DNA of 64,000 nt, taken from positions 1-64,000 of the forward strand of contig JAEUJN010000013.1 in the NCBI GenBank assembly GCA_016794595.1, given 5' to 3'. The notes under the pieces are model-generated. The model made no database searches and had not been told where the DNA came from. It saw only the letters and a program-made list of their open reading frames with translations. Of this stretch, positions 1 through 64,000 are shown piece after piece; within the stretch, counting starts at the first letter, position 1, and each line of letters starts with the position of its first letter. The position numbers and the translations under genes are program-made. The DNA comes from Kineosporiaceae bacterium. GTDB lineage: Bacteria > Actinomycetota > Actinomycetes > Actinomycetales > Kineosporiaceae.

Positions 1-55
1 GGGTGGGGGGCGTGGGAGGATGAGGGGGTCCCCGATGCTCCCGGAGAGGTCCTGC

Positions 56-1909
56 GTGTCCCCGATGGCCCGAACGGCCCTGACGCCGTCCGCGACCCCG
101 CCGGAGATGATCCGGAACTTCTGCATCATCGCCCACATCGACCACGGCAAGTCGACGCTGGCCGACCGCATGCTGCAGATCACCGGTGTCGTCGACCCGC
201 GGCTGATGCGCGACCAGTACCTGGACCGGATGGACATCGAGCGCGAGCGGGGCATCACGATCAAGTCCCAGGCGGTGCGCATGCCGTGGGAGTCGGACGG
301 TGCCACGTACGCGCTCAACATGATCGACACGCCGGGGCACGTCGACTTCACCTACGAGGTCTCGCGCTCGCTGGCCGCCTGCGAGGGCGCCGTCCTGCTG
401 GTCGACGCCGCTCAGGGGATCGAGGCGCAGACCCTGGCCAACCTCTACCTGGCCCTGGAGAACGACCTGGCGGTCATCCCGGTGCTGAACAAGATCGACC
501 TGCCGGCGGCCAACCCCGAACAGTGCGCCGAGGAGTTGGCGGGGCTGATCGGCTGTCAGCCGGAGGACTGCCTGCGGGTCTCGGGCAAGACCGGTGACGG
601 CGTCGAGGCCCTGCTCGACCAGATCGTCCGCCAGGTGACACCGCCCGTGGGGGACCCGACCGCACCCGCCCGGGCCATGATCTTCGACTCCGTCTACGAC
701 ACCTACCGGGGCGTGGTCACCTACGTCCGGGTGATCGACGGCAAGCTCACCCCGCGCGAGCGCATCCTGATGATGTCGACCCGGGCCACCCACGAGCTGC
801 TCGAGATCGGCGTGATCTCACCCGAACCCGCCCCCGCCCCCGGGCTGGGCGTCGGCGAGGTCGGGTACCTGATCACCGGGGTCAAGGACGTCCGCCAGAG
901 CAAGGTCGGCGACACCGTCACCGACGCCCAGAAGCCGGCCACCGACGCGCTGGGCGGCTACCGCGACCCCAAGCCCATGGTGTTCTCCGGGCTGTACCCG
1001 ATCGACGGGTCGCAGTACCCGGACCTGCGCGAGGCGCTGGACAAGCTCAAGCTCAACGACGCCGCGCTGGTCTACGAGCCGGAGACCAGCGCGGCCCTCG
1101 GCTTCGGGTTCCGCTGCGGCTTCCTCGGGCTGTTGCACCTCGAGATCGTGCGCGAACGACTGGAGCGCGAGTTCAACCTCGACCTGATCTCCACGGCGCC
1201 GAACGTGGTCTACGAGGTGAGCCTGGACGACGGCCGCGAGGTGACCGTCACCAACCCCTCGGAGTACCCGGGAGGCAAGGTCGCCGAGGTCCGCGAGCCC
1301 GTCGTCCGGGCGACCATCCTGAGCCCGAGTGAGTACATCGGCGCGATCATGGAGCTGTGCCAGCAGCGCCGTGGCGTCCTGCTCGGGATGGACTACCTGT
1401 CCACCGAGCGGGTCGAGATGCGCTACACCCTGCCCCTGGCCGAGATCGTGTTCGACTTCTTCGACCAGCTGAAGTCGCGCACCCGCGGCTATGCCAGCCT
1501 GGACTACGAGATGAGCGGCGATCAGGTGGCCGACCTGGTCAAGGTGGACATCCTGCTCCAGGGGGAGACGGTCGACGCGTTCAGCGCCATCGTGCACAAG
1601 GACAAGGCCTACACCTACGGCGTGGCGATGGCGGGCAAGCTGAAGACGCTGATCCCGCGCCAGCAGTTCGAGGTGCCGATCCAGGCCGCGATCGGGGCGA
1701 GAGTCATTGCCCGCGAGAACGTCCGGGCGATCCGCAAGGACGTGCTCGCGAAATGCTATGGCGGTGACATCACCCGCAAGCGCAAACTCCTCGAGAAGCA
1801 GAAGGAGGGCAAGAAGCGGATGAAGATGGTCGGCCGGGTCGAGGTTCCCCAGGACGCCTTCATCGCTGCGCTCTCCTCCGACACCCCCGAGGTGGACAAG
1901 AAGAAGTAG
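56..1909 (+). CDS. lepA: Elongation factor 4 (LepA), ribosome back-translocase
   Basis: Translational GTPase that binds stalled or mistranslocated ribosomes and promotes back-translocation or biogenesis. The P-loop AHIDHGKST lies near residue 30, followed by the switch ITIKSQAV, the G3 motif DTPGHVDF and the G4 motif NKID. The LepA-specific C-terminal tail, rich in Lys ([17 protein letters not shown]), is complete; about 617 aa is the usual size. The GTG at 56 is chosen because GGAGAGG lies 6 nt upstream and the resulting N-terminus ([11 protein letters not shown]) matches actinobacterial LepA. ATGs at 35 (AGGGGG upstream) and 65 are alternatives. It stops with TAG and is followed 8 nt later by the MOSC gene, the likely start of a lepA-MOSC-hemW operon. 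Confidence 0.97.
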
Positions 1910-1917
1910 GGGGCACC

Positions 1918-2592
1918 GTGAGCAACTCACCGCGCATCACCGCCGTGTGCCTGGTGCACACCCTCGAGCCGGAGAAGACCAACCCCGACCGGCTGACCGC
2001 CATCGACAAGCGACCGGTACGCCACGCCGTCCCGGTGGGTGCTCATGGGCTGGCCGGGGACCTGGTCAAGGACCACCGCCACCACGGGGGGATCGAGCAG
2101 GCGGTCTATCTCTACGCCGACGAGGACGCCGCCTGGTGGGCCACGGAGCTCGGGATCGACCTGCCCGCAGGCAGTTTCGGGGAGAACCTGCGCAGCTGCG
2201 GGATCGACATCACCGGGGCGGAGATCGGCGAGCGGTGGCGGATCGGCACCTCGGGCCTCGAGCTCGAGCTGACCTGCCCGCGGATCCCGTGCGCCACGTT
2301 CGCCCGCCGGATGGGCCGCCTCGGCGCCCCGGAACGTGGCTGGGTCAAGCGGTTCACCCGGCACGGGGCGCCCGGTGCCTACTTCGCGGTGACCGCACCG
2401 GGCGACGTCCACGCCGGGGACGCGATCGAGGTGGTGCACCGCCCCGGACACGGGATCACCCTCGGACGGACGTTCACCCACGACGAGCCGGCCACCTGGC
2501 AGCCGTTGCTCGACGCGGAGGCGGCCGGTTCCGTCCGGCTCTACGACGACACCCGGGCCCACGCGCGCACGGTGGTTGCCCGGGGTGAGTGA
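1918..2592 (+). CDS. MOSC domain-containing protein (YiiM-like)
   Basis: MOSC (molybdenum cofactor sulfurase C-terminal) fold protein of 224 aa. Family members bind or transfer sulfur or oxygen in molybdenum-cofactor-dependent detoxification; the substrate here is unknown. Visible family motifs are HHGGIEQAVY near residue 55, GSFGENL near 85 and the conserved cysteine in LTCPRIPCATF near 120. It starts with GTG 8 nt after lepA and its end overlaps the hemW start by 8 nt, so the three genes are probably co-transcribed. The assignment to MOSC is firm; the link to lepA and hemW is positional only. Confidence 0.9.
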   Translation: MSNSPRITAVCLVHTLEPEKTNPDRLTAIDKRPVRHAVPVGAHGLAGDLVKDHRHHGGIEQAVYLYADEDAAWWATELGIDLPAGSFGENLRSCGIDITGAEIGERWRIGTSGLELELTCPRIPCATFARRMGRLGAPERGWVKRFTRHGAPGAYFAVTAPGDVHAGDAIEVVHRPGHGITLGRTFTHDEPATWQPLLDAEAAGSVRLYDDTRAHARTVVARGE

Positions 2593-3775
2593 TCCGGCCG
2601 GCGTCCACCGCCCGTTGGGCCTCTACGTGCACGTGCCGTTCTGCGCTCGACGGTGCGGGTACTGCGACTTCAACACCTACACCGCCACCGAGCTCGGCGG
2701 ACGATCCGGGCTGGGCAACCAGGACACCTACGTCGACACCGCGATCGGTGAGATCCGGCTCGCCGCAACGGTTCTCGCGCGTGAGGGGCAGCTGCGCCCG
2801 GCGTCCACCGTGTTCTTCGGTGGCGGCACCCCCACCCTGCTCCCGGTCGCGGACCTGGCCCGGATGCTGTACGCCGTCCGCGACCTGGTCGGGCTCGGGT
2901 CGCACGCCGAGGTGACCACCGAGGCCAACCCCGACTCGGTGGACGACCGCTCCCTGGCCGAGCTGGCCGCCGCGGGCTTCACCCGGATCTCGTTCGGCAT
3001 GCAGTCGGCCCGTCCGCACGTGCTCGCCGCGCTCGATCGCACCCACGACCCGGCGCGCGTGGCCGCAGTCGTCCGCGGGGCGCGGCGGGCCGGGCTGGCG
3101 GTGAGCCTCGACCTGATCTACGGCGCCGACGGGGAATCCGTCGACGACTGGCGGGCCAGCCTGGACGCCGCGACAGCCCTGGCCCCCGAGCACCTCTCGG
3201 CCTACGCCCTGGTGGTCGAGGACGGCACCCCGCTGGCCCGGCGGGTGGCCCGCGGGGACCTGTCGGCACCCGACGAGGACGATCTGGCGGTCAAGTACGA
3301 ACTGGCGGACGACGTGCTCTCCCGGGCGGGGTACGGCTGGTACGAGGTCAGCAACTGGGCCCGGGGGGAGGCCGGTGACCTCACCCATGCCTGCCGGCAC
3401 AACCTCGGCTACTGGCGCGGTGACGACTGGTGGGGGATCGGCCCGGGGGCGCACTCGCACCTGGCCGGGCGGCGCTGGTGGAACGTGCGGCACCCGCGCA
3501 CCTACGCCGCCCGGCTGGCCGCCGGTGAGCAGCCGGTCGACGGCCAGGAACAGCTGACCGCCGGGCAACGGCACACCGAACGGGTCCTGCTCGGCGTCCG
3601 GGTGGCAGCGGGACTGCCGCTGGCCGCGCTCGGCGAGGTCCGGCCGGAGGTGGTTGCGGCCCTGGTGAGCGATGGCCTGATCGAGGGCGCGGCCGCGGTG
3701 CGCGATCGCCGGGTCGTGCTCACCCGGCGGGGGCGCCTGCTGGCCGATGCCGTGGTGCGCACCCTGCTCGCCTGA
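2585..3775 (+). CDS. hemW: Radical SAM heme chaperone HemW
   Basis: Radical SAM protein of the HemN/HemW family, about 396 aa. The 4Fe-4S/SAM motif C-x3-C-x2-C is Cys20, Cys24 and Cys27 (CARRCGYC), followed by the GGGTPTLL glycine-rich motif and the C-terminal HemN domain. Its length and its place after lepA fit HemW, a heme-insertion chaperone, rather than the coproporphyrinogen dehydrogenase HemN. The GTG at 2585 overlaps the preceding stop; a TTG at 2576 is in the same frame. It converges with the response regulator gene 25 nt downstream, and no hairpin was seen in that gap. Confidence 0.93.
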   Translation: MSDPAGVHRPLGLYVHVPFCARRCGYCDFNTYTATELGGRSGLGNQDTYVDTAIGEIRLAATVLAREGQLRPASTVFFGGGTPTLLPVADLARMLYAVRDLVGLGSHAEVTTEANPDSVDDRSLAELAAAGFTRISFGMQSARPHVLAALDRTHDPARVAAVVRGARRAGLAVSLDLIYGADGESVDDWRASLDAATALAPEHLSAYALVVEDGTPLARRVARGDLSAPDEDDLAVKYELADDVLSRAGYGWYEVSNWARGEAGDLTHACRHNLGYWRGDDWWGIGPGAHSHLAGRRWWNVRHPRTYAARLAAGEQPVDGQEQLTAGQRHTERVLLGVRVAAGLPLAALGEVRPEVVAALVSDGLIEGAAAVRDRRVVLTRRGRLLADAVVRTLLA

Positions 3776-3800
3776 GCCGGCGGGCGTCGTCCGGTACTGC

Positions 3801-4499
3801 TCAATCCCGCGCTGCCCAGCGGTACTGGTCCACCGGCCTGCCGGCCGATCCGTACCTGGGCCGGACCACGGCGAGGCCCAGCGCCTCCAGGTGGGCCAGG
3901 TAGCGACGGGCGCTGACCCGGGACATGCCGCACTGCTGCGCGACCTCGGACGAGGACAGCTCGCCCGGCGCGATCCGCAGGGCCTCGGCCACCACGTCGA
4001 GCGAGCGATCCGACAGGCCCTTGGGCAGCGGCGTCGTGCCGCGCGCCCGGTGCCGTGCCTGCAGGATGCGGTCGACCTCGCTCTGGTCCAGGCTGCTGCC
4101 CGTGCCACTGCGCCGGGTCACCTCGGCCCGGTGGGCCTGGAAGGCGACCAGTCGCTCGCGCAGCACGGGCAGGCTGAACGGCTTGAGCAGGTAGTGGACG
4201 ACGCCGCCGGACATGGCCGCCCGCACGGCCTCCAGCTCACGTGCCGCGCTGATCACGATGACGTCGGGTTGTGGCCCGTCCGCCGATCGCAACCGGCGCA
4301 GCACCTCGAGCCCCGAGAAGTCGGGCAGGTAGATGTCCAGCAGCATCAGGTCGGGCTCGAGTTCCTCGACCGCGCGCAGGGCATCGGTGCCGCAGTGCGC
4401 CTGCCCGGCGACGGAGAACCCGGGCACGGCGGCCACATAACCGCTGTGCACCGCGGCGACCGCGAAGTCGTCGTCCACGACCAGCACGCTGATCGTCAT
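3801..4499 (-). CDS. CitB/DcuR-family response regulator
   Basis: Two-component response regulator of 232 aa. The N-terminal receiver has the acidic pocket DDD near residue 10, the phospho-acceptor Asp55 in LMLLDIYLPD, a switch Ser in VISA and Lys in LLKPF. A linker follows, then a C-terminal helix-turn-helix (SSSEVAQQCGMSRVSARRYL, residues about 183-202) typical of CitB/DpiA/DcuR regulators of dicarboxylate or tricarboxylate uptake. It starts with ATG overlapping the stop of the upstream kinase by 4 nt, so the two are translationally coupled. The divergent tctCBA operon is the obvious target. Confidence 0.92.
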   Translation of the reverse strand: MTISVLVVDDDFAVAAVHSGYVAAVPGFSVAGQAHCGTDALRAVEELEPDLMLLDIYLPDFSGLEVLRRLRSADGPQPDVIVISAARELEAVRAAMSGGVVHYLLKPFSLPVLRERLVAFQAHRAEVTRRSGTGSSLDQSEVDRILQARHRARGTTPLPKGLSDRSLDVVAEALRIAPGELSSSEVAQQCGMSRVSARRYLAHLEALGLAVVRPRYGSAGRPVDQYRWAARD

Positions 4500-6064
4500 G
4501 CCGGCTCCCGGAAGCTCACTTCGACCCGGGCCCCACCGAGTGGCGACCCGGCCACCGAGGCGCTTCCGCCCCGGCGCTGGGCGATCCGCGCCACCTGCGC
4601 CAGGCCGATGCCGTGCCCGTGCTGGGAGAGCACCGCGCCCTCCTTGGTGGTCATGCCCGGCTCGAACACCCGCTCGCGGTGCTCGGGTGCGATGCCCGGC
4701 CCGTCGTCGTCCACCCGCACCCCGGTCACCTGGCCGTCGTGCACGGCCAGCCGGACGACGACCCGGCCGTCCGGGCCCACCGCGTCCAGGGCGTTGTCCA
4801 CCAGGTTGCCCAACACCGTGATCAGGTCGTCGCCGACGCCGTCCGCCACCTCGCCCTCGCTCTCCAACGTGAGCCGGGCACCGCGCTCGCGCGCCACCGA
4901 CGCCTTGGCCAGGATCAGGGCACCCAGGGCCGCGTCGTGCACGGCGTCCAGCGACCCGGTCAACACCCGGCCGCCCGCGCCGATCCGGTCGATGTAGGCC
5001 ACGGCGTCCTGGTGCCGGCCGAGTTCGATCAGCCCCTGGACGACGTGCAGCCGGTTGCTGAACTCGTGGGCCTGGGCCCGCAGCGTCTCGGCGAGGTTGC
5101 GCTGGCCGTGCAGCGCTCGCATGGCCTCGACCAGCTCGGTGCGATCGCGCAGGGTCAGCACCTGGGCCACCTGGCGCCCACCCACCTGGGCCGGCGTCCG
5201 GTTGACCATCAGCAGGCGCTCGCCGGCCAGCACGGCCTCGTCGGCGACCGGACGGTCCCGAGCGAGCAGGGGGATCAGCGCGGGGTCGAGGATCTGCTCG
5301 GCCCGCCGTCCGGTCGGGTCGGCGTCCAGCTCGAGCAGGCGCACGGCCTCGTCGTTGGCCAGGGCGATCCGACCATGCTCGTCGACGGCGACCACCCCCT
5401 CACGGATGCCGTGCAGCATCGCCTCGCGGGCCTCGAGCAGGTGCGCGATCTCCTCCGGCTCCAGGCCGAAGATCCGCCGGCGCACCAAGCGGGTCACCAG
5501 GGCCGCGGCGATGGCGCCGAGCAGGGCGGCCGCGGCGAGCCAGGCGGCGACCACCGGGACGTCCTCGCGCAGGTCGGCGGCCAGTTGGCTCTCCAGGATC
5601 CCCACGGACGCCGCGCCGAGCACCCGGCCGTCATCGGAGCGCACCGGCACCTTGGCCCGCAACGACTCCCCGAGGGTGCCGGTCTCGGTCCCGACGAACA
5701 CCTCGCCGCGCAGGGTGGTGGACGGGTCGGTCGAGACGCGTTCGCCGATCCGCCCCGGGTCGGGGTGGGAGTAGCGGATTCCCTCGGCATCGGTGATCAC
5801 CACGAAGGTCATGCCGGAGGACTCCCGGATCAGCTCCGCCAGCGGCTGCAGGGTGGTGCTGGGGTCCGCCTCCTCGTAGGCGGCGATCACGCTGGGCAGC
5901 CGGGCGACGCTGGTCGCGACGCTGAGCACCTGCTGACGGTAGGTGTCCCGGATCTGCTCCTGCTGCAGGCGCACCACCAGGACGCCGGTCAGGCCGACGG
6001 TGAGCAGCACGATGCCCACCTGCAACAGCAGGAGTTGGAAGCCCAGCGTCCTGGTGCGGAGCAC
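4496..6064 (-). CDS. CitA/DcuS-type sensor histidine kinase
   Basis: Membrane sensor kinase of 522 aa. TM1 is at about residues 9-32, an extracellular Cache/PDC sensor at about 33-168 and TM2 at about 170-192. A cytoplasmic PAS domain (about 210-310) precedes a SpoB-type dimerisation helix with the phospho-acceptor His333 in AHEFSNRLH. The ATPase has the N box GNLVDNALDA (Asn420, Asn424), G1 DDDGPGI and G2 GHGIGL. This architecture is that of kinases sensing citrate or C4-dicarboxylates. The start is a GTG at 6064 facing the tctC promoter. Together with the regulator it probably induces tctCBA when an external carboxylate is present. Confidence 0.93.
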   Translation of the reverse strand: MLRTRTLGFQLLLLQVGIVLLTVGLTGVLVVRLQQEQIRDTYRQQVLSVATSVARLPSVIAAYEEADPSTTLQPLAELIRESSGMTFVVITDAEGIRYSHPDPGRIGERVSTDPSTTLRGEVFVGTETGTLGESLRAKVPVRSDDGRVLGAASVGILESQLAADLREDVPVVAAWLAAAALLGAIAAALVTRLVRRRIFGLEPEEIAHLLEAREAMLHGIREGVVAVDEHGRIALANDEAVRLLELDADPTGRRAEQILDPALIPLLARDRPVADEAVLAGERLLMVNRTPAQVGGRQVAQVLTLRDRTELVEAMRALHGQRNLAETLRAQAHEFSNRLHVVQGLIELGRHQDAVAYIDRIGAGGRVLTGSLDAVHDAALGALILAKASVARERGARLTLESEGEVADGVGDDLITVLGNLVDNALDAVGPDGRVVVRLAVHDGQVTGVRVDDDGPGIAPEHRERVFEPGMTTKEGAVLSQHGHGIGLAQVARIAQRRGGSASVAGSPLGGARVEVSFREPA

Positions 6065-6233
6065 GTGGCCAGTGTGCCTGCGTTGTGCCGTGGCTCACAG
6101 CGCTCCGGCCCTGACCGAAATGACCAATACGACCTCTACCGCCACAACATCGTCAGGCGCCCGGTGCCCTGCCTACGGTCAGCCCACCTGGCCACGTGGC
6201 CCAGGTCACAGCATCACGACCGGAGGGTCCGAC
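6065..6233. promoter_or_regulatory. Divergent control region between sensor kinase and tctC
   Basis: 169-nt non-coding gap. A TANNNT-type -10 (TACGGT, 6174-6179) faces tctC. Just after it, 6190-6201 is a perfect 12-bp palindrome, GGCCACGTGGCC. A matching half (CACGTGGCCAG) begins at the kinase start codon (6062-6072). These are candidate operators for the CitB-type regulator, inferred from position only. The tctC ribosome site GGAGGG is at 6222-6227. Confidence 0.4.
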
Positions 6234-7259
6234 ATGTCACTGCTCACCCGGCGCCACGCCCTCGCCGTCATCGCCGCGGCTGCCGCGCTCGGCCTCGCGG
6301 CCTGCTCCTCCTCGAGCTCCACCTCGTCCACCTCGCCCGCCGCCGGGGGTGCCGCGGGATCGGCCGATCGCGACCCGATCGCGCGGTTGCAGGTGATGGC
6401 CCCGGCCGACCCCGGCGGTGGATGGGACCAGACCGCCCGCGCGATGGCGGCCGCCTTCGAGCAGGAGGGCCTGGCGCGCACCGTCCAGGTGAGCAATGTC
6501 GGAGGCGCCGGGGGCACGGTCGGCCTGGCCAGCCTGGCCAACGAGCGCAGCGAGGAGTTCCTGATGGTGATGGGACTGGTCATGGTCGGGGCGATCGAGA
6601 CCAACGCCTCGCAGGCCACGCTGGCCGACACCACGCCCATCGCACGCCTGACCGCCGAGGACGAGATCATCGTCGTGCCGGCGAACTCGCCCTTCCGGTC
6701 GATGAGTGACCTGGTCGCGGCGATGAGATCGACCGGCAAGGCGGTCTCGATCGCGGGCGGCTCGGCGGGCGGTACCGATCACATCCTCGCCGGGCTGATC
6801 GCCAAGGCGGGAGGCGTGCCGGCCACGGAGCTGAACTACGTTCCCTTCTCCGGTGGCGGGGAGTCCCTGGCCGCCCTGCTCGGGGGCAAGGTCTCCGCGG
6901 GCATCTCGGGGGTCGGGGAGTACGCCGAGCAGGTCAAGGCCGGCAAGTTGCGGGCCCTGGCCGTCTCCGGCAGTGCCCGGGTGCCGGGCCTGGAGGCCCC
7001 AACCCTGACCGAGGCCGGGGTCGACGTCACCCTGAGCAACTGGCGAGGCGTGGTCGCCCCGCCGAAGGTGTCGGCCGAGGCCAAGCAGCGCCTCACCGCC
7101 CTGGTCGAGGACCTGCACGCCTCGGCCGCCTGGAAGGACACGCTGACCAAGAACGGGTGGAGCGACTCCTACCTGTCCGGCGAGGAGTTCGGCACGTTCC
7201 TCCAGCAGGAGCAGACGCGGATCCGTGGCGTGCTCCAGGACATCGGGCTCGTCAAGTGA
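6234..7259 (+). CDS. tctC: Tripartite tricarboxylate transporter substrate-binding lipoprotein (TctC)
   Basis: Extracytoplasmic solute receptor of 341 aa. It has a short signal peptide with twin arginine (TRRHALAVI) ending in the lipobox LAAC, then a Ser/Ala-rich linker and the Bug/TctC fold (APADPGGGWDQTAR; NVGGAGGTVG). It captures a di- or tricarboxylate and delivers it to the TctA/TctB membrane complex. The ATG at 6234 has GGAGGG 6 nt upstream; longer in-frame readings would lose the signal peptide. The stop overlaps the tctB GTG by 4 nt. The ligand cannot be read from sequence; citrate, tricarballylate and aromatic acids are all known in the family. Confidence 0.93.
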   Translation: MSLLTRRHALAVIAAAAALGLAACSSSSSTSSTSPAAGGAAGSADRDPIARLQVMAPADPGGGWDQTARAMAAAFEQEGLARTVQVSNVGGAGGTVGLASLANERSEEFLMVMGLVMVGAIETNASQATLADTTPIARLTAEDEIIVVPANSPFRSMSDLVAAMRSTGKAVSIAGGSAGGTDHILAGLIAKAGGVPATELNYVPFSGGGESLAALLGGKVSAGISGVGEYAEQVKAGKLRALAVSGSARVPGLEAPTLTEAGVDVTLSNWRGVVAPPKVSAEAKQRLTALVEDLHASAAWKDTLTKNGWSDSYLSGEEFGTFLQQEQTRIRGVLQDIGLVK

Positions 7260-7786
7260 GCGAGCACCCGCCGGGGGCCGGCGAGACGGTCCCCGGGCGC
7301 AGGGCGGGTCCGGCCGAGTTCGCCGTCCCTGCAGGCCTTCTCGTCCTCGGCGTGGTCACGGTGTGGCAGGCCCGGGGGATCGCGTCGGGGGCGTCGGGAG
7401 CGGCCATCGGCCCCCGGGTCTTCCCCTACGCGGTGGGCGTGTTGCTGCTGTTCTGCGCCGTGGTCGCGGCGATCGCCCTGGTCCGCCAGGGCGGCGCCGT
7501 GGCCGAGGCAGGCGAGGACGTCGACAGCCAGGCGGGCACGGACTGGCCGACGGTGGGGCGACTGGCGGCAGCCTTCCTGGCCCTGGTGGTTCTCGTCGAG
7601 CCGTTGGGTTGGCCGATCGGGGCGATGCTGCTGTTCGGTGGCACGGCCTGGGCCCTGGGTGCCCGGCCGATCACCCGCCCGCTGGTGATCGGCGCCGTCC
7701 TGGGGCTGGCGACGCACCTGCTCTTCACCCGCTTCCTCGGGTTGTACCTGCCCGCGGGCCCACTCGAGGTGGTGCTCGGTGGGTGA
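7256..7786 (+). CDS. tctB: Tripartite tricarboxylate transporter small membrane subunit (TctB)
   Basis: Small TctB-family membrane subunit of 176 aa with four predicted transmembrane helices, at about residues 22-40, 55-75, 103-122 and 140-165. The motif [15 protein letters not shown] is the usual TctB signature after the first helix. It starts with GTG inside the tctC stop (GTGA overlap) and its end overlaps the tctA start by 8 nt, so the three subunits are coupled. A longer in-frame reading reaches back into tctC and is not used. Confidence 0.9.
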
Positions 7787-9308
7787 CCTCGGCGCGCTGA
7801 TGGACGGGTTCGCCACGGCGCTCCAGCCGATCTATCTGCTGTATGCCCTGGTGGGAGTGACCCTGGGCACCGCCGTCGGCGTGCTGCCCGGGATCGGCCC
7901 GGCGATGACCGTCGCGCTCCTGCTGCCGCTGACCTACACCCTCGAGCCCACCGCGGCGTTCATCATGTTCGCCGGGATCTACTACGGCGCCATGTACGGC
8001 GGGTCGACCACCTCGATCCTGCTGAACACCCCGGGCGAGTCGGCGTCCATGATCAGTGCGCTGGAGGGCAACGCGATGGCCAAGGCCGGCCGCGGAGCCG
8101 CGGCGCTGGCCACGGCGGCCCTGGGCTCCTTCGTCGCCGGCACCCTGGCGACGGCCGCGCTGTCCCTGCTCGCCCCGACCATCGCCGAGCTGGCCGTCCA
8201 GCTCGGCCCGCAGGACTACGTCGCGTTGATGGTGCTCGCCTTCCTGACCGTCTCGGCGATGCTCGGCAGCTCTCCGGTGCGCGGGGTCGCGGCCCTGGCG
8301 CTGGGGCTGTTCATCGGGCTGATCGGTACCGACACCCTCACCGCCCAGCAGCGCTACACCTTCGGCATCTCGGCGCTGGCCGACGGGATCGACGTGGTGG
8401 TGGTCGCGGTCGGGATCTTCGCAGTCGGCGAGACGCTGTACGTGGCCAGCCGGATGCGCCGCGGCCCCATCCCGCTGGTGCCGATCGGCGGCAGCTGGAT
8501 GACCCGCCAGGACTGGCGCCGGTCCTGGCCCGCCTGGTTGCGCGGGACCGCCATCGGCTTCCCCATCGGCACCATCCCGGCCGGTGGAGCGGATGTCTCG
8601 ACCTTCCTGTCCTATTCGGCGGAACGGCGATTGTCCAAGCACAAGAAGGACTTCGGGCACGGCGCGATCGAGGGCGTGGCCGGGCCCGAGGCGGCCAACA
8701 ACGCGGCCGCGGCCGGCGTCCTGGTGCCGCTGCTGACCCTCGGGCTGCCCACCTCGGCGACGGCAGCGATCATCATCGCCGCGTTCCAGTCCTACGGGAT
8801 CCGCCCCGGGCCGCTGCTGTTCGAGAGCGAGGCGGCGCTGGTCTGGGCACTCATCGCGAGCCTGTACATCGGCAACGTGCTGCTGCTGGTGCTGAACCTG
8901 CCCCTGGTCGGGATCTGGGTGCGGTTGCTGCAGATCCCGCGTCCGTACCTGTACGCGGGGATCCTCACCTTCGCCGCACTCGGGTCGTACTCGATCGGCG
9001 CCTCCCGCATCGACCTGATCCTGCTGTTCCTGCTCGGCCTGATGGGCTGGCTGATGCGCCGGTTCGGGTACCCGGTGGCCCCGGCGGTGGTCGGGCTGAT
9101 CCTGGGGCCGATCGCGGAGGAACAACTGCGCCGGACGCTCCAGATCAGTCAGGGGGACCTGACGGCGCTGGTCTCGACGCCCTTCTCGGTCACCGTCTAT
9201 GTCGCGATCGTCGGGCTGCTCGCCCTGGGGCTGTGGCTCCAGCGGCGCGAGGCGGCGAGTGAGGCCGAGCTCGCGCGTCAGCTCGGCACACCAGGAGGCC
9301 CGGCATGA
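7779..9308 (+). CDS. tctA: Tripartite tricarboxylate transporter large permease subunit (TctA)
   Basis: TctA-family permease of 509 aa with about 11-12 hydrophobic helices. It carries the two glycine-rich family motifs, [20 protein letters not shown] near residue 30 and the related [13 protein letters not shown] near residue 265, plus [20 protein letters not shown]. It forms the solute channel of a secondary, ion-coupled carboxylate importer. It starts with GTG 8 nt inside tctB, and its stop overlaps the universal stress gene by 4 nt (ATGA). The size and motifs are complete. Confidence 0.95.
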
Positions 9309-9706
9309 CCGTGGTGATCGCCTTCGTGCCCAAGCCGGCAGGGTGGGCCGCCCTGTCCGCGGGAATCGAGGAGGCCCAGCGGCGGGGCGAGCCCGTGCAC
9401 GTGGTGAACGTCTCGCGGGGCGATCAGCTGGTCGATCCCGGCTATGCCTCGCCGGAGGAGTTGCAGGAGCTGAGGTCCCGGCTCGAACTCAGCGGACTGG
9501 GGTTCACCCTCGATCACCATGTCGGGGAGGACACCGCCGCCGAGGCGGTGGTCGAGGCAGCGCACACGGTGGACGCCAGCGTGATCGTGATCGGCATCCG
9601 GCATCGATCGGCCACCGGCAAGTTCCTCTTCGGCAGTGACGCTCAGCGGATCCTGCTCGCCGCCCCGTGCCCCGTGCTGGCGGTCAAGGCAGCCGGGGAC
9701 GACTGA
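9305..9706 (+). CDS. Universal stress protein (UspA family)
   Basis: Single-domain universal stress protein of 133 aa. The ATP-binding signature G-x2-R...G-x-F-x-FGS is visible as [18 protein letters not shown] near residues 98-115, so it probably binds ATP. It is translationally coupled to tctA by an ATGA overlap and is the last gene of the tct operon. A UspA protein joined to a transporter may act as a cytoplasmic modulator; that is inference. Its 3' end overlaps the convergent membrane gene by 23 nt. Confidence 0.88.
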
Positions 9707-10463
9707 GCTCAGGATCCCGCGGGGGTTCCCGAACCAGGCTCGCGGGTCCGTCATCGGCGGCGTCCACAGGTTCGCCCTCGGGATCGGGCTCGCCCTCGGG
9801 ATCGGGCTCGCCCTCGGGGTCCGCGCCGCTCTCCGCCGGCCAGGGGCGGCCCCGCGGCACGGTGAGGGTGCCGGGCTCGGCCGGACGGAAGGCCCGCACC
9901 ATCACCCGGAGCAGGAAGCTGCCGATGCCGAGGAAGGTCGAGCCGACAGCGGTCAGGATCAGCGTCAGCAGGCCGAACCGGGGTTGGCGGGCGAGCAACA
10001 GTTCGGACGACGCCCCGCGCAGGACCAGCCGGTGCTCACCGCTCACGCCGGTCTCGAAGCGCGCCACCGCGACATAGACCCGCGCCCCCTCGCTCAGGGT
10101 GGAGGAGACGACCCCCCGATCGCTCACCGGGACGTCGGCCCCGCTCGGGGAGGTCACGAGGATGTCCCGGGCGGTCAGCTGACCAGGCTGGTGCAGCGGT
10201 CCGACGACGGCGCCATCCTGGTCGCGGCGCACGTCCCCGGTGAAGCGCTGGTAGATCACGTACCGGCCGGCCGCCAGGGGGGCGGCCGCGGCGCCCGGCC
10301 CCTCGATCACGGGCCCGTTCAACTGCCGGGCGATCCCGACGAACAACGAGCTGAACGAGGTGACCGCGAGCACGATCCCGGCACAGGCCAGCACGGTGAG
10401 TCCGGCTCGTCCGGCGCGCGACCCCAGGGCTCGCCAGAGGCCACGGAGCGCTCCGCCGCGCAC
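9684..10463 (-). CDS. Membrane protein with an external domain and an acidic repeat tail (unknown function)
   Basis: Hypothetical protein of 259 aa, not recognised. An N-terminal helix (about residues 21-46) and a second helix (about 164-190) flank an approximately 115-residue beta-rich domain (about 48-160) that is probably extracytoplasmic. The cytoplasmic tail contains three DPEGEP repeats (about residues 215-232), encoded by an 18-bp tandem repeat. It starts with GTG after GAGGGG and converges with the stress protein gene. High G/C at third positions and the domain layout support it as a real gene. The start is moderately certain. Confidence 0.7.
   Translation of the reverse strand: MRGGALRGLWRALGSRAGRAGLTVLACAGIVLAVTSFSSLFVGIARQLNGPVIEGPGAAAAPLAAGRYVIYQRFTGDVRRDQDGAVVGPLHQPGQLTARDILVTSPSGADVPVSDRGVVSSTLSEGARVYVAVARFETGVSGEHRLVLRGASSELLLARQPRFGLLTLILTAVGSTFLGIGSFLLRVMVRAFRPAEPGTLTVPRGRPWPAESGADPEGEPDPEGEPDPEGEPVDAADDGPASLVREPPRDPELSRPRLP
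9771..9824. repeat. 18-bp tandem repeat, three copies, inside the membrane gene
   Basis: Three consecutive 18-bp units (about TCGCCCTCGGGATCGGGC), nearly identical, encode the DPEGEP repeats on the minus strand. The length is a multiple of three, so copy-number change would keep the frame. Confidence 0.85.
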
Positions 10464-10632
10464 TGCCCCTCACCTCCCGACCGGGAAGACCGCGGTCCCG
10501 GGGGCACGTGGTACCCGGAGCGCACCCTACGCCGACGGGCAGTGTAAGGACGGCGTAATGATCCCGGGCCCGGCAGTAGGGGTTCTGTGAGGAGCCTTGC
10601 CGCCGGTGGTGTCGGCGCGCGGCACTGGAGGC
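10464..10632. promoter_or_regulatory. Divergent region upstream of the kdp operon with a 7-bp inverted repeat
   Basis: 170-nt gap. Arms TACGCCG (10528-10534) and CGGCGTA (10551-10557) form a perfect inverted repeat with a 16-nt spacer, a candidate operator for KdpE or another regulator. GAGGAG at 10589-10594 could serve upstream TTG or GTG starts of the first micropeptide. No clear -35/-10 pair was found. Confidence 0.35.
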
Positions 10633-10725
10633 ATGTCGATCCTGGGTGATGTCGTCGCCGTCCTGGCGACACTGGTCCTGTTCGGGCTGCTGGCCCTCGC
10701 GCTGAGGGGGGTCGAGCGACTGTGA
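10633..10725 (+). CDS. 30-aa single-helix membrane micropeptide preceding kdpF
   Basis: Short open frame beginning [20 protein letters not shown] and ending GVERL: one hydrophobic helix followed by a charged end, the same design as KdpF. Its stop overlaps the kdpF GTG start (GTGA), the coupling seen throughout this operon. GGAGG lies only 1 nt before the ATG, so an in-frame GTG at 10606 or TTG at 10597, after GAGGAG at 10589-10594, could be the true start. I do not recognise a named family. It may be a second small Kdp accessory subunit. Confidence 0.55.
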
Positions 10726-10811
10726 GTTGGGAGAACGCCCTCGGGCTGGGGATGGCCGTCGTCCTGGTGGTGTACCTGGTGGTGGCCCTGATTCGCCCGG
10801 AGCGGTTCTGA
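10722..10811 (+). CDS. kdpF: KdpF, small membrane subunit of the K+-transporting ATPase
   Basis: 29-aa peptide beginning [20 protein letters not shown] and ending ALIRPERF. The hydrophobic helix followed by a basic PERF end is the classic KdpF signature. KdpF stabilises the KdpABC complex. It starts with GTG within the preceding stop, and its TGA shares one base with the kdpA ATG. It is too short for routine gene calling. Confidence 0.88.
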
Positions 10812-12472
10812 TGAACGAGGTCACTGCGGGACTGCTCGTCGTCGCCTCCCTCGCCGTCGCCCTCGCCGTGCTCCACCGGCCGATGGGTGCCTGGATGGCA
10901 CGGGTCTACACCGACCCTGGACACTGGCGCCTCGAGCGCCTGGTCTACCGGCTCGGCGGGATCGACCCGCAGGCCGACCAGCGGTGGCCGGTGTACGCGC
11001 GCAGCCTGCTCGCCTTCTCCGCCGTCTCGGTGCTCGCGCTCTATGGGCTGATCAGGGTGCAGGCCCGGCTACCGCTCGCGCTGAGGCTGACCGGCCCCGA
11101 CCCCGCCCTGGCCTGGAACACGGCGGTCAGCTTCGTGACGAACACGAACTGGCAGAACTACAGCGGTGAGTCGACGCTGGGTCACCTCGCCCAGATGGCC
11201 GGGCTGGCCGTGCAGAACTTCGTGTCCGCGGCCGTGGGGATCGCCGTGGCCGTCGCTCTGGTACGAGGTTTCGCCCGGGCCGGCACCGACCGGATCGGCA
11301 ACTTCTGGGTGGATCTCGTGCGCTCGTGCGTGCGGATCCTGCTCCCGATCGCCGCGGTGGGAGCGGTGATCCTGATCGCGGGCGGCGTCGTGCAGAACCT
11401 GCACGGCCTCACCGAGGTCTCGACGCTGGCCGGCGGGCAGCAGGTCGTCCCCGGTGGGCCCGTGGCCAGTCAGGAGGTCATCAAGGAGCTGGGCACCAAC
11501 GGGGGCGGCTTCTTCAACGCCAACTCCTCTCATCCCTTCGAGAACCCCACCGCCCTGACGAACTGGTTCGAGATCCTGCTCCTCCTGCTGATCCCGTTCA
11601 GCCTCCCGCGGGCCTTCGGGCTGATGGTCGATGACGTCCGCCAGGGCTACGCGATCGTCGCCGTGATGGCGCTCTTCTGGGTGGTCTCGGTCGCGGCGCT
11701 CTGGACGGCCGAGGCCTCGACCCGGTCCGATGCCGCCCTCGCCGCCGGCGCGGCGCTCGAGGGCAAGGAGGTCAGGTTCGGGATCTCGAACAGCGCCGTC
11801 TTCGCGGCGTCCACCACGCTCACCTCGACGGGGGCAGTGAACTCCTTCCACGACAGCTACACCCCGCTGGGCGGAGGGATGGCGCTCGGCAACATCCTCA
11901 CCGGGGAGGTCGCGCCCGGTGGGGTCGGGTCCGGCCTCTACGGCATGCTCGTACTCGCCGTGATCAGTGTCTTCGTCGCCGGTCTCATGGTCGGGCGCAC
12001 GCCGGAGTACCTGCGCCACAAGATCGGTCCGCCGCAGATGGTCCTGGCCAGCCTGTACATCCTGCTGACCCCGTCGCTGGTGCTCATCGGCGCAGCCGCC
12101 TCGTCGGTGCTCCCCGGCCCGCTGGCCGCGCGCACCAACGAGGGTCCGCACGGCCTGACCGAGATCCTCTACGCCTACGCCTCCATGGCGAACAACAACG
12201 GCAGTGCCTTCGCCGGGTTGGGCACGAACACCCTCTGGTACAACGCGACCGGAGGCACGGTGATGCTGCTCGGCCGGTTCCTGCCGATGGTCCTCGTCCT
12301 GGCCCTGGCCGGCGGCCTCGCCCGCCAGCCTCGGATCCCGGTCACCGAGGGAACCCTGCCCACCCACGGCCCGCTGTTCGTCGGGCTGCTCACCGCCGTG
12401 ATCGTCCTGCTGGTGGCGCTCACCTACGTGCCGGCGCTCGCGCTCGGCCCCCTGGCGGAGGGATTGCGATGA
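10811..12472 (+). CDS. kdpA: KdpA, K+-binding and translocating subunit of Kdp ATPase
   Basis: Potassium channel-like subunit of 553 aa with about ten helices. The four selectivity-filter-like loops are visible as [29 protein letters not shown] and [11 protein letters not shown]. It takes K+ through a KcsA-like filter and passes it to KdpB. The ATG at 10811 overlaps the kdpF stop by one base; an in-frame GTG further upstream lies inside kdpF. The stop overlaps the kdpB ATG (ATGA). It is intact, unlike kdpB. Confidence 0.96.
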
Positions 12473-14607
12473 CTGCCCAGACCAGCCGAGAAGTCAGGCG
12501 GGGCTCGGGCGCCTTCTCCCCGGCCCTGCTCGTCCGGAGCCTGCCGGGCGCGCTGCGCAAGCTCAACCCGATCACCTTGGCCAGGAACCCGGTCATGCTC
12601 GTGGTCGAGATCGGCTCGGTGCTGACCACGCTGTTCGCGATCGTCTAGCCGTCCGTGTTCGGCTGGACGGTGACCGTCTGGCTCTGGGCCACGGTCGTGT
12701 TCGCCAACCTGGCCGAGGCGGTGGCCGAAGGGCGCGGCAAGGCCCAGGCAGCGACCTTGCGGTCCACCCGGACCCACACCCAGGCTCGCCGGCTCGTGGG
12801 ATGGTCCTCGGGTTCTCTGCCCGGGACCCTGCCCAGGGTGCTGCCCGAGGAGCCGGTCAGCGCCTCCGAGCTGATGCCGGGCGACCTGGTGGTGGTCGAG
12901 GCCGGCCAGATCATCCCCGGTGACGGGGACGTCGTCACCGGCGTGGCCAGCGTGGACGAGTCGGCGATCACGGGGGAGTCCGCCCCGGTGATCCGCGAAT
13001 CCGGGGGCGACCGTTCAGCGGTCACCGGTGGCACCCGGGTGCTGTCGGACCGGATCGTCGTCCGGATCACCTCGCGACCGGGGGAGACCTTCATCGACCG
13101 GATGATCGCGCTGGTGGAGGGGGCGGCGCGGCAGAAGACGCCCAACGAGATCGCGCTGAACATCCTGCTCGCCGGGCTGACCATCGTGTTCCTGCTCGCG
13201 GTGGTGACCTTGCAGCCGTTCGCGATCTACTCCGGCGCCGAGCAGAGCATGATCACGTTGGTTGCGCTGCTGGTCTGCCTGATCCCGACCACGATCGGCG
13301 CGCTGCTCTCGGCGATCGGGATCGCGGGCATGGACCGCCTGGTCCAGCGCAACGTGCTCGCCATGTCGGGGCGTGCGGTCGAGGCGGCTGGCGATGTCGA
13401 CACCTTGCTGCTGGACAAGACCGGGACGATCACGCTGGGCAACCGGCAGGCGACCGAACTGTTGCCCGTCCCGGGGGTCGACGAACCCGAACTCGCGGAC
13501 GCCGCGCAGCTGGCCAGCCTTGCCGACGAGACCCCGGAGGGTCGCTCCGTGGTGGTGTTGGCCAAGGAGCGGTACGGGCTGCGCGAGCGCGCGGCCGGCG
13601 AGCTCGCCCACGCCACGTTCGTGCCGTTCACCGCCCAGACTCGGATGAGCGGGGTCGATCTGGTGATGGACGGCCCGCTGAACCAGCCCGGGGATCGTGC
13701 CCGCCGGGTGCGCAAGGGCGCGGCGTCCGCACTGACCGCGTGGGTGCGCGAGCAGGGGGGAGTCGTGCCACCCGATGTCGGGCGGATCGTGGACGGCATC
13801 TCCGCGTCGGGCGGGACACCTCTCGTCGTGGCCGAGAGCGTGGCCGACGGATCTGGCGACCGCGCCCGGGTGCTCGGGGTGATCCACCTGAAGGACGTCG
13901 TCAAGGCCGGCATGCGGGAGCGGTTCGACGAGATGCGGGCCATGGGCATTCGCACGGTGATGATCACGGGGGACAACCCGCTGACCGCCCGGGCCATCGC
14001 CCAGGAAGCCGGGGTCGACGACTTCCTCGCCGAGGCCACGCCCGAGGACAAGATGGCCCTGATCAAGAAGGAGCAGAGCGGCGGGAAGCTGGTCGCCATG
14101 ACCGGTGACGGCACGAATGACGCTCCCGCCCTGGCCCAGGCGGACGTGGGGGTCGCCATGAACACCGGGACCTCGGCCGCCAAGGAGGCCGGGAACATGG
14201 TCGACCTCGACTCCAACCCCACGAAGCTGATCGAGATCGTCGAGATCGGCAAGCAGTTGCTGATCACCAGGGGGGCGCTGACCACGTTCTCGATCGCCAA
14301 CGACGTGGCGAAGTACTTCGCCATCCTGCCCGCGATGTTCGTCGTCACCTTCCCGGGGCTGGATCGGGTGAACGTCATGCGCCTGGCGTCCCCGAACTCG
14401 GCGATCCTGTCGGCGGTGATCTTCAATGCCCTGATCATCGTGGCCCTGATCCCGCTCGCCCTGCGGGGCGTGCGGTATCGACCGTCGTCCGCGTCCTCGC
14501 TCCTGCGACGCAATCTCGCGGTGTACGGCGTGGGTGGGCTGGTGCTCCCGTTCGTCGGCATCAAGGCCATCGACCTGCTGGTCCAGTTCATCCCCGGGAT
14601 CGGGTGA
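12469..14607 (+). pseudogene. kdpB: kdpB (K+-transporting P-type ATPase catalytic subunit) interrupted by in-frame TAG at codon 60
   Basis: The reading frame runs from ATG 12469 (overlapping kdpA) to 14607, but codon 60 (12646-12648) is TAG. It lies just after TM1 (NPVMLVVEIGSVLTTLFAIV) and before [13 protein letters not shown]. Everything else is intact: ITGESAPV, the phosphorylation motif DKTGT with Asp316, [20 protein letters not shown] and the C-terminal helices. Family members have a sense codon here, often Gln as I recall, so one C-to-T change (CAG to TAG) would explain it. A GTG at 12655 could restart translation but would lose TM1. Either the gene is inactivated, the stop is read through, or it is a sequencing error. 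Confidence 0.85.
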
Positions 14608-14616
14608 GGAGCCCTC

Positions 14617-15309
14617 ATGACCACCGAGACAGCCCGCTCCTCCGGTTCGCCCAGCGGCGGCGAGCCCCGGCCTTCCCGAGTTCCCCCGGTCCGCGGCACC
14701 TGGCGCCAGTACCTCGCCGCGGTCCGGGTGCTCGCCGTGCTGACCGTCGCCGTGGGGGTGGTCTATCCGCTCGCGATCACGGCGGTGGCACACCTGCCGG
14801 GCCTGCGGGGGCGCGCCGAGGGCAGCCTGGTCCATACCGCCTCGGGCGCGCCGGTCGGCAGCAGCCTGCTCGGTCAGGGGTTCGTCGACCGCGATGGCGC
14901 TCCGCTCCCGCAGTGGTTCCAGTCACGCCCCTCGGCAGCCGGTGACGGCTGGGACGGCGCGTCGTCGGGCGCCTCGAACCTCGGTCCGACCAACCCTGAC
15001 CTGGTCTCCGCCATCGCCCAGCGCCGCGCGGCGGTCGCGGAGTTCGACTCGGTGCCCGCTCGCCAGGTCGAGCCGGCGCAGGTACCGCCGGACGCGCTGA
15101 CGGCCTCCGGCTCGGGACTCGACCCGCACATCAGCCCGGCGTACGCCCGGCAGCAGGTGAACCGGGTGGCGCTGGCGCGCGGGCTCGACCCGGCGCGCGT
15201 CGGTGCCCTGGTCGAGGATCATGTCGAGGGTCGCATCCTCGGATTCCTGGGGGAGGAACGGGTGAACGTGCTCGAGCTGAACCTGGCACTGCTCCGACTG
15301 GCGCCGTGA
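14617..15309 (+). CDS. kdpC: KdpC, accessory subunit of Kdp ATPase
   Basis: KdpC of 230 aa: a proline-rich cytoplasmic start, one helix (about residues 33-58, AVRVLAVLTVAVGVVYPLAI) and an external domain with the family motifs PQWFQSRPSAAG, GASNLGPTNPDL and SGSGLDPHISPAYA. KdpC increases nucleotide affinity and couples KdpA to KdpB. GAGGAG precedes the ATG. The stop overlaps the kdpD GTG by 4 nt. The N-terminal extension of about 25 residues before the helix is longer than in E. coli. Confidence 0.94.
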   Translation: MTTETARSSGSPSGGEPRPSRVPPVRGTWRQYLAAVRVLAVLTVAVGVVYPLAITAVAHLPGLRGRAEGSLVHTASGAPVGSSLLGQGFVDRDGAPLPQWFQSRPSAAGDGWDGASSGASNLGPTNPDLVSAIAQRRAAVAEFDSVPARQVEPAQVPPDALTASGSGLDPHISPAYARQQVNRVALARGLDPARVGALVEDHVEGRILGFLGEERVNVLELNLALLRLAP

Positions 15310-17861
15310 CCGAGGGCCGGCAGCACGGGCCCCAGGGCCAGATCCGCGGCCACCTGCGGGTCTACCTGGGGGCTGCCCCCGGCGTCGGGAAGACCTTCGC
15401 GATGCTCGACGAGGGTCGCCGCCGCCGCGAGCGGGGCACCGACGTCGTGATCGGGCTGGTCGAGACCCACGGCCGCCCCAAGACGGCCGCCCAGGTCGGC
15501 GACCTGGACCTGGTGCCGCGCCGCACGCTCGAGTACCGGGGGGCACGGTTCACCGAGATGGATGTCGATGCGGTGCTGGCCAGGGCGCCACGGGTCGCCC
15601 TGGTCGACGAACTGGCCCACACGAACGTGCCGGGCAGCCGCAACGCCAAGCGTTGTCAGGACGTCGCCGAACTCCTCGACGCCGGCATCGACGTGATCAC
15701 CACGGTGAACATCCAGCACCTCGAGTCGCTGAACGACGTCGTGGAGCGGATCACCGGGATCCGCCAGCAAGAGACGATCCCGGACGCCGTGGTCCGGGCG
15801 GCGGACCAGATCGAACTGGTCGACATGAGTCCGCAGGCGCTGCGTCGGCGGATGGCGCACGGCAACGTCTACGCGGCAGAGAAGGTCGACGCCGCCCTCG
15901 CCAACTACTTCCGGGTCGGCAACCTGACCGCTCTGCGCGAGCTGGCCCTGCTCTGGCTCGCCGACCGGGTCGACGAGGGACTGCAGGCCTATCGCGCAGA
16001 GCACGGGATCCGGGACACGTGGGAGGCCCGCGAGCGGGTGGTGGTGGCCCTGCCGGGTGGACCTCAGGGCGAGGCCCTCATCCGTCGCGCCGCCCGGATC
16101 GCCGCACGTACGGGCAGCCGGCTGCTGGCCGTCCACGTGGTGCCCTCTGACGGCATTGCCCGAGGGGACCCTGCCGCGCTGACCGTGCAACGTCGTCTCG
16201 TCGAGTCCCTGGGGGGGACCTTTCACCAGGTGCACGGGGACGATGTCGCAACCGCGGTGCTGGACGTCGCCCGAGCGGAGAACGCCACCCAGATCGTGCT
16301 CGGCGCGACCTCCCACTCGCGGCTCTACGCCCTGCTGCACGGCAGCACCAATCACGACGTGGTCAGGATGTCCGGATCCATCGACGTCCACATCGTCACC
16401 CACCCCGGGGCCTCGACCCGCAGCCGGCGGCTGCCGCGGCTGCAATCCGGTCTGAGCGGTGAACGTCAGCGCCTGGGTCTCGCGGTGGCTGCCGTGGGGC
16501 TGCCGCTGCTCACGGTTGTGCTGTACCAGGCGAGAGGAGTCCTGAATCTCGCCAGCGACCTGGTGGCCTATCTCGTGCTCACCCTCGTCGTCTCCTTGAT
16601 CGGCGGGCTGAGGCCGGCCCTGGGAACGGCCCTGATCAGCTCGCTGTTGCTGAACTGGTTCTTCACCCCACCGCTGCACACCTTCACCATCGGCGAGCCG
16701 AACAACCTGATTGCGCTCCTGGCCTTCCTGGGCGCCGCAGCGGGGGTCAGCACTGTCGTCGACCTGTCGGCGCGACGGGCAACGCAGGCGGCGCGGGCCT
16801 CTGGTGAGGCACAGCTCCTCGCCACCCTCGCCGAGACCGCGCTGCGGGTGGACGATGTCCTGCCGGCTCTGCTGTCGCAGGTGCGGGAGAGCTTCGGGTT
16901 CCAGATCGTGAGGCTGCAGCACGGTGAGCACGTGATCGTCGAGGAGACGGCAAGCCCCGAGGACGCCGCCCCGGCCCCCCGCCGTCCTGCCGGGGGTCCC
17001 CCGGCGGTGGAGACCTTTCCGCTCGGCGAGGGGGTGACGCTGGCTGTCCAGGGCCGCGAGCTCACCGCTCGCGACCGACGGGTGTTGGTCGCCGTGGCAG
17101 CGCAGTTCGAGGTGGTGCTGGAGCACCAGCGTCTGGCCCGGCGCGCGGCCGCAGCCATCCCGGCGATCGAGGCGGATCGCATGCGCTCGGCCCTGCTCGC
17201 CGCGGTGAGCCACGATCTGCGGACGCCGTTGGCCGCCGCCCTGGCAGCGGTGAGTTCGCTGCGCCAGCTCGACCTGACCCTGACCGAGCAGGATCGGGCC
17301 GAGTTGCTGGCCACCGCCAAGGTGTCCCTGGACCGGTTGACCGCCCTGGTGGTGGATCTGCTGGACATGAGTCGACTCCAGGCGGGAGCGGTGGCAGTCC
17401 TGCGTCGCCGGGTCGCCCTGGACGAGGTCGTGCCGCTGGTGCTGGATCGTCTCGGTGTACCGGCCGGTGCCGTGCGGATCGACGTCCCGGACACCCTGCC
17501 GGAGGTCTCCACCGACCCCGCCCTGCTGGAGCGGGTGCTCGCCAACCTGGTCTCGAACGCCCTGCGCTTCTCGCCGCCGCAGAGCCCGCCCTCGATCACC
17601 GCGAGCCTGCTCGACGCGGCGGGGACGGAACGGCGGATCGAGCTTCGGGTGATCGATCACGGACCGGGCATTCCCGAGGTCGATCACGAGCGGGCGTTCG
17701 TGCCCTTCCAACGACTCGGCGATCGGGACACCACGGTCGGTGTCGGGCTGGGTCTGGCCGTGGCCCGTGGTCTGGCCGAGGCACTCGGGGGCGGGCTCGA
17801 GCCGGAGGAGACCCCGGGTGGTGGCCTGACCATGGTGGTGGTGCTGCCGCTGGACGCCTGA
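15306..17861 (+). CDS. kdpD: KdpD, K+-responsive sensor histidine kinase
   Basis: Full-length KdpD of 851 aa. The N-terminal KdpD domain has a Walker A (GAAPGVGKT, residues about 22-30) and a VDELAHTN motif, then a Usp-like domain (about 245-370). Four DUF4118 helices lie at about 390-490 and a GAF-like region at about 500-620. HisKA carries His636 (AVSHDLRTPL), and the ATPase has NLVSNALRFS, DHGPGIP and GVGLGLAVA. It senses K+ limitation and phosphorylates KdpE. The GTG start overlaps kdpC. Its partner kdpE is on the opposite strand, converging 3 nt after the stop, instead of downstream in the operon. Confidence 0.96.
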   Translation: MTEGRQHGPQGQIRGHLRVYLGAAPGVGKTFAMLDEGRRRRERGTDVVIGLVETHGRPKTAAQVGDLDLVPRRTLEYRGARFTEMDVDAVLARAPRVALVDELAHTNVPGSRNAKRCQDVAELLDAGIDVITTVNIQHLESLNDVVERITGIRQQETIPDAVVRAADQIELVDMSPQALRRRMAHGNVYAAEKVDAALANYFRVGNLTALRELALLWLADRVDEGLQAYRAEHGIRDTWEARERVVVALPGGPQGEALIRRAARIAARTGSRLLAVHVVPSDGIARGDPAALTVQRRLVESLGGTFHQVHGDDVATAVLDVARAENATQIVLGATSHSRLYALLHGSTNHDVVRMSGSIDVHIVTHPGASTRSRRLPRLQSGLSGERQRLGLAVAAVGLPLLTVVLYQARGVLNLASDLVAYLVLTLVVSLIGGLRPALGTALISSLLLNWFFTPPLHTFTIGEPNNLIALLAFLGAAAGVSTVVDLSARRATQAARASGEAQLLATLAETALRVDDVLPALLSQVRESFGFQIVRLQHGEHVIVEETASPEDAAPAPRRPAGGPPAVETFPLGEGVTLAVQGRELTARDRRVLVAVAAQFEVVLEHQRLARRAAAAIPAIEADRMRSALLAAVSHDLRTPLAAALAAVSSLRQLDLTLTEQDRAELLATAKVSLDRLTALVVDLLDMSRLQAGAVAVLRRRVALDEVVPLVLDRLGVPAGAVRIDVPDTLPEVSTDPALLERVLANLVSNALRFSPPQSPPSITASLLDAAGTERRIELRVIDHGPGIPEVDHERAFVPFQRLGDRDTTVGVGLGLAVARGLAEALGGGLEPEETPGGGLTMVVVLPLDA

Positions 17862-17864
17862 GCC

Positions 17865-18569
17865 TCAGGCGTCCGGGTGGAAGCGGAACCCCATGCCCGG
17901 CTCGGTCAGCAGGTACCGCGGGCGGCTGGGATCCGGCTCCAGCTTGCGACGGAGCTGCGCCATGTAGACGCGCAGGTTGGTGGGCTGATCGACGTAGGCC
18001 GCTCCCCACACCTGCGCCAGCAGGAACCGTTGGGAGAGAAGCTTTCCCGGCTGTCGGACCAGCACCTCCAGCAAGCGCCACTCGGTCGGGGTGAGCCGGA
18101 TCGGCGTCCGGGTCCCGGCCTCGTCCGGGCGGGTCACCAGGTGGGAGGCCAGATCCACGGTGACCTCGCCGAGTCGCACCGTCGGGGCGTCCCCGGTGCC
18201 GCCGGCCGTCCCGAGCCGCCGGGTGACCGCGCGCATCCTGGCGAGCAGCTCGTCCATCCCGAACGGTTTGGTGACGTAGTCGTCGGCGCCGGCGTCCAGC
18301 GCCTCGACCTTGTCCCTGCTCCCGGTGCGACCGGACAGCACGATGATCGGGACGTCGGTCCAGCCACGCAGGCCGTGGATCACCTCGACGCCGTCCAGAT
18401 CCGGCAGGCCGAGATCGAGGACGACGAGCTCCGGCTGATGGCGACCCGCGAGCGCCAGGGCGTCCGCGCCGGTGGCTGCCACGTGCACCTCATGGCCCCG
18501 CGCTCTCAGGTTGATCCGCAGCGCCCGCACCAGTTGGGGCTCGTCGTCGACGACCAGGACCCGGGTCAC
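17865..18569 (-). CDS. kdpE: KdpE, OmpR-family response regulator
   Basis: Response regulator of 234 aa. The receiver has DDE near residue 9, phospho-acceptor Asp52 (LVVLDLGLPD), a Ser in VLSG and Lys in VTKPF. The C-terminal winged helix carries LTPTEWRLLEVLV and NLRVYMAQLRRKLE. The GMGFRF ending is typical of KdpE. It is transcribed against kdpD, so kinase and regulator have separate promoters. Regulator level can therefore be set independently of the kdp operon, which may let KdpE be present before induction. Assignment to KdpE rests on similarity and adjacency to kdpD. Confidence 0.93.
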   Translation of the reverse strand: MTRVLVVDDEPQLVRALRINLRARGHEVHVAATGADALALAGRHQPELVVLDLGLPDLDGVEVIHGLRGWTDVPIIVLSGRTGSRDKVEALDAGADDYVTKPFGMDELLARMRAVTRRLGTAGGTGDAPTVRLGEVTVDLASHLVTRPDEAGTRTPIRLTPTEWRLLEVLVRQPGKLLSQRFLLAQVWGAAYVDQPTNLRVYMAQLRRKLEPDPSRPRYLLTEPGMGFRFHPDA

Positions 18570-18723
18570 GCTGGATCGCCACCGGTCTCAGGCCGGGCGG
18601 CGGGAACGGGCCGCACCCGGATCGTCCGGGTCCTGGACCTTCCTCGCCGTCCCACCTCGCCCAGCCTGCCATCTGCTCGACGCCCAGGCGAGGAGCCTCA
18701 CGGAGTCCTCACCCGGCGACCAG

Positions 18724-18742
18724 GGCAGACGTCACGTCTGCC
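18724..18742 (-). terminator. Perfect palindrome just after the DUF4870 gene
   Basis: GGCAGACGT and ACGTCTGCC flank a single C immediately beyond the minus-strand stop. It can fold as a 7-bp stem with a 5-nt loop. There is no T tract, as is common in high-GC actinobacteria. It could alternatively be a regulator site. Confidence 0.45.
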
Positions 18743-19237
18743 TCAGCGCACGAACCTGATCGACAGCGGGTAGCGGTACTCCTCACCGCGGGAGGCCGCC
18801 ATCGCCCCGAGAACCGAGGTGATCGCGTAGACGACCCCGACGATCGGCATCAGCACGAAGCCGACCACGACCAGCATGAGCAGCGCCGAGATGCCGAGGT
18901 AGAGCAGGACGGACAGGTTGAAGTTCAGCGCCTCGACGGCGTGCCGGCGAACGTAGGCCGACGTCGTCCCGCCGGTGAGCATGACCACCAGCGGGCCGAG
19001 GAAGCCCAGGGCCACCCAGGCGGCCACGAAGCCGGAGAGGTGAGCGCCGATGGCCCAGCTGCGTTCGGTCTGGGTCGGGGCGCCGGGGGTGGGGTTCCAC
19101 GGAACCGACGGCCGCGGGGCGGGGGCCGACGCAGGGGAGCCGACGGGCGGGGTGCCGAAGGCCGGCAGGGCAGAGGATGCCGTGGCCGGCTCGGACAGGG
19201 ACAGCGGGTTGACGGGGGTGGTGGAGGTCTCGTTCAT
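18743..19237 (-). CDS. DUF4870 domain-containing membrane protein
   Basis: 164 aa. A Pro/Ser/Ala-rich N-terminal region (about residues 1-65) is followed by three or four hydrophobic helices with the DUF4870/Tic20-like signature: ERSWAIGAHLSGF, then VRRHAVEALNFNLSV, then GVVYAITSVLGAMAASRGE. The function of this family is unknown. The ATG at 19237 follows GGAGG by 1 nt; in-frame starts further up lack the conserved composition. It stands alone on the minus strand next to kdpE, whose own promoter must lie in the approximately 170-nt gap between them. Confidence 0.8.
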   Translation of the reverse strand: MNETSTTPVNPLSLSEPATASSALPAFGTPPVGSPASAPAPRPSVPWNPTPGAPTQTERSWAIGAHLSGFVAAWVALGFLGPLVVMLTGGTTSAYVRRHAVEALNFNLSVLLYLGISALLMLVVVGFVLMPIVGVVYAITSVLGAMAASRGEEYRYPLSIRFVR

Positions 19238-19407
19238 GCCTCCATCAGGCCATGCGGCGACCCGGGCCCGCCTCAGTGGCCAACCCTGACGAAGCCCTGA
19301 GCGGCCCCTGACCACTGCCCCGGGTGGTGGCCTCCGATCACTCGTGGTGATCGGCGGGCGGCGTGCCGTGACCCGTGGGGCCTCAGCCTTGTGGAAGCCT
19401 CGGTTCG

Positions 19408-19866
19408 GTGACCGCTCGGACCTCGCCGTGCTCTGCGTCCCGCCTGGAGATCACTCGTGTCCTGCTCGTGATCCTGGCACTGACCGGGTGCGCGGCCGAG
19501 GCCACCCCGGACGCCGTACCCCGGCTCGGCGACGTCACGGGGACGACCTGGGAGAGCGCCGGGTCCACCATCGACAACTCCAGTTCCGCTGATCCCTCGT
19601 GCCCGAACATGCAGCAGACGGTGACCTTCGGCGCCGACGGCTTCTTCGACTACTCGAGTCGCTGCCCGTCCGAGAGCACTGCCCGCAGCTACCGGGGCTC
19701 CGAGGACTCCAGCACCTGGAGGGTCGACGGCGACGCCCTGACCGTGTCCTTCAAGGACGGCTTCAACACCTGCCGGTGGACGCCGGTCTCCGCCGGGCAG
19801 ATGAAGGCCGTGTGCGACAACCGCAAAGGTGAGCACATCACGTACACCTACACCCTCACCGGGTAG
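19408..19866 (+). CDS. Putative secreted lipoprotein (unknown function)
   Basis: About 152 aa. A short signal sequence (RVLLVILALTGC) ends in a lipobox with Cys28, and a small domain of about 115 residues with four further cysteines follows. That domain has alternating polar and aromatic residues (QTVTFGADGFFDYSSRC; STWRVDGDALTVSF), suggesting a beta-barrel or lipocalin-like fold, and ends TYTYTLTG. It is probably a membrane-anchored extracellular protein. The start is uncertain: GTG at 19408 or 19375, neither with a good ribosome site. It stops with TAG. No family is recognised. Confidence 0.6.
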   Translation: MTARTSPCSASRLEITRVLLVILALTGCAAEATPDAVPRLGDVTGTTWESAGSTIDNSSSADPSCPNMQQTVTFGADGFFDYSSRCPSESTARSYRGSEDSSTWRVDGDALTVSFKDGFNTCRWTPVSAGQMKAVCDNRKGEHITYTYTLTG

Positions 19867-19903
19867 CGCGGCGCAGATGGCGAGGAGCCGCCACCCGGCT
19901 GGG

Positions 19904-19909
19904 TAGCCT
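19904..19909 (+). promoter_or_regulatory. -10 element of gpsA (TAGCCT)
   Basis: TAGCCT matches the TANNNT pattern. It would place the transcript start near 19916, giving a leader of about 40 nt with GGAGGTGG before the gpsA ATG. Confidence 0.45.
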
Positions 19910-19954
19910 TCGGTGGTCGGTGATGTCGCCCGGTCGGTGATCCGGAGGTGGTCC

Positions 19955-20959
19955 ATGCGCTGCGCCGTGCTGGGAGCGGGGTCCTGGGGGACGGCCCTGG
20001 GTGGGATCCTGGCAGCCAAGGGCTGGCCGGTGACGGTGTGGGACATCGACCTCGAGGTCCTCGAGGACATTCGGATCTCGGGACGGAACAGTCGGTACCT
20101 GCCGGGTATCGACCTGCCGGGGACTCTCACCGCGGAGGCCGCGCTGTCGGTGGCCGTCGCCGACGCGCAGCTCGTCGTCCTCGTGGTTCCCTCTCATGTG
20201 ACCCGGCGGGTGGCCGAGCAACTCGGCCCGCACCTGCACCCGGACGCCCTGGTGTGTTGCGCCGCCAAGGGGATCGAGATCGACACCCTGCAGACCATGA
20301 GCGGGGTGCTGCACGAGGTCCTGCCCACACGCACCCATCCGCAGCTGACCTTCCTGTCCGGACCGTCCTTCGCCGTGGAGGTCGCTCGCCACCTGCCGAC
20401 CGCGGTCACCGTCGCGGGAACCCGGGAGGCCGCCCGGCGCGCCGTCCAGGAGGCCTTCTCAGGCCCCAGTTTCCGCGTCTACACCAGCGAGGATGTGATG
20501 GGGGTCGAGGTCGCCGGCTGCGTGAAGAACGTGGTGGCGATCGCCTCGGGCATGTGCGACGGGCTGGGGTTCGGGGCCAACGCCCGGGCGGCGCTGATCA
20601 CGCGTGGTCTGGTCGAGATCACCCGGCTGGCGGTGGCCATGGGGGCCCAGCCGGTGACGCTGGCCGGGCTGTCCGGCATGGGCGACCTGATCCTGACGTG
20701 TTCGAGTGAGCTGTCGCGCAACTACCGGGTGGGCCGGGGCCTGGGACGGGGCCGTCCCCTCGGGGACGTGGTCGCCGAACTCGGTCAGGTCGCCGAGGGG
20801 GTCGTCAACGCCCGCAGCACGCTGGCACTGGCCCGCCGCCACCAGGTCGACATGCCGATCAGCGCCGCGGTACACGCCGTGCTCTACGAGGGCCTGTCGG
20901 CTCGCGAGGCTGCCACCGCCCTGATGACCCGCGCCCTCAAGCCCGAGACCGACGGCTGA
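19955..20959 (+). CDS. gpsA: NAD(P)H-dependent glycerol-3-phosphate dehydrogenase
   Basis: Reduces dihydroxyacetone phosphate to sn-glycerol 3-phosphate for phospholipid synthesis; cytosolic, 334 aa, the family norm. The dinucleotide-binding loop is [10 protein letters not shown] at residues 7-16. Substrate-site motifs are [12 protein letters not shown], the catalytic Lys in CVKNVVAIA, and [12 protein letters not shown] with SRNYRVG. The ATG at 19955 has GGAGGTGG a few nt upstream and gives the normal N-terminus. Longer in-frame readings start before the predicted transcript start or lack a ribosome site. Confidence 0.96.
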
Positions 20960-20982
20960 AGCCGGATCGGTGCCAGCGGCCG

Positions 20983-21810
20983 TCAGCTGTCCTGCGCGTC
21001 CGCGGTGACGAAGTCGATCAACTGCTCCACCCGTGCCAGGAGTTCGGGCTCGAGGTCGGTGTACGTCGTCACCGCGGCCAGGATCCGCTTCCAGCCCAAC
21101 GCCACGTCCCGCTGGTCGGCGTGGGGCCAGCCGAGCGCCTCCAGCACACCGTGCTTCCACGACACCCCGCGCGGGATCACCGGCCAGGCGGACAGCCCGA
21201 CCCGGGCGGGCCGCACGGCCTGCCAGATGTCGATGTAGGGATGCCCGACCACCAGGACGTGCTCGCGCAGCGGGCCCAGCCGGGCGACCGCACCGGCCTC
21301 GTGCCACTCCTTGGAGCCGGCGACCAGGTGGTCGACGAGGATGCCCAGCCGCCGCCCGGGGCCGGGGGCAAGGTCGCGGACGGCGTCCGCGAGGTCCTCC
21401 ACGCCGTCCAGCATCTCGACCACGACGCCCTCGATGCGCAGGTCGTCGCCCCAGACCTGCTCGACCAGTTCGGCGTCGTGGCGGCCCTCGACCAGGATCC
21501 GGCTGGCCCGCGCCGTCCGTGCTCGCAGCCCGTGCACGGCCCGCGAGCCACTGGCCGTCCGGGACTGTTGCGCACGCATCGCCCCGACACCGGCGGCGAC
21601 CGGCGCCACCAGCTCGACCGGCTCACCGTCGATCCAGAACCCGGCGCCCAGCGGGAACGACCGCGTCCGGCCGTGCCGGTCCTCGAGCACGACCAGGTGG
21701 ATGCCGCCGCTCTTCTCGGTGCGCACCACCGCTCCGCACCACCCGGTCTCGACGTCCTCGACGACCAGGCCGGCGGTCGCGTCGACCGCGGGCACGCCCC
21801 GACCACCCAT
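20983..21810 (-). CDS. DUF3097 domain-containing protein
   Basis: 275 aa, almost entirely the actinobacterial DUF3097 domain: GLVVEDVETGWCGAVVRTEK near the start, SFPLGAGFWIDG, then an OLD/TOPRIM-like acidic segment (ILVEGRHDAELVE; GILVDHLVAGSKE) and PYIDIWQAVRP. The TOPRIM-like residues suggest metal-dependent phosphodiester chemistry, but no function is established as far as I know. The ATG at 21810 with GAGG upstream is preferred over a GTG at 21855, which has no ribosome site. It converges with gpsA across a 23-nt gap. Confidence 0.82.
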   Translation of the reverse strand: MGGRGVPAVDATAGLVVEDVETGWCGAVVRTEKSGGIHLVVLEDRHGRTRSFPLGAGFWIDGEPVELVAPVAAGVGAMRAQQSRTASGSRAVHGLRARTARASRILVEGRHDAELVEQVWGDDLRIEGVVVEMLDGVEDLADAVRDLAPGPGRRLGILVDHLVAGSKEWHEAGAVARLGPLREHVLVVGHPYIDIWQAVRPARVGLSAWPVIPRGVSWKHGVLEALGWPHADQRDVALGWKRILAAVTTYTDLEPELLARVEQLIDFVTADAQDS

Positions 21811-21893
21811 GACCTCAGGGTCGCAGCCGCCGCGGTCACCGGCGGGCAGCGACACCCGGGACGGGCGGCCCTGGACCCCCTGACGAGCCGACC

Positions 21894-21899
21894 TAGACT
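21894..21899 (+). promoter_or_regulatory. Leaderless -10 element (TAGACT) of the ADP-ribosylglycohydrolase gene
   Basis: TAGACT lies 6 nt before the GTG at 21906, and no ribosome site is present. Transcription would start at or next to the start codon. Confidence 0.55.
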
Positions 21900-21905
21900 C
21901 ACCGC

Positions 21906-23009
21906 GTGGCAGCCACGGATCGCCGCGCCCTGGAGCGGTACCACAGCCGGGTGCGAGGGTGTCTGCTCGGCGGGGCGATCGGCGACGCCCTGGGCGGGGC
22001 GATCGAGTTCCGGTCGCTGGCCCAGATCCGCTCTGCCCACCCGGACGGCGTGCGTGACTTCGTGGCCGGTGGCGAGGGGTGGCCGGCGGGGACGATCACC
22101 GACGACACGCAGTTGACCCTGTTCACGGTCGAGGGGATCATCCGCGCCTGCGTCCGGGAGGACCGGGGCATCGGCTTCACCGTGGGAGTGATCCATCACG
22201 CCTACGAACGGTGGCTCCAGACGCAGACCCGGCGGGCGCCGTCCGGTACGCACGACGGGTGGCTGGTGGGCGAGCAGTGGCTCTACGCCCGTCGGGCACC
22301 GGGGCAGACCTGTCTGTCCGCCCTCACCGAGATGACCCGCTCCTACCGGCCCGTCGCCGACAACACCTCGAAGGGGTGTGGGGCTGTGATGCGGTCCGCA
22401 CCGTTCGGCCTGTTGCGGGACTGGCCGGCGCAGCACATCCTGGACGTCGCCGCCGAGGCGGCCGCCGTGACGCACGGTCACCCGACCGGGCAGCTGGCCG
22501 CCGGGGCGCTGGCGCTGATGATCCGGCACCTCGTCGATGACGCCGACCTCGAGGGGGCGCTGGAGGAGACCCTGGCCGAGCTGTCCCGGCGGGAGGGTCA
22601 TCAGGAGTGCACGAGCGCACTGCGCCGGGCCCGCGAACTGGCCGCCTGCGGACCGGGCACGGCCGAGCACCTCGAGAGCCTGGGCGGGGGATGGGTGGCC
22701 GAGGAGGCCCTGGCCATCGCGGTCTACGCGGCCCTGGCATTCCCCGGACCGGACGACCTGCTGGACGCGCTCTCGCTCGCGGTCACCCATTCCGGGGACA
22801 GCGACTCCACCGGGTCGATCTGCGGGAACCTGCTCGGTGCCCTGCACGGGGAGACGGCGTTGCCGGCCGAACTGCTGTTCCGGGTCGAGGGCCGCACGGT
22901 GATCACCCGGCTGGCCGACGACCTGGCGCTGGAGCTGACCCGCGGGTACCGCCTGCACGGCGACTACGGGCCGGTCACCGCCTGGACCGAGCACTACCCC
23001 GGGTGGTGA
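21906..23009 (+). CDS. ADP-ribosylglycohydrolase family protein (DraG-like)
   Basis: 367 aa all-helical ADP-ribosyl hydrolase. The family motifs are GCLLGGAIGDALG near residues 18-30, the Mg2+-binding TDDT at 65-68, and the C-terminal metal site HSGDSDSTGSICGN near residue 295. It probably removes ADP-ribose from protein or nucleic acid, or hydrolyses a related nucleotide; no target or transferase gene is seen nearby. The GTG follows a -10 box by 6 nt, suggesting a leaderless message. All metal ligands are present, so it should be active. Confidence 0.88.
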   Translation: MAATDRRALERYHSRVRGCLLGGAIGDALGGAIEFRSLAQIRSAHPDGVRDFVAGGEGWPAGTITDDTQLTLFTVEGIIRACVREDRGIGFTVGVIHHAYERWLQTQTRRAPSGTHDGWLVGEQWLYARRAPGQTCLSALTEMTRSYRPVADNTSKGCGAVMRSAPFGLLRDWPAQHILDVAAEAAAVTHGHPTGQLAAGALALMIRHLVDDADLEGALEETLAELSRREGHQECTSALRRARELAACGPGTAEHLESLGGGWVAEEALAIAVYAALAFPGPDDLLDALSLAVTHSGDSDSTGSICGNLLGALHGETALPAELLFRVEGRTVITRLADDLALELTRGYRLHGDYGPVTAWTEHYPGW

Positions 23010-23012
23010 CCG

Positions 23013-23043
23013 TAGACTGGCACTCATCTGTCGCGAGTGCCAG
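23013..23043 (+). promoter_or_regulatory. hrcA promoter with CIRCE operator
   Basis: The -10 box TAGACT (23013-23018) overlaps a CIRCE element: CTGGCACTC (23017-23025), 9-nt spacer, GAGTGCCAG (23035-23043), a perfect 9-bp inverted repeat. HrcA bound here would cover the -10 and transcript start, giving autorepression relieved by heat shock. Confidence 0.9.
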
Positions 23044-23067
23044 CGTGAGTGCCTGCGCGAGTGCCAG
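23035..23067 (+). repeat. Three tandem CIRCE half-sites at exact 12-bp spacing
   Basis: GAGTGCC occurs at 23035, 23047 and 23059, with flanking bases also similar (GAGTGCCAGCGT, GAGTGCCTGCGC, GAGTGCCAGTGA). The right arm of CIRCE has been copied twice downstream into the 5' leader of hrcA. Confidence 0.85.
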
Positions 23068-23097
23068 TGAGCCGGATCCGATCAGCGGGAGGTGCGC

Positions 23098-24117
23098 GTG
23101 AGCGAGGACCGTCGGATCGCGGTGTTGCGCGCCATCGTCGAGGACTACGTGCACACCCGCGAGCCGGTGGGTTCCAAGGCCCTGGTGGAGCGGCACAACC
23201 TCGGGGTCTCCCCGGCCACGATCCGCAACGACATGGCGGCGCTGGAGGAGGACGGGTACATCGCCCAGCCGCACACCAGCGCGGGCCGGGTGCCGACCGA
23301 CAAGGGGTACCGGCTGTTCGTCGACCGGCTGCACGGCATCAAGCCGCTCTCGCCCGCCGAGAAGCGGGCCATCCAGACCCTGCTGGACGGCGCGATCGAC
23401 CTGGACGACGTGGTCGACCGGACCGTCCGGCTGCTGGCCCAGCTCACCCGGCAGGTGGCCGTCGTCCAGTACCCCTCGCTCAGCCGCTCGACCGTGCGGC
23501 ACATCGAATTGGTCCCGCTCGGTGCCCACCGGCTGTTGCTGGTGCTGATCACCGACACCGGCAGGGTCGAGCAACGCGTGGTCGAGGTGGCCGTGGACCC
23601 CTCCGAACTGCTGCTCGGCGAGCTGCGGGCCAAGCTCAACGCGGCCGCGGTCGGGCAACGCCTGACTGCGGTGGCGAGCACCGTGGCCGGGCTTCCGGAG
23701 TCCTTCCCGCCGGGGGATGCCCCGCTGGTGCGCAGCGTCCTGGAGGCGCTCGAGGATTCCCTGGCCATCGAGCGCGAGGAGCGGATCGTGCTGGCCGGCA
23801 CCGCGAACCTGGCCCGCTCGGGGCCGGACTTCGGTCGCACCATCTCGCCGGTGCTGGAGGCGCTCGAGGAGCAGGTGGTGCTGCTGCGCCTGTTCACCGA
23901 GATGGCCGACGACACCGGCGACGTCGGGGTGCGGATCGGGCGGGAGACCGCCTACGAAGGGCTGGCCGAGACCGCCGTCGTGGCCAGCGGCTACGGTTCA
24001 CGCGGTGAGGTGGTGGCCCGCCTCGGGGTGCTGGGCCCGACCCGGATGGACTACCCGACGACCATCGCGGCCGTGCGCGCTGTGGCGCGTTACGTGTCGC
24101 GGATCCTGGCCCAGTGA
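23098..24117 (+). CDS. hrcA: Heat-inducible transcriptional repressor HrcA
   Basis: Repressor of class I heat-shock genes, 339 aa. The N-terminal winged helix carries [20 protein letters not shown] and [19 protein letters not shown]-like dimerisation domain follows, ending [20 protein letters not shown]. It binds CIRCE; the site in its own promoter is perfect. GTG 23098 is chosen because GGGAGG (23087-23092) lies 5 nt upstream; GTG 23092 overlaps that site. It is followed by dnaJ, the usual actinobacterial hrcA-dnaJ2 pair. Confidence 0.96.
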
Positions 24118-24162
24118 CCAGGTGAGCAGTGCAGTGACCCACTCATGACGCATCGGAGTCCG

Positions 24163-25281
24163 GTGAGCGACTACTACGAGGTTCTCGGCGTCTCGCGCGA
24201 GGCGACCGCCGAGGAGATCAAGAGGGCCTACCGCAAGTTGGCCCGCCAACTGCACCCCGACGTCAACCCCGGTGCCGAGGCCGAGGAGCGGTTCAAGGAG
24301 GTCGGCCGGGCCTACGACGTCCTGTCCAACCCCGAGAAGCGACAGATGTACGACCTCGGGGGCCACCCGGACGGCAGCGGAGGCGGGTACGGTCCGGGAT
24401 TCGGCTTCAGCGACATCTTCGAGACCTTCTTCGGGGCGGCCGGGGGTGGGGCCCGGGGGCCGGTGCCCCGCCAGCGTCGAGGGCAGGACGCCCTGGTGCG
24501 GGTCGAGATCGACCTGGCGGACGCCGTGTTCGGCGGTGAGCGCGAGTTGCAGGTCGAGACCGCCGTCATCTGTCCCTCCTGCGAGGGGTCGTGCTGCCAG
24601 CCGGGAACCCAGCCGACCACCTGCACGGTCTGCAAGGGCCGGGGGCAGATCCAGCGGGTGGCTCGCTCGTTCCTCGGCCAGGTGATGACCCAGCAGGCGT
24701 GCGTCGCCTGCCACGGGTACGGCACCGTGATCGCCTCGCCGTGCCTCGAGTGCTCCGGCGAGGGGCGCGTGCGCAGCCGACGCACGCTCAAGATCAAGAT
24801 CCCGGCCGGGGTCGACACCGGGACCCGCATCCAGCACACCGGCCAGGGCGAGGTGGGGCCGGGCGGTGGGCCGCAGGGTGACCTGTACGTCGAGGTGTTC
24901 GAGCGACCGCACCCCACGTTCACCCGTCGCGGGGACGACATCCACTGCACGGTCGAGCTACCGATGACGGCTGCGGCGCTGGGCACCACGGTGGAGATCG
25001 ACAGCTTCGACGGCCCCCAGGTGATCGACGTCCGAGCCGGAACCCAGTCCGGGGAGATCACCACTCTGCGCGGGTTGGGGGTCACCCACCTGCGCGGCGC
25101 CGGTCGCGGTGACCTGATCGTGCACCTGACCGTGCTCACCCCGACCCGTCTGGACGAGGAGCAGGAACGCCTGATCCGTGAACTGGCCGCTCGCCGGGGC
25201 GAGGAACGGCCCAGTGCCCGGATGGCGGCCGCTCAGCAAGGGGTCTTCTCCAAGCTGCGCGACCGATTCGCCGGGCGGTGA
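24163..25281 (+). CDS. dnaJ: Chaperone protein DnaJ
   Basis: DnaK co-chaperone of 372 aa. The J domain has HPD (QLHPDVNP, residues about 31-38), followed by a Gly-rich linker. The zinc region has four Cys motifs: [24 protein letters not shown] and CLECSGEG. The first ends in Cys instead of the usual Gly and is followed by another Cys, which is unusual. The substrate-binding C-terminal domain is complete. GTG 24163 (after GGAG) gives the standard N-terminus SDYYEVLGV; an ATG at 24145 lacks a ribosome site. The stop overlaps rsmE by 4 nt. Confidence 0.95.
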
Positions 25282-26102
25282 CCGCCCCGCTCTACCTGCT
25301 GGACACTGCGGCGGCGGAAGGGCTCGGCCTCTCCGCCGTGACGCGGGGATCCCTGCTCGTGCTGGACGGGGACGAGGGGCGTCACGCGGCAACCGTGCGG
25401 CGCACCCGGCCGGGCGAGCGGGTCGATGTCACGGACGGAGCCGGCGCGCTGGCCCGCTGCGTGGCGACCGAGGTGGCACCGGCCCGGGTCGTGCTCGAGG
25501 TGATCTCGGCCGAGTGGCACCCGCCCTCGAGGCCCGAGCTGATCCTGGTGCAGGCCCTGGCCAAGGGCGGCCGGGACGAGTTGGCGATCGAGACCGCCAC
25601 CGAGCTGGGTGTCGATCGGGTGGTGCCCTGGCAGGCGGCCCGCAGCGTGGTGGTCTGGTCGGGTGAGCGGGGGCGTCGCGCTCACGGCAAGTGGGGCACC
25701 ACCGTCAGGACGGCGGTCAAACAGTCCCGCCGGGCACGCGTGCCCGAGGTGGGTGCAGCGATCACCTCGGCGGGCCTGGTCGGCTGGGTCGGCGCCCGGG
25801 TCAGCGGCGGGGGCCTGGTGCTGGTGCTGCACGAGGAGGCCGCGGAAGCCCTGACCGGCCTGCTCCCCGGCCTGTTCCCCGGCCCCAGAGGGGATCCGGA
25901 GGAGCCCGAGCCTGCCCGTCCGGCATCGCTTCCGTCGGTGACGGTGATCGTCGGCCCCGAGGGTGGGATCACCTCCGAGGAGGTCGCCGCCCTGGAGGCC
26001 GCGGGAGCGCACTCCGTGCGACTGGGTCCGCACGTCCTGCGTTCCTCGACGGCCGGTCCGGCTGCGCTCGCCGCGCTCTCGGTCATGCTCGGACGCTGGT
26101 AG
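25278..26102 (+). CDS. rsmE: 16S rRNA (uracil1498-N3)-methyltransferase RsmE
   Basis: SPOUT-family methyltransferase of 274 aa that methylates U1498 of 16S rRNA. The N-terminal PUA-like domain has [17 protein letters not shown]. The C-terminal knot has [20 protein letters not shown], the SAM loop [13 protein letters not shown] and [16 protein letters not shown]. The GTG start overlaps the dnaJ stop (GTGA), so it belongs to the hrcA-dnaJ operon as in other actinobacteria. It stops with TAG and converges with the GerMN gene 4 nt away. Confidence 0.94.
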
Positions 26103-26106
26103 GCGG

Positions 26107-27189
26107 TCAGCGGGCGACGATCAGTTTGGTCTCGGTCCAGCCGGCGTGGGTCACCGACACCACGTACCGGCCGCGCTCGGGCACCGTCACTCTCGCCAGC
26201 CAGGTCGAGCGCTCCGGCGGGGCGAGGTTCTCGCTCACGAGTACGTCGCCGTTGCCGCGTACCTCGCCCTCGGCCGTGCTCAGGGTCCAGGTCAACGGGG
26301 CATCCAGGTAGGCGGGCAGGGGCAGGTCGAGGTCGCCGGTGACGGTGATCGCCGAGCCGGCGCTCACCTGCTGACCCTCGGTCAGGGAGTTCACCCAGAT
26401 CGGTGCCCTGGGGTCGCGCGGAGCCGTCGTGCGCACCGCTGGTGTGCCCAGTGCCTCCAGGCCGAACAAGCGCTGCCCCGACGAGACCGTGGCCGTGATC
26501 GAAGGAGGCGCCGAGGTGGTGATCGTGACCGGGAGTGTCCTTCCAGCCGCTGCGGTCGCCGTCCAGATGAGCTGGTCGACGGTGAGCCGGGCCAGCTCGG
26601 CGGTCACCGCCCCGGGGCGGGCCCGGTGCGCCGACACCAGCGAGGGGTCGAGCCGGATCGTGATCACGTCCTGTGCCAGGTCGGTGGTGACCAGGGGGTC
26701 GATCGCCCCGGGCGGTCCGGTGACGTCGAGCCGACGCCAGAGGCTGGTGTAGTCGGGATCGGTCGCCCTGCCGGCGACGGCCAGTCGTACCGCTGCCTGG
26801 ACCCGAGCGGCCGGCTCGGCCACGGTCGTGGGCGTGAACTCCCGGACGATCCGCCAGTTCTCCCGCTGGCCCTGCAGGTAGTAGACCGGTAGTGGTTCGA
26901 CCAGCGGGGCAGGCGAGGCCGCCCCGGTCGCCGGGGCGGGACGGTGGCGGACCCAGCTGGTCAGCGACGGCGTCAGGATCGCCAGGGCCAGCACCGAGGC
27001 GGCGGCGATCAGCGGGAGCCAGACCCGCCGTCCACGCCTGGTGCTCAGGTCGGGCACCGTGGTGATCCGGGCACGGATCGCCTCCAGCCGCTCCGGGGGG
27101 TGGACGGTCGCGGCCTCATGGGCGAGTGCTCGGCGCAGCATCGCCTCGACGTCCTCGGGTGGACGCCGCTGGGGGTTGCGTTCAGTCAT
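26107..27189 (-). CDS. GerMN/Gmad2 domain membrane protein, partner of an ECF sigma factor
   Basis: 360 aa. A cytoplasmic N-terminus of about 58 residues is followed by one helix (about 59-78), then an external GerMN domain (about 95-240, from EPLPVYYLQG) and a C-terminal Gmad2 immunoglobulin-like domain (about 255-360, WVNSLTEGQQVSAGSAITVT). The gene overlaps the sigma gene by 8 nt. By position it could be the anti-sigma factor that tethers the sigma to the membrane, with the external domains sensing the envelope. No ZAS zinc motif is visible in the N-terminus, so this role is inference. The ATG at 27189 is chosen over upstream starts lying inside the sigma gene. Confidence 0.82.
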   Translation of the reverse strand: MTERNPQRRPPEDVEAMLRRALAHEAATVHPPERLEAIRARITTVPDLSTRRGRRVWLPLIAAASVLALAILTPSLTSWVRHRPAPATGAASPAPLVEPLPVYYLQGQRENWRIVREFTPTTVAEPAARVQAAVRLAVAGRATDPDYTSLWRRLDVTGPPGAIDPLVTTDLAQDVITIRLDPSLVSAHRARPGAVTAELARLTVDQLIWTATAAAGRTLPVTITTSAPPSITATVSSGQRLFGLEALGTPAVRTTAPRDPRAPIWVNSLTEGQQVSAGSAITVTGDLDLPLPAYLDAPLTWTLSTAEGEVRGNGDVLVSENLAPPERSTWLARVTVPERGRYVVSVTHAGWTETKLIVAR

Positions 27190-27715
27190 GGTCGGGCTCC
27201 AGTGCCGCACGCAGCGCGGCCAGCCCCCGGTGGGCGTGGCTCTTGACCGAACCCCTGGTCATGCCCAGGGTCTCGGCGATGTCCGCCTCGGACATGTCCG
27301 AGTAGTACCTGAGGACCAGCACCTCCTGCTGGCGTGGGGACAGGGTGCGCAGGGCGGCCATCACCCGGGCGTCCTCGGTCGAGCGGACCGCCAGCTCCTC
27401 GGGCCCTGCCGGCTCGGGGGCACCGGCCGGGCGATACCGCTCGGTCACCACTCGGTGGCGCAGGGCGGAGCGGCAGCCGTTGACCACGCTGGTGCGCAGG
27501 TAGGCGTGGGCCGCCCGCGGGTCGGCGAGCCGGCCCCAGCGGGCGTGCAGGGCGACGAAGGCGTCCTGCACGATCTCCTCCGCGATCGAGGCGTCCCGGG
27601 TGAGCAGGGTGGCCAGGCGCACCAGGCCGTTCCAGTGCGCGCGGTACAGGACGCCGATGGCCTGGTCGGCGTCCGGCCGCGCGGTGTCCTGGTCGGCACC
27701 GGGACGGCCGGACAT
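27182..27715 (-). CDS. ECF RNA polymerase sigma factor (SigE-like family)
   Basis: 177 aa extracytoplasmic-function sigma factor. Region 2 (LYRAHWNGLVRLATLLTRDA; EEIVQDAFVALHARWG) and region 4 (TLSPRQQEVLVLRYYSDMSE, then helix-turn-helix ETLGMTRGSVKSHAHRGLAA) are both present. It resembles the actinobacterial SigE/SigM-like group that works with a membrane partner. ATG 27715 has GGGAGG 5 nt upstream; a GTG at 27745 abuts GGAGG. It heads a two-gene operon with the GerMN protein. The regulon is unknown. Confidence 0.9.
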   Translation of the reverse strand: MSGRPGADQDTARPDADQAIGVLYRAHWNGLVRLATLLTRDASIAEEIVQDAFVALHARWGRLADPRAAHAYLRTSVVNGCRSALRHRVVTERYRPAGAPEPAGPEELAVRSTEDARVMAALRTLSPRQQEVLVLRYYSDMSEADIAETLGMTRGSVKSHAHRGLAALRAALEPDHD

Positions 27716-27782
27716 CCAGGCCTCCCGGATGGTCAGCGTCGTCACCCTCCGACGACGCGCGATCAGCAGACGAGGTTGACAT

Positions 27783-27788
27783 TAGGCT
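27783..27788 (+). promoter_or_regulatory. Leaderless -10 element (TAGGCT) of the HIT gene
   Basis: TAGGCT lies 7 nt before ATG 27796 with no ribosome site between, the leaderless arrangement. TTGACA at 27776-27781 is too close to be its -35. Confidence 0.55.
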
Positions 27789-27795
27789 GCCCCGC

Positions 27796-28146
27796 ATGGC
27801 CGAACGCACCGAGTGTCTCTTCTGCCGCATCGTGGACGGCGACCTGCCCGCCACGCTGGTCCACGAGGGTGAGCGTGTGGTGGCGTTCCGCGACGTCACA
27901 CCGGTGGCACCCACCCACGTCCTGGTGATCCCTCGCGAACACCACGTGACCGTCACCGACCTGGGCCGGGACGAGCCCGCCGCACTGGTCGAGCTGGTGG
28001 CGGTGGCGGACCGGATCTCGCACGCAGAGGGGCACGCCGGGGACTACCGGCTGGTCTTCAACAGCGGCGCCGCGGTGGGCCAGAGCGTGTTCCACGTGCA
28101 CGGCCACGTCCTGGCCGGGCGCGGCTTCACCTGGCCCCCGGGCTGA
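27796..28146 (+). CDS. HIT-family nucleotide-binding protein
   Basis: Histidine triad hydrolase of 116 aa. The active-site motif HVHGH spans residues 100-104, and CLFCRI near residue 7 is the usual HINT-type start with a CxxC. It probably hydrolyses nucleoside phosphoramidates or related nucleotides. HIT genes next to phoH are common in actinobacteria. The -10 box 7 nt before the ATG indicates a leaderless message. All three catalytic-site histidines are present. Confidence 0.92.
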   Translation: MAERTECLFCRIVDGDLPATLVHEGERVVAFRDVTPVAPTHVLVIPREHHVTVTDLGRDEPAALVELVAVADRISHAEGHAGDYRLVFNSGAAVGQSVFHVHGHVLAGRGFTWPPG

Positions 28147-28194
28147 GGTCACGGGCAAGGCCGAGGGTCACGGGGACACCAGGTCCCGCGCGGC

Positions 28195-28200
28195 TACCAT
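28195..28200 (+). promoter_or_regulatory. -10 element (TACCAT) upstream of phoH
   Basis: TACCAT overlaps an in-frame ATG at 28199. The transcript would begin after that ATG, so the functional phoH start must be downstream (28238). Confidence 0.4.
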
Positions 28201-28237
28201 GGACCCCACTCATGACCGCCCACACCGAAGACCGCCC

Positions 28238-29275
28238 ATGACCGAGTCCGCCGACCCGTCCGGTTCGAGCGCCGTGCATCGCATCGTGGTGCCCCCGCAG
28301 GTACCGATGGTGGCGCTGCTCGGAGCGCGCGACGAGATCCTCTCCAGTGTCGAACGGGCCTTCCCCCGCGCCGACATCCACGCCCGCGGCAACGAGATCA
28401 CGGTGACCGGCCGTCCGGCCGATGTGGCGCTGGTCGAGCGGCTGCTCGACGAGCTGATCGAGGTGGTCTCGGCCGGGCAGAGTCTGACGACGGACGCCGT
28501 GGAGCGCTCGCTGTCGATGCTGCGCCAGCAGACGGTCGAACGCCCGGTCGAGGTGCTGACCGCCAACGTGCTGTCCACCCGCGGGCGCACGATCCGGCCG
28601 AAGACGCTGAACCAGAAGCGCTACGTCGACGCCATCGACGAGCACACCGTCGTCTTCGGGATCGGGCCGGCCGGGACCGGCAAGACCTACCTGGCGATGG
28701 CCAAGGCCGTTCAGGCGTTGCAGTCCAAGCAGGTCAACCGGATCATCCTGACCCGTCCCGCGGTCGAGGCCGGCGAACGGCTCGGCTTCCTGCCCGGCAC
28801 CCTGACCGAGAAGATCGACCCCTATCTGCGCCCGCTGTACGACGCGCTGCACGACATGGTCGACCCGGAGTCGATCCCACGGCTGATGGCCGCCGGCACC
28901 ATCGAGGTGGCCCCCCTCGCCTACATGCGTGGCAGGACTCTGAACGACGCCTTCATCATCCTGGACGAGGCCCAGAACACCTCCCCGGAACAGATGAAGA
29001 TGTTCCTCACCCGGCTCGGGTTCGGCTCGAAGATGGTGGTCACCGGGGACGTCACCCAGGTCGACCTGCCCAGCGGCACGCTGTCCGGCCTGCGGATCGT
29101 GCGCGAGATCCTCGACGGGATCGAGGACGTCCGCTTCCACCTGCTGACCAGCGCGGACGTGGTCAGGCACCGGCTGGTCAGCGAGATCGTGGACGCCTAT
29201 GGCCGTTGGGACGAGGCCAGGGCTGCCGCGGTCCCGGTGCGCCGCGAGGCGTCCTCCCGGCGAAACCGGCGGTGA
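28238..29275 (+). CDS. phoH: PhoH-family ATPase
   Basis: 345 aa PhoH-type ATPase related to helicase cores. An N-terminal KH-like segment (about 15-75) precedes Walker [11 protein letters not shown] (about 141-150) and Walker [10 protein letters not shown] (about 240). It is linked to RNA metabolism through its conserved pairing with ybeY. ATG 28238 is preferred because the upstream in-frame ATG (28199) sits within the -10 box. It is followed by ybeY, CNNM and era, with 10-nt or smaller gaps, in the conserved order phoH-ybeY-CNNM-era. Confidence 0.94.
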
Positions 29276-29285
29276 GCGGCACCAC

Positions 29286-29747
29286 GTGAGCATCGAGGTC
29301 AACAACGAGAGTGGCCAGGCGGCGGACGAGGGCGGGATCGTCGCGCTCGCGCGGTTCGTGCTGGGGGAGTTGCGGATCCACCCCCAGGCGGAACTGTCGG
29401 TGATCCTGGTCGACGAGGACGCGATGAGCGTCCTGCACCAGCAGTGGATGGACGAGTCCGGACCGACGGACGTGCTGTCCTTCCCGATGGACGAGTTGCG
29501 TCCGGGGCGGGACGGCGAGGACCCGGTGCCCGGACTGCTCGGCGACGTCGTGCTGTGCCCCCAGGTCGCCGCGCGTCAGGCGGCCACCGCGGGGCACTCG
29601 ACGTCCGAGGAGCTCTTGCTGCTCACCACGCACGGCATCCTGCACCTGCTCGGCTACGACCACGCCGAGCCCGAGGAGGAGGCCGAGATGTTCGCCCTGC
29701 AGCGCAGGTTGCTGCTCACCTACCTGTCCACCCGGGGCCGGCGGTGA
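29286..29747 (+). CDS. ybeY: Endoribonuclease YbeY (16S rRNA maturation)
   Basis: 153 aa single-domain metalloendoribonuclease for 16S rRNA 3' processing and ribosome quality control. The zinc motif H-x3-H-x5-H is [12 protein letters not shown] near residues 118-129. TDVLSFPMD is the other family motif. GTG 29286 gives the normal MSIEVNNES start; a longer in-frame reading would overlap phoH. The stop overlaps the next GTG (GTGA), coupling it to the CNNM gene. Confidence 0.95.
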
Positions 29748-31033
29748 GCCTTCCCATCGGCCGCTTGGTCGTCCTGGCGATGATCCTCATCTCGCTGGCC
29801 GGACTGCTGGCCGCGGCGGAGGCGGCGTGTACCCGGGTCTCGCGGGGCCGGGTCGCCGAACTGGCCGAGGAGGGACGCCGGGGTGCGGCGGCGCTGCGCA
29901 GGGTGGTCGCCGACCCCGCACCGACCCTGCTGGTGGCCACCTTCCTGCGGGTGCTCTTCGACATCGGGTTCACGGTCATCGTCACGGTGCTCTATCTGGA
30001 TGCCCTTCCGGTCTGGTGGCATGCGGCCCTGGCCTCGGCAGCCCTCGCCTCCGCCGGGGTCTTCGTCGTGGTCGGGGTCGGGCCCCGCACCTACGGGCGC
30101 CAGCACGCCGATGCCGTCGGGCTGATCGCCGCGCCGGTGATGCTCGCCCTGGCCCGGGTGCTCGGCCCGTTCGCGCGGCTGCTCGTCCTGGTGGGCAACG
30201 CCATCACCCCGGGCAAGGGGTATCGGGACGGCCCGTTCGCCTCCGAGGCGGAGTTGCGTGAACTGGTCGACATGGCCTCGGAGCGCCAGCTGATCGAGGC
30301 CGACGAGCGCGAGATGATCCAGTCGGTGTTCGACCTGGGCGACACCCTCACCCGGGAGGTGATGGTGCCCCGGACGGATCTGGTCACGGTGTCCACGGTC
30401 ACCTCCCTGCACCATGCCCTGGCGGCGTTCCTGCGGTCCGGCTTCTCCCGGGTGCCCGTGATCGGCGAGGACCCGGACGACGTCCGCGGGGTGCTCTACC
30501 TCAAGGACGTCGTGCGCTGCCTGCACGAGGATCCCTCGACCGGGGACCGGATGCCGGCGGCCGAGGTCATGCGCGAGGCGTTCTTCGTGCCCGAGAGCAA
30601 GCCGGCCGACGATCTGCTGCGCGAGATGCAGGTCAAGGACGTGCCCCACGTGGCGATCGTGGTGGACGAGTACGGCGGTACTGCGGGGATGGTCACCCTC
30701 GAGGACCTGGTGGAGGAGATCGTCGGCGACATCTCCGACGAGTACGACGTGGAGGAGGCCGAGGTCGAGGACCTGGGCCAGGGGCGGTTCCGGGTCACGG
30801 CGCGGATGAACATCGAGGACATGGGCGAGCTGTTCGACCTCGAGCTCGAGGACGACGACGTGGACACCGTCGGTGGCCTGCTCGCGAAGGGCCTGGGCCG
30901 GCTGCCGATCGCGGACGCCACCACCGTGGTGGGGGCGTTGCGGCTGACCGCCGATCGATTCGAGGGACGGCGCCGGCGCCTGGCCACGGTGATCGTCGAG
31001 AAGGCCGTCCCGCCGGCTGAGGAGGCCGGGTGA
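29744..31033 (+). CDS. CNNM/CorC-type transmembrane protein with CBS pair
   Basis: 429 aa. The N-terminal DUF21/CNNM domain has about four helices (residues 1-140). A linker with [12 protein letters not shown] leads to two CBS domains (about 200-330, [39 protein letters not shown]), which bind adenine nucleotides. A C-terminal CorC/HlyC transporter-associated domain ends the protein. Family members act in Mg2+/Co2+ efflux or Mg2+ homeostasis. It is coupled to both neighbours by 4-nt overlaps. The transported ion is not determinable from sequence. Confidence 0.92.
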
Positions 31034-31992
31034 ACGACCTCGGTGCGCGAGAGTCAGATCCGCGGGGAACCCCCTCTCACCGAAGCGGTTTCGCCTGCCT
31101 GGTGGGTCGCCCCAATGCCGGGAAGTCGACCCTGACCAATGCGCTGGTGGGTGAGAAGGTGGCCATCACCTCCAGTCGCCCGCAGACCACACGGCACGCC
31201 ATCCGAGGGATCGTTCATCGCGCCGACGGGCAACTCGTGCTGATCGACACCCCGGGCGTGCACAAGCCGCGCACGGTGCTGGGCGAGCGGCTCAACGACC
31301 TGGTCCGGGCCACCCTGCTCGAGGTCGACGTGATCGGGCTGTGCATCCCGGCTGATGAACCGGTCGGTCCGGGGGACCGGTTCATCGCTGCCGAGCTGGC
31401 AGAGCTGCACCGGGCAGGCGGAGCCCGGCGGCGTCCACCGGTGGTGGTGATCGTGACCAAGACGGACAAGGTCACCAAGGCCGCGCTGCCCCCGCAGCTG
31501 CTGGCGGCGGCGGGGTTGCTCGAGGCGGACGACGTGGTGCCGGTCTCGGCCGTCCGCGGTTCGCAGGTCGAGGTGCTCACCGACGTGTTGTTCGCGCACC
31601 TGCCGCCGGGCCCGCCGCTCTACCCGGACGGGGAACTCACCGACCAACCGGAGCGGGTGATGATCGCCGAGCTGGTGCGCGAGGCCGCACTGGAGGGGGT
31701 GCGGGACGAGCTCCCGCACAGCCTGGCGGTGGTGGTCGAGGACCTCGAGCCGCGGACTGGCCGTCCCGACGACGACCCCTTGCTCGACGTCAGGGCCTTC
31801 GTCTACGTCGAGCGGGACAGCCAGAAGGGGATCGTCATCGGGCGGGGCGGCTCGCGACTGCGCGAGATCGGTTCCCGGGCCCGGTCCGGGATCGAGGCCC
31901 TGCTGGGCCAGCGGGTCCACCTGGACCTGCGGGTCAAGGTGGCCAAGGACTGGCAACGCGACCCGAAACAGTTGCACCGCCTGGGGTTCTGA
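31030..31992 (+). CDS. era: GTPase Era
   Basis: 320 aa ribosome-assembly GTPase. G1 is GRPNAGKS (residues 26-33), G3 DTPGVHKPR, G4 TKTD, G5 VSAVRG, and the C-terminal KH domain has GIVIGRGGSRLREIGSRAR for binding the 3' end of 16S rRNA. The GTG start overlaps the CNNM stop. It is the last gene of the phoH-ybeY-CNNM-era operon; a strong hairpin starts within its stop codon. Confidence 0.96.
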   Translation: MNDLGARESDPRGTPSHRSGFACLVGRPNAGKSTLTNALVGEKVAITSSRPQTTRHAIRGIVHRADGQLVLIDTPGVHKPRTVLGERLNDLVRATLLEVDVIGLCIPADEPVGPGDRFIAAELAELHRAGGARRRPPVVVIVTKTDKVTKAALPPQLLAAAGLLEADDVVPVSAVRGSQVEVLTDVLFAHLPPGPPLYPDGELTDQPERVMIAELVREAALEGVRDELPHSLAVVVEDLEPRTGRPDDDPLLDVRAFVYVERDSQKGIVIGRGGSRLREIGSRARSGIEALLGQRVHLDLRVKVAKDWQRDPKQLHRLGF

Positions 31993-32043
31993 CCCTCGTG
32001 ATCATGCACTTTCGAATAGTCGAAAGTGCATGATCACGGGGTC
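31991..32043. terminator. Bidirectional hairpin terminator: perfect 19-bp stem, 4-nt loop
   Basis: The arms CGTGATCATGCACTTTCGA (31997-32015) and its exact reverse complement (32020-32038) flank ATAG. Outer bases GACCC (31991-31995) and GGGTC (32039-32043) extend the stem past a one-base bulge. It sits exactly between the convergent era stop and the next gene's stop, so it can end transcription both ways. The stem is far more A/T-rich than its surroundings. Confidence 0.85.
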
Positions 32044-32947
32044 AGACGCTCCCGCAGGCGCCGCAGTGGGGTGTGCCGACGCGGCGCGGTCGGTGGCAGG
32101 AGGTGCACTCACCGATCACGTCCCGGCCGCAGCCCTCGCAGTAGCCGGCGGGTGCGGTATCGGGTCCTGAGCGGAGGGGGTACCCGCAGAACGGGCACTC
32201 CCCCCGGCGCACCCGTCGGGGCGGGACGCGGCGGACCAGGGCTCGCTGGAGCGCGACGAAGGCGATCAGTGACAGCGCCACCCCGGTGAGCGAGATCAGC
32301 AACGGGCCGAGGTCGGGCAGGCTGATGTAGTCGGTGATGTAGTCCCCGGCCATCACCAGGGCGAGCAGGGTGGTCGCCGCGACCCCGGCGTAGAGCAACG
32401 GGAGCCGCCGCCGGGCGCGATGGCGGTAGCGGGCCAGGAGCCAGAAGGAGATCCCGAGCAGGCCCAGCACGTACGGCACCCGGACCAGGAACGTCAGCAG
32501 CCGGGCCCGGGAGTCCTCATCGGCGCGTTCGTCCTCCAGACGCTTGCTCGCGGCCTCGGCCGGCCCTCGGGCTCGGGCGAGCCGCTGATCGGCCTCACTG
32601 GCGGTGGTGGCCGCCGTCCGCTGCGCGATCTGTGCCTGCTGGTAGGCGCGTTCGAGCTCGGCCGCCGGCTGCCCGGCGTCCAGTGCCGTGCGGTAGGCCT
32701 CCCGGCTCTGTTCCAGTTGCAGGTTGGCCAGATCGAGCGCCCCCTGGGCCTTCTCGGAGGCGCTCTGGGCGGCATCCCGGGCCAGGATGGCCGGGTCGGT
32801 CACCACGCTCTGGGGTGGACGGAACGGCTCGTCCAGCTTGGCGTACCCCCAGATCAGCCCGATCACGAGGAACAGGGCGAAGACGATGGCGAGGAACCGC
32901 TCTCCGCGGGTCGACTCCAGTTCGTCCTCGGCGACCAGGGTGCTCAT
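32042..32947 (-). CDS. Membrane protein with coiled coil and C-terminal zinc ribbons (unknown function)
   Basis: 301 aa, not recognised. TM1 is at about residues 18-36. A charged coiled coil (about 50-140, rich in Ala, Glu, Gln and Arg) follows, then three further helices (about 150-235). The C-terminal tail holds four Cys pairs (CPFCGYPL, CEGCG, CTSCHRPR, CGACG), two zinc-ribbon-like knuckles. It probably signals or assembles at the membrane. The ATG overlaps the stop of the upstream XRE gene by 4 nt, so both are one operon and probably act together. Confidence 0.75.
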   Translation of the reverse strand: MSTLVAEDELESTRGERFLAIVFALFLVIGLIWGYAKLDEPFRPPQSVVTDPAILARDAAQSASEKAQGALDLANLQLEQSREAYRTALDAGQPAAELERAYQQAQIAQRTAATTASEADQRLARARGPAEAASKRLEDERADEDSRARLLTFLVRVPYVLGLLGISFWLLARYRHRARRRLPLLYAGVAATTLLALVMAGDYITDYISLPDLGPLLISLTGVALSLIAFVALQRALVRRVPPRRVRRGECPFCGYPLRSGPDTAPAGYCEGCGRDVIGECTSCHRPRRVGTPHCGACGSV

Positions 32948-33270
32948 GACGATCCCTTCCGTCGGGTGCGGGGCCGCAGCTGGACGACGAGTTCGCAGTC
33001 CAGAGCGGCGGCGATGCGTTGCAGGGTGTCGATGCGAGGCGGTCGGCCGCCGGATTCCACTCGGGCGATGGCCGACTGTGTGGTGTCGCAGAGCCTGGCG
33101 AGCTCGGCTTGTGACAGCCGCAGTTCCGTTCTGCGCGAGGCGATCTGTTCGGCGATGTCGGCGAACAGCGGGCTCGGTTCGTCGGCCGGGCCGTCCGCCA
33201 GCCGCTCTCTCAGCCGGTCGAACGGACGCCGCCGCTCGCGCCCGCCGTCGTCGTTGGACATCGCAAACAT
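32944..33270 (-). CDS. XRE-family transcriptional regulator
   Basis: 108 aa DNA-binding protein. A charged N-terminus of about 40 residues is followed by a HTH_3 domain (about 42-97, RTELRLSQAELARLCDTTQS, then ESGGRPPRIDTLQRIAAAL). ATG 33270 is supported by a -10-like TAGACA 6 nt upstream (leaderless); ATG 33261 is the alternative. The promoter contains inverted ATCGCA half-sites, consistent with autoregulation. It could resemble a stand-alone antitoxin-like regulator, but the partner is a zinc-ribbon membrane protein, not a toxin. Confidence 0.85.
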   Translation of the reverse strand: MFAMSNDDGGRERRRPFDRLRERLADGPADEPSPLFADIAEQIASRRTELRLSQAELARLCDTTQSAIARVESGGRPPRIDTLQRIAAALDCELVVQLRPRTRRKGSS

Positions 33271-33298
33271 GAGATATGTCTATCGCAGATTTGCGATG
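33259..33298 (-). promoter_or_regulatory. XRE promoter with inverted ATCGCA operator half-sites
   Basis: CATCGCAAA (33259-33267) and TTTGCGATG (33290-33298) form a 9-bp inverted repeat. A further ATCGCA (33282-33287) pairs with TGCGAT (33292-33297) over a 4-nt spacer. The minus-strand -10-like TAGACA lies at 33282-33277. The A/T-rich segment stands out from its surroundings. Confidence 0.6.
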
Positions 33299-33323
33299 GC
33301 GTCAACGGCCGCCCGGGGTGAGG

Positions 33324-34183
33324 TCAGCCGTTCACCGGCGTGCCGTGGCGATGGTGGACGGCGCGTCCGTCGGGCCAGCGGACCGAGGGCCCGTCGTCCC
33401 GGTGCAGGTGGAGGCGGTCCGTCCCGGCGGACCGATGGACCTCGGCCGGACGGTCACAGATCACCAGGTGTTCCCGCAGTGGCCACCACGGGACTCCGCG
33501 GGTGCGGCGCACGGCCCGGGAGAGGCCCCACAGATCCTCGTTGTCCGGCTCGAGGCCGCAGACGCCGTTGAGGAAGGCGTCCCAGATCACCAGCTCCGCG
33601 GCCCGGTAGATGCCGCCCTGGCTCTTGAGGTAGACCTGCCGCAGGGCCCGGTCCGTCGGATCGAACCCGTCACCGAATCGCGTCTGCTCGCGGCCGGGGA
33701 GGGCCCCCGACGACTCGACGTGGTCCAGTTCGAGCACCGCCTGTCGGGTCAGCAGCGCACCGATGGCCGCTGACAGGGCGTCGTGCACCAGGACGCTCAC
33801 CAGGCCGGCGCGATCGGCTGCCCCGCGCAGCACGATCATCCGGCGCATGTCCTCGTTGAGCAGCCACCCGGTGTTCAGCTCCAGTGGGCGAGTGATCACC
33901 CGTTCGCCGGTGGTGCGGGCCTGGGTCAGTGCCAGTTCCGCGAGCACCTGCTGGGCGTGCCAGGGGGAATCCGCCTACAGCACGGTCCTCGGCCAGGTGA
34001 GCCCGGCGATGGCGTAGACCTCGCCCAGGGCTGCCTGCGCCTCGGGCCGGTGGACCGGTCCGGGGGCAAGTAGCTCGGCCAGGACGCCGAGGGCACAGGG
34101 CTCGAACGCCTCACGATGCTGCCCGGTCAGGGTCGACAGCCGCACCGCCCGCGGGGGAGGGGGAAGGGGCCGAGGGCCTGCGC

Positions 34184-34187
<4 letters not shown>
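33324..34187 (-). pseudogene. DUF6745-like gene interrupted by in-frame TAG at codon 71
   Basis: The frame begins with GTG 34187 inside the stop of the decarboxylase gene and runs to 33324, but codon 71 (33975-33977) is TAG. The peptide before it ends AIAGLTWPRTVL; after it comes ADSPWHAQQVLAEL. Related proteins usually have Trp at that place (a V-W-x-DSP pattern, from memory), so TGG to TAG is the likely change. The C-terminus DGPSVRWPDGRAVHHRHG is the DUF6745 signature. The function of the family is unknown. An internal ATG at 33947 could give a 207-aa product. Decay, readthrough and sequencing error are all possible. Confidence 0.7.
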
Positions 34188-35598
<1,411 letters not shown>

Positions 35599-35602
<4 letters not shown>

Positions 35603-36897
35603 GACCGATGACGGTATCCGCGCAGGACCACCAGAGATCCCAGCACCAGGACGGCCGGCAGCACCGAGAAGCCGAGAACGATCGCGGCCACCGCCGAGGC
35701 CGGCTGGGAGGCCGCCGAGTCGTTGGAGGAGACGTACCCGCCCAGGCTGAGCAGCAACCCGAAGATCCCGGGGCCCAGCGCCATCCCCAGGGTTTCCCCG
35801 GCCGTCCAGATGCCGGTGAAGACCCCGATCCGGTTCTGGCCCGTGCGGGTGGCGTCGGCGGCCGCGACGTCCGGCAGCATCGCCAGCGGGAACAGTTGCG
35901 CGCCGGCATACCCGACTCCCACGACGGCTGCGGCCCCGTACACCGCGACCAGGGGGAGCGTGCCCGCGGCGGCCAGGGCGAGTGCGCCGGTCGCCAGTAC
36001 CAGGCTCGAGACCACGTACCCCGAGCGCTTGCCGATCCGGGCGCCGAGCCACTGCCAGGCCGGGGTGCACACGATCGCCGGGGCGACGAAGCAGACGAAC
36101 AGCAGCGAGGCGGCACCCGGGCGGTGGAGCACCTGCCGGGCCACGTAGTCCACGCCGGCGAGCATCGCGCCGATGCCCAGTGCCTGGACGACGAAGGTGA
36201 CCAGGACAGCGCGGAAGTCGCGGTCGGCCGTGACCACGGCCAGTTGGTCGCGCAGGCCTCCAGCGGCCACGGCGACCTGCCCGACGGGTGCTCCGCGGGT
36301 TCCCCGCCAGGCACCGAGGGCACCGGCCGCGATCAGCAGGGCGACGGCCAGGCCCATCACGGTGTACCCGCGTTCGGGTCCCAGTCCGTTGCGGATCACC
36401 GGTGCGAGGCCGCCGCTGACCAGGATGGCCAGGGCCAGGACGGCCACTCGCCAGGTCATCAGGGCGGTCCGCTCGTCCGGGTCCTGGGTGAGCTCGGCCG
36501 GCATGGCCACGTACGGCACCTGGAAGAACGCGTACGCGGTGGCGCAGGCCAGGAACAGCGCCCCGACCCAGGCGGCGGCCAGGGCACTGGGTGAGGTGGG
36601 TCCGGCGAACAGCAGGGCGAAGGCCAGCGCCAGGGTGAGTCCGGCGCGGATCAGGAACGGGCGGCGCGGTCCGTCGGGCGCTGTGCTGCGATCGCTGATC
36701 CTGCCGGCGATCGGGTTGAGCACGACATCCCAGGCCTTCGGTGCGAACACGATGATCCCGGCCAAGGCGGCCGGAACCGCGAGCCGCTCGGTGAGGTAGG
36801 GCAGCAACATCAGTCCCGGGACAGTGCCGAACGAGCCGGTGGCCACCCCGCCCAGGGCGTAGCCGGCCCGAGTTCGGGTGGGGAGGGGCCCGGCCAT
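35599..36897 (-). CDS. MFS transporter, GPH (glycoside-pentoside-hexuronide) type
   Basis: 432 aa permease with about 12 helices. The N-terminal signature VVLNPIAGRISDRSTAPDGP RRP (with the D-x-x-NP and GxxSDR pattern) is that of the GPH:cation symporter group. It probably imports a sugar or small organic solute with H+ or Na+. ATG 36897 has no good ribosome site, but earlier in-frame starts run into the leuA leader region. It is the first gene of a three-gene minus-strand operon and divergent from leuA. Confidence 0.85.
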
Positions 36898-36969
36898 GGG
36901 CCGAACCCAATCACAGGTTCCGGGGTACCCGGGGATGCCGGGGCCGTCGGCCTGCGGTGTGGCATGAGG

Positions 36970-36975
36970 TACGGT
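36970..36975 (+). promoter_or_regulatory. Leaderless -10 element (TACGGT) of the leuA leader
   Basis: TACGGT lies 6 nt before GTG 36982, the start of the leader peptide, with no ribosome site, so the transcript probably begins at the leader peptide's first codon. Confidence 0.6.
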
Positions 36976-36981
36976 GACCCC

Positions 36982-38875
<1,894 letters not shown>

Positions 38876-39562
38876 CGTCGCGCCGGGTGCACGGTCTCCA
38901 CGGTGCGAGGTCGTGCATCCGGGGCGTCGCCGTCGACGCGCTGGCTCTGGGCGTGCTCGGCGTTGCGACTCCCGCGCGCGATGGACGGAGTCCCGGCATC
39001 TGCCCTGGCCCTGGCGTTGTCGCAGGTGGCTCCTGTGGGCGGCCCGAGTCTGCCGGCCGGTTCGGGCCCGATCTGGTCCGTCCCCCAGACCGCTGACCCC
39101 ACGCTGACACCGGTCACCGGAACATTGACCTCCGATGGTCAGACTTCGGCACGATGACGCTCTACCAGGAGGGTTCGGGTCACTCCAGCGTGGCCGCCGT
39201 CATCGGTGATGACGGGACGTCGTTCATCGTGCAGATCGTCGACACCTCGCGTGAGGACCGGGCAGAGGAGTGTTCTCCGCCGCGGCCGCCAGACCCGGGA
39301 GACGCTCTACGTCCCGAATACCGACCCGCCGGCGGACCGGTCGGGCAGGCTCCTCGATGACACCGCGGATGACGAGGCGAAATCCAGCGGTGGCGACGGT
39401 GTCCACCCGGACTCCAACGTCCGCGTGCTCGATCCGAACGACCCGGCCTCGTGGTGGTCCGCGACCCGCTCCGCAGGCGTCCGTGCACCTGCGCCAGGAC
39501 GTTGTCCACAGGTCCGGAGCTGGGCCTGTCGCGGCGTGGTCCGATGTGCCAGGCTGACCGGC
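38876..39562 (+). pseudogene. Decayed region: remnant of an unrecognised gene with frameshifts
   Basis: No intact gene is visible in these 687 nt. Segments with coding-like third positions occur in changing frames: about 38990-39150 (PVGGPSLPAGSGPIWSVPQT), about 39140-39290 (TMTLYQEGSGHSSVAAVIGD) and about 39290-39470 (TLYVPNTDPPADRSG, DDTADDEAKSSGGDG). Joined, they read as one acidic, possibly secreted protein with two frameshifts near 39145 and 39280. The second segment could also be a 68-aa gene at 39154-39360 with CAGACT 8 nt before its ATG. No family is recognised. Confidence 0.35.
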
Positions 39563-39907
39563 ATGAGCGAGCTGGAGGAGATCCGCGGAGAGGTCCGGCA
39601 GTTGCGTTCTGACGTGGACGACCTGCGTGAGCAGGTGGCAGACACGCGAGTTCTCGCGGCCCTCGCCGACCGTGAGGTGGCCGGTGTCAGGGGTGCTCTG
39701 CGCGGGATCGTCCAGACGCAGAACGCGCTCCGTGACACCCAGCTCGAGCAGGGAAGAACCCTGGCGCTCCATGGTCGGATGCTCGTGCAGCATGGGGAGA
39801 CGCTGGACCGGCACACCGAGACGCTGGACCGGCACACCGAGACTCTCGACCGGCACACCGAGATGCTGCAGGAGATCCTGCACCGGCTTCCCCCGACCGG
39901 GACCTGA
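39563..39907 (+). CDS. Small coiled-coil protein with tandem heptads (unknown function)
   Basis: 114 aa, entirely predicted coiled coil. It starts MSELEEIRGEVRQLRSDVDD and ends with three ETLDRHT heptads encoded by a 21-bp tandem repeat, then EMLQEILHRLPPTGT. No catalytic motif is seen. CAGGCT lies 7 nt before the ATG, the leaderless pattern. It may be an oligomerisation or DNA-associated protein. It is a free-standing gene beside a decayed region, so it may itself be a recent or drifting gene. Confidence 0.65.
   Translation: MSELEEIRGEVRQLRSDVDDLREQVADTRVLAALADREVAGVRGALRGIVQTQNALRDTQLEQGRTLALHGRMLVQHGETLDRHTETLDRHTETLDRHTEMLQEILHRLPPTGT
39797..39859 (+). repeat. 21-bp tandem repeat, three copies, coding for heptads
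   Basis: Units at 39797, 39818 and 39839 (GAGACGCTGGACCGGCACAC and one more base) encode ETLDRHT; the first two are identical and the third differs at two bases. Confidence 0.9.
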
Positions 39908-40063
39908 CGAGGACTGGGTGTCGCAGGTCTCGCTGGAACTCGCGATCGACTGGTTCCGCCGACGGGCATGTGGGCGGCTCACCTCGCCTGGGTGAGGATG
40001 GCCGCTGCCGCTTGATCACTGCGTTGGGGGCGAGGCGGACCCTGGTTCGGCGCGAGCATGGAC
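39908..40063. other. Non-coding gap before recO
   Basis: A weak hairpin CTCACC (39978-39983) / GGTGAG (39991-39996) with a 7-nt loop may terminate the coiled-coil gene. Nothing else was seen. Confidence 0.35.
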
Positions 40064-40069
40064 CAGAAT
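40064..40069 (+). promoter_or_regulatory. Leaderless -10-like element (CAGAAT) of recO
   Basis: CAGAAT lies 6 nt before ATG 40076. An in-frame GTG-type start at 40058 would lie upstream of the predicted transcript start. Confidence 0.45.
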
Positions 40070-40075
40070 GGGGCG

Positions 40076-40804
40076 ATGCCGCTCTACCGTGACGAGGCGG
40101 TCGTCCTGCGGACCCAGAAACTGGGCGAGGCCGACCGCATCGTCACGTTCCTGACCCGGGAGCGGGGACGGGTGCGCGCCGTGGCCAAGGGCGTGCGCAA
40201 GACCAGTTCGCGCCTCGGGGGACGGGTCGAGCCGTTCATGCAGGTCGACGTCCAGTTCTACGAGGGTCGTTCGCTCGATGTGGTCAATCAGGTCGAGACC
40301 ATCGGTGCCTACGGCCTGGGGATCGCCTCCGACTACGGCAGGTACACGGCTGGGACGGCGATGCTCGAGACCACCGAGCGTCTCACCGAGACCGAGGGCG
40401 AGCCGTCACTGCAGCTGTACCTGCTGCTGGTGGGTGCGCTGCGGGCCCTGTCCGCGGGCGAGCATGCGCCTGCGCTGATCCTGGACGCCTTCCTGTTGCG
40501 CTCCCTGGCCGTGGCGGGCTGGGCGCCGTCCTTCACCGACTGTGCTCGGTGCGGTGAACCCGGCCCGCACCGATCGTTCACGATCGCCTCGGGTGGGTCG
40601 GTGTGCCCGCCCTGCCGCCCGGCGGTGGCGACGGCCCCCCACCCCGCGACCCTGGCGCTGCTGGCCGCGCTGCTCAGCGGCGACTGGGACGTCGCGGATT
40701 CCAGTGAGGAACGGCACCGTCGCGAGGCGAGTGGGATCACGGCCGCCTACCTGCAGTGGCACCTGGAGCGTCAGGTGCGCTCGCTGCGCCTCGTCGAGCG
40801 CTGA
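40076..40804 (+). CDS. recO: DNA repair protein RecO
   Basis: 242 aa recombination mediator of the RecFOR pathway that anneals DNA and helps load RecA. The N-terminal OB fold has [20 protein letters not shown] and [20 protein letters not shown]. The C-terminal helical part carries a zinc site of two Cys pairs (CARCG near residue 160 and CPPC about 20 residues later). ATG 40076 follows a -10-like box by 6 nt. Its position just before uppS is typical, although an acetate permease gene is inserted here. Confidence 0.94.
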
Positions 40805-41010
40805 ACGCCCGGCGCGGACCAACCCGTGAGGGAAGGTTCGTCCTCTCGTCCCGTGCGACGGACCGCTGATCGCCGGTTGGTCGCCTGCATTGGCCGATCA
40901 CTGCGAACCTGGCGCCGCTCGCCGTGGTCGGGGCGCAATTGCTCATGTGGTCCCGCCGCGTTGGGTAAACCCTGGTGGGGAAAGGACAAAGTCGATGAAA
41001 GGCCGTTGAA
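40805..41010. other. Gap between recO and the acetate permease
   Basis: 206 nt without a convincing gene. AAAGG at 40998-41002 is the probable ribosome site of the permease, 8 nt before its ATG. It lies within a 4-codon open frame (ATG 40995 to TGA 41009) that ends 1 nt before the permease ATG. No clear promoter box was found. Confidence 0.35.
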
Positions 41011-41679
41011 ATGGCAACTCTCACAGTCGCTTCCGTGGATTCCCCCTCCCGTGACCTCCCGCTGGACGTCCGTATTTCCGCTGTGCCGGAACGGGTTCCG
41101 TTCACCGCGCGAGTGGCCGACCCGGGCCCACTCGGTCTGGCCTGCTTCGCCCTGACCACCTTCGTGCTGTCCTGCTTCAACGCCGGCCTGTTGCCGTCCA
41201 CGGTGAAAGCGGTCGTTCTGGGGCTGGCCCTGTTCTACGGCGGTGTGGTGCAGGTCATTGCCGGCATCGTCGAGTACGCCAAGGGAAATGCCTTCGGCGG
41301 CACGGCTTTCTGCTCCTACGGCGCCTTCTGGATGGCTTACTGGTACCTGAGCACGCACCTGTCCCTGATGGCCAAGGCATCGCCGGGCGACGTGTCCCGG
41401 GCGATCGGTGTGTTCCTGCTGGCGTGGACCATCTTCACGATCTACATGTTCGTCGTCTCCTTCCGCACCAACGCAGCCCTGGTGATCACGTTCGGTATGC
41501 TCACCGCTGCCCTGATCGCCCTGACCATCGGTGACCTGGCTGCCTCGCCCGACGCCACGCTGATCGGCGGGTGGCTCGGCCTGGTGACCGCGGCCCTGGC
41601 CTGGTACGCCTCCTTCGCCGGCGTGATGAACGCCACCGCCGGCCGAGTCGTGCTCCCCGTGGTTCCGCTGAAGAAGTAG
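41011..41679 (+). CDS. Acetate uptake transporter (GPR1/FUN34/SatP family)
   Basis: 222 aa with six helices from about residue 40 onward. The family signature appears as NPG-like [18 protein letters not shown] at the first helix. [20 protein letters not shown] and [12 protein letters not shown] are the other SatP motifs. It imports acetate or succinate with protons. The N-terminal 38 residues are cytoplasmic. The gene interrupts the usual recO-uppS order and has its own 206-nt upstream region and a following hairpin, so it is probably an independent unit. Stop TAG. Confidence 0.9.
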
Positions 41680-41691
41680 CCCTTCGTGCAA

Positions 41692-41721
41692 GGCTGGGCG
41701 CGTGAGACGACGCGCCCAGCC
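41692..41721 (+). terminator. Perfect 12-bp hairpin after the acetate permease, overlapping the uppS start
   Basis: GGCTGGGCGCGT (41692-41703) and ACGCGCCCAGCC (41710-41721) pair around GAGACG. It lies 12 nt after the permease stop. The annotated uppS GTG (41702) falls at the top of the left arm, so the fold could also hide that start codon. Confidence 0.7.
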
Positions 41722-42562
41722 CTCGCATCCCGGCCGACCGGTCCGGCCCGACCCGGTCGCCCCGCCCGCGCACCCCTCCGGTGCGCGGGCGCCCGCCGTC
41801 CCGGCCGATCTCGTGCCACGTCACGTGGCGATCGTGATGGACGGCAACGGCCGCTGGGCCAACGCCCGTGGTTTGCCCCGCACCAAGGGTCACGAGATGG
41901 GCGAGGCCGCCCTGCTCGACGTGGTCGCCGGTGCCATCGAGATCGGTGTGAGGCACGTCTCGGCGTATGCGTTCTCCACCGAGAACTGGCGCCGCTCACC
42001 CGAGGAGGTCCGCTTCCTGATGGGCTTCAACCGGGACGTGATCCGTCGCCGACGTGACCAGATGCACTCGTGGGGGGTCCGGGTGCGCTGGGCGGGCCGT
42101 CGTCCTCGGCTGTGGCGCAGTGTGATCAGCGAGCTGGAGACTGCCGAGCAGCTGACCCGCCACAACGAGGTGGCCACGCTCACGATGTGCGTCAACTACG
42201 GGGGCCGGGCCGAGATCGCCGACGCCGTGAGGTCGATCGCGACCGAGGCGGCAGCCGGGCGGCTCGACCCCACCCGGATCGACGAGCGGACCATCGCGCG
42301 CTTCCTGGACGAGCCGGAGCTGCCCGAGGTGGACATGTTCTGGCGCCCCGGTGGTGAACACCGGACGTCGAACTTCATGCTCTGGCAGTCGGCCTATGCC
42401 GAGCTGGTGTTCACCGACGAGCTCTGGCCGGACGTCGACCGGCGGGCGTTCTGGCGAGCGATCGAGATCTACGCCGCGCGGGACCGCCGGTACGGCGGCG
42501 CGCTGGATGCCCCCGGGCGCCTCGAACGTCCCGATCCCGCCGAGTCCTCGGCGGCCGGCTGA
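41702..42562 (+). CDS. uppS: Polyprenyl diphosphate synthase (UppS, cis-prenyltransferase)
   Basis: Makes the long-chain polyprenyl diphosphate carrier for cell-wall synthesis from farnesyl diphosphate and isopentenyl diphosphate. 286 aa. Asp47 in [10 protein letters not shown] is the catalytic/Mg site. [20 protein letters not shown] and [13 protein letters not shown] are the other conserved regions; the last usually reads SGEQR in the family. GTG 41702 gives a Pro-rich tail of about 38 residues, as in other actinobacteria, and AAGGCT 6 nt upstream hints at a leaderless start. An in-frame start further in would remove only this tail. Confidence 0.93.
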
Positions 42563-42563
42563 G

Positions 42564-43880
42564 ATGGGCCGGCACGGTCCTCCCGGGCCCGACCCAGACC
42601 CCTGGGACATCGACCCCCACGCGCACGCAGAACCGCACGGGCGTCACCACGGGCACGCACACGGACACTCGCACGGGGAGGGCCGATCCGAGGTACTCCT
42701 GACCGGGCGGATCCGTGCGGTCCTGGCCGTCCTGGTCGGCCTGGTGATCGTGGTGACCGGCCTCGGCGTGGTCGTGTTGTGGCCGCCCGCCGTCCAGCCG
42801 GTGGCCGGGGTGGGAAACCCCTACGACTCGGTCGAGTTCCTGACCGGCGAGATCGAGTCCCTGAGCAGGTCCACCTGCGAGGGCACCTCCTCTGATCGGC
42901 TGCCCGACGGCTCGATCCCGGCGACGGTCGTGTGCGTCACCGCACGGGTGAGCACCTCACCCGGCGACCTCACTGGCGTCCCTGCCGAGCTGGAGGTCGC
43001 CGTGCCCGCGAGCGTGGAGCGGGCCGGGGTCGGGGTGGGGGACAGGATCCGGCTGGCCCGCTATCCCGGCATCGACGGCGAGCCACCGGTCTACGCCTGG
43101 TCGGACGTCGCGCGTGAGCGACCGCTCGGCCTGCTGGTCATCGGCTTCGCGGTGCTGGTGATCCTGGTGGCCCGGCTGAGAGGGGTCGCGGCGCTGGTGG
43201 GTCTGGGAGTGGCCCTGGTGGCCATCGACCGCTTCGTGGTCCCTGCCCTGCTCGCAGGCCGCGATCCCGTGCCGGTCGCGCTGGTGGCCTCCACCGCGAT
43301 CATGATCGTGCTGCTCTACACCGCCCACGGGGTCACCGTGAAGACCACGACCGCCCTGCTGGGCACGCTGGTGGGCCTGCTGGCCACAGCGGGCCTGGCG
43401 CGCTGGGCGACCGCGGCCACCCAGCTGACCGGGCTCCAGGACGAGCAGAGCGGGCGGCTCAGCCAGCTCACCACCAACTCCGGGGTCGCGGACGTGATCC
43501 TGTGCGGGGTGATCATCGCCGGGTTGGGAGTGCTGAACGACGTGACCATCAGCCAGGCCTCCGCGGTGTGGGAGCTGCACGCGGCCGCCCCGGAGATGTC
43601 CGCTCGCAGGCTCTTCACCGGCGCGATGCGGATCGGTCGTGACCACCTGGCGTCGGTGGTCTACACCATCGCCTTCGTCTATGCCGGGGCCTCGCTGCCG
43701 ATGCTGATGCTGGAACGGATCTACGGCCGGCCGATCACCGACATGCTGCTCAGCGGCGGTGTGGCCGAGGAACTCGTCCGCACTCTGGTCACCTCGACCG
43801 GGCTGGTCCTGACCGTCCCGCTCACCACGGCTGTGGCAGCCCTGTTGGCGGCCAACAACCTCGACCGCGCGCGTCAGTGA
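42564..43880 (+). CDS. YibE/F-like membrane protein with a histidine-rich N-terminus
   Basis: 438 aa. The N-terminal 40 residues contain about 10 histidines (HAHAEPHGRHHGHAHGHSHG), a probable metal-binding tail. One helix (about 50-70), an external OB-like domain (about 75-175), then about seven helices form the YibE/F domain (LYTAHGVTVKTTTALLGTLV, GVLNDVTISQASAVWEL). The function is unknown; the family is only described as putative transport. The ATG lies 1 nt after the uppS stop. The His-rich tail, next to the zinc operon on the other strand, suggests a metal-related role. Confidence 0.87.
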   Translation: MGRHGPPGPDPDPWDIDPHAHAEPHGRHHGHAHGHSHGEGRSEVLLTGRIRAVLAVLVGLVIVVTGLGVVVLWPPAVQPVAGVGNPYDSVEFLTGEIESLSRSTCEGTSSDRLPDGSIPATVVCVTARVSTSPGDLTGVPAELEVAVPASVERAGVGVGDRIRLARYPGIDGEPPVYAWSDVARERPLGLLVIGFAVLVILVARLRGVAALVGLGVALVAIDRFVVPALLAGRDPVPVALVASTAIMIVLLYTAHGVTVKTTTALLGTLVGLLATAGLARWATAATQLTGLQDEQSGRLSQLTTNSGVADVILCGVIIAGLGVLNDVTISQASAVWELHAAAPEMSARRLFTGAMRIGRDHLASVVYTIAFVYAGASLPMLMLERIYGRPITDMLLSGGVAEELVRTLVTSTGLVLTVPLTTAVAALLAANNLDRARQ

Positions 43881-43950
43881 CGCTCGACCCGGGTGCCGGC
43901 GATCAGATCGTGCAGGGCGCGGTGATCAGTCCCTCACGCCGGCCAGCACC

Positions 43951-44379
43951 TCAGCGCCCCGGAGGCTGCGTCGGCTCGGGTACCGGCCGATCCGCGCACT
44001 CCCGGCAGGTACCGAACACCTCGACCACGTGATCGACGTCGGTGAAGCCGTGGTCGGCGGCGACCTCCTCGGCCCAGCGCTCGACGGCTGCGGAGTCGAC
44101 CTCCACTGTGCGCCGGCAGTGCCGGCAGGTGAGGTGGTGGTGGTGACCTGTGCTGCACCGCCGGTAGAGCACCTCGCCGTCGATGCCGCGGACGACGTCC
44201 AGCACCCCGTCGTCGGCCAGCGCCTGCAGGGTGCGGTACACGGTCGCCAGCCCCACGCCGTCCCCGCTGTCGCGCAACCGCGCGTGCAGCTGCTGAGCGC
44301 TGATGAAGCCGGCGCTGGCCTGCAGCGCAGTCCAGACCGCCGAGCGCTGCCGGGTCTGGGGACGTCTAGTGGTCGTCAT
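43951..44379 (-). CDS. zur: Zinc-responsive Fur-family repressor (Zur)
   Basis: 142 aa. The winged helix is QTRQRSAVWTALQAS...GLATVYRTLQALADDG. The metal sites are CSTGHHHHLTCRHC near residues 75-88 and CREC near 125, the structural zinc Cys4. HHHH and the pairing with znuABC mark it as Zur rather than Fur. It is the last gene of the znuA-znuC-znuB-zur operon; its ATG lies 14 nt inside znuB. It should bind the palindrome overlapping the znuA start, so it represses its own operon when zinc is sufficient. Confidence 0.93.
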   Translation of the reverse strand: MTTTRRPQTRQRSAVWTALQASAGFISAQQLHARLRDSGDGVGLATVYRTLQALADDGVLDVVRGIDGEVLYRRCSTGHHHHLTCRHCRRTVEVDSAAVERWAEEVAADHGFTDVDHVVEVFGTCRECADRPVPEPTQPPGR

Positions 44380-45319
44380 AGTGCGCCCCGTGGATCGCGT
44401 GGCGGTGGCCGTCGTGTTCGTAGTCCACGTGATCGCCGTGCTCGATCGCCGGATGCCCGCACCCGGGCCCGTGCTCGTGAGTGTGCTCGGCGAGATCGTG
44501 CGCTCGCCGGGAGTGCACCGCCCGGCGCGCGGCCGTCGTCAGGGTGGCCACCAGGAACACGGCGATCGCCAGCAGCACGATGGTCCCCCCGGAGGGGGTG
44601 TTGAGGTAGTAGGAGGCGGTGGTGCCCCCGAGCCCGACGCCCACGCCCACCGCGACCGCGATCAGCAGGCTGCTGCGGAAGCTGGTGGCGACCACCTGCG
44701 CCACGGCATTGGGCAGGATCATCAGGGCGCTGATCAGCAGCAGGCCGACGACCCGCATCGAGATCACGACAGTGGCCGCGGTCAGGGCGGCCAACAACAG
44801 GTTCAGGCCCATGACGTTCATGCCGCTGGCCCGCGCGAACTCCTCGTCGTTGCTCACCGCGAACAGCCGCGGGGCCAGGCCGACGGCCACCGCCAGGACC
44901 GCGACCGAGAGTGCGGCGAACACGGCCAGATCCTCACCAGAGGTGGTGGTGATCGCGCCGAAGAGGTACGCGGTCAGGTTGGCCGGTCGGTCGGCGGACA
45001 GCCCGATCAGCACCACCCCGCCGGCGATCCCCCCGTAGAACATCACGGCCAGGGCGACATCGGCGCTGGCCCGGCCCCGGGCCCGGATCAGCTCGATCGC
45101 CCCGGCGCCGAGCACGGCACACACCAGGGCGGCACCCACCGGCGCCGTGCCGGTCAGGAAGCCCAGGGCCACCCCGGTGAGTGCCACGTGACCGATGCCG
45201 TCCCCGATCAGCGCCAGCCGGCGCTGCACCAGGTAGATGCCCACCATCGGGGCGGTCAGCCCGACCATCAGTGAGGCCACCAACGCCCTGATCATGAAGT
45301 CATACTGCAGCAGCTCCAC
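44366..45319 (-). CDS. znuB: Zinc ABC transporter permease ZnuB, with histidine-rich C-terminal tail
   Basis: 317 aa ABC-3 family permease with about eight helices (MVGIYLVQRRLALIGDGIGH at the start; ALMILPNAVAQ late). The last 45 or so residues are soluble and contain about 13 histidines (EHTHEHGPGCGHP; HDGHRHAIHGAHYDDH), plus one Cys, an unusual metal-binding tail for a permease, possibly a cytoplasmic zinc buffer. ATG 45319 lies 13 nt after znuC. It overlaps zur by 14 nt. Together with ZnuA and ZnuC it imports zinc. Confidence 0.93.
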   Translation of the reverse strand: MELLQYDFMIRALVASLMVGLTAPMVGIYLVQRRLALIGDGIGHVALTGVALGFLTGTAPVGAALVCAVLGAGAIELIRARGRASADVALAVMFYGGIAGGVVLIGLSADRPANLTAYLFGAITTTSGEDLAVFAALSVAVLAVAVGLAPRLFAVSNDEEFARASGMNVMGLNLLLAALTAATVVISMRVVGLLLISALMILPNAVAQVVATSFRSSLLIAVAVGVGVGLGGTTASYYLNTPSGGTIVLLAIAVFLVATLTTAARRAVHSRRAHDLAEHTHEHGPGCGHPAIEHGDHVDYEHDGHRHAIHGAHYDDH

Positions 45320-45332
45320 GTCCTCGTGCCCC

Positions 45333-46145
45333 TCAGCCCGTCGATCCGAGGCCGCCGAGCCAGCCCGGCACGCTGTGGGCGTGGTGAGCGTCGCTGCCGC
45401 CGGTGAGTGCGGCCCCGAAGGCCGCCGCGGCGGGCAGATCGGCCTCGACCCGGCCGTCCCGCATCATCACCGCCCGGGTCAGCACGCTGCGCATCGGGGC
45501 GATCTCATGGGTCACCACGACCAGGGTGAGCCCTTGCGCGACAAGGTTCTCCAGGGTGTTCACCAGCCGGGCCTGGTTCTCGGCGTCGACCCCGGCGGTC
45601 GGCTCGTCCATGATCAGCATCTCCGGGCCGCAGGCGAGGGCCCGGGCGATCAGCACCCGGCGTTGCTGGCCCCCGGACAGGTTGGCCACCGGAACCCGCT
45701 GCCGCGCAGTGAGTCCCACGAGTTCGATCGCCTCGCCGACAGCTGCCCGGTCGGCGGCCGTCATCCGGCTGAACCACCGCTTGCGCGGCAATCGGCCGGA
45801 GGCGACCACCTCGGCCACGGTGGAGGGGATGGCGCCGACCACGGTGTGCCGCTGGGGCACGTAACCGATACGCCAGCGCTCGCGCAGGTGGTCGAGCGGG
45901 GTGCCGAACACGCGGACCTGACCGCTCATCACCGTGGCCAGCCCGAGGATCCCGCGGACCACCGTGGTCTTGCCCGACCCGTTGGGTCCGACCAGGGCGA
46001 CCACCTCGCCGCGGTCGACCCTCAGGTCGACATCGTGGACGACGGGCCGCTCGGCGTAGCCGATCGAGGCGTGAACCAGCTCCACCACGGCGGCCCGGTC
46101 GTCGGGCGGCCGTGGTGGCCTGCTGGTCGAGTCGGTCCCGGTCAC
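45333..46145 (-). CDS. znuC: Zinc ABC transporter ATP-binding protein ZnuC
   Basis: 270 aa ATPase. Walker A is GPNGSGKTT (about 53-61), Q-loop YVPQRH, signature LSGGQQRR, Walker B MLIMDEP, D-loop and H-loop VVTHE. The C-terminus (SDAHHAHSVPGW) has a short His cluster. It powers zinc import by ZnuB. The GTG start lies 6 nt after the znuA stop. All catalytic motifs are intact. Confidence 0.94.
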   Translation of the reverse strand: MTGTDSTSRPPRPPDDRAAVVELVHASIGYAERPVVHDVDLRVDRGEVVALVGPNGSGKTTVVRGILGLATVMSGQVRVFGTPLDHLRERWRIGYVPQRHTVVGAIPSTVAEVVASGRLPRKRWFSRMTAADRAAVGEAIELVGLTARQRVPVANLSGGQQRRVLIARALACGPEMLIMDEPTAGVDAENQARLVNTLENLVAQGLTLVVVTHEIAPMRSVLTRAVMMRDGRVEADLPAAAAFGAALTGGSDAHHAHSVPGWLGGLGSTG

Positions 46146-46151
46146 CGTGGG

Positions 46152-47099
46152 TCAGCTGCACCCTTGGCCGGTACGCAGGGTCCCGAGGTTGGATCGCATG
46201 ACCCCAAAGTAGTCCGAGGAGGCATCGGCCAGGCCCTCCAGCGGGTCGAGCAGGGCTGAGGCAGCGCCCGTGCCGCGGGCCACCGTCTCGGCCACCGCCG
46301 GGCTCACCAGCGGTTCGTGATAGATGGTCGTGACCTTGTTGGCCTTCACGAAGTCGGTGATCCGGGCGAGGGTGCCGGCGTCGGGCTCGGCGTCCGGGGA
46401 CAGGCCGGCGATGCCGAGCTGCCTCAGGTCGTACCGCTGGGCCAGGTACCCGAAGGCCTCGTGGCTGGTGACCAGCGTCCGGCTGGTGCACGTGCCCAGG
46501 CCGGCCCGCAGCTCGGCGTCCAGCGCGGTCAGGTCCGCGCGCAGCGCGGTCGCGTTCGCGGTGAAGGTCGCTGCCCCCTGGGGGTCCACCGAGGCCAGCC
46601 GGGCCGCGACGGCGTCGGCGACGTCGGCCAGCCGCGTGGGATCCAGCCAGAAGTGCGGGTCGATCCCGGTGTGCCCGTCCTCGTCCTCTGCCTTCAGGTC
46701 CAGCCGCGCGGACGGGGCGACGTCGAGGACGGCGTCGGCCGGCAGGCCGTCGGCGGCATCGTCGACGGCCGGCTGGAACCCGGACAACTGGATGACCAGG
46801 GAGGAGTCGGTGATCTGGGCAACGTCCTTGGGCGTCAGCTCGAGGTCGTGCGGCTCGGCGCCGGGTGGGGTCAGGTTGACCACGGTTCCGCGCGGCCCGA
46901 GCAGCCGCTGGGTGACGTACTGCAGGGGATAGAAGCCGGTGACCACGGTGAGCCCGGGCTGATCCCCGCTGCTGCGGCTCTCGCCGCCGGGAGCCGTGCC
47001 GGTCGTGCCGGACGGGGGTGGGGAGGATGAACCGCAGGCTGACAGCGGCAGGGCTGCGGCGATGACCAGGGCGACGGCCGCCGTCCACTTTCCAAGCAT
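46152..47099 (-). CDS. znuA: Zinc ABC transporter substrate-binding lipoprotein ZnuA
   Basis: Cluster A-I metal-binding protein of 315 aa. The signal peptide ends in the lipobox LSAC. GAEPHDLELTPKDVAQI supplies the first metal His, HTGIDPHFWLDP the second, TSHEAFGYLAQRYDL the third, and an Asp near the C-terminus is expected. It captures extracellular zinc. The ATG at 47099 lies 7 nt after a -10-like GAGAAT and inside a perfect Zur box, so the message is probably leaderless; an ATG 9 nt upstream (47108) is the alternative. It heads znuA-znuC-znuB-zur. Confidence 0.93.
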   Translation of the reverse strand: MLGKWTAAVALVIAAALPLSACGSSSPPPSGTTGTAPGGESRSSGDQPGLTVVTGFYPLQYVTQRLLGPRGTVVNLTPPGAEPHDLELTPKDVAQITDSSLVIQLSGFQPAVDDAADGLPADAVLDVAPSARLDLKAEDEDGHTGIDPHFWLDPTRLADVADAVAARLASVDPQGAATFTANATALRADLTALDAELRAGLGTCTSRTLVTSHEAFGYLAQRYDLRQLGIAGLSPDAEPDAGTLARITDFVKANKVTTIYHEPLVSPAVAETVARGTGAASALLDPLEGLADASSDYFGVMRSNLGTLRTGQGCS

Positions 47100-47135
47100 G
47101 AGAATCATTCTCAGTTGTATGAGGGCTGCTGTCAA
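47099..47135 (-). promoter_or_regulatory. znuA promoter with perfect Zur box
   Basis: The palindrome TGAGAATCATTCTCA (47099-47113) is a 7-1-7 Zur/Fur-type site. On the minus strand, TTGACA (47135-47130), 17 nt, GAGAAT (47112-47107), 7 nt, then ATG 47099. Bound Zur would cover the -10, transcript start and start codon. Confidence 0.85.
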
Positions 47136-47189
47136 ACGGCGCTGTCGACCGCCGGGCACGGCCACGCAGCCTCCCCGCCAGGCCGGTCC

Positions 47190-47244
47190 GGGACCAGTAC
47201 GGGACCGGTACGGGACCGATACGGGATCGGTGCGGGGCCGGTAC
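47190..47244. repeat. Five direct repeats of 11 bp between znuA and the next gene
   Basis: Consecutive units GGGACCAGTAC, GGGACCGGTAC, GGGACCGATAC, GGGATCGGTGC and GGGGCCGGTAC. The period is about one helical turn, so equivalent bases face the same side. Confidence 0.85.
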
Positions 47245-47260
47245 GGGGTACGCCGACAGG

Positions 47261-47266
47261 TAGCGT
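47261..47266 (+). promoter_or_regulatory. Leaderless -10 element (TAGCGT)
   Basis: TAGCGT lies 7 nt before GTG 47274, with no ribosome site between. Confidence 0.55.
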
Positions 47267-47273
47267 GGCCGGC

Positions 47274-47636
47274 GTGCTGGTGCTGACCCGCTACCTGGTG
47301 CCTCCGCAGGAGAGCGCCGAGTTCCACGCCCTCGCCGTCCGGGCGCTCGAGGTTCTGACCGAACGCCTCGGATGCACAGGTGGCCGTCTGGGACGTACCG
47401 TCGACGACCCGAGCCTGTGGACCATCACCACGTCCTGGCGCTCGGTGGGGGACTACCGGCGGGCCCTCTCGCACGTCGAGGTCAAGTTGCACGCCGTCCC
47501 CGTGATGTACCGGGCCATCGACGAGCCGACCGCGTACGAGGACCTGCTGACCTGGGATCCGGCAACCGGGTTCACCGGGGCGGCCAGTGACCGGGCGCCG
47601 GATGCCGACACCACCGGCCCCGGCCACGAGCGGTAG
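47274..47636 (+). CDS. Antibiotic biosynthesis monooxygenase (ABM) fold protein
   Basis: 120 aa dimeric alpha/beta-barrel type protein: a beta strand (VLTRYLVP), helix (ESAEFHALAVRALEVLTERL), strands (CTGGRLGRTVDDPSLWTITT) and S-W-R-S-x-x-DYRRAL, followed by a disordered tail. Family members range from quinol monooxygenases to enzymes of unknown role; the substrate is not known. It starts 7 nt after a -10 box (leaderless). Five 11-bp repeats lie just upstream, shared with the divergent znuA. glyS follows 72 nt later. Confidence 0.7.
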   Translation: MLVLTRYLVPPQESAEFHALAVRALEVLTERLGCTGGRLGRTVDDPSLWTITTSWRSVGDYRRALSHVEVKLHAVPVMYRAIDEPTAYEDLLTWDPATGFTGAASDRAPDADTTGPGHER

Positions 47637-47639
47637 CCT
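47634..47639 (+). promoter_or_regulatory. -10 element (TAGCCT) upstream of glyS
   Basis: TAGCCT would give a glyS transcript starting near 47646 with a leader of about 60 nt. It overlaps the stop codon of the preceding gene. Confidence 0.4.
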
Positions 47640-47708
47640 GGCCGCCTGTCGCGCCGCGACGTCCGATCATCGATCCCGCCGACACCCAGCCGGATGGAGC
47701 CTGTCCCC

Positions 47709-49103
<1,395 letters not shown>

Positions 49104-49114
49104 CCGCCGCTGGG

Positions 49115-49762
49115 GTGCGGGTGCGCGCCGTCGGCGTCGACGGCGGGGCACCGCGCGAGTTCGCCCACCGCCTTCTGGTCGAGTTCGCCGTAGACGCAAG
49201 GGGCCGGGACAGCAGCGGGGAGCCGAGACTCGACCACGACTGCGCCCGGTGCGGGTCCACTGACCACGGGCGCCCTCGGCTGGTCGGCACGGCCGGCGAC
49301 CGGTGGCCGCCGGTGAGCCTGAGCCGCGCGCCGGGGCTGATCGTGCTCGCCCTCGGCGCCCCGGATCGACCCGGCGGTCGGGTCGGGGTCGACGTCGAGC
49401 CGGACGGCGCGGCGCGCTTCGCCTCGTTCGCGGCCTTCGCGGACGTCGTGTTGCACCCCGGGGAGTGGCCACCGGCTGGATCCTGGAACGCGCAGGAGTG
49501 CACCCGCACCTGGGTGCGCAAGGAGGCGGTGCTCAAGGCACTGGGCACGGGGTTGCACCTCGATCCGCGCCACCTGCGGCTCAGCGGGCCGGGTGAGGCG
49601 CCCGCCGTCCTCGAGCTCGATGACCCGACGGGTGCGCCCGAATCACCTGTCGCACAAGGGGTCCGGGTGATCGATCTCGACGTGGCACCGGGATTCACCG
49701 CAGCCCTGGCCGTGGTCGAGGCGAGCGCGGACGGCAGCCTCCGAGCGTTCTCAGCTCGGTAG
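49115..49762 (+). CDS. 4'-phosphopantetheinyl transferase (Sfp type)
   Basis: 215 aa. Transfers phosphopantetheine from CoA to the active serine of carrier domains. The Mg2+ site is GVDVEPDG near residue 92, and the second motif is WVRKEAVLKALG near residue 135. A CARCGSTDHGRP segment resembles a zinc knuckle and is typical of actinobacterial members. It starts with GTG 12 nt after glyS and overlaps the M1 gene tail-to-tail by 12 nt. The obvious client is the carrier domain of the Pls/PosA-like synthetase 5 kb away. Confidence 0.9.
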   Translation: MRVRAVGVDGGAPREFAHRLLVEFAVDARGRDSSGEPRLDHDCARCGSTDHGRPRLVGTAGDRWPPVSLSRAPGLIVLALGAPDRPGGRVGVDVEPDGAARFASFAAFADVVLHPGEWPPAGSWNAQECTRTWVRKEAVLKALGTGLHLDPRHLRLSGPGEAPAVLELDDPTGAPESPVAQGVRVIDLDVAPGFTAALAVVEASADGSLRAFSAR

Positions 49763-51067
49763 CTCGGGCAGCTTGCGCTGGTTCAGCCAGCGGTCGGCCA
49801 CCTCGCTCGGGGTGCTGCCCTTGGCGGCCCGGTCCAGGTGCTTCAGGAACCCGGCAGTGTCGACCAGTCCGTACCGCTTGGCCGCAGTCCAGGAGCGCAG
49901 GGCGTCGAAGAAGTCCCGCTCGCCCATCGCCAGGCGCAGTGCGTGCAGGGTGAGCGCGCCGCGCTTGTAGACCCGATCGTCGAACATCAACTTGGGGCCG
50001 GGGTCGGCCAGCAGCAGGTCCTGCGGCAGCTTTGCCAACCGCGCGTGGTGGTTTCGCGCGTGTTTGTCGGTGCTGGGCCCGCCGCTGGCCTGCGACCACA
50101 GCCACTCGCTGTAGCAGGCGAAACCCTCGTGCAGCCAGATGTCGCGCCAGTGCGCGGCGGTCAGGGAATTGCCGAACCACTGGTGGGCCAGCTCGTGCGC
50201 GACCAACCGCTCGTTCTCCCACCCGGCGACGGCGTGGTTGGCACCGAAGCTCGACATCCCCTGCGCCTCCAGCGGGATCTCCAGCTCGTCCTCGGTGATC
50301 ACCGCCCGGTAGCGGCCGAAGGGGTAGGGGCCGAACAGGTCGGCGAACGTGGTGAGCATCTGGGCCTGGCGCGCGAACGCCGTCCCGGAGCCGACCTTCA
50401 CCCGGCGCGGGTGCACGATCTCGACCGGGATCTTGGCCCCGGCCGCCTTGACCGGGCCGAGTTCGGTCACCGTGGAGCGCCCGATCTGGACGCACACCAG
50501 GTAGGTCGAGGTCGGCTCGGCCTGCTCGTAGACCCAGGTGACGGATCCCGCGCGCTTGCGCCGGGCCACCAGGTCGCCGTTGCCGACCACGTGATACGCC
50601 TCGGCCGTGGTCAGCGACACCCGGTAGCTCGCCTTGTCGTCCGCCCGGTCGTTGCACGGGAACCAGGACGGCGCGCCGTAGGGCTGGGAGCCGACCAGGA
50701 CTCCATCGGTCAGCTCCTCCCACCCGGCGGCGCCGTGCAGCCCGGGAGAGGGCTTGGGCTTGCCGGAGTAGTCGATCCGAACCTCGAACTCCGAACCCGC
50801 CGGTCGCTGCTCGCGCAGCCGGATCACCAGGTGTCCGCCGCGATGAGTGTGGCGCGCAGCGGGTTTGCCGTTGACCAACACCTTGCCGGCGTGCAGGCCG
50901 ATCAGGTCGACGGCCAGTTCGCGTAGCGGTTCGAGCGCGCGCACGCTCAGGGTCGCGGTGCCGGAGAGGTGATTGGTGCCGACCTTGTAGACCAGTTCCA
51001 GGTCGTACCGGCGGACGGCGTAGCGCGTGTCCCCGTGCCCGGGGACGTACTCCCGCGACCGGTTCAC
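49751..51067 (-). CDS. M1-family zinc metallopeptidase (aminopeptidase N-like)
   Basis: 438 aa. The zinc site is HELAHQWFG (His291, His295; catalytic Glu292) with Glu314 in WLHEGF, the HEXXH-x18-E pattern. The exopeptidase loop reads EAQGMSS instead of GAMEN. No signal peptide is evident and the C-terminal domain is short, so it is a compact, probably cytosolic or membrane-associated M1 enzyme. The GTG start overlaps the second GTPase (GTGA). Its place in the Pls locus suggests it may trim or degrade the polymer or its precursor; that is inference. Confidence 0.93.
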   Translation of the reverse strand: MNRSREYVPGHGDTRYAVRRYDLELVYKVGTNHLSGTATLSVRALEPLRELAVDLIGLHAGKVLVNGKPAARHTHRGGHLVIRLREQRPAGSEFEVRIDYSGKPKPSPGLHGAAGWEELTDGVLVGSQPYGAPSWFPCNDRADDKASYRVSLTTAEAYHVVGNGDLVARRKRAGSVTWVYEQAEPTSTYLVCVQIGRSTVTELGPVKAAGAKIPVEIVHPRRVKVGSGTAFARQAQMLTTFADLFGPYPFGRYRAVITEDELEIPLEAQGMSSFGANHAVAGWENERLVAHELAHQWFGNSLTAAHWRDIWLHEGFACYSEWLWSQASGGPSTDKHARNHHARLAKLPQDLLLADPGPKLMFDDRVYKRGALTLHALRLAMGERDFFDALRSWTAAKRYGLVDTAGFLKHLDRAAKGSTPSEVADRWLNQRKLPELPS

Positions 51068-52683
51068 AGCCGCGCCAGCGCTCGGCGCAACTCACTCAGC
51101 TCGCCCAGTTCGCTGGTGACGGTCAGCACGACGTCCTCGTCGATCACCCCGGCCACGTGCTCGGACAGGGATGCTCTCGCCTGGCGCCCCCGCCGGGCGC
51201 CGCCCACGGCGGTCAGGCGCCGCCCGATCGTGGCCAGCAGCGGGCCCAGGATCAGCCCGCCCAGGGCCAGCAGGCTCTGCACCGGGAAGCCGCGCCACTG
51301 CACGCGTGGCGGCGGGGGGAACTGGAACCAGGCCAGTCCCCACAGTGCCAGCACCCAGATCAGCCCGACGATCAGCCCCGCGGCGACGACCCACTGCACG
51401 GTTCCCAGCACGGCCCACCAGCGTGGAGGCTCGAGGTGCAGGTCGGTGCGGCCGGCAGCCTCGTCCAGGGACTCGGGCAGCTCGTCCCGGGTGCTCTCGA
51501 TCACCGACTCCAGGCGCCGCCGGGCGGTCTCGGGCAGCCCTCGGGTGACGTCCTGGCTCAAGTGGCGCATCGCCTCGTCGAGCCGGGCCACGGCCAGCGG
51601 GTCGGCCGAGATCGCCGTCCGGCGCACGGCCACCCCGTCCTTGATCCCCCCGGTCTCGATCGGGCGACGGGTTCCCAACCCGAGGCGCGCCAACGGATCC
51701 GGCCTGGTCTTGCGGATCCAGCGCAGCAACGGCCAGCCGACGGCGAGCGACCCGCGGTGCCGGTAGGACCCGGCCACGGCTGCCTCCAGCTGGCTGCCGC
51801 CGGCGGCCTCGGTGGCAGCGATCACCACCTGTTCGCGGGCCGAGGCGCTGACCGTGCGGTCGGCGAGCCCGGACAGCGAGGCAGTCAGATCCGTTGCCAG
51901 CCAGTCGAGATCGGCATCGATGCGGGTGACGATGGCCCGCCGTTCGGCCACCCGGGCGGCCAGCTCGCGGCGCAGCGCGTCGACCCCCTCGCCGGTGACC
52001 GCCGAGGTGGGAAGCACCCGGACCTCGCCCAGGCCGTCCTCGGCGAGCAGGGCACCGAGGTGGGCGATGGTGCCGGCCCGCGCCTCGGCGTCCAGCCGAT
52101 CGATCTGGTTGAGCAGCACCATGGTGACGGCGCCGTGACGGCCGAACTGGCGCAGGTAGCCCTCGTGCAGCGCGGCGTCGGCGTACTTCTGTGGGTCGAC
52201 CACCCAGCCGAACACGTCGACCACCGCGACCAGCCGGTCGACCTCGGCTCGGTGCGCGGTCACCTTCGAGTCGTGGTCGGGCAGGTCCAGCAGCACCAGG
52301 CCCTCGAGCGAGCCACCCTCGTGACGTTGCCGGTTGGGGATCTCGAGCCAGTCCAGCAGGGGGCCCGCGCCGTCCCCGTACACCGCGGCCAGCGGCGAGG
52401 ACGTCGTGGGGCGGCGGATGCCGGTGGTCGCCCACTCGGTGCCGGTGATCGCGTTGAACAGGGAGGACTTGCCGCTGCCGGTGGCGCCGGCCAGGGCGAC
52501 CACGGTGTGGCTGGTGCCGTGCCCGAGCCGGGCGGTGGCGGTCGCCAGGGTGCTCTGGATCCGGGCGAGCACCGGCTCGTCCAGCCGGCCCTGGCCGAGG
52601 TCGGCGATCCGCGAGAGCGCCCTCAACCGCGCCCGCAGGCCATCGACCTCGGCCGTGGGTGAGGTGGTCGGATCCGGGCTCAC
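51064..52683 (-). CDS. Dynamin-like GTPase with two C-terminal membrane helices
   Basis: 539 aa. G1 is GATGSGKSS (66-74), G3 DLPDHDS, G4 NQID, with the GTPase domain about 60-270. A helical stalk (about 270-400) and two helices (about 405-465: VQWVVAAGLIVGLIWVLALW, then SLLALGGLILGPLLATI) follow, and a tail. It is predicted to associate with membranes and form a heteromeric pair with the upstream GTPase. The GTG start overlaps its stop by 4 nt. Similar pairs (DynA/DynB) act in Streptomyces sporulation septa; this pair's role is unknown. Confidence 0.88.
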   Translation of the reverse strand: MSPDPTTSPTAEVDGLRARLRALSRIADLGQGRLDEPVLARIQSTLATATARLGHGTSHTVVALAGATGSGKSSLFNAITGTEWATTGIRRPTTSSPLAAVYGDGAGPLLDWLEIPNRQRHEGGSLEGLVLLDLPDHDSKVTAHRAEVDRLVAVVDVFGWVVDPQKYADAALHEGYLRQFGRHGAVTMVLLNQIDRLDAEARAGTIAHLGALLAEDGLGEVRVLPTSAVTGEGVDALRRELAARVAERRAIVTRIDADLDWLATDLTASLSGLADRTVSASAREQVVIAATEAAGGSQLEAAVAGSYRHRGSLAVGWPLLRWIRKTRPDPLARLGLGTRRPIETGGIKDGVAVRRTAISADPLAVARLDEAMRHLSQDVTRGLPETARRRLESVIESTRDELPESLDEAAGRTDLHLEPPRWWAVLGTVQWVVAAGLIVGLIWVLALWGLAWFQFPPPPRVQWRGFPVQSLLALGGLILGPLLATIGRRLTAVGGARRGRQARASLSEHVAGVIDEDVVLTVTSELGELSELRRALARL

Positions 52684-54383
52684 AGTGCACCTCCGCGGGA
52701 CAGGTTCTCGGCCAGCGCCCGCAGGCGCTCCGGCGCCCGGGCGTCGATCCCGAGCCGGGCGACGGCCGCCCGATACCGCTCGGCCTCCTCGTCATACACC
52801 GCGGCCACGCGTGAGCCGAGGGCGTCCCGTGCCCTGGACGCCAGCGTGCGGATCGCCTGGTCGCCGAGCAACGCCTCGAGCAGGGTGTGCCCGACCGCGC
52901 TGGCCCCGCCGGCGACAGCGGCCTCGGCGCCGGTCAGCCCCCCGGTGTGGGCGAAGACCACCATCATCACCACGGCAGCCACGCCGTTGACCCCGAGCGA
53001 GACCACGCGCGCGGTCGACTTGCGGTCACCGCCAACACTGCGCACCAGCTCGAGCAGCTCGCCCTGCCAGGCGCGCACCGCGGCGGCCGCCCGGACGTCG
53101 AGCTCGACCGACGAGCGGGCCAGCGCCCCCGAGGTGTCGGCGGCGATCAGGCGTTCCCCGCCCGGGCGCGAGCGCCAGCGGGAGGCGACATCGGCCGCGG
53201 CGGCGTCCCCCTGGGTGCGGATCAGGGTCTGGACGACGTTCTCGACCGCCTCGGTGAACTGGGCGTGGGTACGACGGCGTCCGGTGAGCACCCCGGCGAC
53301 CTGGTCGCGAAGCCTGCTCAGCCCCGTGCGCAGCTGCCGGAACAGCTCGCCGGTGCCCAGCAGTTCCTCCCAGCGCGCCAGCACCTCACCCCGCAGCAGC
53401 GTCCCGCTCTCCACCGCGGTGCGCACCGCGGTCTGGGCCTCGCCGTAGGCGGCCTCGACGTCCGAGAGCAGCCGGTCGCCGACCTCCACCTGGGTGGCCA
53501 CCGCCTCTGCCACGGCGTGGGTGCGCGCGGCCAGATCGCCCAGCGAGCCCTGCAACGAGCGGCGGACGGCCGCGGCCCTGGCCTCGGTGTCGGCGCCGAG
53601 ACGGTCCAGCCAGCCGCGCAGGTCGGCCACCGCCCCGGCCGGCAGCCGGCCCTCGACCAACTCCTGCTCGATCACGGTCACCACGGGAGTGTCGTGCAGC
53701 CCCTCCTCGGTGAGCATCTGGGCCAGGTGGGCCGACAGCGCCTCGGCGCCCTCGGGTGGGGTCCGGTTCAGCACGACCACCAGGGGAGTGCCGCGGCGCT
53801 GGGCCGAGCGCAAGAAGTCCCACGGGACGGCGTCGGCGTAGCGGGCAGCAGTGGTCACGAAGATCCACAGGTCGGCTGCCGCGAGCAGGTCGGCCGCCAG
53901 TTCACGGTTGGCCACCGACACCGAGTCGATGTCGGGGCTGTCCAGCAGCGCGATGCCGTCCGGCAGGGCCGTGCTGGCCACCAGGCGTACCTCGCGCTGG
54001 CTCCTGGCCTCTCCCTCGAACACCCGGGCCAGGTTGGGCAGCACGTGGCCGCCCTGGAACCAGGCGGCGTCGTCCGGGTCGTGCACCAGCACCGGCGCCA
54101 TGGTGGTCGGTCTCAGGTACCCGGGCCGGGTCACGTCGGTGCCCAGCACGCTGTTGGTGAGAAGCGACTTGCCCGATCCGGTGGACCCGCCGATCACCAC
54201 CAGGGCGGGTGCCTCGAGGTTGCCCAGCCGTGGCAGAACGTGGTCGTCGAGCTCACGAACCATGGCCGCGGCGTCCCGGGCGGCCTCGGCGGCGCCGGGC
54301 ATGCCCGGTTCGAGGCGCAGGGCGCTCAACTCGGCGCGCAGGTCGGTGGCGGTCCGGTGCAGGCCGGCGATGTCGGTGCTCAT
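52680..54383 (-). CDS. Dynamin-like GTPase (first of a tandem pair)
   Basis: 567 aa. G1 is GGSTGSGKS (65-73), switch TTMAPVL, G3 LLDSPDIDS, G4-like LNRTPP, then a long helical stalk (about 260-450) and one or two membrane helices near residues 470-510 (VVSLGVNGVAAVVMMVVFAH). It stays at the membrane and probably assembles with its partner, whose GTG overlaps the stop. ATG 54383; the gap to the Pls gene upstream is 211 nt. Both GTPases carry intact G1 and G3 motifs, so both should bind GTP. Confidence 0.88.
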   Translation of the reverse strand: MSTDIAGLHRTATDLRAELSALRLEPGMPGAAEAARDAAAMVRELDDHVLPRLGNLEAPALVVIGGSTGSGKSLLTNSVLGTDVTRPGYLRPTTMAPVLVHDPDDAAWFQGGHVLPNLARVFEGEARSQREVRLVASTALPDGIALLDSPDIDSVSVANRELAADLLAAADLWIFVTTAARYADAVPWDFLRSAQRRGTPLVVVLNRTPPEGAEALSAHLAQMLTEEGLHDTPVVTVIEQELVEGRLPAGAVADLRGWLDRLGADTEARAAAVRRSLQGSLGDLAARTHAVAEAVATQVEVGDRLLSDVEAAYGEAQTAVRTAVESGTLLRGEVLARWEELLGTGELFRQLRTGLSRLRDQVAGVLTGRRRTHAQFTEAVENVVQTLIRTQGDAAAADVASRWRSRPGGERLIAADTSGALARSSVELDVRAAAAVRAWQGELLELVRSVGGDRKSTARVVSLGVNGVAAVVMMVVFAHTGGLTGAEAAVAGGASAVGHTLLEALLGDQAIRTLASRARDALGSRVAAVYDEEAERYRAAVARLGIDARAPERLRALAENLSRGGAL

Positions 54384-54594
54384 GGCAGCCTCGACGCTAT
54401 CCGAACCCCCCGCGACACGGCGGGAGATCCCTCATCGACCGGCGTCGCGGACGAAGTTCCACCCCGTGGCCGGCAGCCGGTCCGCGGTGAGGAAGGTGAG
54501 CTGGTCGTTCCCGGCCCGGCTGAGCAGCATGCGGGCGAACGGATCGCGATGGGGCAGAGCGATCTCGGCGAGAGCCTGACCAAGCCCAGTCCGC
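54384..54594 (-). other. Gap holding a possible gene remnant
   Basis: On the minus strand, about 54432-54594 encodes a coding-like stretch with no start codon (LPHRDPFARMLLSRAGNDQL, then TGWNFVRDAGR and a stop). It is out of frame with the Pls gene that ends at 54595. It could be the end of a deleted gene or chance. A promoter for the GTPases may also lie here; none was identified. Confidence 0.3.
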
Positions 54595-57500
54595 TCAGCT
54601 CACCCACGGGCCGATCGGGTTGCCGATCCAGCGGGTCTTGTCGGGCACGGACTCCCCACGCATCACCAGTGACACCGGCCCCACCGTCGCGTGCCGGCCG
54701 ATCACCGCCGCCGGGAGCACCACCCCGTTCGGGCCGAGCGTCGACCCCGCGCGCAGGGTCACCGTGTCCAGGCTGAGCACCCGGTCGTGGAACAGGTGGG
54801 TCTGCACGACGCAGCCCCGGTTGACCGTGGCGCCGTCCCGAAGGTCGATCAGGTCGGGCTCGGGCAGCCAGTAGCTCTCACACCACACTCCCCGCCCGAT
54901 CCGCGCGCCCATCGTGCGCAACCACAGGTTCAGGACGGCGGTGCCGCCGGCCGCGCGCGCGAACCACGGGGCCGCGATCACCTCGACGAAGGTGTCGGCC
55001 AGCTCGTTGCGCCACACGAAGCTGCTCCACAGCGGATGGTCGCGACGCGAGACCCGGCCCACGAGAGCCCATTTGGCGATCGTGGCGACGGTGGCCGCGA
55101 TTGCTCCGGCGGCCATCAGCACCAGCCCACCGGCGGCTGCCGCGAGCCACCACCCGAACCTGTCGGCCACGGCCACCAGGACGGCGACCACGGCGACCAC
55201 CAGCGTGGCGTGCAGCCACAGCGGCACCACCCGGCCGGCCTCGACCAGAGCCCGGGCCACCCGGAGCCGGGCGGGCGGATGGAAGGTGCGCGCGCCGTCC
55301 GTGCGGGCGGTGCTGCGTCGCAGCAGGGCGGGCGGGCTGCCGATCCACGAGGTGCCGGCCTTGGCCGCGGTGCGCTGTGGTGCGGCCGAGAGCACTGCCA
55401 CCAGGCCGTGTTTGGGTACCTTGCGCCCGGGGGCGGCCATGCCGGAGTTGCCGACGAAGGCGTGCTTGCCGACCTTGACCGGCTCGATGCGCAACCAGCC
55501 GCCGCCGAGTTCGTAGCCCCCGATCAGGGTGTCGTCGGCCAGGAACGCGCCCTCGGCCACGCTGGTCAGCCGGGGGATCATCAGCACGGTGGAGGCCTCG
55601 ACGTCCGGGCCGATGCGGGCGCCGAGCGCGCGCAGCCAGGCCGGGGTCAGCGTGCTGGAGTAGAGCGGGAACAGCCAGGTCCTGGCCTCATCGAGTACCC
55701 GCATCGTCGACCACGCCTGCCAGGCCGCGCGGCCCTGGACCGGGTAGGCGCCGGGACGGAGCCCCAGGCCGAGCAGCCGGGTCAGCAGCCAGACCGCCAC
55801 AGCCAGGACCAGGACGGCCACCACGGAGGCCACCGGCAGGCGCAGCAGGGCGATCCGCGCGGCCTCACCCACGGACTGCCCGGCGCTCAGGGCGGGCCAC
55901 GCGGTGGCCGCACCGGCCAGCACGGCGAGCACCGGCAAGGCCGAGATCAGGACCGACATCGCCGCATAGGCCACCAGCCAGACGGGCCGGTTGGGGGGCC
56001 GGGTGTCGTGGTAGGGCCCGCGAGCGGGCCCGATCGGCTGCGCCGGGGCCCCCGACCAGAACTCACCGGCCGGCACCGCCCCGAAGACGGCCGAGCCGGC
56101 GGCGATCTCGGCCCCTGCGCCGATGTGCGCGCCGGGCGCCAGGGTGCTGCGCGCCCCGACCCGGGCACGCTTGCCCACGTGCACCCTCCCCAGGTGCAGC
56201 CGCGCGCCGTCCAGCCAGTAGCCCGCCAGGTCGACCTCGGGTTCGATCGCGCAGCCCGCCCCCAAGGTCATCAGCCCGGTCACCGGGGGGATCGAGTGCA
56301 GGTCGACGTCCCGGCCGACCCGGGCACCGAGCAGCCGCGCATACCAGCGCATGAGCAGGGCGCCCGACAGGTTGCCCGCGCCCAGCTCGTCCACCAGCCG
56401 CTCGGCGAGCCAGACCCGCAGGTGCACCCGGCCGCCGCGCGGGTAACTGCCCGGACCGATGCCGGCCAGCACCACCCGGGCCCCGAGCGCGGCGAGCAGC
56501 ACCCGCCCCGGCGGGAACAGCAGCAGCGCCCAGCCCAGGCCGATCGGCCACCAGGGCGCGGTGGGCAGCCAGGCCAGTGACGCCGGGCCGAGCTGCGCGG
56601 CCAACGTCGTCCCGGAGGCGATCCAGACCAGCCAGCGCAGCCCGGCCAGGGTGCGCAGCGGCCAGGTCCCCAGCACCTGGCCGACCTGGGTCTTCAGCGG
56701 GACGGGTGGGACGTCGGCGTTGAGCCGCGACGTCGGGGCGGTCATGGCGTCCAGGTGACGCGCCAGGGCGGCCAGGGTCGGGTGGTCGTAGATGTCCGCG
56801 ACCGTGATCTCGGGATGGGTGGTGCGCAGCAGCGAGACCATCTGGGCCGCGGTCAGGCTGCCCCCGCCGAGATCGAAGAAGTCGACGTCCACGTCGGTGA
56901 TCCGGGCGCCGAGCACCTCGCGCCACAGCTCGGCGACGCGGGCCTGGGTGCCGCGCAGGCCGAGAGCGGGGCCCTCGTCGGCGCCGGCCAGAGGCCAGGG
57001 CAGGGCGTCCCGGTCGATCTTGCCGCTGGTGCGGGTCGGCAGGTCGTCGACCACTGCCAGCCGTGGCACGAGGGCGGCGGGCATCGCGGCGCGCAGGGTG
57101 GCCGTGGCCGCAGCCAGGTCGAAGGCCGTCCCGTCCTCGGCCGTCGAGGCGTCCAGCGTCAGGTACCCGACCAGGATCGCGTTGCCGGACGCCGTCCGGC
57201 GCACCGCCGCAGCAGCCGCGCTCACCCCCGGCAGCGCCAGCAGTGCGCTGTCGATCTCGCCCAGCTCGATCCGGCGGCCGCCGACCTTGACCTGCTCGTC
57301 GGCCCGGCCGCCGAACAGCAGCCCGGTGCCGTCGAAGCGCACGATGTCGCCGCTGCGGTAGGCGCGCTGCCAGCCCAGGCTGGGCATCGGCGCGTACTTC
57401 TCGGCATCCTTGACCGGATCGAGGTAACGGGCCAGACCCACCCCGCCGATGATCAGCTCACCGCTCTCGCCCTCGGGCACCGGGGTGCCGTCGGGGCCGA

Positions 57501-58455
57501 CCACGGCCAGGTCCCACCCGTCCAGCGGCAGTCCGATCCTGACCGGGGGCTCGCCGGTCAGTCGCGCGGCGCAGGCGACCACCGTGGCCTCGGTGGGGCC
57601 GTAGGTGTTCCACACCTCCCGCCGCGGCGTGGCCAGGCGGGCGGCCAGTTCGGGTGGGCAGGCCTCACCGCCCAGGATCAGCAGCCGTACCCGGTCCAGG
57701 GCGTCCGCCGGCCACAGGGCGACCAGGGTCGGCACGGTGGAGACCACCGTGACGGAGTTGGCGGTCAGCCACGGCCCGAGGTCCATGCCGCTGCGCACCA
57801 GGGATCGGGGCGCCGGTACCAGGGCGGCGCCGTGGCGCCAGGCCAGCCACATCTCCTCGCAGGAGGCGTCGAACGCCACCGACAGGCCGGCCATCACCCG
57901 GTCGTCCGGGCCGATGGGCGCATCGGTCAGGAACAGCCGCGACTCGGCGTCCACGAAGGCGGCCGCGCTGCGATGGCTGACCGCGACCCCCTTGGGGGTT
58001 CCGGTCGACCCCGAGGTGAAGATCACCCAGGCGTCGTCGTCCGGGGTCGGCCCGGCGTCGATCGGGGCGGCGTCCAGGCGCCGAGGGGTGATCACCAGGT
58101 CGTTACCGATCACCGCGGCCACGTCCGCCTCGCCGAACACGGTCCGCGCGCGCTCGTCCGGATCGTCGGCGTCCACCGGCACGTACGCCGCGCCGGCCAG
58201 CAGCACACCCATGATCGCCACGTACAGGTCGATCGTGCCCGAGGCGATCCGGACGCCGACCCGGTCGCCCCGCCCGACGCCGAACTCGGCCAGCTCGGTG
58301 GCCACCTGCTCGGCCTGCTCGGCGAACTCGGCGTAGGTGAGCACCAGGGCACCGTTGTCCAGCGCGGGTTCGTCGGGCACCTCGGCCACCGTGCGCCGGG
58401 AGATGTCCACCAGGGTGCGCGGCGCGGGGGCATGGTCGGCACGGCGCAGGGACAT
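54595..58455 (-). CDS. Pls/PosA-type membrane non-ribosomal peptide synthetase
   Basis: 1286 aa. An adenylation domain (about 10-490) has FTSGSTGTPKG, NTYGPTEATV, YRSGDIV and the catalytic Lys479 (TSGKIDRD). The carrier domain has the phosphopantetheine Ser533 (DLGGGS). Three pairs of membrane helices alternate with three tandem hexapeptide-repeat domains (starting near 680, 980 and 1200). There is no condensation or thioesterase domain of the usual kind. This is the architecture of epsilon-poly-lysine synthetase. The pocket residues read D-A-E-S-I-G-T-V-V-K, close to lysine-type codes. ATG 58455 follows CATACT by 7 nt. Confidence 0.9.
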   Translation of the reverse strand: MSLRRADHAPAPRTLVDISRRTVAEVPDEPALDNGALVLTYAEFAEQAEQVATELAEFGVGRGDRVGVRIASGTIDLYVAIMGVLLAGAAYVPVDADDPDERARTVFGEADVAAVIGNDLVITPRRLDAAPIDAGPTPDDDAWVIFTSGSTGTPKGVAVSHRSAAAFVDAESRLFLTDAPIGPDDRVMAGLSVAFDASCEEMWLAWRHGAALVPAPRSLVRSGMDLGPWLTANSVTVVSTVPTLVALWPADALDRVRLLILGGEACPPELAARLATPRREVWNTYGPTEATVVACAARLTGEPPVRIGLPLDGWDLAVVGPDGTPVPEGESGELIIGGVGLARYLDPVKDAEKYAPMPSLGWQRAYRSGDIVRFDGTGLLFGGRADEQVKVGGRRIELGEIDSALLALPGVSAAAAAVRRTASGNAILVGYLTLDASTAEDGTAFDLAAATATLRAAMPAALVPRLAVVDDLPTRTSGKIDRDALPWPLAGADEGPALGLRGTQARVAELWREVLGARITDVDVDFFDLGGGSLTAAQMVSLLRTTHPEITVADIYDHPTLAALARHLDAMTAPTSRLNADVPPVPLKTQVGQVLGTWPLRTLAGLRWLVWIASGTTLAAQLGPASLAWLPTAPWWPIGLGWALLLFPPGRVLLAALGARVVLAGIGPGSYPRGGRVHLRVWLAERLVDELGAGNLSGALLMRWYARLLGARVGRDVDLHSIPPVTGLMTLGAGCAIEPEVDLAGYWLDGARLHLGRVHVGKRARVGARSTLAPGAHIGAGAEIAAGSAVFGAVPAGEFWSGAPAQPIGPARGPYHDTRPPNRPVWLVAYAAMSVLISALPVLAVLAGAATAWPALSAGQSVGEAARIALLRLPVASVVAVLVLAVAVWLLTRLLGLGLRPGAYPVQGRAAWQAWSTMRVLDEARTWLFPLYSSTLTPAWLRALGARIGPDVEASTVLMIPRLTSVAEGAFLADDTLIGGYELGGGWLRIEPVKVGKHAFVGNSGMAAPGRKVPKHGLVAVLSAAPQRTAAKAGTSWIGSPPALLRRSTARTDGARTFHPPARLRVARALVEAGRVVPLWLHATLVVAVVAVLVAVADRFGWWLAAAAGGLVLMAAGAIAATVATIAKWALVGRVSRRDHPLWSSFVWRNELADTFVEVIAAPWFARAAGGTAVLNLWLRTMGARIGRGVWCESYWLPEPDLIDLRDGATVNRGCVVQTHLFHDRVLSLDTVTLRAGSTLGPNGVVLPAAVIGRHATVGPVSLVMRGESVPDKTRWIGNPIGPWVS

Positions 58456-58462
58456 GGCGGTC

Positions 58463-58527
58463 AGTATGGCGGGCGGTACGGCCACCGGGCTGGTGGCCGA
58501 GGTGACGGCCGCGCGGCCTGCGAGAAT
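58463..58527. promoter_or_regulatory. Divergent leaderless promoters for the Pls gene and dusB
   Basis: Minus strand: CATACT (58468-58463), 7 nt, ATG 58455. Plus strand: GAGAAT (58522-58527), 7 nt, GTG 58535. Neither gene has a ribosome site. The intergenic distance is only 79 nt. Confidence 0.6.
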
Positions 58528-58534
58528 GACGCCC

Positions 58535-59746
58535 GTGACCTCGTCCGGCCTGGTGATCGGCCGCCACCGGCTCCGCACCCCGGTGGTGCTGGCGCCCATG
58601 GCCGGGATCACCAACCAGGCCTACCGCCGGCTCTGCCGGGAACAGGCGGCCGCGGCCGGCGGCGACGGGGTCTTCGTCAGCGAGATGGTGACCTCGCGGG
58701 CGTTGCTGGAGCGCACCGAGGAGTCCATGCGCCTGATCGCCCACGACGCCGACGAGTCTCCCCGTTCGGTGCAGCTCTACGGAGTCGACCCGGGCACCGT
58801 GGCCGCCGCGGTACGGATGCTGGTCAGCGAGGAGCGCGCTGACCACATCGACCTGAACTTCGGCTGTCCGGTGCCCAAGGTGACCCGCAAGGGGGGCGGC
58901 TCGGCCCTGCCGTGGAAGCTGGGACTGTTCCGCGAGATCGTCGGCCGGGCGGTGGCGACGGCGGCCCCTGCCGGGGTTCCGGTCACGGTCAAGATGCGGA
59001 TGGGGATCGACGAGGATCACCTGACCTACCTCGAGGCCGGCCGGATCGCCGAGGGGGAGGGCGTGGCCGCGGTGGCGTTGCACGCCCGCACCGCCGCCCA
59101 GTACTACGCACCGAGCGCCGACTGGACGGCGATCGCCCGGCTCAAGCAGGCGGTCACGACGATCCCGGTGCTGGGCAACGGGGACATCTGGTCGGCCGCC
59201 GACGCGGTGGACATGGTGCGCCGCACCGGATGTGACGGGGTGGTGGTGGGCCGGGGGTGCCTCGGCCGTCCGTGGCTGTTCGCCGACCTGGCCCGGGCCT
59301 TCGCCGGCCACCGGCGGGCGTCCACGGATGACCAGGCGGTTGGCCGGGGGGACACCCGGCCGTCGCTGGGGGTGGTGCTGGCCACCATGCGCCGGCACGT
59401 CGAGGTGCTGATCGAGCACTACGCCGAGGTGTACCCCGGTGACGCCGAACGGCGGGCCTGCCGGGACATCCGCAAGCACATCGCCTGGTACCTCAAGGGT
59501 TACGTCGTGGGCCACGACGTCCGGGCCCGGCTCGCGATGGTCGGCTCGCTGACCGAGTTCGACGCGATCACGGCATCCCTGGACGGCGAGCAGCCTCACC
59601 CGGGGGAGCCGGCGGAGGGTCCGCGCGGGCGGACCGGTGCTGCCCGCCGGGTGAGCCTGCCCGACGGCTGGTTGACCAGCCGGGAGCTGGACGACGACGC
59701 GGCCGCCGAGGTGCGTCAGGCGGAACTGGCGGTCTCCGGTGGCTGA
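58535..59746 (+). CDS. dusB: tRNA-dihydrouridine synthase (DusB)
   Basis: 403 aa FMN enzyme reducing uridine to dihydrouridine in tRNA. The FMN-binding TIM barrel begins APMAGITNQAYRRL. NFGCPVPKVTRKGGG has the catalytic Cys. KMRMGID, HARTAAQYY, GNGDIW and VVVGRGCLGRPWLF complete the active site. A C-terminal helical domain follows. GTG 58535 is 7 nt after GAGAAT. The stop overlaps the dgt start by 8 nt, the conserved dusB-dgt pair. Confidence 0.95.
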   Translation: MTSSGLVIGRHRLRTPVVLAPMAGITNQAYRRLCREQAAAAGGDGVFVSEMVTSRALLERTEESMRLIAHDADESPRSVQLYGVDPGTVAAAVRMLVSEERADHIDLNFGCPVPKVTRKGGGSALPWKLGLFREIVGRAVATAAPAGVPVTVKMRMGIDEDHLTYLEAGRIAEGEGVAAVALHARTAAQYYAPSADWTAIARLKQAVTTIPVLGNGDIWSAADAVDMVRRTGCDGVVVGRGCLGRPWLFADLARAFAGHRRASTDDQAVGRGDTRPSLGVVLATMRRHVEVLIEHYAEVYPGDAERRACRDIRKHIAWYLKGYVVGHDVRARLAMVGSLTEFDAITASLDGEQPHPGEPAEGPRGRTGAARRVSLPDGWLTSRELDDDAAAEVRQAELAVSGG

Positions 59747-61046
59747 GCGGCCGGTCGCTGCGCCGGACCGCGGTTACGGGGCGAACGACGTCGCGCGGTG
59801 GGTCGCCGAGCGTCCGAAACACCCTGGGCGCGGCGCCTTCGCCCGTGACCGGGCCCGCGTCGTCCACTCATCTGCCCTGCGCCGGCTGGCGGCCAAGACC
59901 CAGGTGGTCGAGCCGGACACCGATGACTTCGTGCGCAACCGGCTCACCCACAGCCTGGAGGTCGCCCAGGTCGGTCGCGAACTCGGCCAGGCGCTGGGGT
60001 GCGACGGTGACGTGGTCGACACCGCCTGCCTGGCCCACGACCTCGGGCACCCGCCGTTCGGCCACAACGGCGAGGAGGCCCTGAACGAACTCGCCGTCGG
60101 ATTCGGGGGTTTCGAGGGCAACGCCCAGACCCTGCGGGTGCTCACCCGGCTCGAGCCGAAGGTGTTCGACCCGGTCACCGGCACCGGAGCCGGACTCAAC
60201 CTCACCCGGGCGAGTCTGGACGCCTGCACGAAGTACCCCTGGGCGCGCGGCGGGGGGCCCCCGACCGTGAGCTCGGGCAAGTTCGGGGTCTACGCCGACG
60301 ACCTCGAGGTGTTCACGTGGCTGCGTGCCGCGGCCCCGCTGCCGGGCCGACGGTGTATCGAGGCGCAGGTGATGGACCTGGCCGACGACATCGCCTACAG
60401 CGTGCACGACGTCGAGGACGCCGTGGTCGGTGGCCGCCTCGACCCGGCCCGGCTGGCCGACCCCGACGAGGTACACCGGGTGGCCGACCAGGTGCGCGCC
60501 TGGTACCTGCCCGACGCGGCCTCAGGGGAGGTGGCCGAGGCGCTGGCCCGGCTGGCAGCCATGCCCACCTGGGTGGGATCCCACGACGGCAGCCGCCGGG
60601 CGCTGGCGTCCCTGAAGGACCTGACCAGCCAGTTGATCGGCCGGTTCGCCCGCGATGTCGAGCGGGCCACCCGGGCCGCCACCGCTCCGGGTGGGGGGCG
60701 CCTGACCCGCTACGCCGCCGACGTGGTGGTGCCCCGCGCCACGCTGGCAGAGATCGCCACCCTCAAGGGGATCGCCGCGGTGTACGTGATGACCACGGCC
60801 GAGCGGCAACCGCTCTACGCCCGCCAGCGGGAGTTGCTGGCGGAGTTGTACGAGCTGCTGCTCGACCAGGCACCGGACCGGTTGGAGCCGGCGTTCGCGG
60901 CGGATTGGGTCGCGGCCGGCTCACTCCCCGGGGCGGACGACGTCCGCCGCCGGGTGGTGCTGGACCAGATCGCCTCGCTGACCGACGCCCGCGCCGTCCG
61001 GTGGCACGCGGCCCTGCGGCGAGAGGTCAGCTCGCCAGCTCGGTGA
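59739..61046 (+). CDS. dgt: Deoxyguanosinetriphosphate triphosphohydrolase-like protein (HD domain)
   Basis: 435 aa HD-domain dNTP triphosphohydrolase, releasing tripolyphosphate from dGTP or other dNTPs. Metal ligands are RLTHSLEVAQVG, HDLGHPPFGHNGE and DLADDIAYSVHD. The start is GTG overlapping dusB. It may control dNTP pools ahead of replication; dnaG follows after the HAD gene on the other strand. Specificity among dNTPs cannot be read from sequence. It overlaps the HAD gene tail-to-tail by 20 nt. Confidence 0.93.
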   Translation: MAERPVAAPDRGYGANDVARWVAERPKHPGRGAFARDRARVVHSSALRRLAAKTQVVEPDTDDFVRNRLTHSLEVAQVGRELGQALGCDGDVVDTACLAHDLGHPPFGHNGEEALNELAVGFGGFEGNAQTLRVLTRLEPKVFDPVTGTGAGLNLTRASLDACTKYPWARGGGPPTVSSGKFGVYADDLEVFTWLRAAAPLPGRRCIEAQVMDLADDIAYSVHDVEDAVVGGRLDPARLADPDEVHRVADQVRAWYLPDAASGEVAEALARLAAMPTWVGSHDGSRRALASLKDLTSQLIGRFARDVERATRAATAPGGGRLTRYAADVVVPRATLAEIATLKGIAAVYVMTTAERQPLYARQRELLAELYELLLDQAPDRLEPAFAADWVAAGSLPGADDVRRRVVLDQIASLTDARAVRWHAALRREVSSPAR

Positions 61047-61560
61047 GCTCGGCCAGGAAGTCGTCGATCTCGTCCAGGTCCTCCGGCTGCAGGCCGTACC
61101 GGGAGCTGGGACGGACCAGGAGCGTGGGCTGGCCGGTGGCCTCGATCCGCTCCAGCACCGGTCCGGAGTGCGGGATGGCCTCGTCGTCGGTCCAGATCAG
61201 CGGACGCCGCTCGATCTCGACCACGTGCAGGGCGGCGGCCTCCTTGCGGGCCACCGACGCCTCGGCGTCCACCACGTCCACGCCGTCGAAGGCAGTACCC
61301 AACGGGGGCAGGTGCAGCAACCGTTCGACCTGGATGATGTGGTCGACCCAGGTGGTGGCCCAGCGCACCTCCACCCCGCCGCTGTGGTGCAGGGCGGCGA
61401 TCCGGTGGGCCAGGGCCGGGGCCCAGCGCAACACGTAGCCGTTGCCGTGGACGAAGGCCTTGCCCTGGCCCGGGGTCTCGCCCCAGCCGGGCATCGCGGC
61501 ATTCAGCACCCCGTCGACGTCCAGCAGCCACACAGGGCGCGGATCCGCGGCGAAAGGCAC
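61027..61560 (-). CDS. HAD-like hydrolase domain protein (unknown substrate)
   Basis: 177 aa. The N-terminal LLDVDGVLNA has the HAD-family nucleophile and acid pattern DxDG, with TTWVDHI and LIWTDDEA (acidic metal motif) downstream. There is no cap insertion of note. Proteins of this type commonly sit between dgt and dnaG in actinobacteria; the substrate is unknown. The GTG start lies 7 nt after CACACT on the minus strand (leaderless pattern). Its 3' end overlaps dgt. Confidence 0.82.
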   Translation of the reverse strand: MPFAADPRPVWLLDVDGVLNAAMPGWGETPGQGKAFVHGNGYVLRWAPALAHRIAALHHSGGVEVRWATTWVDHIIQVERLLHLPPLGTAFDGVDVVDAEASVARKEAAALHVVEIERRPLIWTDDEAIPHSGPVLERIEATGQPTLLVRPSSRYGLQPEDLDEIDDFLAELTELAS

Positions 61561-61646
61561 GTACAGGAGTGTGACCTACTCCGCGCGGCTGTGCAGCCAA
61601 CTGGGCATTTCGGTTGCCGTGTCGGCGCGGCGTCGGGCCGGCGACC

Positions 61647-61693
61647 TAGACTCACTGGCCGTGGGTGTGGCGTCGGCGTGGACCGGCCGGTGA
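61647..61693 (+). promoter_or_regulatory. dnaG promoter with a possible 10-codon leaderless leader peptide
   Basis: TAGACT (61647-61652) is followed 8 nt later by GTG 61661, which opens a 10-codon frame (VGVASAWTGR) whose TGA overlaps the dnaG GTG at 61690 as GTGA. Translation of the leader could be coupled to dnaG, which has no ribosome site. Confidence 0.4.
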
Positions 61694-63585
61694 GGATCCG
61701 GCGGGAGGACGTCGAGCACGTCCGGGAGCGGTCGCGCATCGAGGAGGTCGTCGGCGAGCACGTCGCGCTGCGCTCGGCCGGCGTCGGTTCGATGAAGGGC
61801 CTGTGTCCCTTCCACGACGAGAAGACCCCCTCGTTCCACGTTCGCCCCCAGGTCGGGATGTGGCACTGCTTCGGGTGTGGCGAGGGCGGGGACGTCATCG
61901 ACTTCGTCCAGAAGATGGACCATCTCGGCTTCACCGAGGCGGTCGAGAGGCTGGCCGCCCGGGTCGGCGTCGAGCTGCGCTACGAGGACGACGAGGGTCG
62001 GGCGACCAGCGCCCGCCGGGAGGGAATCGGTGCCCGGCAACGCCTGATCGAGGCCCACCGGGTGGCGACCGAGTTCTACACCGACCAGCTGGCGACCTCG
62101 CCGGATGCGCTCGCCGGGCGCAGCTTCCTGATCGAGCGGGGCTTCGACCGGACGGCGGCCGAGCAGTTCGGCGTCGGGTTCGCACCGCGGTCGGGGGAGT
62201 CGCTGCTGCGTCACCTGCGCGGGCGGGGGTTCACCGAGGAGGAACTGGTGGCCTCGGGGTTGGCCGGGCGCGGCCAGCGGGGGTTGTACGACCGGTTCCG
62301 GGGGCGGCTGACGTGGCCGATCCGCGACGTCGCGGGGGATGTGGTGGGCTTCGGGGCGCGGCGGTTGTTCGACGACGACCGGATCGAGGCCAAGTACCTC
62401 AACACCCCCGAGACCGCGATCTACAAGAAGTCCCAGGTGCTCTACGGGGTTGACCTGGCCAAGAAGGCGATCTCCCGTGACCGTCAGGTCGTGGTGGTCG
62501 AGGGCTACACCGATGTGATGGCCTGTCACCTGGCGGGAGTGGGCGGCGCGGTGGCGACCTGCGGGACGGCGTTCGGCGAGGACCACCTGCGGATCATCCG
62601 GCGGCTGCTCGGTGACGAGGCGGGTGCCGGCAGTCTGGACCTGGTCACCAAGACCTTCGCCCGCTCGGTGGTGTTCGTCTTCGACGGTGACGAGGCAGGG
62701 CTCAAGGCTGCCCAGCGGGCCTTCGGGGGCGACCAGCACTTCGCCGCACTGACCTACATCGCCGTGGCCCCGGACGGGATGGACCCGTGCGAGTTGCGCC
62801 AGGCCCGTGGGGACGAGGCGGTGGCAGCCCTGGTGGCCGCGCGCCGTCCGCTGTTCGAGTTCGCGATCCGCGCCACGCTGGATCACCTGGATCTGTCGAC
62901 CGCCGAGGGGCGAATCCAGGGGTTGCGTGCCGCGGTACCCGTCGTGGCCCGGATCCGGGACGCCTCGCTGCGCCCGGAGTACGCCCGCCAGCTGGCGGGG
63001 TGGCTGGGCATGGACGTCGACCAGGTGACCGGCGCCGTCCGGCGAGCGGGGCGTGCCGGAGCGGCAGAACCTCGCCCGCACCGCAGCCCGGCCGAGGCGG
63101 TCGGCGATCCGCGGGATCCGGTGGCCAGGGCGGAGCGGGGGGCGCTGGAGTGTCTGCTCCAGGTGCCGCAGCTGGTACCTCAGGACATTGCGGACTCGTT
63201 GGGTGAGAACGCCTTCGAGGTTCCCGCCTATCGCGCGGTGCACCATGCGGTGCGCTCCGCCGGGGGGATGTCGGCCGCCCGGACGATGTCGGTGCACGCC
63301 TGGCTCGACCGGGTGCGCGAGGAGGCCCCGTCGGTGATCCACAGCCTGATCACGGAGATGGCGGTGGCCCCGGTGCCCTCGGACGGGGAGGAACGGCTGG
63401 CCCGGTACGCCGCGGACCTGGTGATCCGGGTGGCCGAGGTGGACATCAGCCGGGTGATCAGCAACCTGCGCAGCCAGGTGCAACGGATGTCGCAGGACGA
63501 TCCGGCGCATGCCGAGGCCTACCTGGAGCTGCTGGCGGCCGAGACCCGTCGCCGTGCCCTGAGGGATCTGCGCGCGGGCTCGTAG
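61690..63585 (+). CDS. dnaG: DNA primase DnaG
   Basis: About 631 aa. Synthesises RNA primers at the replication fork. The N-terminal zinc-binding domain has CPFHDEK...HCFGCGEGGD. The TOPRIM core has VVEGYTDVMACHLAG and the acidic VFVFDGDEAGLK. The C-terminal DnaB-interaction domain follows. GTG 61690 is suggested by coupling to a leader frame; GTG 61678 in the same frame is equally possible and adds four residues. Neither has a ribosome site. Stop TAG. Confidence 0.94.
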   Translation: MRIRREDVEHVRERSRIEEVVGEHVALRSAGVGSMKGLCPFHDEKTPSFHVRPQVGMWHCFGCGEGGDVIDFVQKMDHLGFTEAVERLAARVGVELRYEDDEGRATSARREGIGARQRLIEAHRVATEFYTDQLATSPDALAGRSFLIERGFDRTAAEQFGVGFAPRSGESLLRHLRGRGFTEEELVASGLAGRGQRGLYDRFRGRLTWPIRDVAGDVVGFGARRLFDDDRIEAKYLNTPETAIYKKSQVLYGVDLAKKAISRDRQVVVVEGYTDVMACHLAGVGGAVATCGTAFGEDHLRIIRRLLGDEAGAGSLDLVTKTFARSVVFVFDGDEAGLKAAQRAFGGDQHFAALTYIAVAPDGMDPCELRQARGDEAVAALVAARRPLFEFAIRATLDHLDLSTAEGRIQGLRAAVPVVARIRDASLRPEYARQLAGWLGMDVDQVTGAVRRAGRAGAAEPRPHRSPAEAVGDPRDPVARAERGALECLLQVPQLVPQDIADSLGENAFEVPAYRAVHHAVRSAGGMSAARTMSVHAWLDRVREEAPSVIHSLITEMAVAPVPSDGEERLARYAADLVIRVAEVDISRVISNLRSQVQRMSQDDPAHAEAYLELLAAETRRRALRDLRAGS

Positions 63586-63610
63586 GTGATCGGGTGGGAG
63601 TGCGTGGAGT

Positions 63611-63652
63611 TGTTCGGGGCGGTGTTCGGGGGGGTGTTCGGGGGGTTGTTCG
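63611..63652 (+). repeat. 12-bp G-rich tandem repeat before the last gene
   Basis: TGTTCGGGGCGG, TGTTCGGGGGGG, TGTTCGGGGGGT and a partial TGTTCG. It lies directly upstream of the -10 box TAAGGT, where a -35 would be. The runs of G could also form a quadruplex. Confidence 0.85.
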
Positions 63653-63658
63653 TAAGGT
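63653..63658 (+). promoter_or_regulatory. -10 element (TAAGGT) of the last gene
   Basis: TAAGGT lies 7 nt before ATG 63666. GGAGG also sits 2 nt before the ATG, so leaderless and leadered translation are both possible. Confidence 0.5.
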
Positions 63659-63665
63659 GGAGGTC

Positions 63666-64000
63666 ATGCGCCTGGTTCCCCGCCGCCGTCCACAGCTGCC
63701 CGACGACGCGCGTTCGGTGCTCGGAATCGATGCGGGAGAACGGGTTCTGGCCTGGTCGGAACTGGTCGGTGGGGGTTACGCCGCGGCCACGCCCGCGCGG
63801 CTGCACGTGCTCACCCCGTTCGGGCGGCGGGTCGTGCGGCCGTGGGTGGACGTGGACCACGTGGCCTGGGCGGACGAGTCCGGCACCCTGGCCGTGTGGT
63901 GGGTCGGCGAGCGTCAGGCGCTCGGGCTCGAGCCGGTGCAGGCATCGTTCCTGCCGGAGGCGGTGCACGAACGGGTGAGGTCCTCCGTTCTGCTCACCCG
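63666..64000 (+). CDS. Hypothetical protein, PH-like fold suspected (runs off the window)
   Basis: Only the first 111 residues are in the window; the frame is open to the end. It starts MRLVPRRRPQLPDDARSVLG and continues with beta-rich alternating segments (LGIDAGERVLAWSELVGGGY; RRVVRPWVDVDHVAWADE; TLAVWWVG). Such small beta-rich proteins commonly follow dnaG in actinobacteria. No signal peptide or helix is visible. It is not recognised beyond that. Confidence 0.7.
   Translation, partial: MRLVPRRRPQLPDDARSVLGIDAGERVLAWSELVGGGYAAATPARLHVLTPFGRRVVRPWVDVDHVAWADESGTLAVWWVGERQALGLEPVQASFLPEAVHERVRSSVLLT

Follow-up and report, generated by a model that had tools for sequence, protein, structure and literature searches.

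The window, that is, the whole stretch of 64,000 nucleotides that was analysed, carries between glyS and dusB-dgt-dnaG a block of five genes, whose positions in a preliminary description of this DNA were confirmed by domain searches and by reading of the sequence. The block consists of the following features.

49115-49762, plus strand: Sfp-type PPTase (Pfam ACPS, 41.7 bits).
49751-51067, minus strand: M1 peptidase of the PldII subfamily, 438 aa (Peptidase_M1, 87 bits; HEXXH-X18-E).
51064-51067, minus strand: GTGA overlap of the GTPase2 stop and the pldII start, read from the sequence.
51064-52683, minus strand: GTPase2, a DynB-like dynamin, 539 aa (AF2 model; hydropathy).
52680-52683, minus strand: GTGA overlap of the GTPase1 stop and the GTPase2 start, read from the sequence.
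52680-54383, minus strand: GTPase1, a DynA-like dynamin, 567 aa (Dynamin_N, 28.1 bits; AF2 model).
54435-54593, minus strand: relic-like open reading frame, 53 codons to the stop, with coding-like base use.
54595-58455, minus strand: Pls/PosA-type synthetase (TIGR02353), 1286 aa, with the ATG start at 58455.

The order of transcription on the minus strand is the synthetase gene (pls), a gap of 211 bp, GTPase1, GTPase2, and the M1 peptidase gene (pldII), while the PPTase gene is convergent to the peptidase gene and their ends overlap by 12 bp. The two GTGA overlaps claimed earlier were both read directly and measure 4 bp each; translational coupling at these joints and co-transcription across the 211-bp gap are presumed. 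The relic-like reading frame inside this gap has no Pfam match and no relative among the fetched loci, and it may be a scar. A promoter and terminator scan of the locus was empty, the sigma-70 models used being uninformative for an actinobacterial host. Just beyond glyS, and thus near the zinc peptidase, lie zur, znuB, znuC, and znuA (window positions 43951-47627); this proximity is probably a coincidence, because at another locus (L224) the znu genes also stand near glyS with no adjoining pls.

The synthetase is composed of an adenylation (A) domain, a carrier domain (PCP) with the motif LGGGSL, and a membrane C-terminal domain, the last of which matches TIGR02353 with 692 bits against a curated cut-off of 423 (residues 646-1334 of the long reading frame) and places the protein in the Pls/PosA family. 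Simple hydropathy gives five hydrophobic segments in the C-terminal part; members of the family have three soluble domains surrounded by six transmembrane helices. Among solved structures the closest relative is the A domain of Streptomyces albulus Pls (7wew, 628 bits), and alignment to this structure gives the 10-residue specificity code DAESIGTVVK at the pocket positions, which includes the Asp/Glu pair and the lysine-type pocket (DA.E...) and recurs unchanged in 93 of the 96 Pls proteins that were aligned. At the second position of the code alanine goes with lysine, methionine with ornithine, phenylalanine with PDAP/PDAB, and glycine with beta-lysine enzymes (PMC10522769). The likely substrate is lysine, because the A domain matches that of S. 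albulus Pls and its code has alanine at this position, and the product in this organism would be epsilon-poly-lysine. The same family also contains enzymes for other diamino-acid polymers (PMC10522769), and a polymer of beta-lysine, ornithine, or diaminobutyrate has to be considered instead; however, the alanine of the window code agrees with the lysine enzymes and with none of the methionine, phenylalanine, or glycine types, which makes such a product improbable. PosA and its relatives, the cationic homopoly-amino-acid synthetases, share the succession of A, carrier, and TIGR02353 membrane domains, but PosA differs in having methionine at the second position and in forming a single-gene operon. 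Divergent Pls-type synthetases were also met in L099 (genome G010) and L100 (G067), where the code is DFEYNGTVTK, with phenylalanine at the second position as in diaminopropionate/diaminobutyrate enzymes, and where pldII is absent and a gene for a multi-pass membrane protein adjoins the synthetase. A further synthetase of the Pls type (L084, G065; code DAESIGTIIK) likewise stands without pldII and is followed by a membrane protein of the same family as in L099 and L100.

A glutamate in the GXMEN motif is a general feature of M1 exopeptidases. The window peptidase has an intact M1 zinc site (HELAHQW...E), while in its subfamily the GXMEN glutamate is replaced, the window protein having GMS. Of the earlier name "zinc exopeptidase" the zinc peptidase part therefore stands, and the exopeptidase part is unsafe because this glutamate is missing from the subfamily. 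PldII has been described as endo-type and as translationally coupled to pls (PMC9223678). The window peptidase is 43-57% identical to the M1 peptidase encoded immediately after pls in about 180 actinobacterial loci, and these loci bear out the earlier claim that a carrier-dependent synthetase of the poly-lysine type shares its locus with a degrading peptidase. The pls gene is immediately followed by pldII in the same orientation in 18 of 18 loci with a close M1 relative from the order and class samples, in 75 of the 78 callable named loci among the matches listed, and in 86 of the 90 loci of Nocardioidaceae type, these three sets overlapping somewhat; in many of these loci the two genes overlap by 4 bp. 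In the window pldII does not follow pls directly and overlaps GTPase2 instead, and for this reason the enzyme is identified as PldII-type from its sequence. Pls-linked M1 proteins of Streptomyces fall in the same tree as the window peptidase.

From S. albulus and Corynebacterium an operon of pls and pldII is known in the literature (PMC8117764; PMC9223678), and the window locus resembles it in the two enzymes, their order and strand, the A-domain code, and the M1 zinc site, but differs in that a dynamin pair of 3.3 kb and the 211-bp gap separate the genes and a PPTase follows. Other insertions at the joint of pls and pldII were seen in three Nocardioidaceae-type genomes (L323-L325 in G703, G674, and G771), each with a gene for a secreted protein of about 220 aa on the opposite strand. 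The pair with a lysine-type code is also present in many mycobacteria (L117, L119, L120, L123, L131, L134-L137, L144, L167, and L174, a list which includes one likely mislabelled Bifidobacterium MAG), with recurring downstream genes (clusters c2 and c5). To our knowledge mycobacteria and many other genera with this pair are not recognized as producers of epsilon-poly-lysine.

The association of a PPTase with the synthetase locus, suggested at first from the window, holds in several lineages. A PPTase gene convergent to pldII was found in L080, L083, L085, L086, L090, L098, L118, L159, L163, L165, and L173, and named genera with this arrangement are Cellulomonas, Cellulosimicrobium, Mobilicoccus, and Humibacillus; PPTase similarity lies within the fetched flank in 23 of 90 further (Nocardioidaceae-type) loci. 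A PPTase gene next to pldII is a recurrent feature, but of a minority of lineages.

The two coupled GTPases had been called dynamin-like, and the folds of both models agree with this. GTPase1 is just above the Dynamin_N cut-off (28.1 bits) and has an intact P-loop (GSTGSGKS), while GTPase2 is below the threshold by sequence, and a sequence search of both against solved structures gave nothing useful. The fold search with the AlphaFold models (pLDDT 88 for GTPase1 and 92 for GTPase2) did match: GTPase1 to BDLP, the Cj-DLP pair, IniA, and Fzo1 (Z 21.7), and GTPase2 to BDLP, Cj-DLP, IniA, and Fzo1/mitofusin (Foldseek/VIA). Both proteins thus combine an intact P-loop with a dynamin fold, as in bacterial dynamin pairs, and hydropathy places two transmembrane segments close to the C-terminus of GTPase2 (432-450 and 466-484), which is a DynB feature (PMC8748795). 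The side-by-side genes, the dynamin fold in both products, and a second protein with two such segments are shared with Streptomyces DynA/DynB, Campylobacter Cj-DLP1/2, IniA, and BDLP. A defence system was considered and rejected, PADLOC giving only weak P-loop matches.

The preliminary description proposed to compare TIGR02353-type synthetase neighbourhoods across actinobacteria for co-occurrence of the GTPase pair. The survey covered 149 order-level and 395 class-level genomes, at least 80 named-genome loci among the matches listed, which are a sample, and 90 Nocardioidaceae-type loci, and the comparison came out negative: a GTPase pair between pls and pldII was present in none of the inspected loci other than that of the window, and there is no conserved co-occurrence at family, order, or class level. 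GTPase1 is present in 115 of the 149 order genomes and Pls in 43, with four genomes having Pls but no GTPase1. In the order sample the two are weakly and positively associated (39/43 versus 76/106, p = 0.017), which is probably phylogenetic, and in the class sample GTPase1 occurs in 36 of 94 pldII-positive and 106 of 301 pldII-negative genomes (p = 0.62). Genomes that lack the synthetase commonly carry the pair. The nearest other cases are an ssb-linked pair about 6 kb beyond pldII in G080 and, on a Mobilicoccus contig, a GTPase1 gene some 2 kb past pldII and the PPTase gene that accompanies it. A conserved linkage of pls and the GTPases was accordingly rejected on the order, class, named, and Nocardioidaceae-type surveys, and the pair is not part of the conserved pls-pldII set. 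In five genomes from several separate families (G011, G034, G060, G118, and G146) pls and a GTPase pair lie about 48-67 kb apart, which is closer than random expectation and perhaps reflects a shared chromosomal region.

Two forms of the GTPase pair were distinguished: one precedes ssb and ettA or cobalamin genes, in Streptomyces-type genomes too, and the second stands alone. On another contig (C57) the genome under study also carries an ssb-linked pair. The window GTPase1 groups in a clade of 26 proteins that are mostly of the stand-alone form (SH-aLRT 99), apart from the ssb-linked copy of its own genome, and is at most 52% identical to any protein in its tree, which holds no Streptomyces proteins; the GTPase2 tree leaves the origin of the pair open. 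The window pair is not a recent duplicate of the other pair of the genome, the two being 41-43% identical and in separate clades. Streptomyces-type pairs have ssb and/or ettA context in four inspected loci, whereas this context is absent from the window pair, which lies inside a biosynthetic operon. Two dynamin pairs flank ssb-ettA in L188 (G116), L189 (G130), and L213 (G144), a row of pair-ssb-ettA-pair that suggests an ancient tandem order as the possible source of stand-alone pairs.

The trees of Pls and of the M1 peptidase place both window proteins in a Nocardioidaceae-centred clade (support 100 and 99), apart from the pls-bearing members of their own family, and in the family relatives G015 and G135 (L225 and L231) dusB-dgt-dnaG lies beside or close to glyS and pls is missing from this place. 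Because of this grouping and of the relatives without pls here, pls and pldII probably entered the interval between glyS and dusB together, by horizontal transfer from a Nocardioidaceae-like donor. The reverse order of events, native GTPases with pls inserted around them, was rejected because L225 and L231 have no pair between glyS and dusB and the pairs of the relatives are located at ssb-ettA or alone. The window pair may have arrived with the pls-pldII block or later.

A misassembled or chimeric contig could also place a dynamin pair between two genes that are elsewhere adjacent, the genome being a draft of 123 contigs and the arrangement being found in it only. Nevertheless, the pair is located inside a contig of 72.8 kb, more than 50 kb from the left end and about 18 kb from the right end, its junction with pldII is an exact gene overlap of 4 bp, and base composition is continuous, which makes such an artefact very improbable.

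According to these data the locus is most probably a horizontally acquired operon of the epsilon-poly-lysine type in which a DynA/DynB-like pair of the stand-alone form has become lodged between pls and pldII; capture by a known operon is the most economical account. The chemistry of Pls and PldII is established knowledge. By analogy the synthetase would activate lysine and load it on its own carrier domain, primed by a PPTase, its membrane domain would join the lysines into a polycation, and the M1 peptidase would degrade the polymer and so protect the producer. A general actinobacterial membrane-remodelling pair would then have landed in this operon, with GTPase2 replacing pls as the upstream partner of pldII, and the GTPases presumably have no obligatory role in polymer synthesis.

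One observation speaks against capture without function: neither GTPase frame and neither GTGA overlap is damaged or shows decay, and the arrangement could therefore be under selection. The pair may instead have been recruited in this lineage as a dedicated part of the system, one that tethers, repairs, protects, or shapes the producer's membrane where the polymer is formed and that is expressed and translated together with the degrading enzyme. Bacterial dynamin pairs do tether and remodel membrane (PMC6104087), and here the pair lies on the same strand, embedded between the partner genes and overlapping pldII by GTGA, has intact GTPase motifs, and is additional to the ssb-linked one. Given the undamaged frames and joints and the presence of a second pair in the genome, a working role in self-protection is possible. 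However, the arrangement occurs in a single genome, with one genome representing the genus, and many pls genomes lack a close GTPase1, including most of the families f22 (which holds mycobacteria) and f19 (Micrococcaceae-like), and the dedicated role is therefore rather unlikely, the capture of a general pair being preferred. Of the joint function proposed initially, the part that concerns the synthetase and the peptidase, with the PPTase in several lineages, stands, while the GTPase pair is not conserved and its functional link is a possibility raised by one genome.

The means by which producers of epsilon-poly-lysine tolerate the membrane-active polymer that they make are understood only in part, with PldII as a presumed contributor; should the link prove functional, a membrane-remodelling pair before pldII would give a direct genetic handle on producer self-protection. 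Most of the gene set (pls, pldII, and the recurrent PPTase) is already known, and the insertion of the dynamin pair was seen in no other locus inspected. The pair of pls and pldII is near-invariant across Actinobacteria and seems to spread by horizontal transfer, in some cases together with a PPTase gene of its own. In four Streptomyces-type loci (L219-L222) the sole dynamin pair found per genome adjoins ssb and/or ettA, and if this pair is DynA/DynB, the sporulation dynamins are linked to the gene of a single-strand-binding protein.

What the first reader, a model, noticed from the sequence alone, without database searches (positions are those of the whole stretch)
54595..58455. Adenylation-domain pocket of the Pls-like enzyme reads as lysine-like
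Aligning by eye with GrsA gives D235 A236 E239 S278 I299 G301 T322 V330 V331 K517 (FDASCEE, TVVSTVP, LLILGGEA, NTYGPTEATVV, SGKID). From memory this is close to the DAESIGSVAK-type code given for lysine. That predicts a basic amino acid as substrate and a poly-lysine-like product.
Basis: partly seen in the sequence, partly recalled or inferred. Interest (0 to 1): 0.7.

Follow-up and report, generated by a model that had tools for sequence, protein, structure and literature searches.

The report
Epsilon-poly-lysine synthetase gene, lysine pocket
The gene encodes an enzyme that almost certainly chains lysine into the natural antimicrobial epsilon-poly-lysine; its amino-acid pocket is identical to that of the known Streptomyces enzyme, so the finding is right but ordinary.

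Summary
Aligned to GrsA (1AMU), the ten pocket residues of window:54595-58455(-) are D A E S I G T V V K. The comparison code given from memory was not the best one. The true match is the solved adenylation domain of Streptomyces epsilon-poly-L-lysine synthetase (7WEW), which has the identical ten residues and 64% identity over 486 aligned positions. The full protein is a TIGR02353 Pls/PosA enzyme (692 bits, cut-off 423), with the adenylation, carrier and three-part membrane terminal domain intact. Named relatives beside diaminobutyrate genes carry Phe at position 2 instead, and PosA, the ornithine enzyme, has DMEHNGTVSK (PMC10522769). A PldII-like M1 peptidase, the usual partner of Pls, lies downstream on the same strand. 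Of 105 full-length relatives examined, 104 share the exact code and 103 have the peptidase directly behind pls. Here two dynamin/Era-like GTPase genes lie in between, the only unusual feature. I commit to an L-lysine-activating epsilon-poly-L-lysine synthetase, confidence 0.9. Nothing was assayed. It is a new member of a known and widespread kind.

The parts
54595..58455 (-). pls: epsilon-poly-L-lysine synthetase-type NRPS (A-T-terminal domain), 1286 aa
   Evidence: TIGR02353 692 bits, cut-off 423
56986..58455 (-). adenylation domain (residues 1-490)
   Evidence: 64% identical to 7WEW
57577..57870 (-). pocket residues D196 A197 E200 S239 I260 G262 T284 V292 V293 (code positions 1-9)
   Evidence: repeated
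57019..57021 (-). K479, code position 10 (GrsA K517)
56752..56940 (-). carrier (thiolation) domain, residues 506-568, with motif DFFDLGGGSL for the phosphopantetheine serine
   Evidence: PF00550, 7.5e-15; motif read from the sequence
54613..56679 (-). terminal membrane domain (TIGR02353): three pairs of long helices, each followed by a left-handed beta-helix-like region
49751..51067 (-). PldII-like M1 zinc peptidase (HELAH, residue 291), usual partner of pls
52680..54383 (-). dynamin-family GTPase gene lying between pls and the peptidase
   Evidence: absent from the 112 relative loci searched
51064..52683 (-). second GTPase gene, overlapping its neighbours on both sides by 4 bp

Best explanation
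The gene is an actinobacterial epsilon-poly-L-lysine synthetase (pls). The A domain activates L-lysine with ATP: D196 holds the alpha-amino group, E200 the side-chain amine, and Ala at code position 2 leaves room for the full lysine chain. Lysine is then loaded on the carrier domain's phosphopantetheine. The membrane-bound terminal domain (six helices, three beta-helix domains) repeatedly joins the alpha-carboxyl of one lysine to the epsilon-amine of another, giving a released cationic isopeptide. The downstream M1 peptidase would trim or degrade the polymer for self-protection. Shown here: family, architecture, pocket identity, partner gene, phylogenetic place, intactness. Inferred from characterised relatives: lysine activation, epsilon linkage, polymer length, the peptidase's substrate.
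For: TIGR02353 hit far over its cut-off. Best solved relative is 7WEW, epsilon-poly-L-lysine synthase: 628 bits against 375.7 or less for every other chain. The ten-residue code is identical to 7WEW. 54% full-length identity to a protein annotated Pls (H17), whose A domain is 89% identical to 7WEW. The tree joins window and H17 with support 0.999, apart from the four outgroup CHPA synthetases H19, H22, H25, H30. Enzymes next to diaminobutyrate genes have DFECLSAVTK and DFECLSVVTK. The window departs at only 3 of 357 columns conserved in at least 97% of 105 relatives, none a pocket residue. A PldII-type M1 peptidase lies downstream, the only one of its kind found in the genome. Published: a Corynebacterium Pls only 51% identical to Streptomyces Pls made epsilon-PL of 26-35 residues in S. 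coelicolor (PMC8117764 Results section).
Against: No assay, expression or product data. In PosA, the M218A mutant (Ala at position 2, as here) still preferred ornithine over lysine in kcat/KM (4.74e2 against 2.76e1; PMC10522769), so Ala alone does not prove lysine. The peptidase is not directly behind pls as in 103 of 105 relatives. C. variabile, with a working pls, made no detectable epsilon-PL in culture, so the gene may be silent here too.
Confidence: 0.9

Rival explanations
1. A Pls-family synthetase that prefers another diamino acid (ornithine, diaminobutyrate, diaminopropionate or beta-lysine) and makes a different cationic polymer.
For: The family does make such polymers (PMC10522769). 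Ala at position 2 in the PosA M218A mutant did not abolish ornithine use.
Against: Code identical to 7WEW at 10 of 10. PosA's code is DMEHNGTVSK. Position 2 is Phe in the two diaminobutyrate-context relatives. In the tree the window joins the Pls side with support 0.999. No diaminobutyrate transaminase or aspartate kinase gene is among the neighbours scanned with Pfam.
Confidence: 0.06
2. A lysine-activating enzyme that no longer makes a long polymer (degenerate terminal domain, or product degraded at once), so no epsilon-PL is made.
For: The peptidase gene overlaps a GTPase gene rather than following pls, so regulation of synthesis and degradation may be uncoupled. C. variabile showed no product in culture.
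Against: The terminal domain scores 692 bits and keeps the conserved columns. The fold model is confident (mean pLDDT 88.4).
Confidence: 0.04

Closest known systems
Streptomyces epsilon-poly-L-lysine synthetase Pls (A domain 7WEW; Streptomyces sp. NBC_01454 WP_329142456.1)
   Same: Identical ten-residue pocket; 64% A-domain identity to 7WEW (311 of 486) and 54% full-length identity to the NBC_01454 protein; same domain order; M1 peptidase downstream
   Different: Peptidase separated from pls by two GTPase genes; product unproven
Corynebacterium variabile Pls (PMC8117764)
   Same: Same family, same peptidase partner, reported identical or near-identical pocket; functional at 51% identity to Streptomyces Pls
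   Different: Its sequence was not compared here
PosA, delta-poly-L-ornithine synthetase of Acinetobacter baumannii (8G95-8G98, PMC10522769)
   Same: Same architecture; D and E at pocket positions 1 and 3, T at 7; A-core fold Z about 46
   Different: Code DMEHNGTVSK; about 36% identity in the aligned A core
gamma-poly-diaminobutyrate-type synthetase (Streptomyces sp. NBC_01527, next to dat and ask genes)
   Same: Same family and architecture
   Different: Code DFECLSAVTK; 34% full-length identity; different gene neighbours
PldII, epsilon-PL-degrading peptidase of S. albulus (named in PMC8117764)
   Same: Window M1 peptidase is 45% identical to the M1 protein next to pls in NBC_01454 and has HEXXH
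   Different: PldII itself was not compared; activity untested

Membership tests
epsilon-poly-L-lysine synthetase (Pls) | Pls/PosA terminal domain fused behind A and T domains | tested here: met
   TIGR02353 692 bits, cut-off 423; PF00501 and PF00550 in order
epsilon-poly-L-lysine synthetase (Pls) | Lysine pocket as in 7WEW | tested here: met
   DAESIGTVVK, 10 of 10
epsilon-poly-L-lysine synthetase (Pls) | Six TM helices in three pairs with three beta-helix C domains | tested here: met
   Predicted model m10cd47e083ff: three long-helix pairs, each followed by a beta-helix-like region; nearest solved folds by Foldseek are hexapeptide acyltransferases, with low TM; hydropathy peaks fit pairs 2 and 3 clearly, pair 1 weakly
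epsilon-poly-L-lysine synthetase (Pls) | Groups with Pls apart from Dab/Dap/Orn synthetases | tested here: met
   FastTree, support 0.999; outgroup H19, H22, H25, H30 only; PosA not in the tree
epsilon-poly-L-lysine synthetase (Pls) | M1 (PldII-type) peptidase gene directly behind pls (usual, not strictly defining) | tested here: not met
   Peptidase present downstream on the same strand, but about 3.5 kb away behind two GTPase genes; directly adjacent in 103 of 105 relatives. This is a neighbourhood habit, not a property of the enzyme, so it does not bar membership
epsilon-poly-L-lysine synthetase (Pls) | Activates L-lysine and makes epsilon-linked polylysine | not testable with these tools
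   needs an assay
delta-poly-L-ornithine synthetase (PosA) | Met at code position 2 and Ser at position 9 (DMEHNGTVSK) | tested here: not met
   Ala and Val here; PosA code from PMC10522769
poly-diaminobutyrate / diaminopropionate synthetase | Phe at code position 2 | tested here: not met
   Ala here; Phe in the two diaminobutyrate-context relatives H19 and H30, and also in H22
PldII epsilon-PL-degrading M1 peptidase | M1 gluzincin with HEXXH, gene linked to pls | tested here: met
   PF01433, HELAH at residue 291, same-strand linkage though not adjacent
PldII epsilon-PL-degrading M1 peptidase | Cleaves epsilon-PL | not testable with these tools
   needs an assay

The most novel reading that the evidence does not exclude
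In this lineage the pls-peptidase pair has captured a dynamin-like GTPase pair that is now translationally coupled to the peptidase and helps the membrane tolerate, or export, the polycationic product: a self-protection module not otherwise seen in the pls loci examined.
Probability: 0.08. Interest if true: 0.45.

Novelty: new member of a known kind. Interest (0 to 1): 0.2.

Why it matters
It adds a soundly predicted epsilon-poly-lysine producer to a large, already described set. Epsilon-PL is a food preservative. The practical gain is a confident substrate call that needs only a routine assay. The one unusual point is the GTPase pair between pls and its peptidase, which gives a simple question about polycation self-protection.

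Tried and rejected
Rejected: that the pocket is merely lysine-like by one remembered code; the exact comparator is 7WEW. Rejected: ornithine and diaminobutyrate enzymes, on pocket positions 2 and 9 and on phylogeny. Rejected: a decayed enzyme (3 departures at 357 conserved columns).

Led nowhere: the 53-codon open stretch without a start codon at its head at 54435-54593(-), in the gap after pls, matches no Pfam family and no other fetched locus at better than E 0.78. A promoter and terminator scan of 54300-54800 found 0 sites. The PDB sequence search with the first GTPase found nothing at E 0.01 or better. A literature search combining polylysine, pldII, dynamin, GTPase and operon (3 of 5 terms) listed 8 of 255 papers; none of the eight titles concerns pls. 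The PldII paper PMC2935060 is not held.

They are therefore biased towards this code and cannot show how often other codes occur. The phylum sample (396 genomes, 25 with a match at E 1e-60 or better) was found with the terminal domain instead. I fetched all 28 matches other than the window's own: 21 are full-length, all DAESIGTVVK, 20 of 21 with the peptidase behind. The other 7 places (L161, L162, L168, L180-L183) gave no Pls-like full-length protein with a readable Pls code; they were dropped from the tree and conservation counts and not pursued. In one search four loci had an incomplete code because I cut proteins at 700 residues; all four read DAESIGTVVK. L034 reads DAESIGTIIK. L033 has an odd stretch inside its A domain, left as it is and kept in the counts.

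Full report
What was claimed.

The observation. The ORF is real: 1286 aa from ATG with no internal stop. Pairwise alignment gives DAESIGTVVK at GrsA positions 235, 236, 239, 278, 299, 301, 322, 330, 331 and 517. Two multiple alignments give the same. The remembered comparator DAESIGSVAK is not the best one. The A domain of Streptomyces epsilon-poly-L-lysine synthase (7WEW) has exactly DAESIGTVVK and is 311 of 486 (64%) identical. The blocks around the pocket are nearly the same: VAFDASCEEMWL in both, TVVSTVP in both, LLILGGEA against LLIVGGES, VWNTYGPTEATVVACA against MWNTYGPTETTVVACA.

What the protein is. TIGR02353 (Pls/PosA family) scores 692 bits against a cut-off of 423. Pfam finds AMP-binding and the carrier domain. 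The terminal 716 residues model confidently (mean pLDDT 88.4, 31 aligned sequences) as three pairs of long helices, each followed by a beta-helix-like region. The nearest solved folds are hexapeptide acyltransferases such as serine acetyltransferase, at low whole-model TM. This agrees with what Patel and Gulick describe for PosA (PMC10522769, section 13 read). The A-domain model (mean pLDDT 85.5) matches 7WEW best (Z 54.9, 473 residues, 62% identity), ahead of PosA (Z about 46). The rmsd to 7WEW over the whole domain is large (7.3). I take this as a different setting of the C-terminal subdomain, because the PosA matches, which end near residue 385, have rmsd about 2.2. That is an inference.

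Substrate logic. In PosA, Asp217 and Glu221 (code positions 1 and 3) hold the two amines and are essential, and the residue at position 2 is proposed to set chain length: Phe for Dap/Dab, Met for Orn, Ala for Lys (PMC10522769, passages read). The window has D, E and A there. Named relatives from plasmid records served as controls. The one beside diaminobutyrate transaminase and aspartate kinase genes reads DFECLSAVTK, the one beside ectB DFECLSVVTK, Shinella DFEALGTVTK, Azospirillum DLEDIGSVVK, and the annotated pls of Streptomyces sp. NBC_01454 DAESIGTVVK. A result against a simple reading must be told. The PosA M218A mutant, with Ala at position 2, still had a higher kcat/KM for ornithine (4.74e2) than for lysine (2.76e1). 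So the whole pocket and the 64% identity carry the argument, not position 2 alone.

Relatives and neighbours. The own genome has one such gene over the cut-off. 5 of 13 genomes of the family search, the own genome included, have one over the cut-off, as do 24 of 396 phylum genomes. I examined 105 full-length relatives: 80 from named genome contigs, 4 from family genomes, 21 from the phylum sample. 104 of 105 read DAESIGTVVK and one (L034) DAESIGTIIK. In 103 of 105 an M1 peptidase lies on the same strand behind pls, median gap 45 bp, largest 1256. The two exceptions are L034, where only 1541 bp of contig follow, and L169, with 3983 bp read. One further named relative outside this count, Streptomyces viridifaciens (H14), has the same code and no peptidase listed next to it. 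PMC8117764 (Results section read) states that the Streptomyces peptidase PldII degrades epsilon-PL and forms an operon with pls, and that a Corynebacterium Pls 51% identical to the Streptomyces one makes epsilon-PL in S. coelicolor. The window's peptidase (49751-51067, HELAH motif) is the only close match in its genome and is 45% identical to the M1 protein beside the NBC_01454 pls.

Intactness and descent. The window protein departs at 3 of 357 columns that are at least 97% conserved among the 105 relatives; the median for other members is 2. In trees, both Pls and the peptidase of the window fall in one clade with Nocardioides, Tetrasphaera, Kocuria subflava and L177 sequences (support 0.994 and 0.988). 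Full-length Pls identity is highest to these (up to 69%). Relatives from the window's own family (L031-L033) are not in that Pls clade.

The one oddity. Two GTPase genes (52680-54383 and 51064-52683) lie between pls and the peptidase. The gap after pls is 211 bp, and the following genes overlap by 4 bp each. None of the 112 other pls-type loci searched shows the pair. Similar GTPases occur elsewhere in all 13 genomes of the family search, the own genome included, so the pair was probably inserted. Paired dynamin-like genes in operons are common in bacteria (PMC6104087, abstract in search listing). Any role in polycation tolerance is speculation.

Verdict. This is an epsilon-poly-L-lysine synthetase by every test of the enzyme itself that sequence allows, a new member of a known, common kind; interest 0.2.

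Noticed in passing
window 51064-54383: A dynamin/Era-like GTPase gene pair lies between pls and its M1 peptidase; in 103 of 105 relatives the peptidase follows pls directly.
   Followed up: partly
window 54435-54593 (-): A 53-codon open stretch without a start codon at its head in the gap behind pls, protein-like in look, no match in Pfam or in the fetched loci; possibly a gene remnant.
   Followed up: partly
L034:1541-5602: A same-family Pls relative with code DAESIGTIIK, 48% identity and 51 departures from conserved columns; no peptidase in the 1541 bp that follow. Possibly a different polymer.
   Followed up: no
L162, L168, L180: ORFs of 824-919 aa with a strong Pls/PosA terminal domain but no fused A domain of Pls type; a stand-alone form of the terminal domain.
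   Followed up: no
window 54595-58455 and 49751-51067: Pls and peptidase both group with Nocardioides/Tetrasphaera sequences; the Pls of the window's own family relatives falls elsewhere, which suggests transfer of the pair or differential loss.
   Followed up: partly
L033:1442-5569: An unrelated-looking stretch replaces part of the A domain in this relative; perhaps an assembly error.
   Followed up: no
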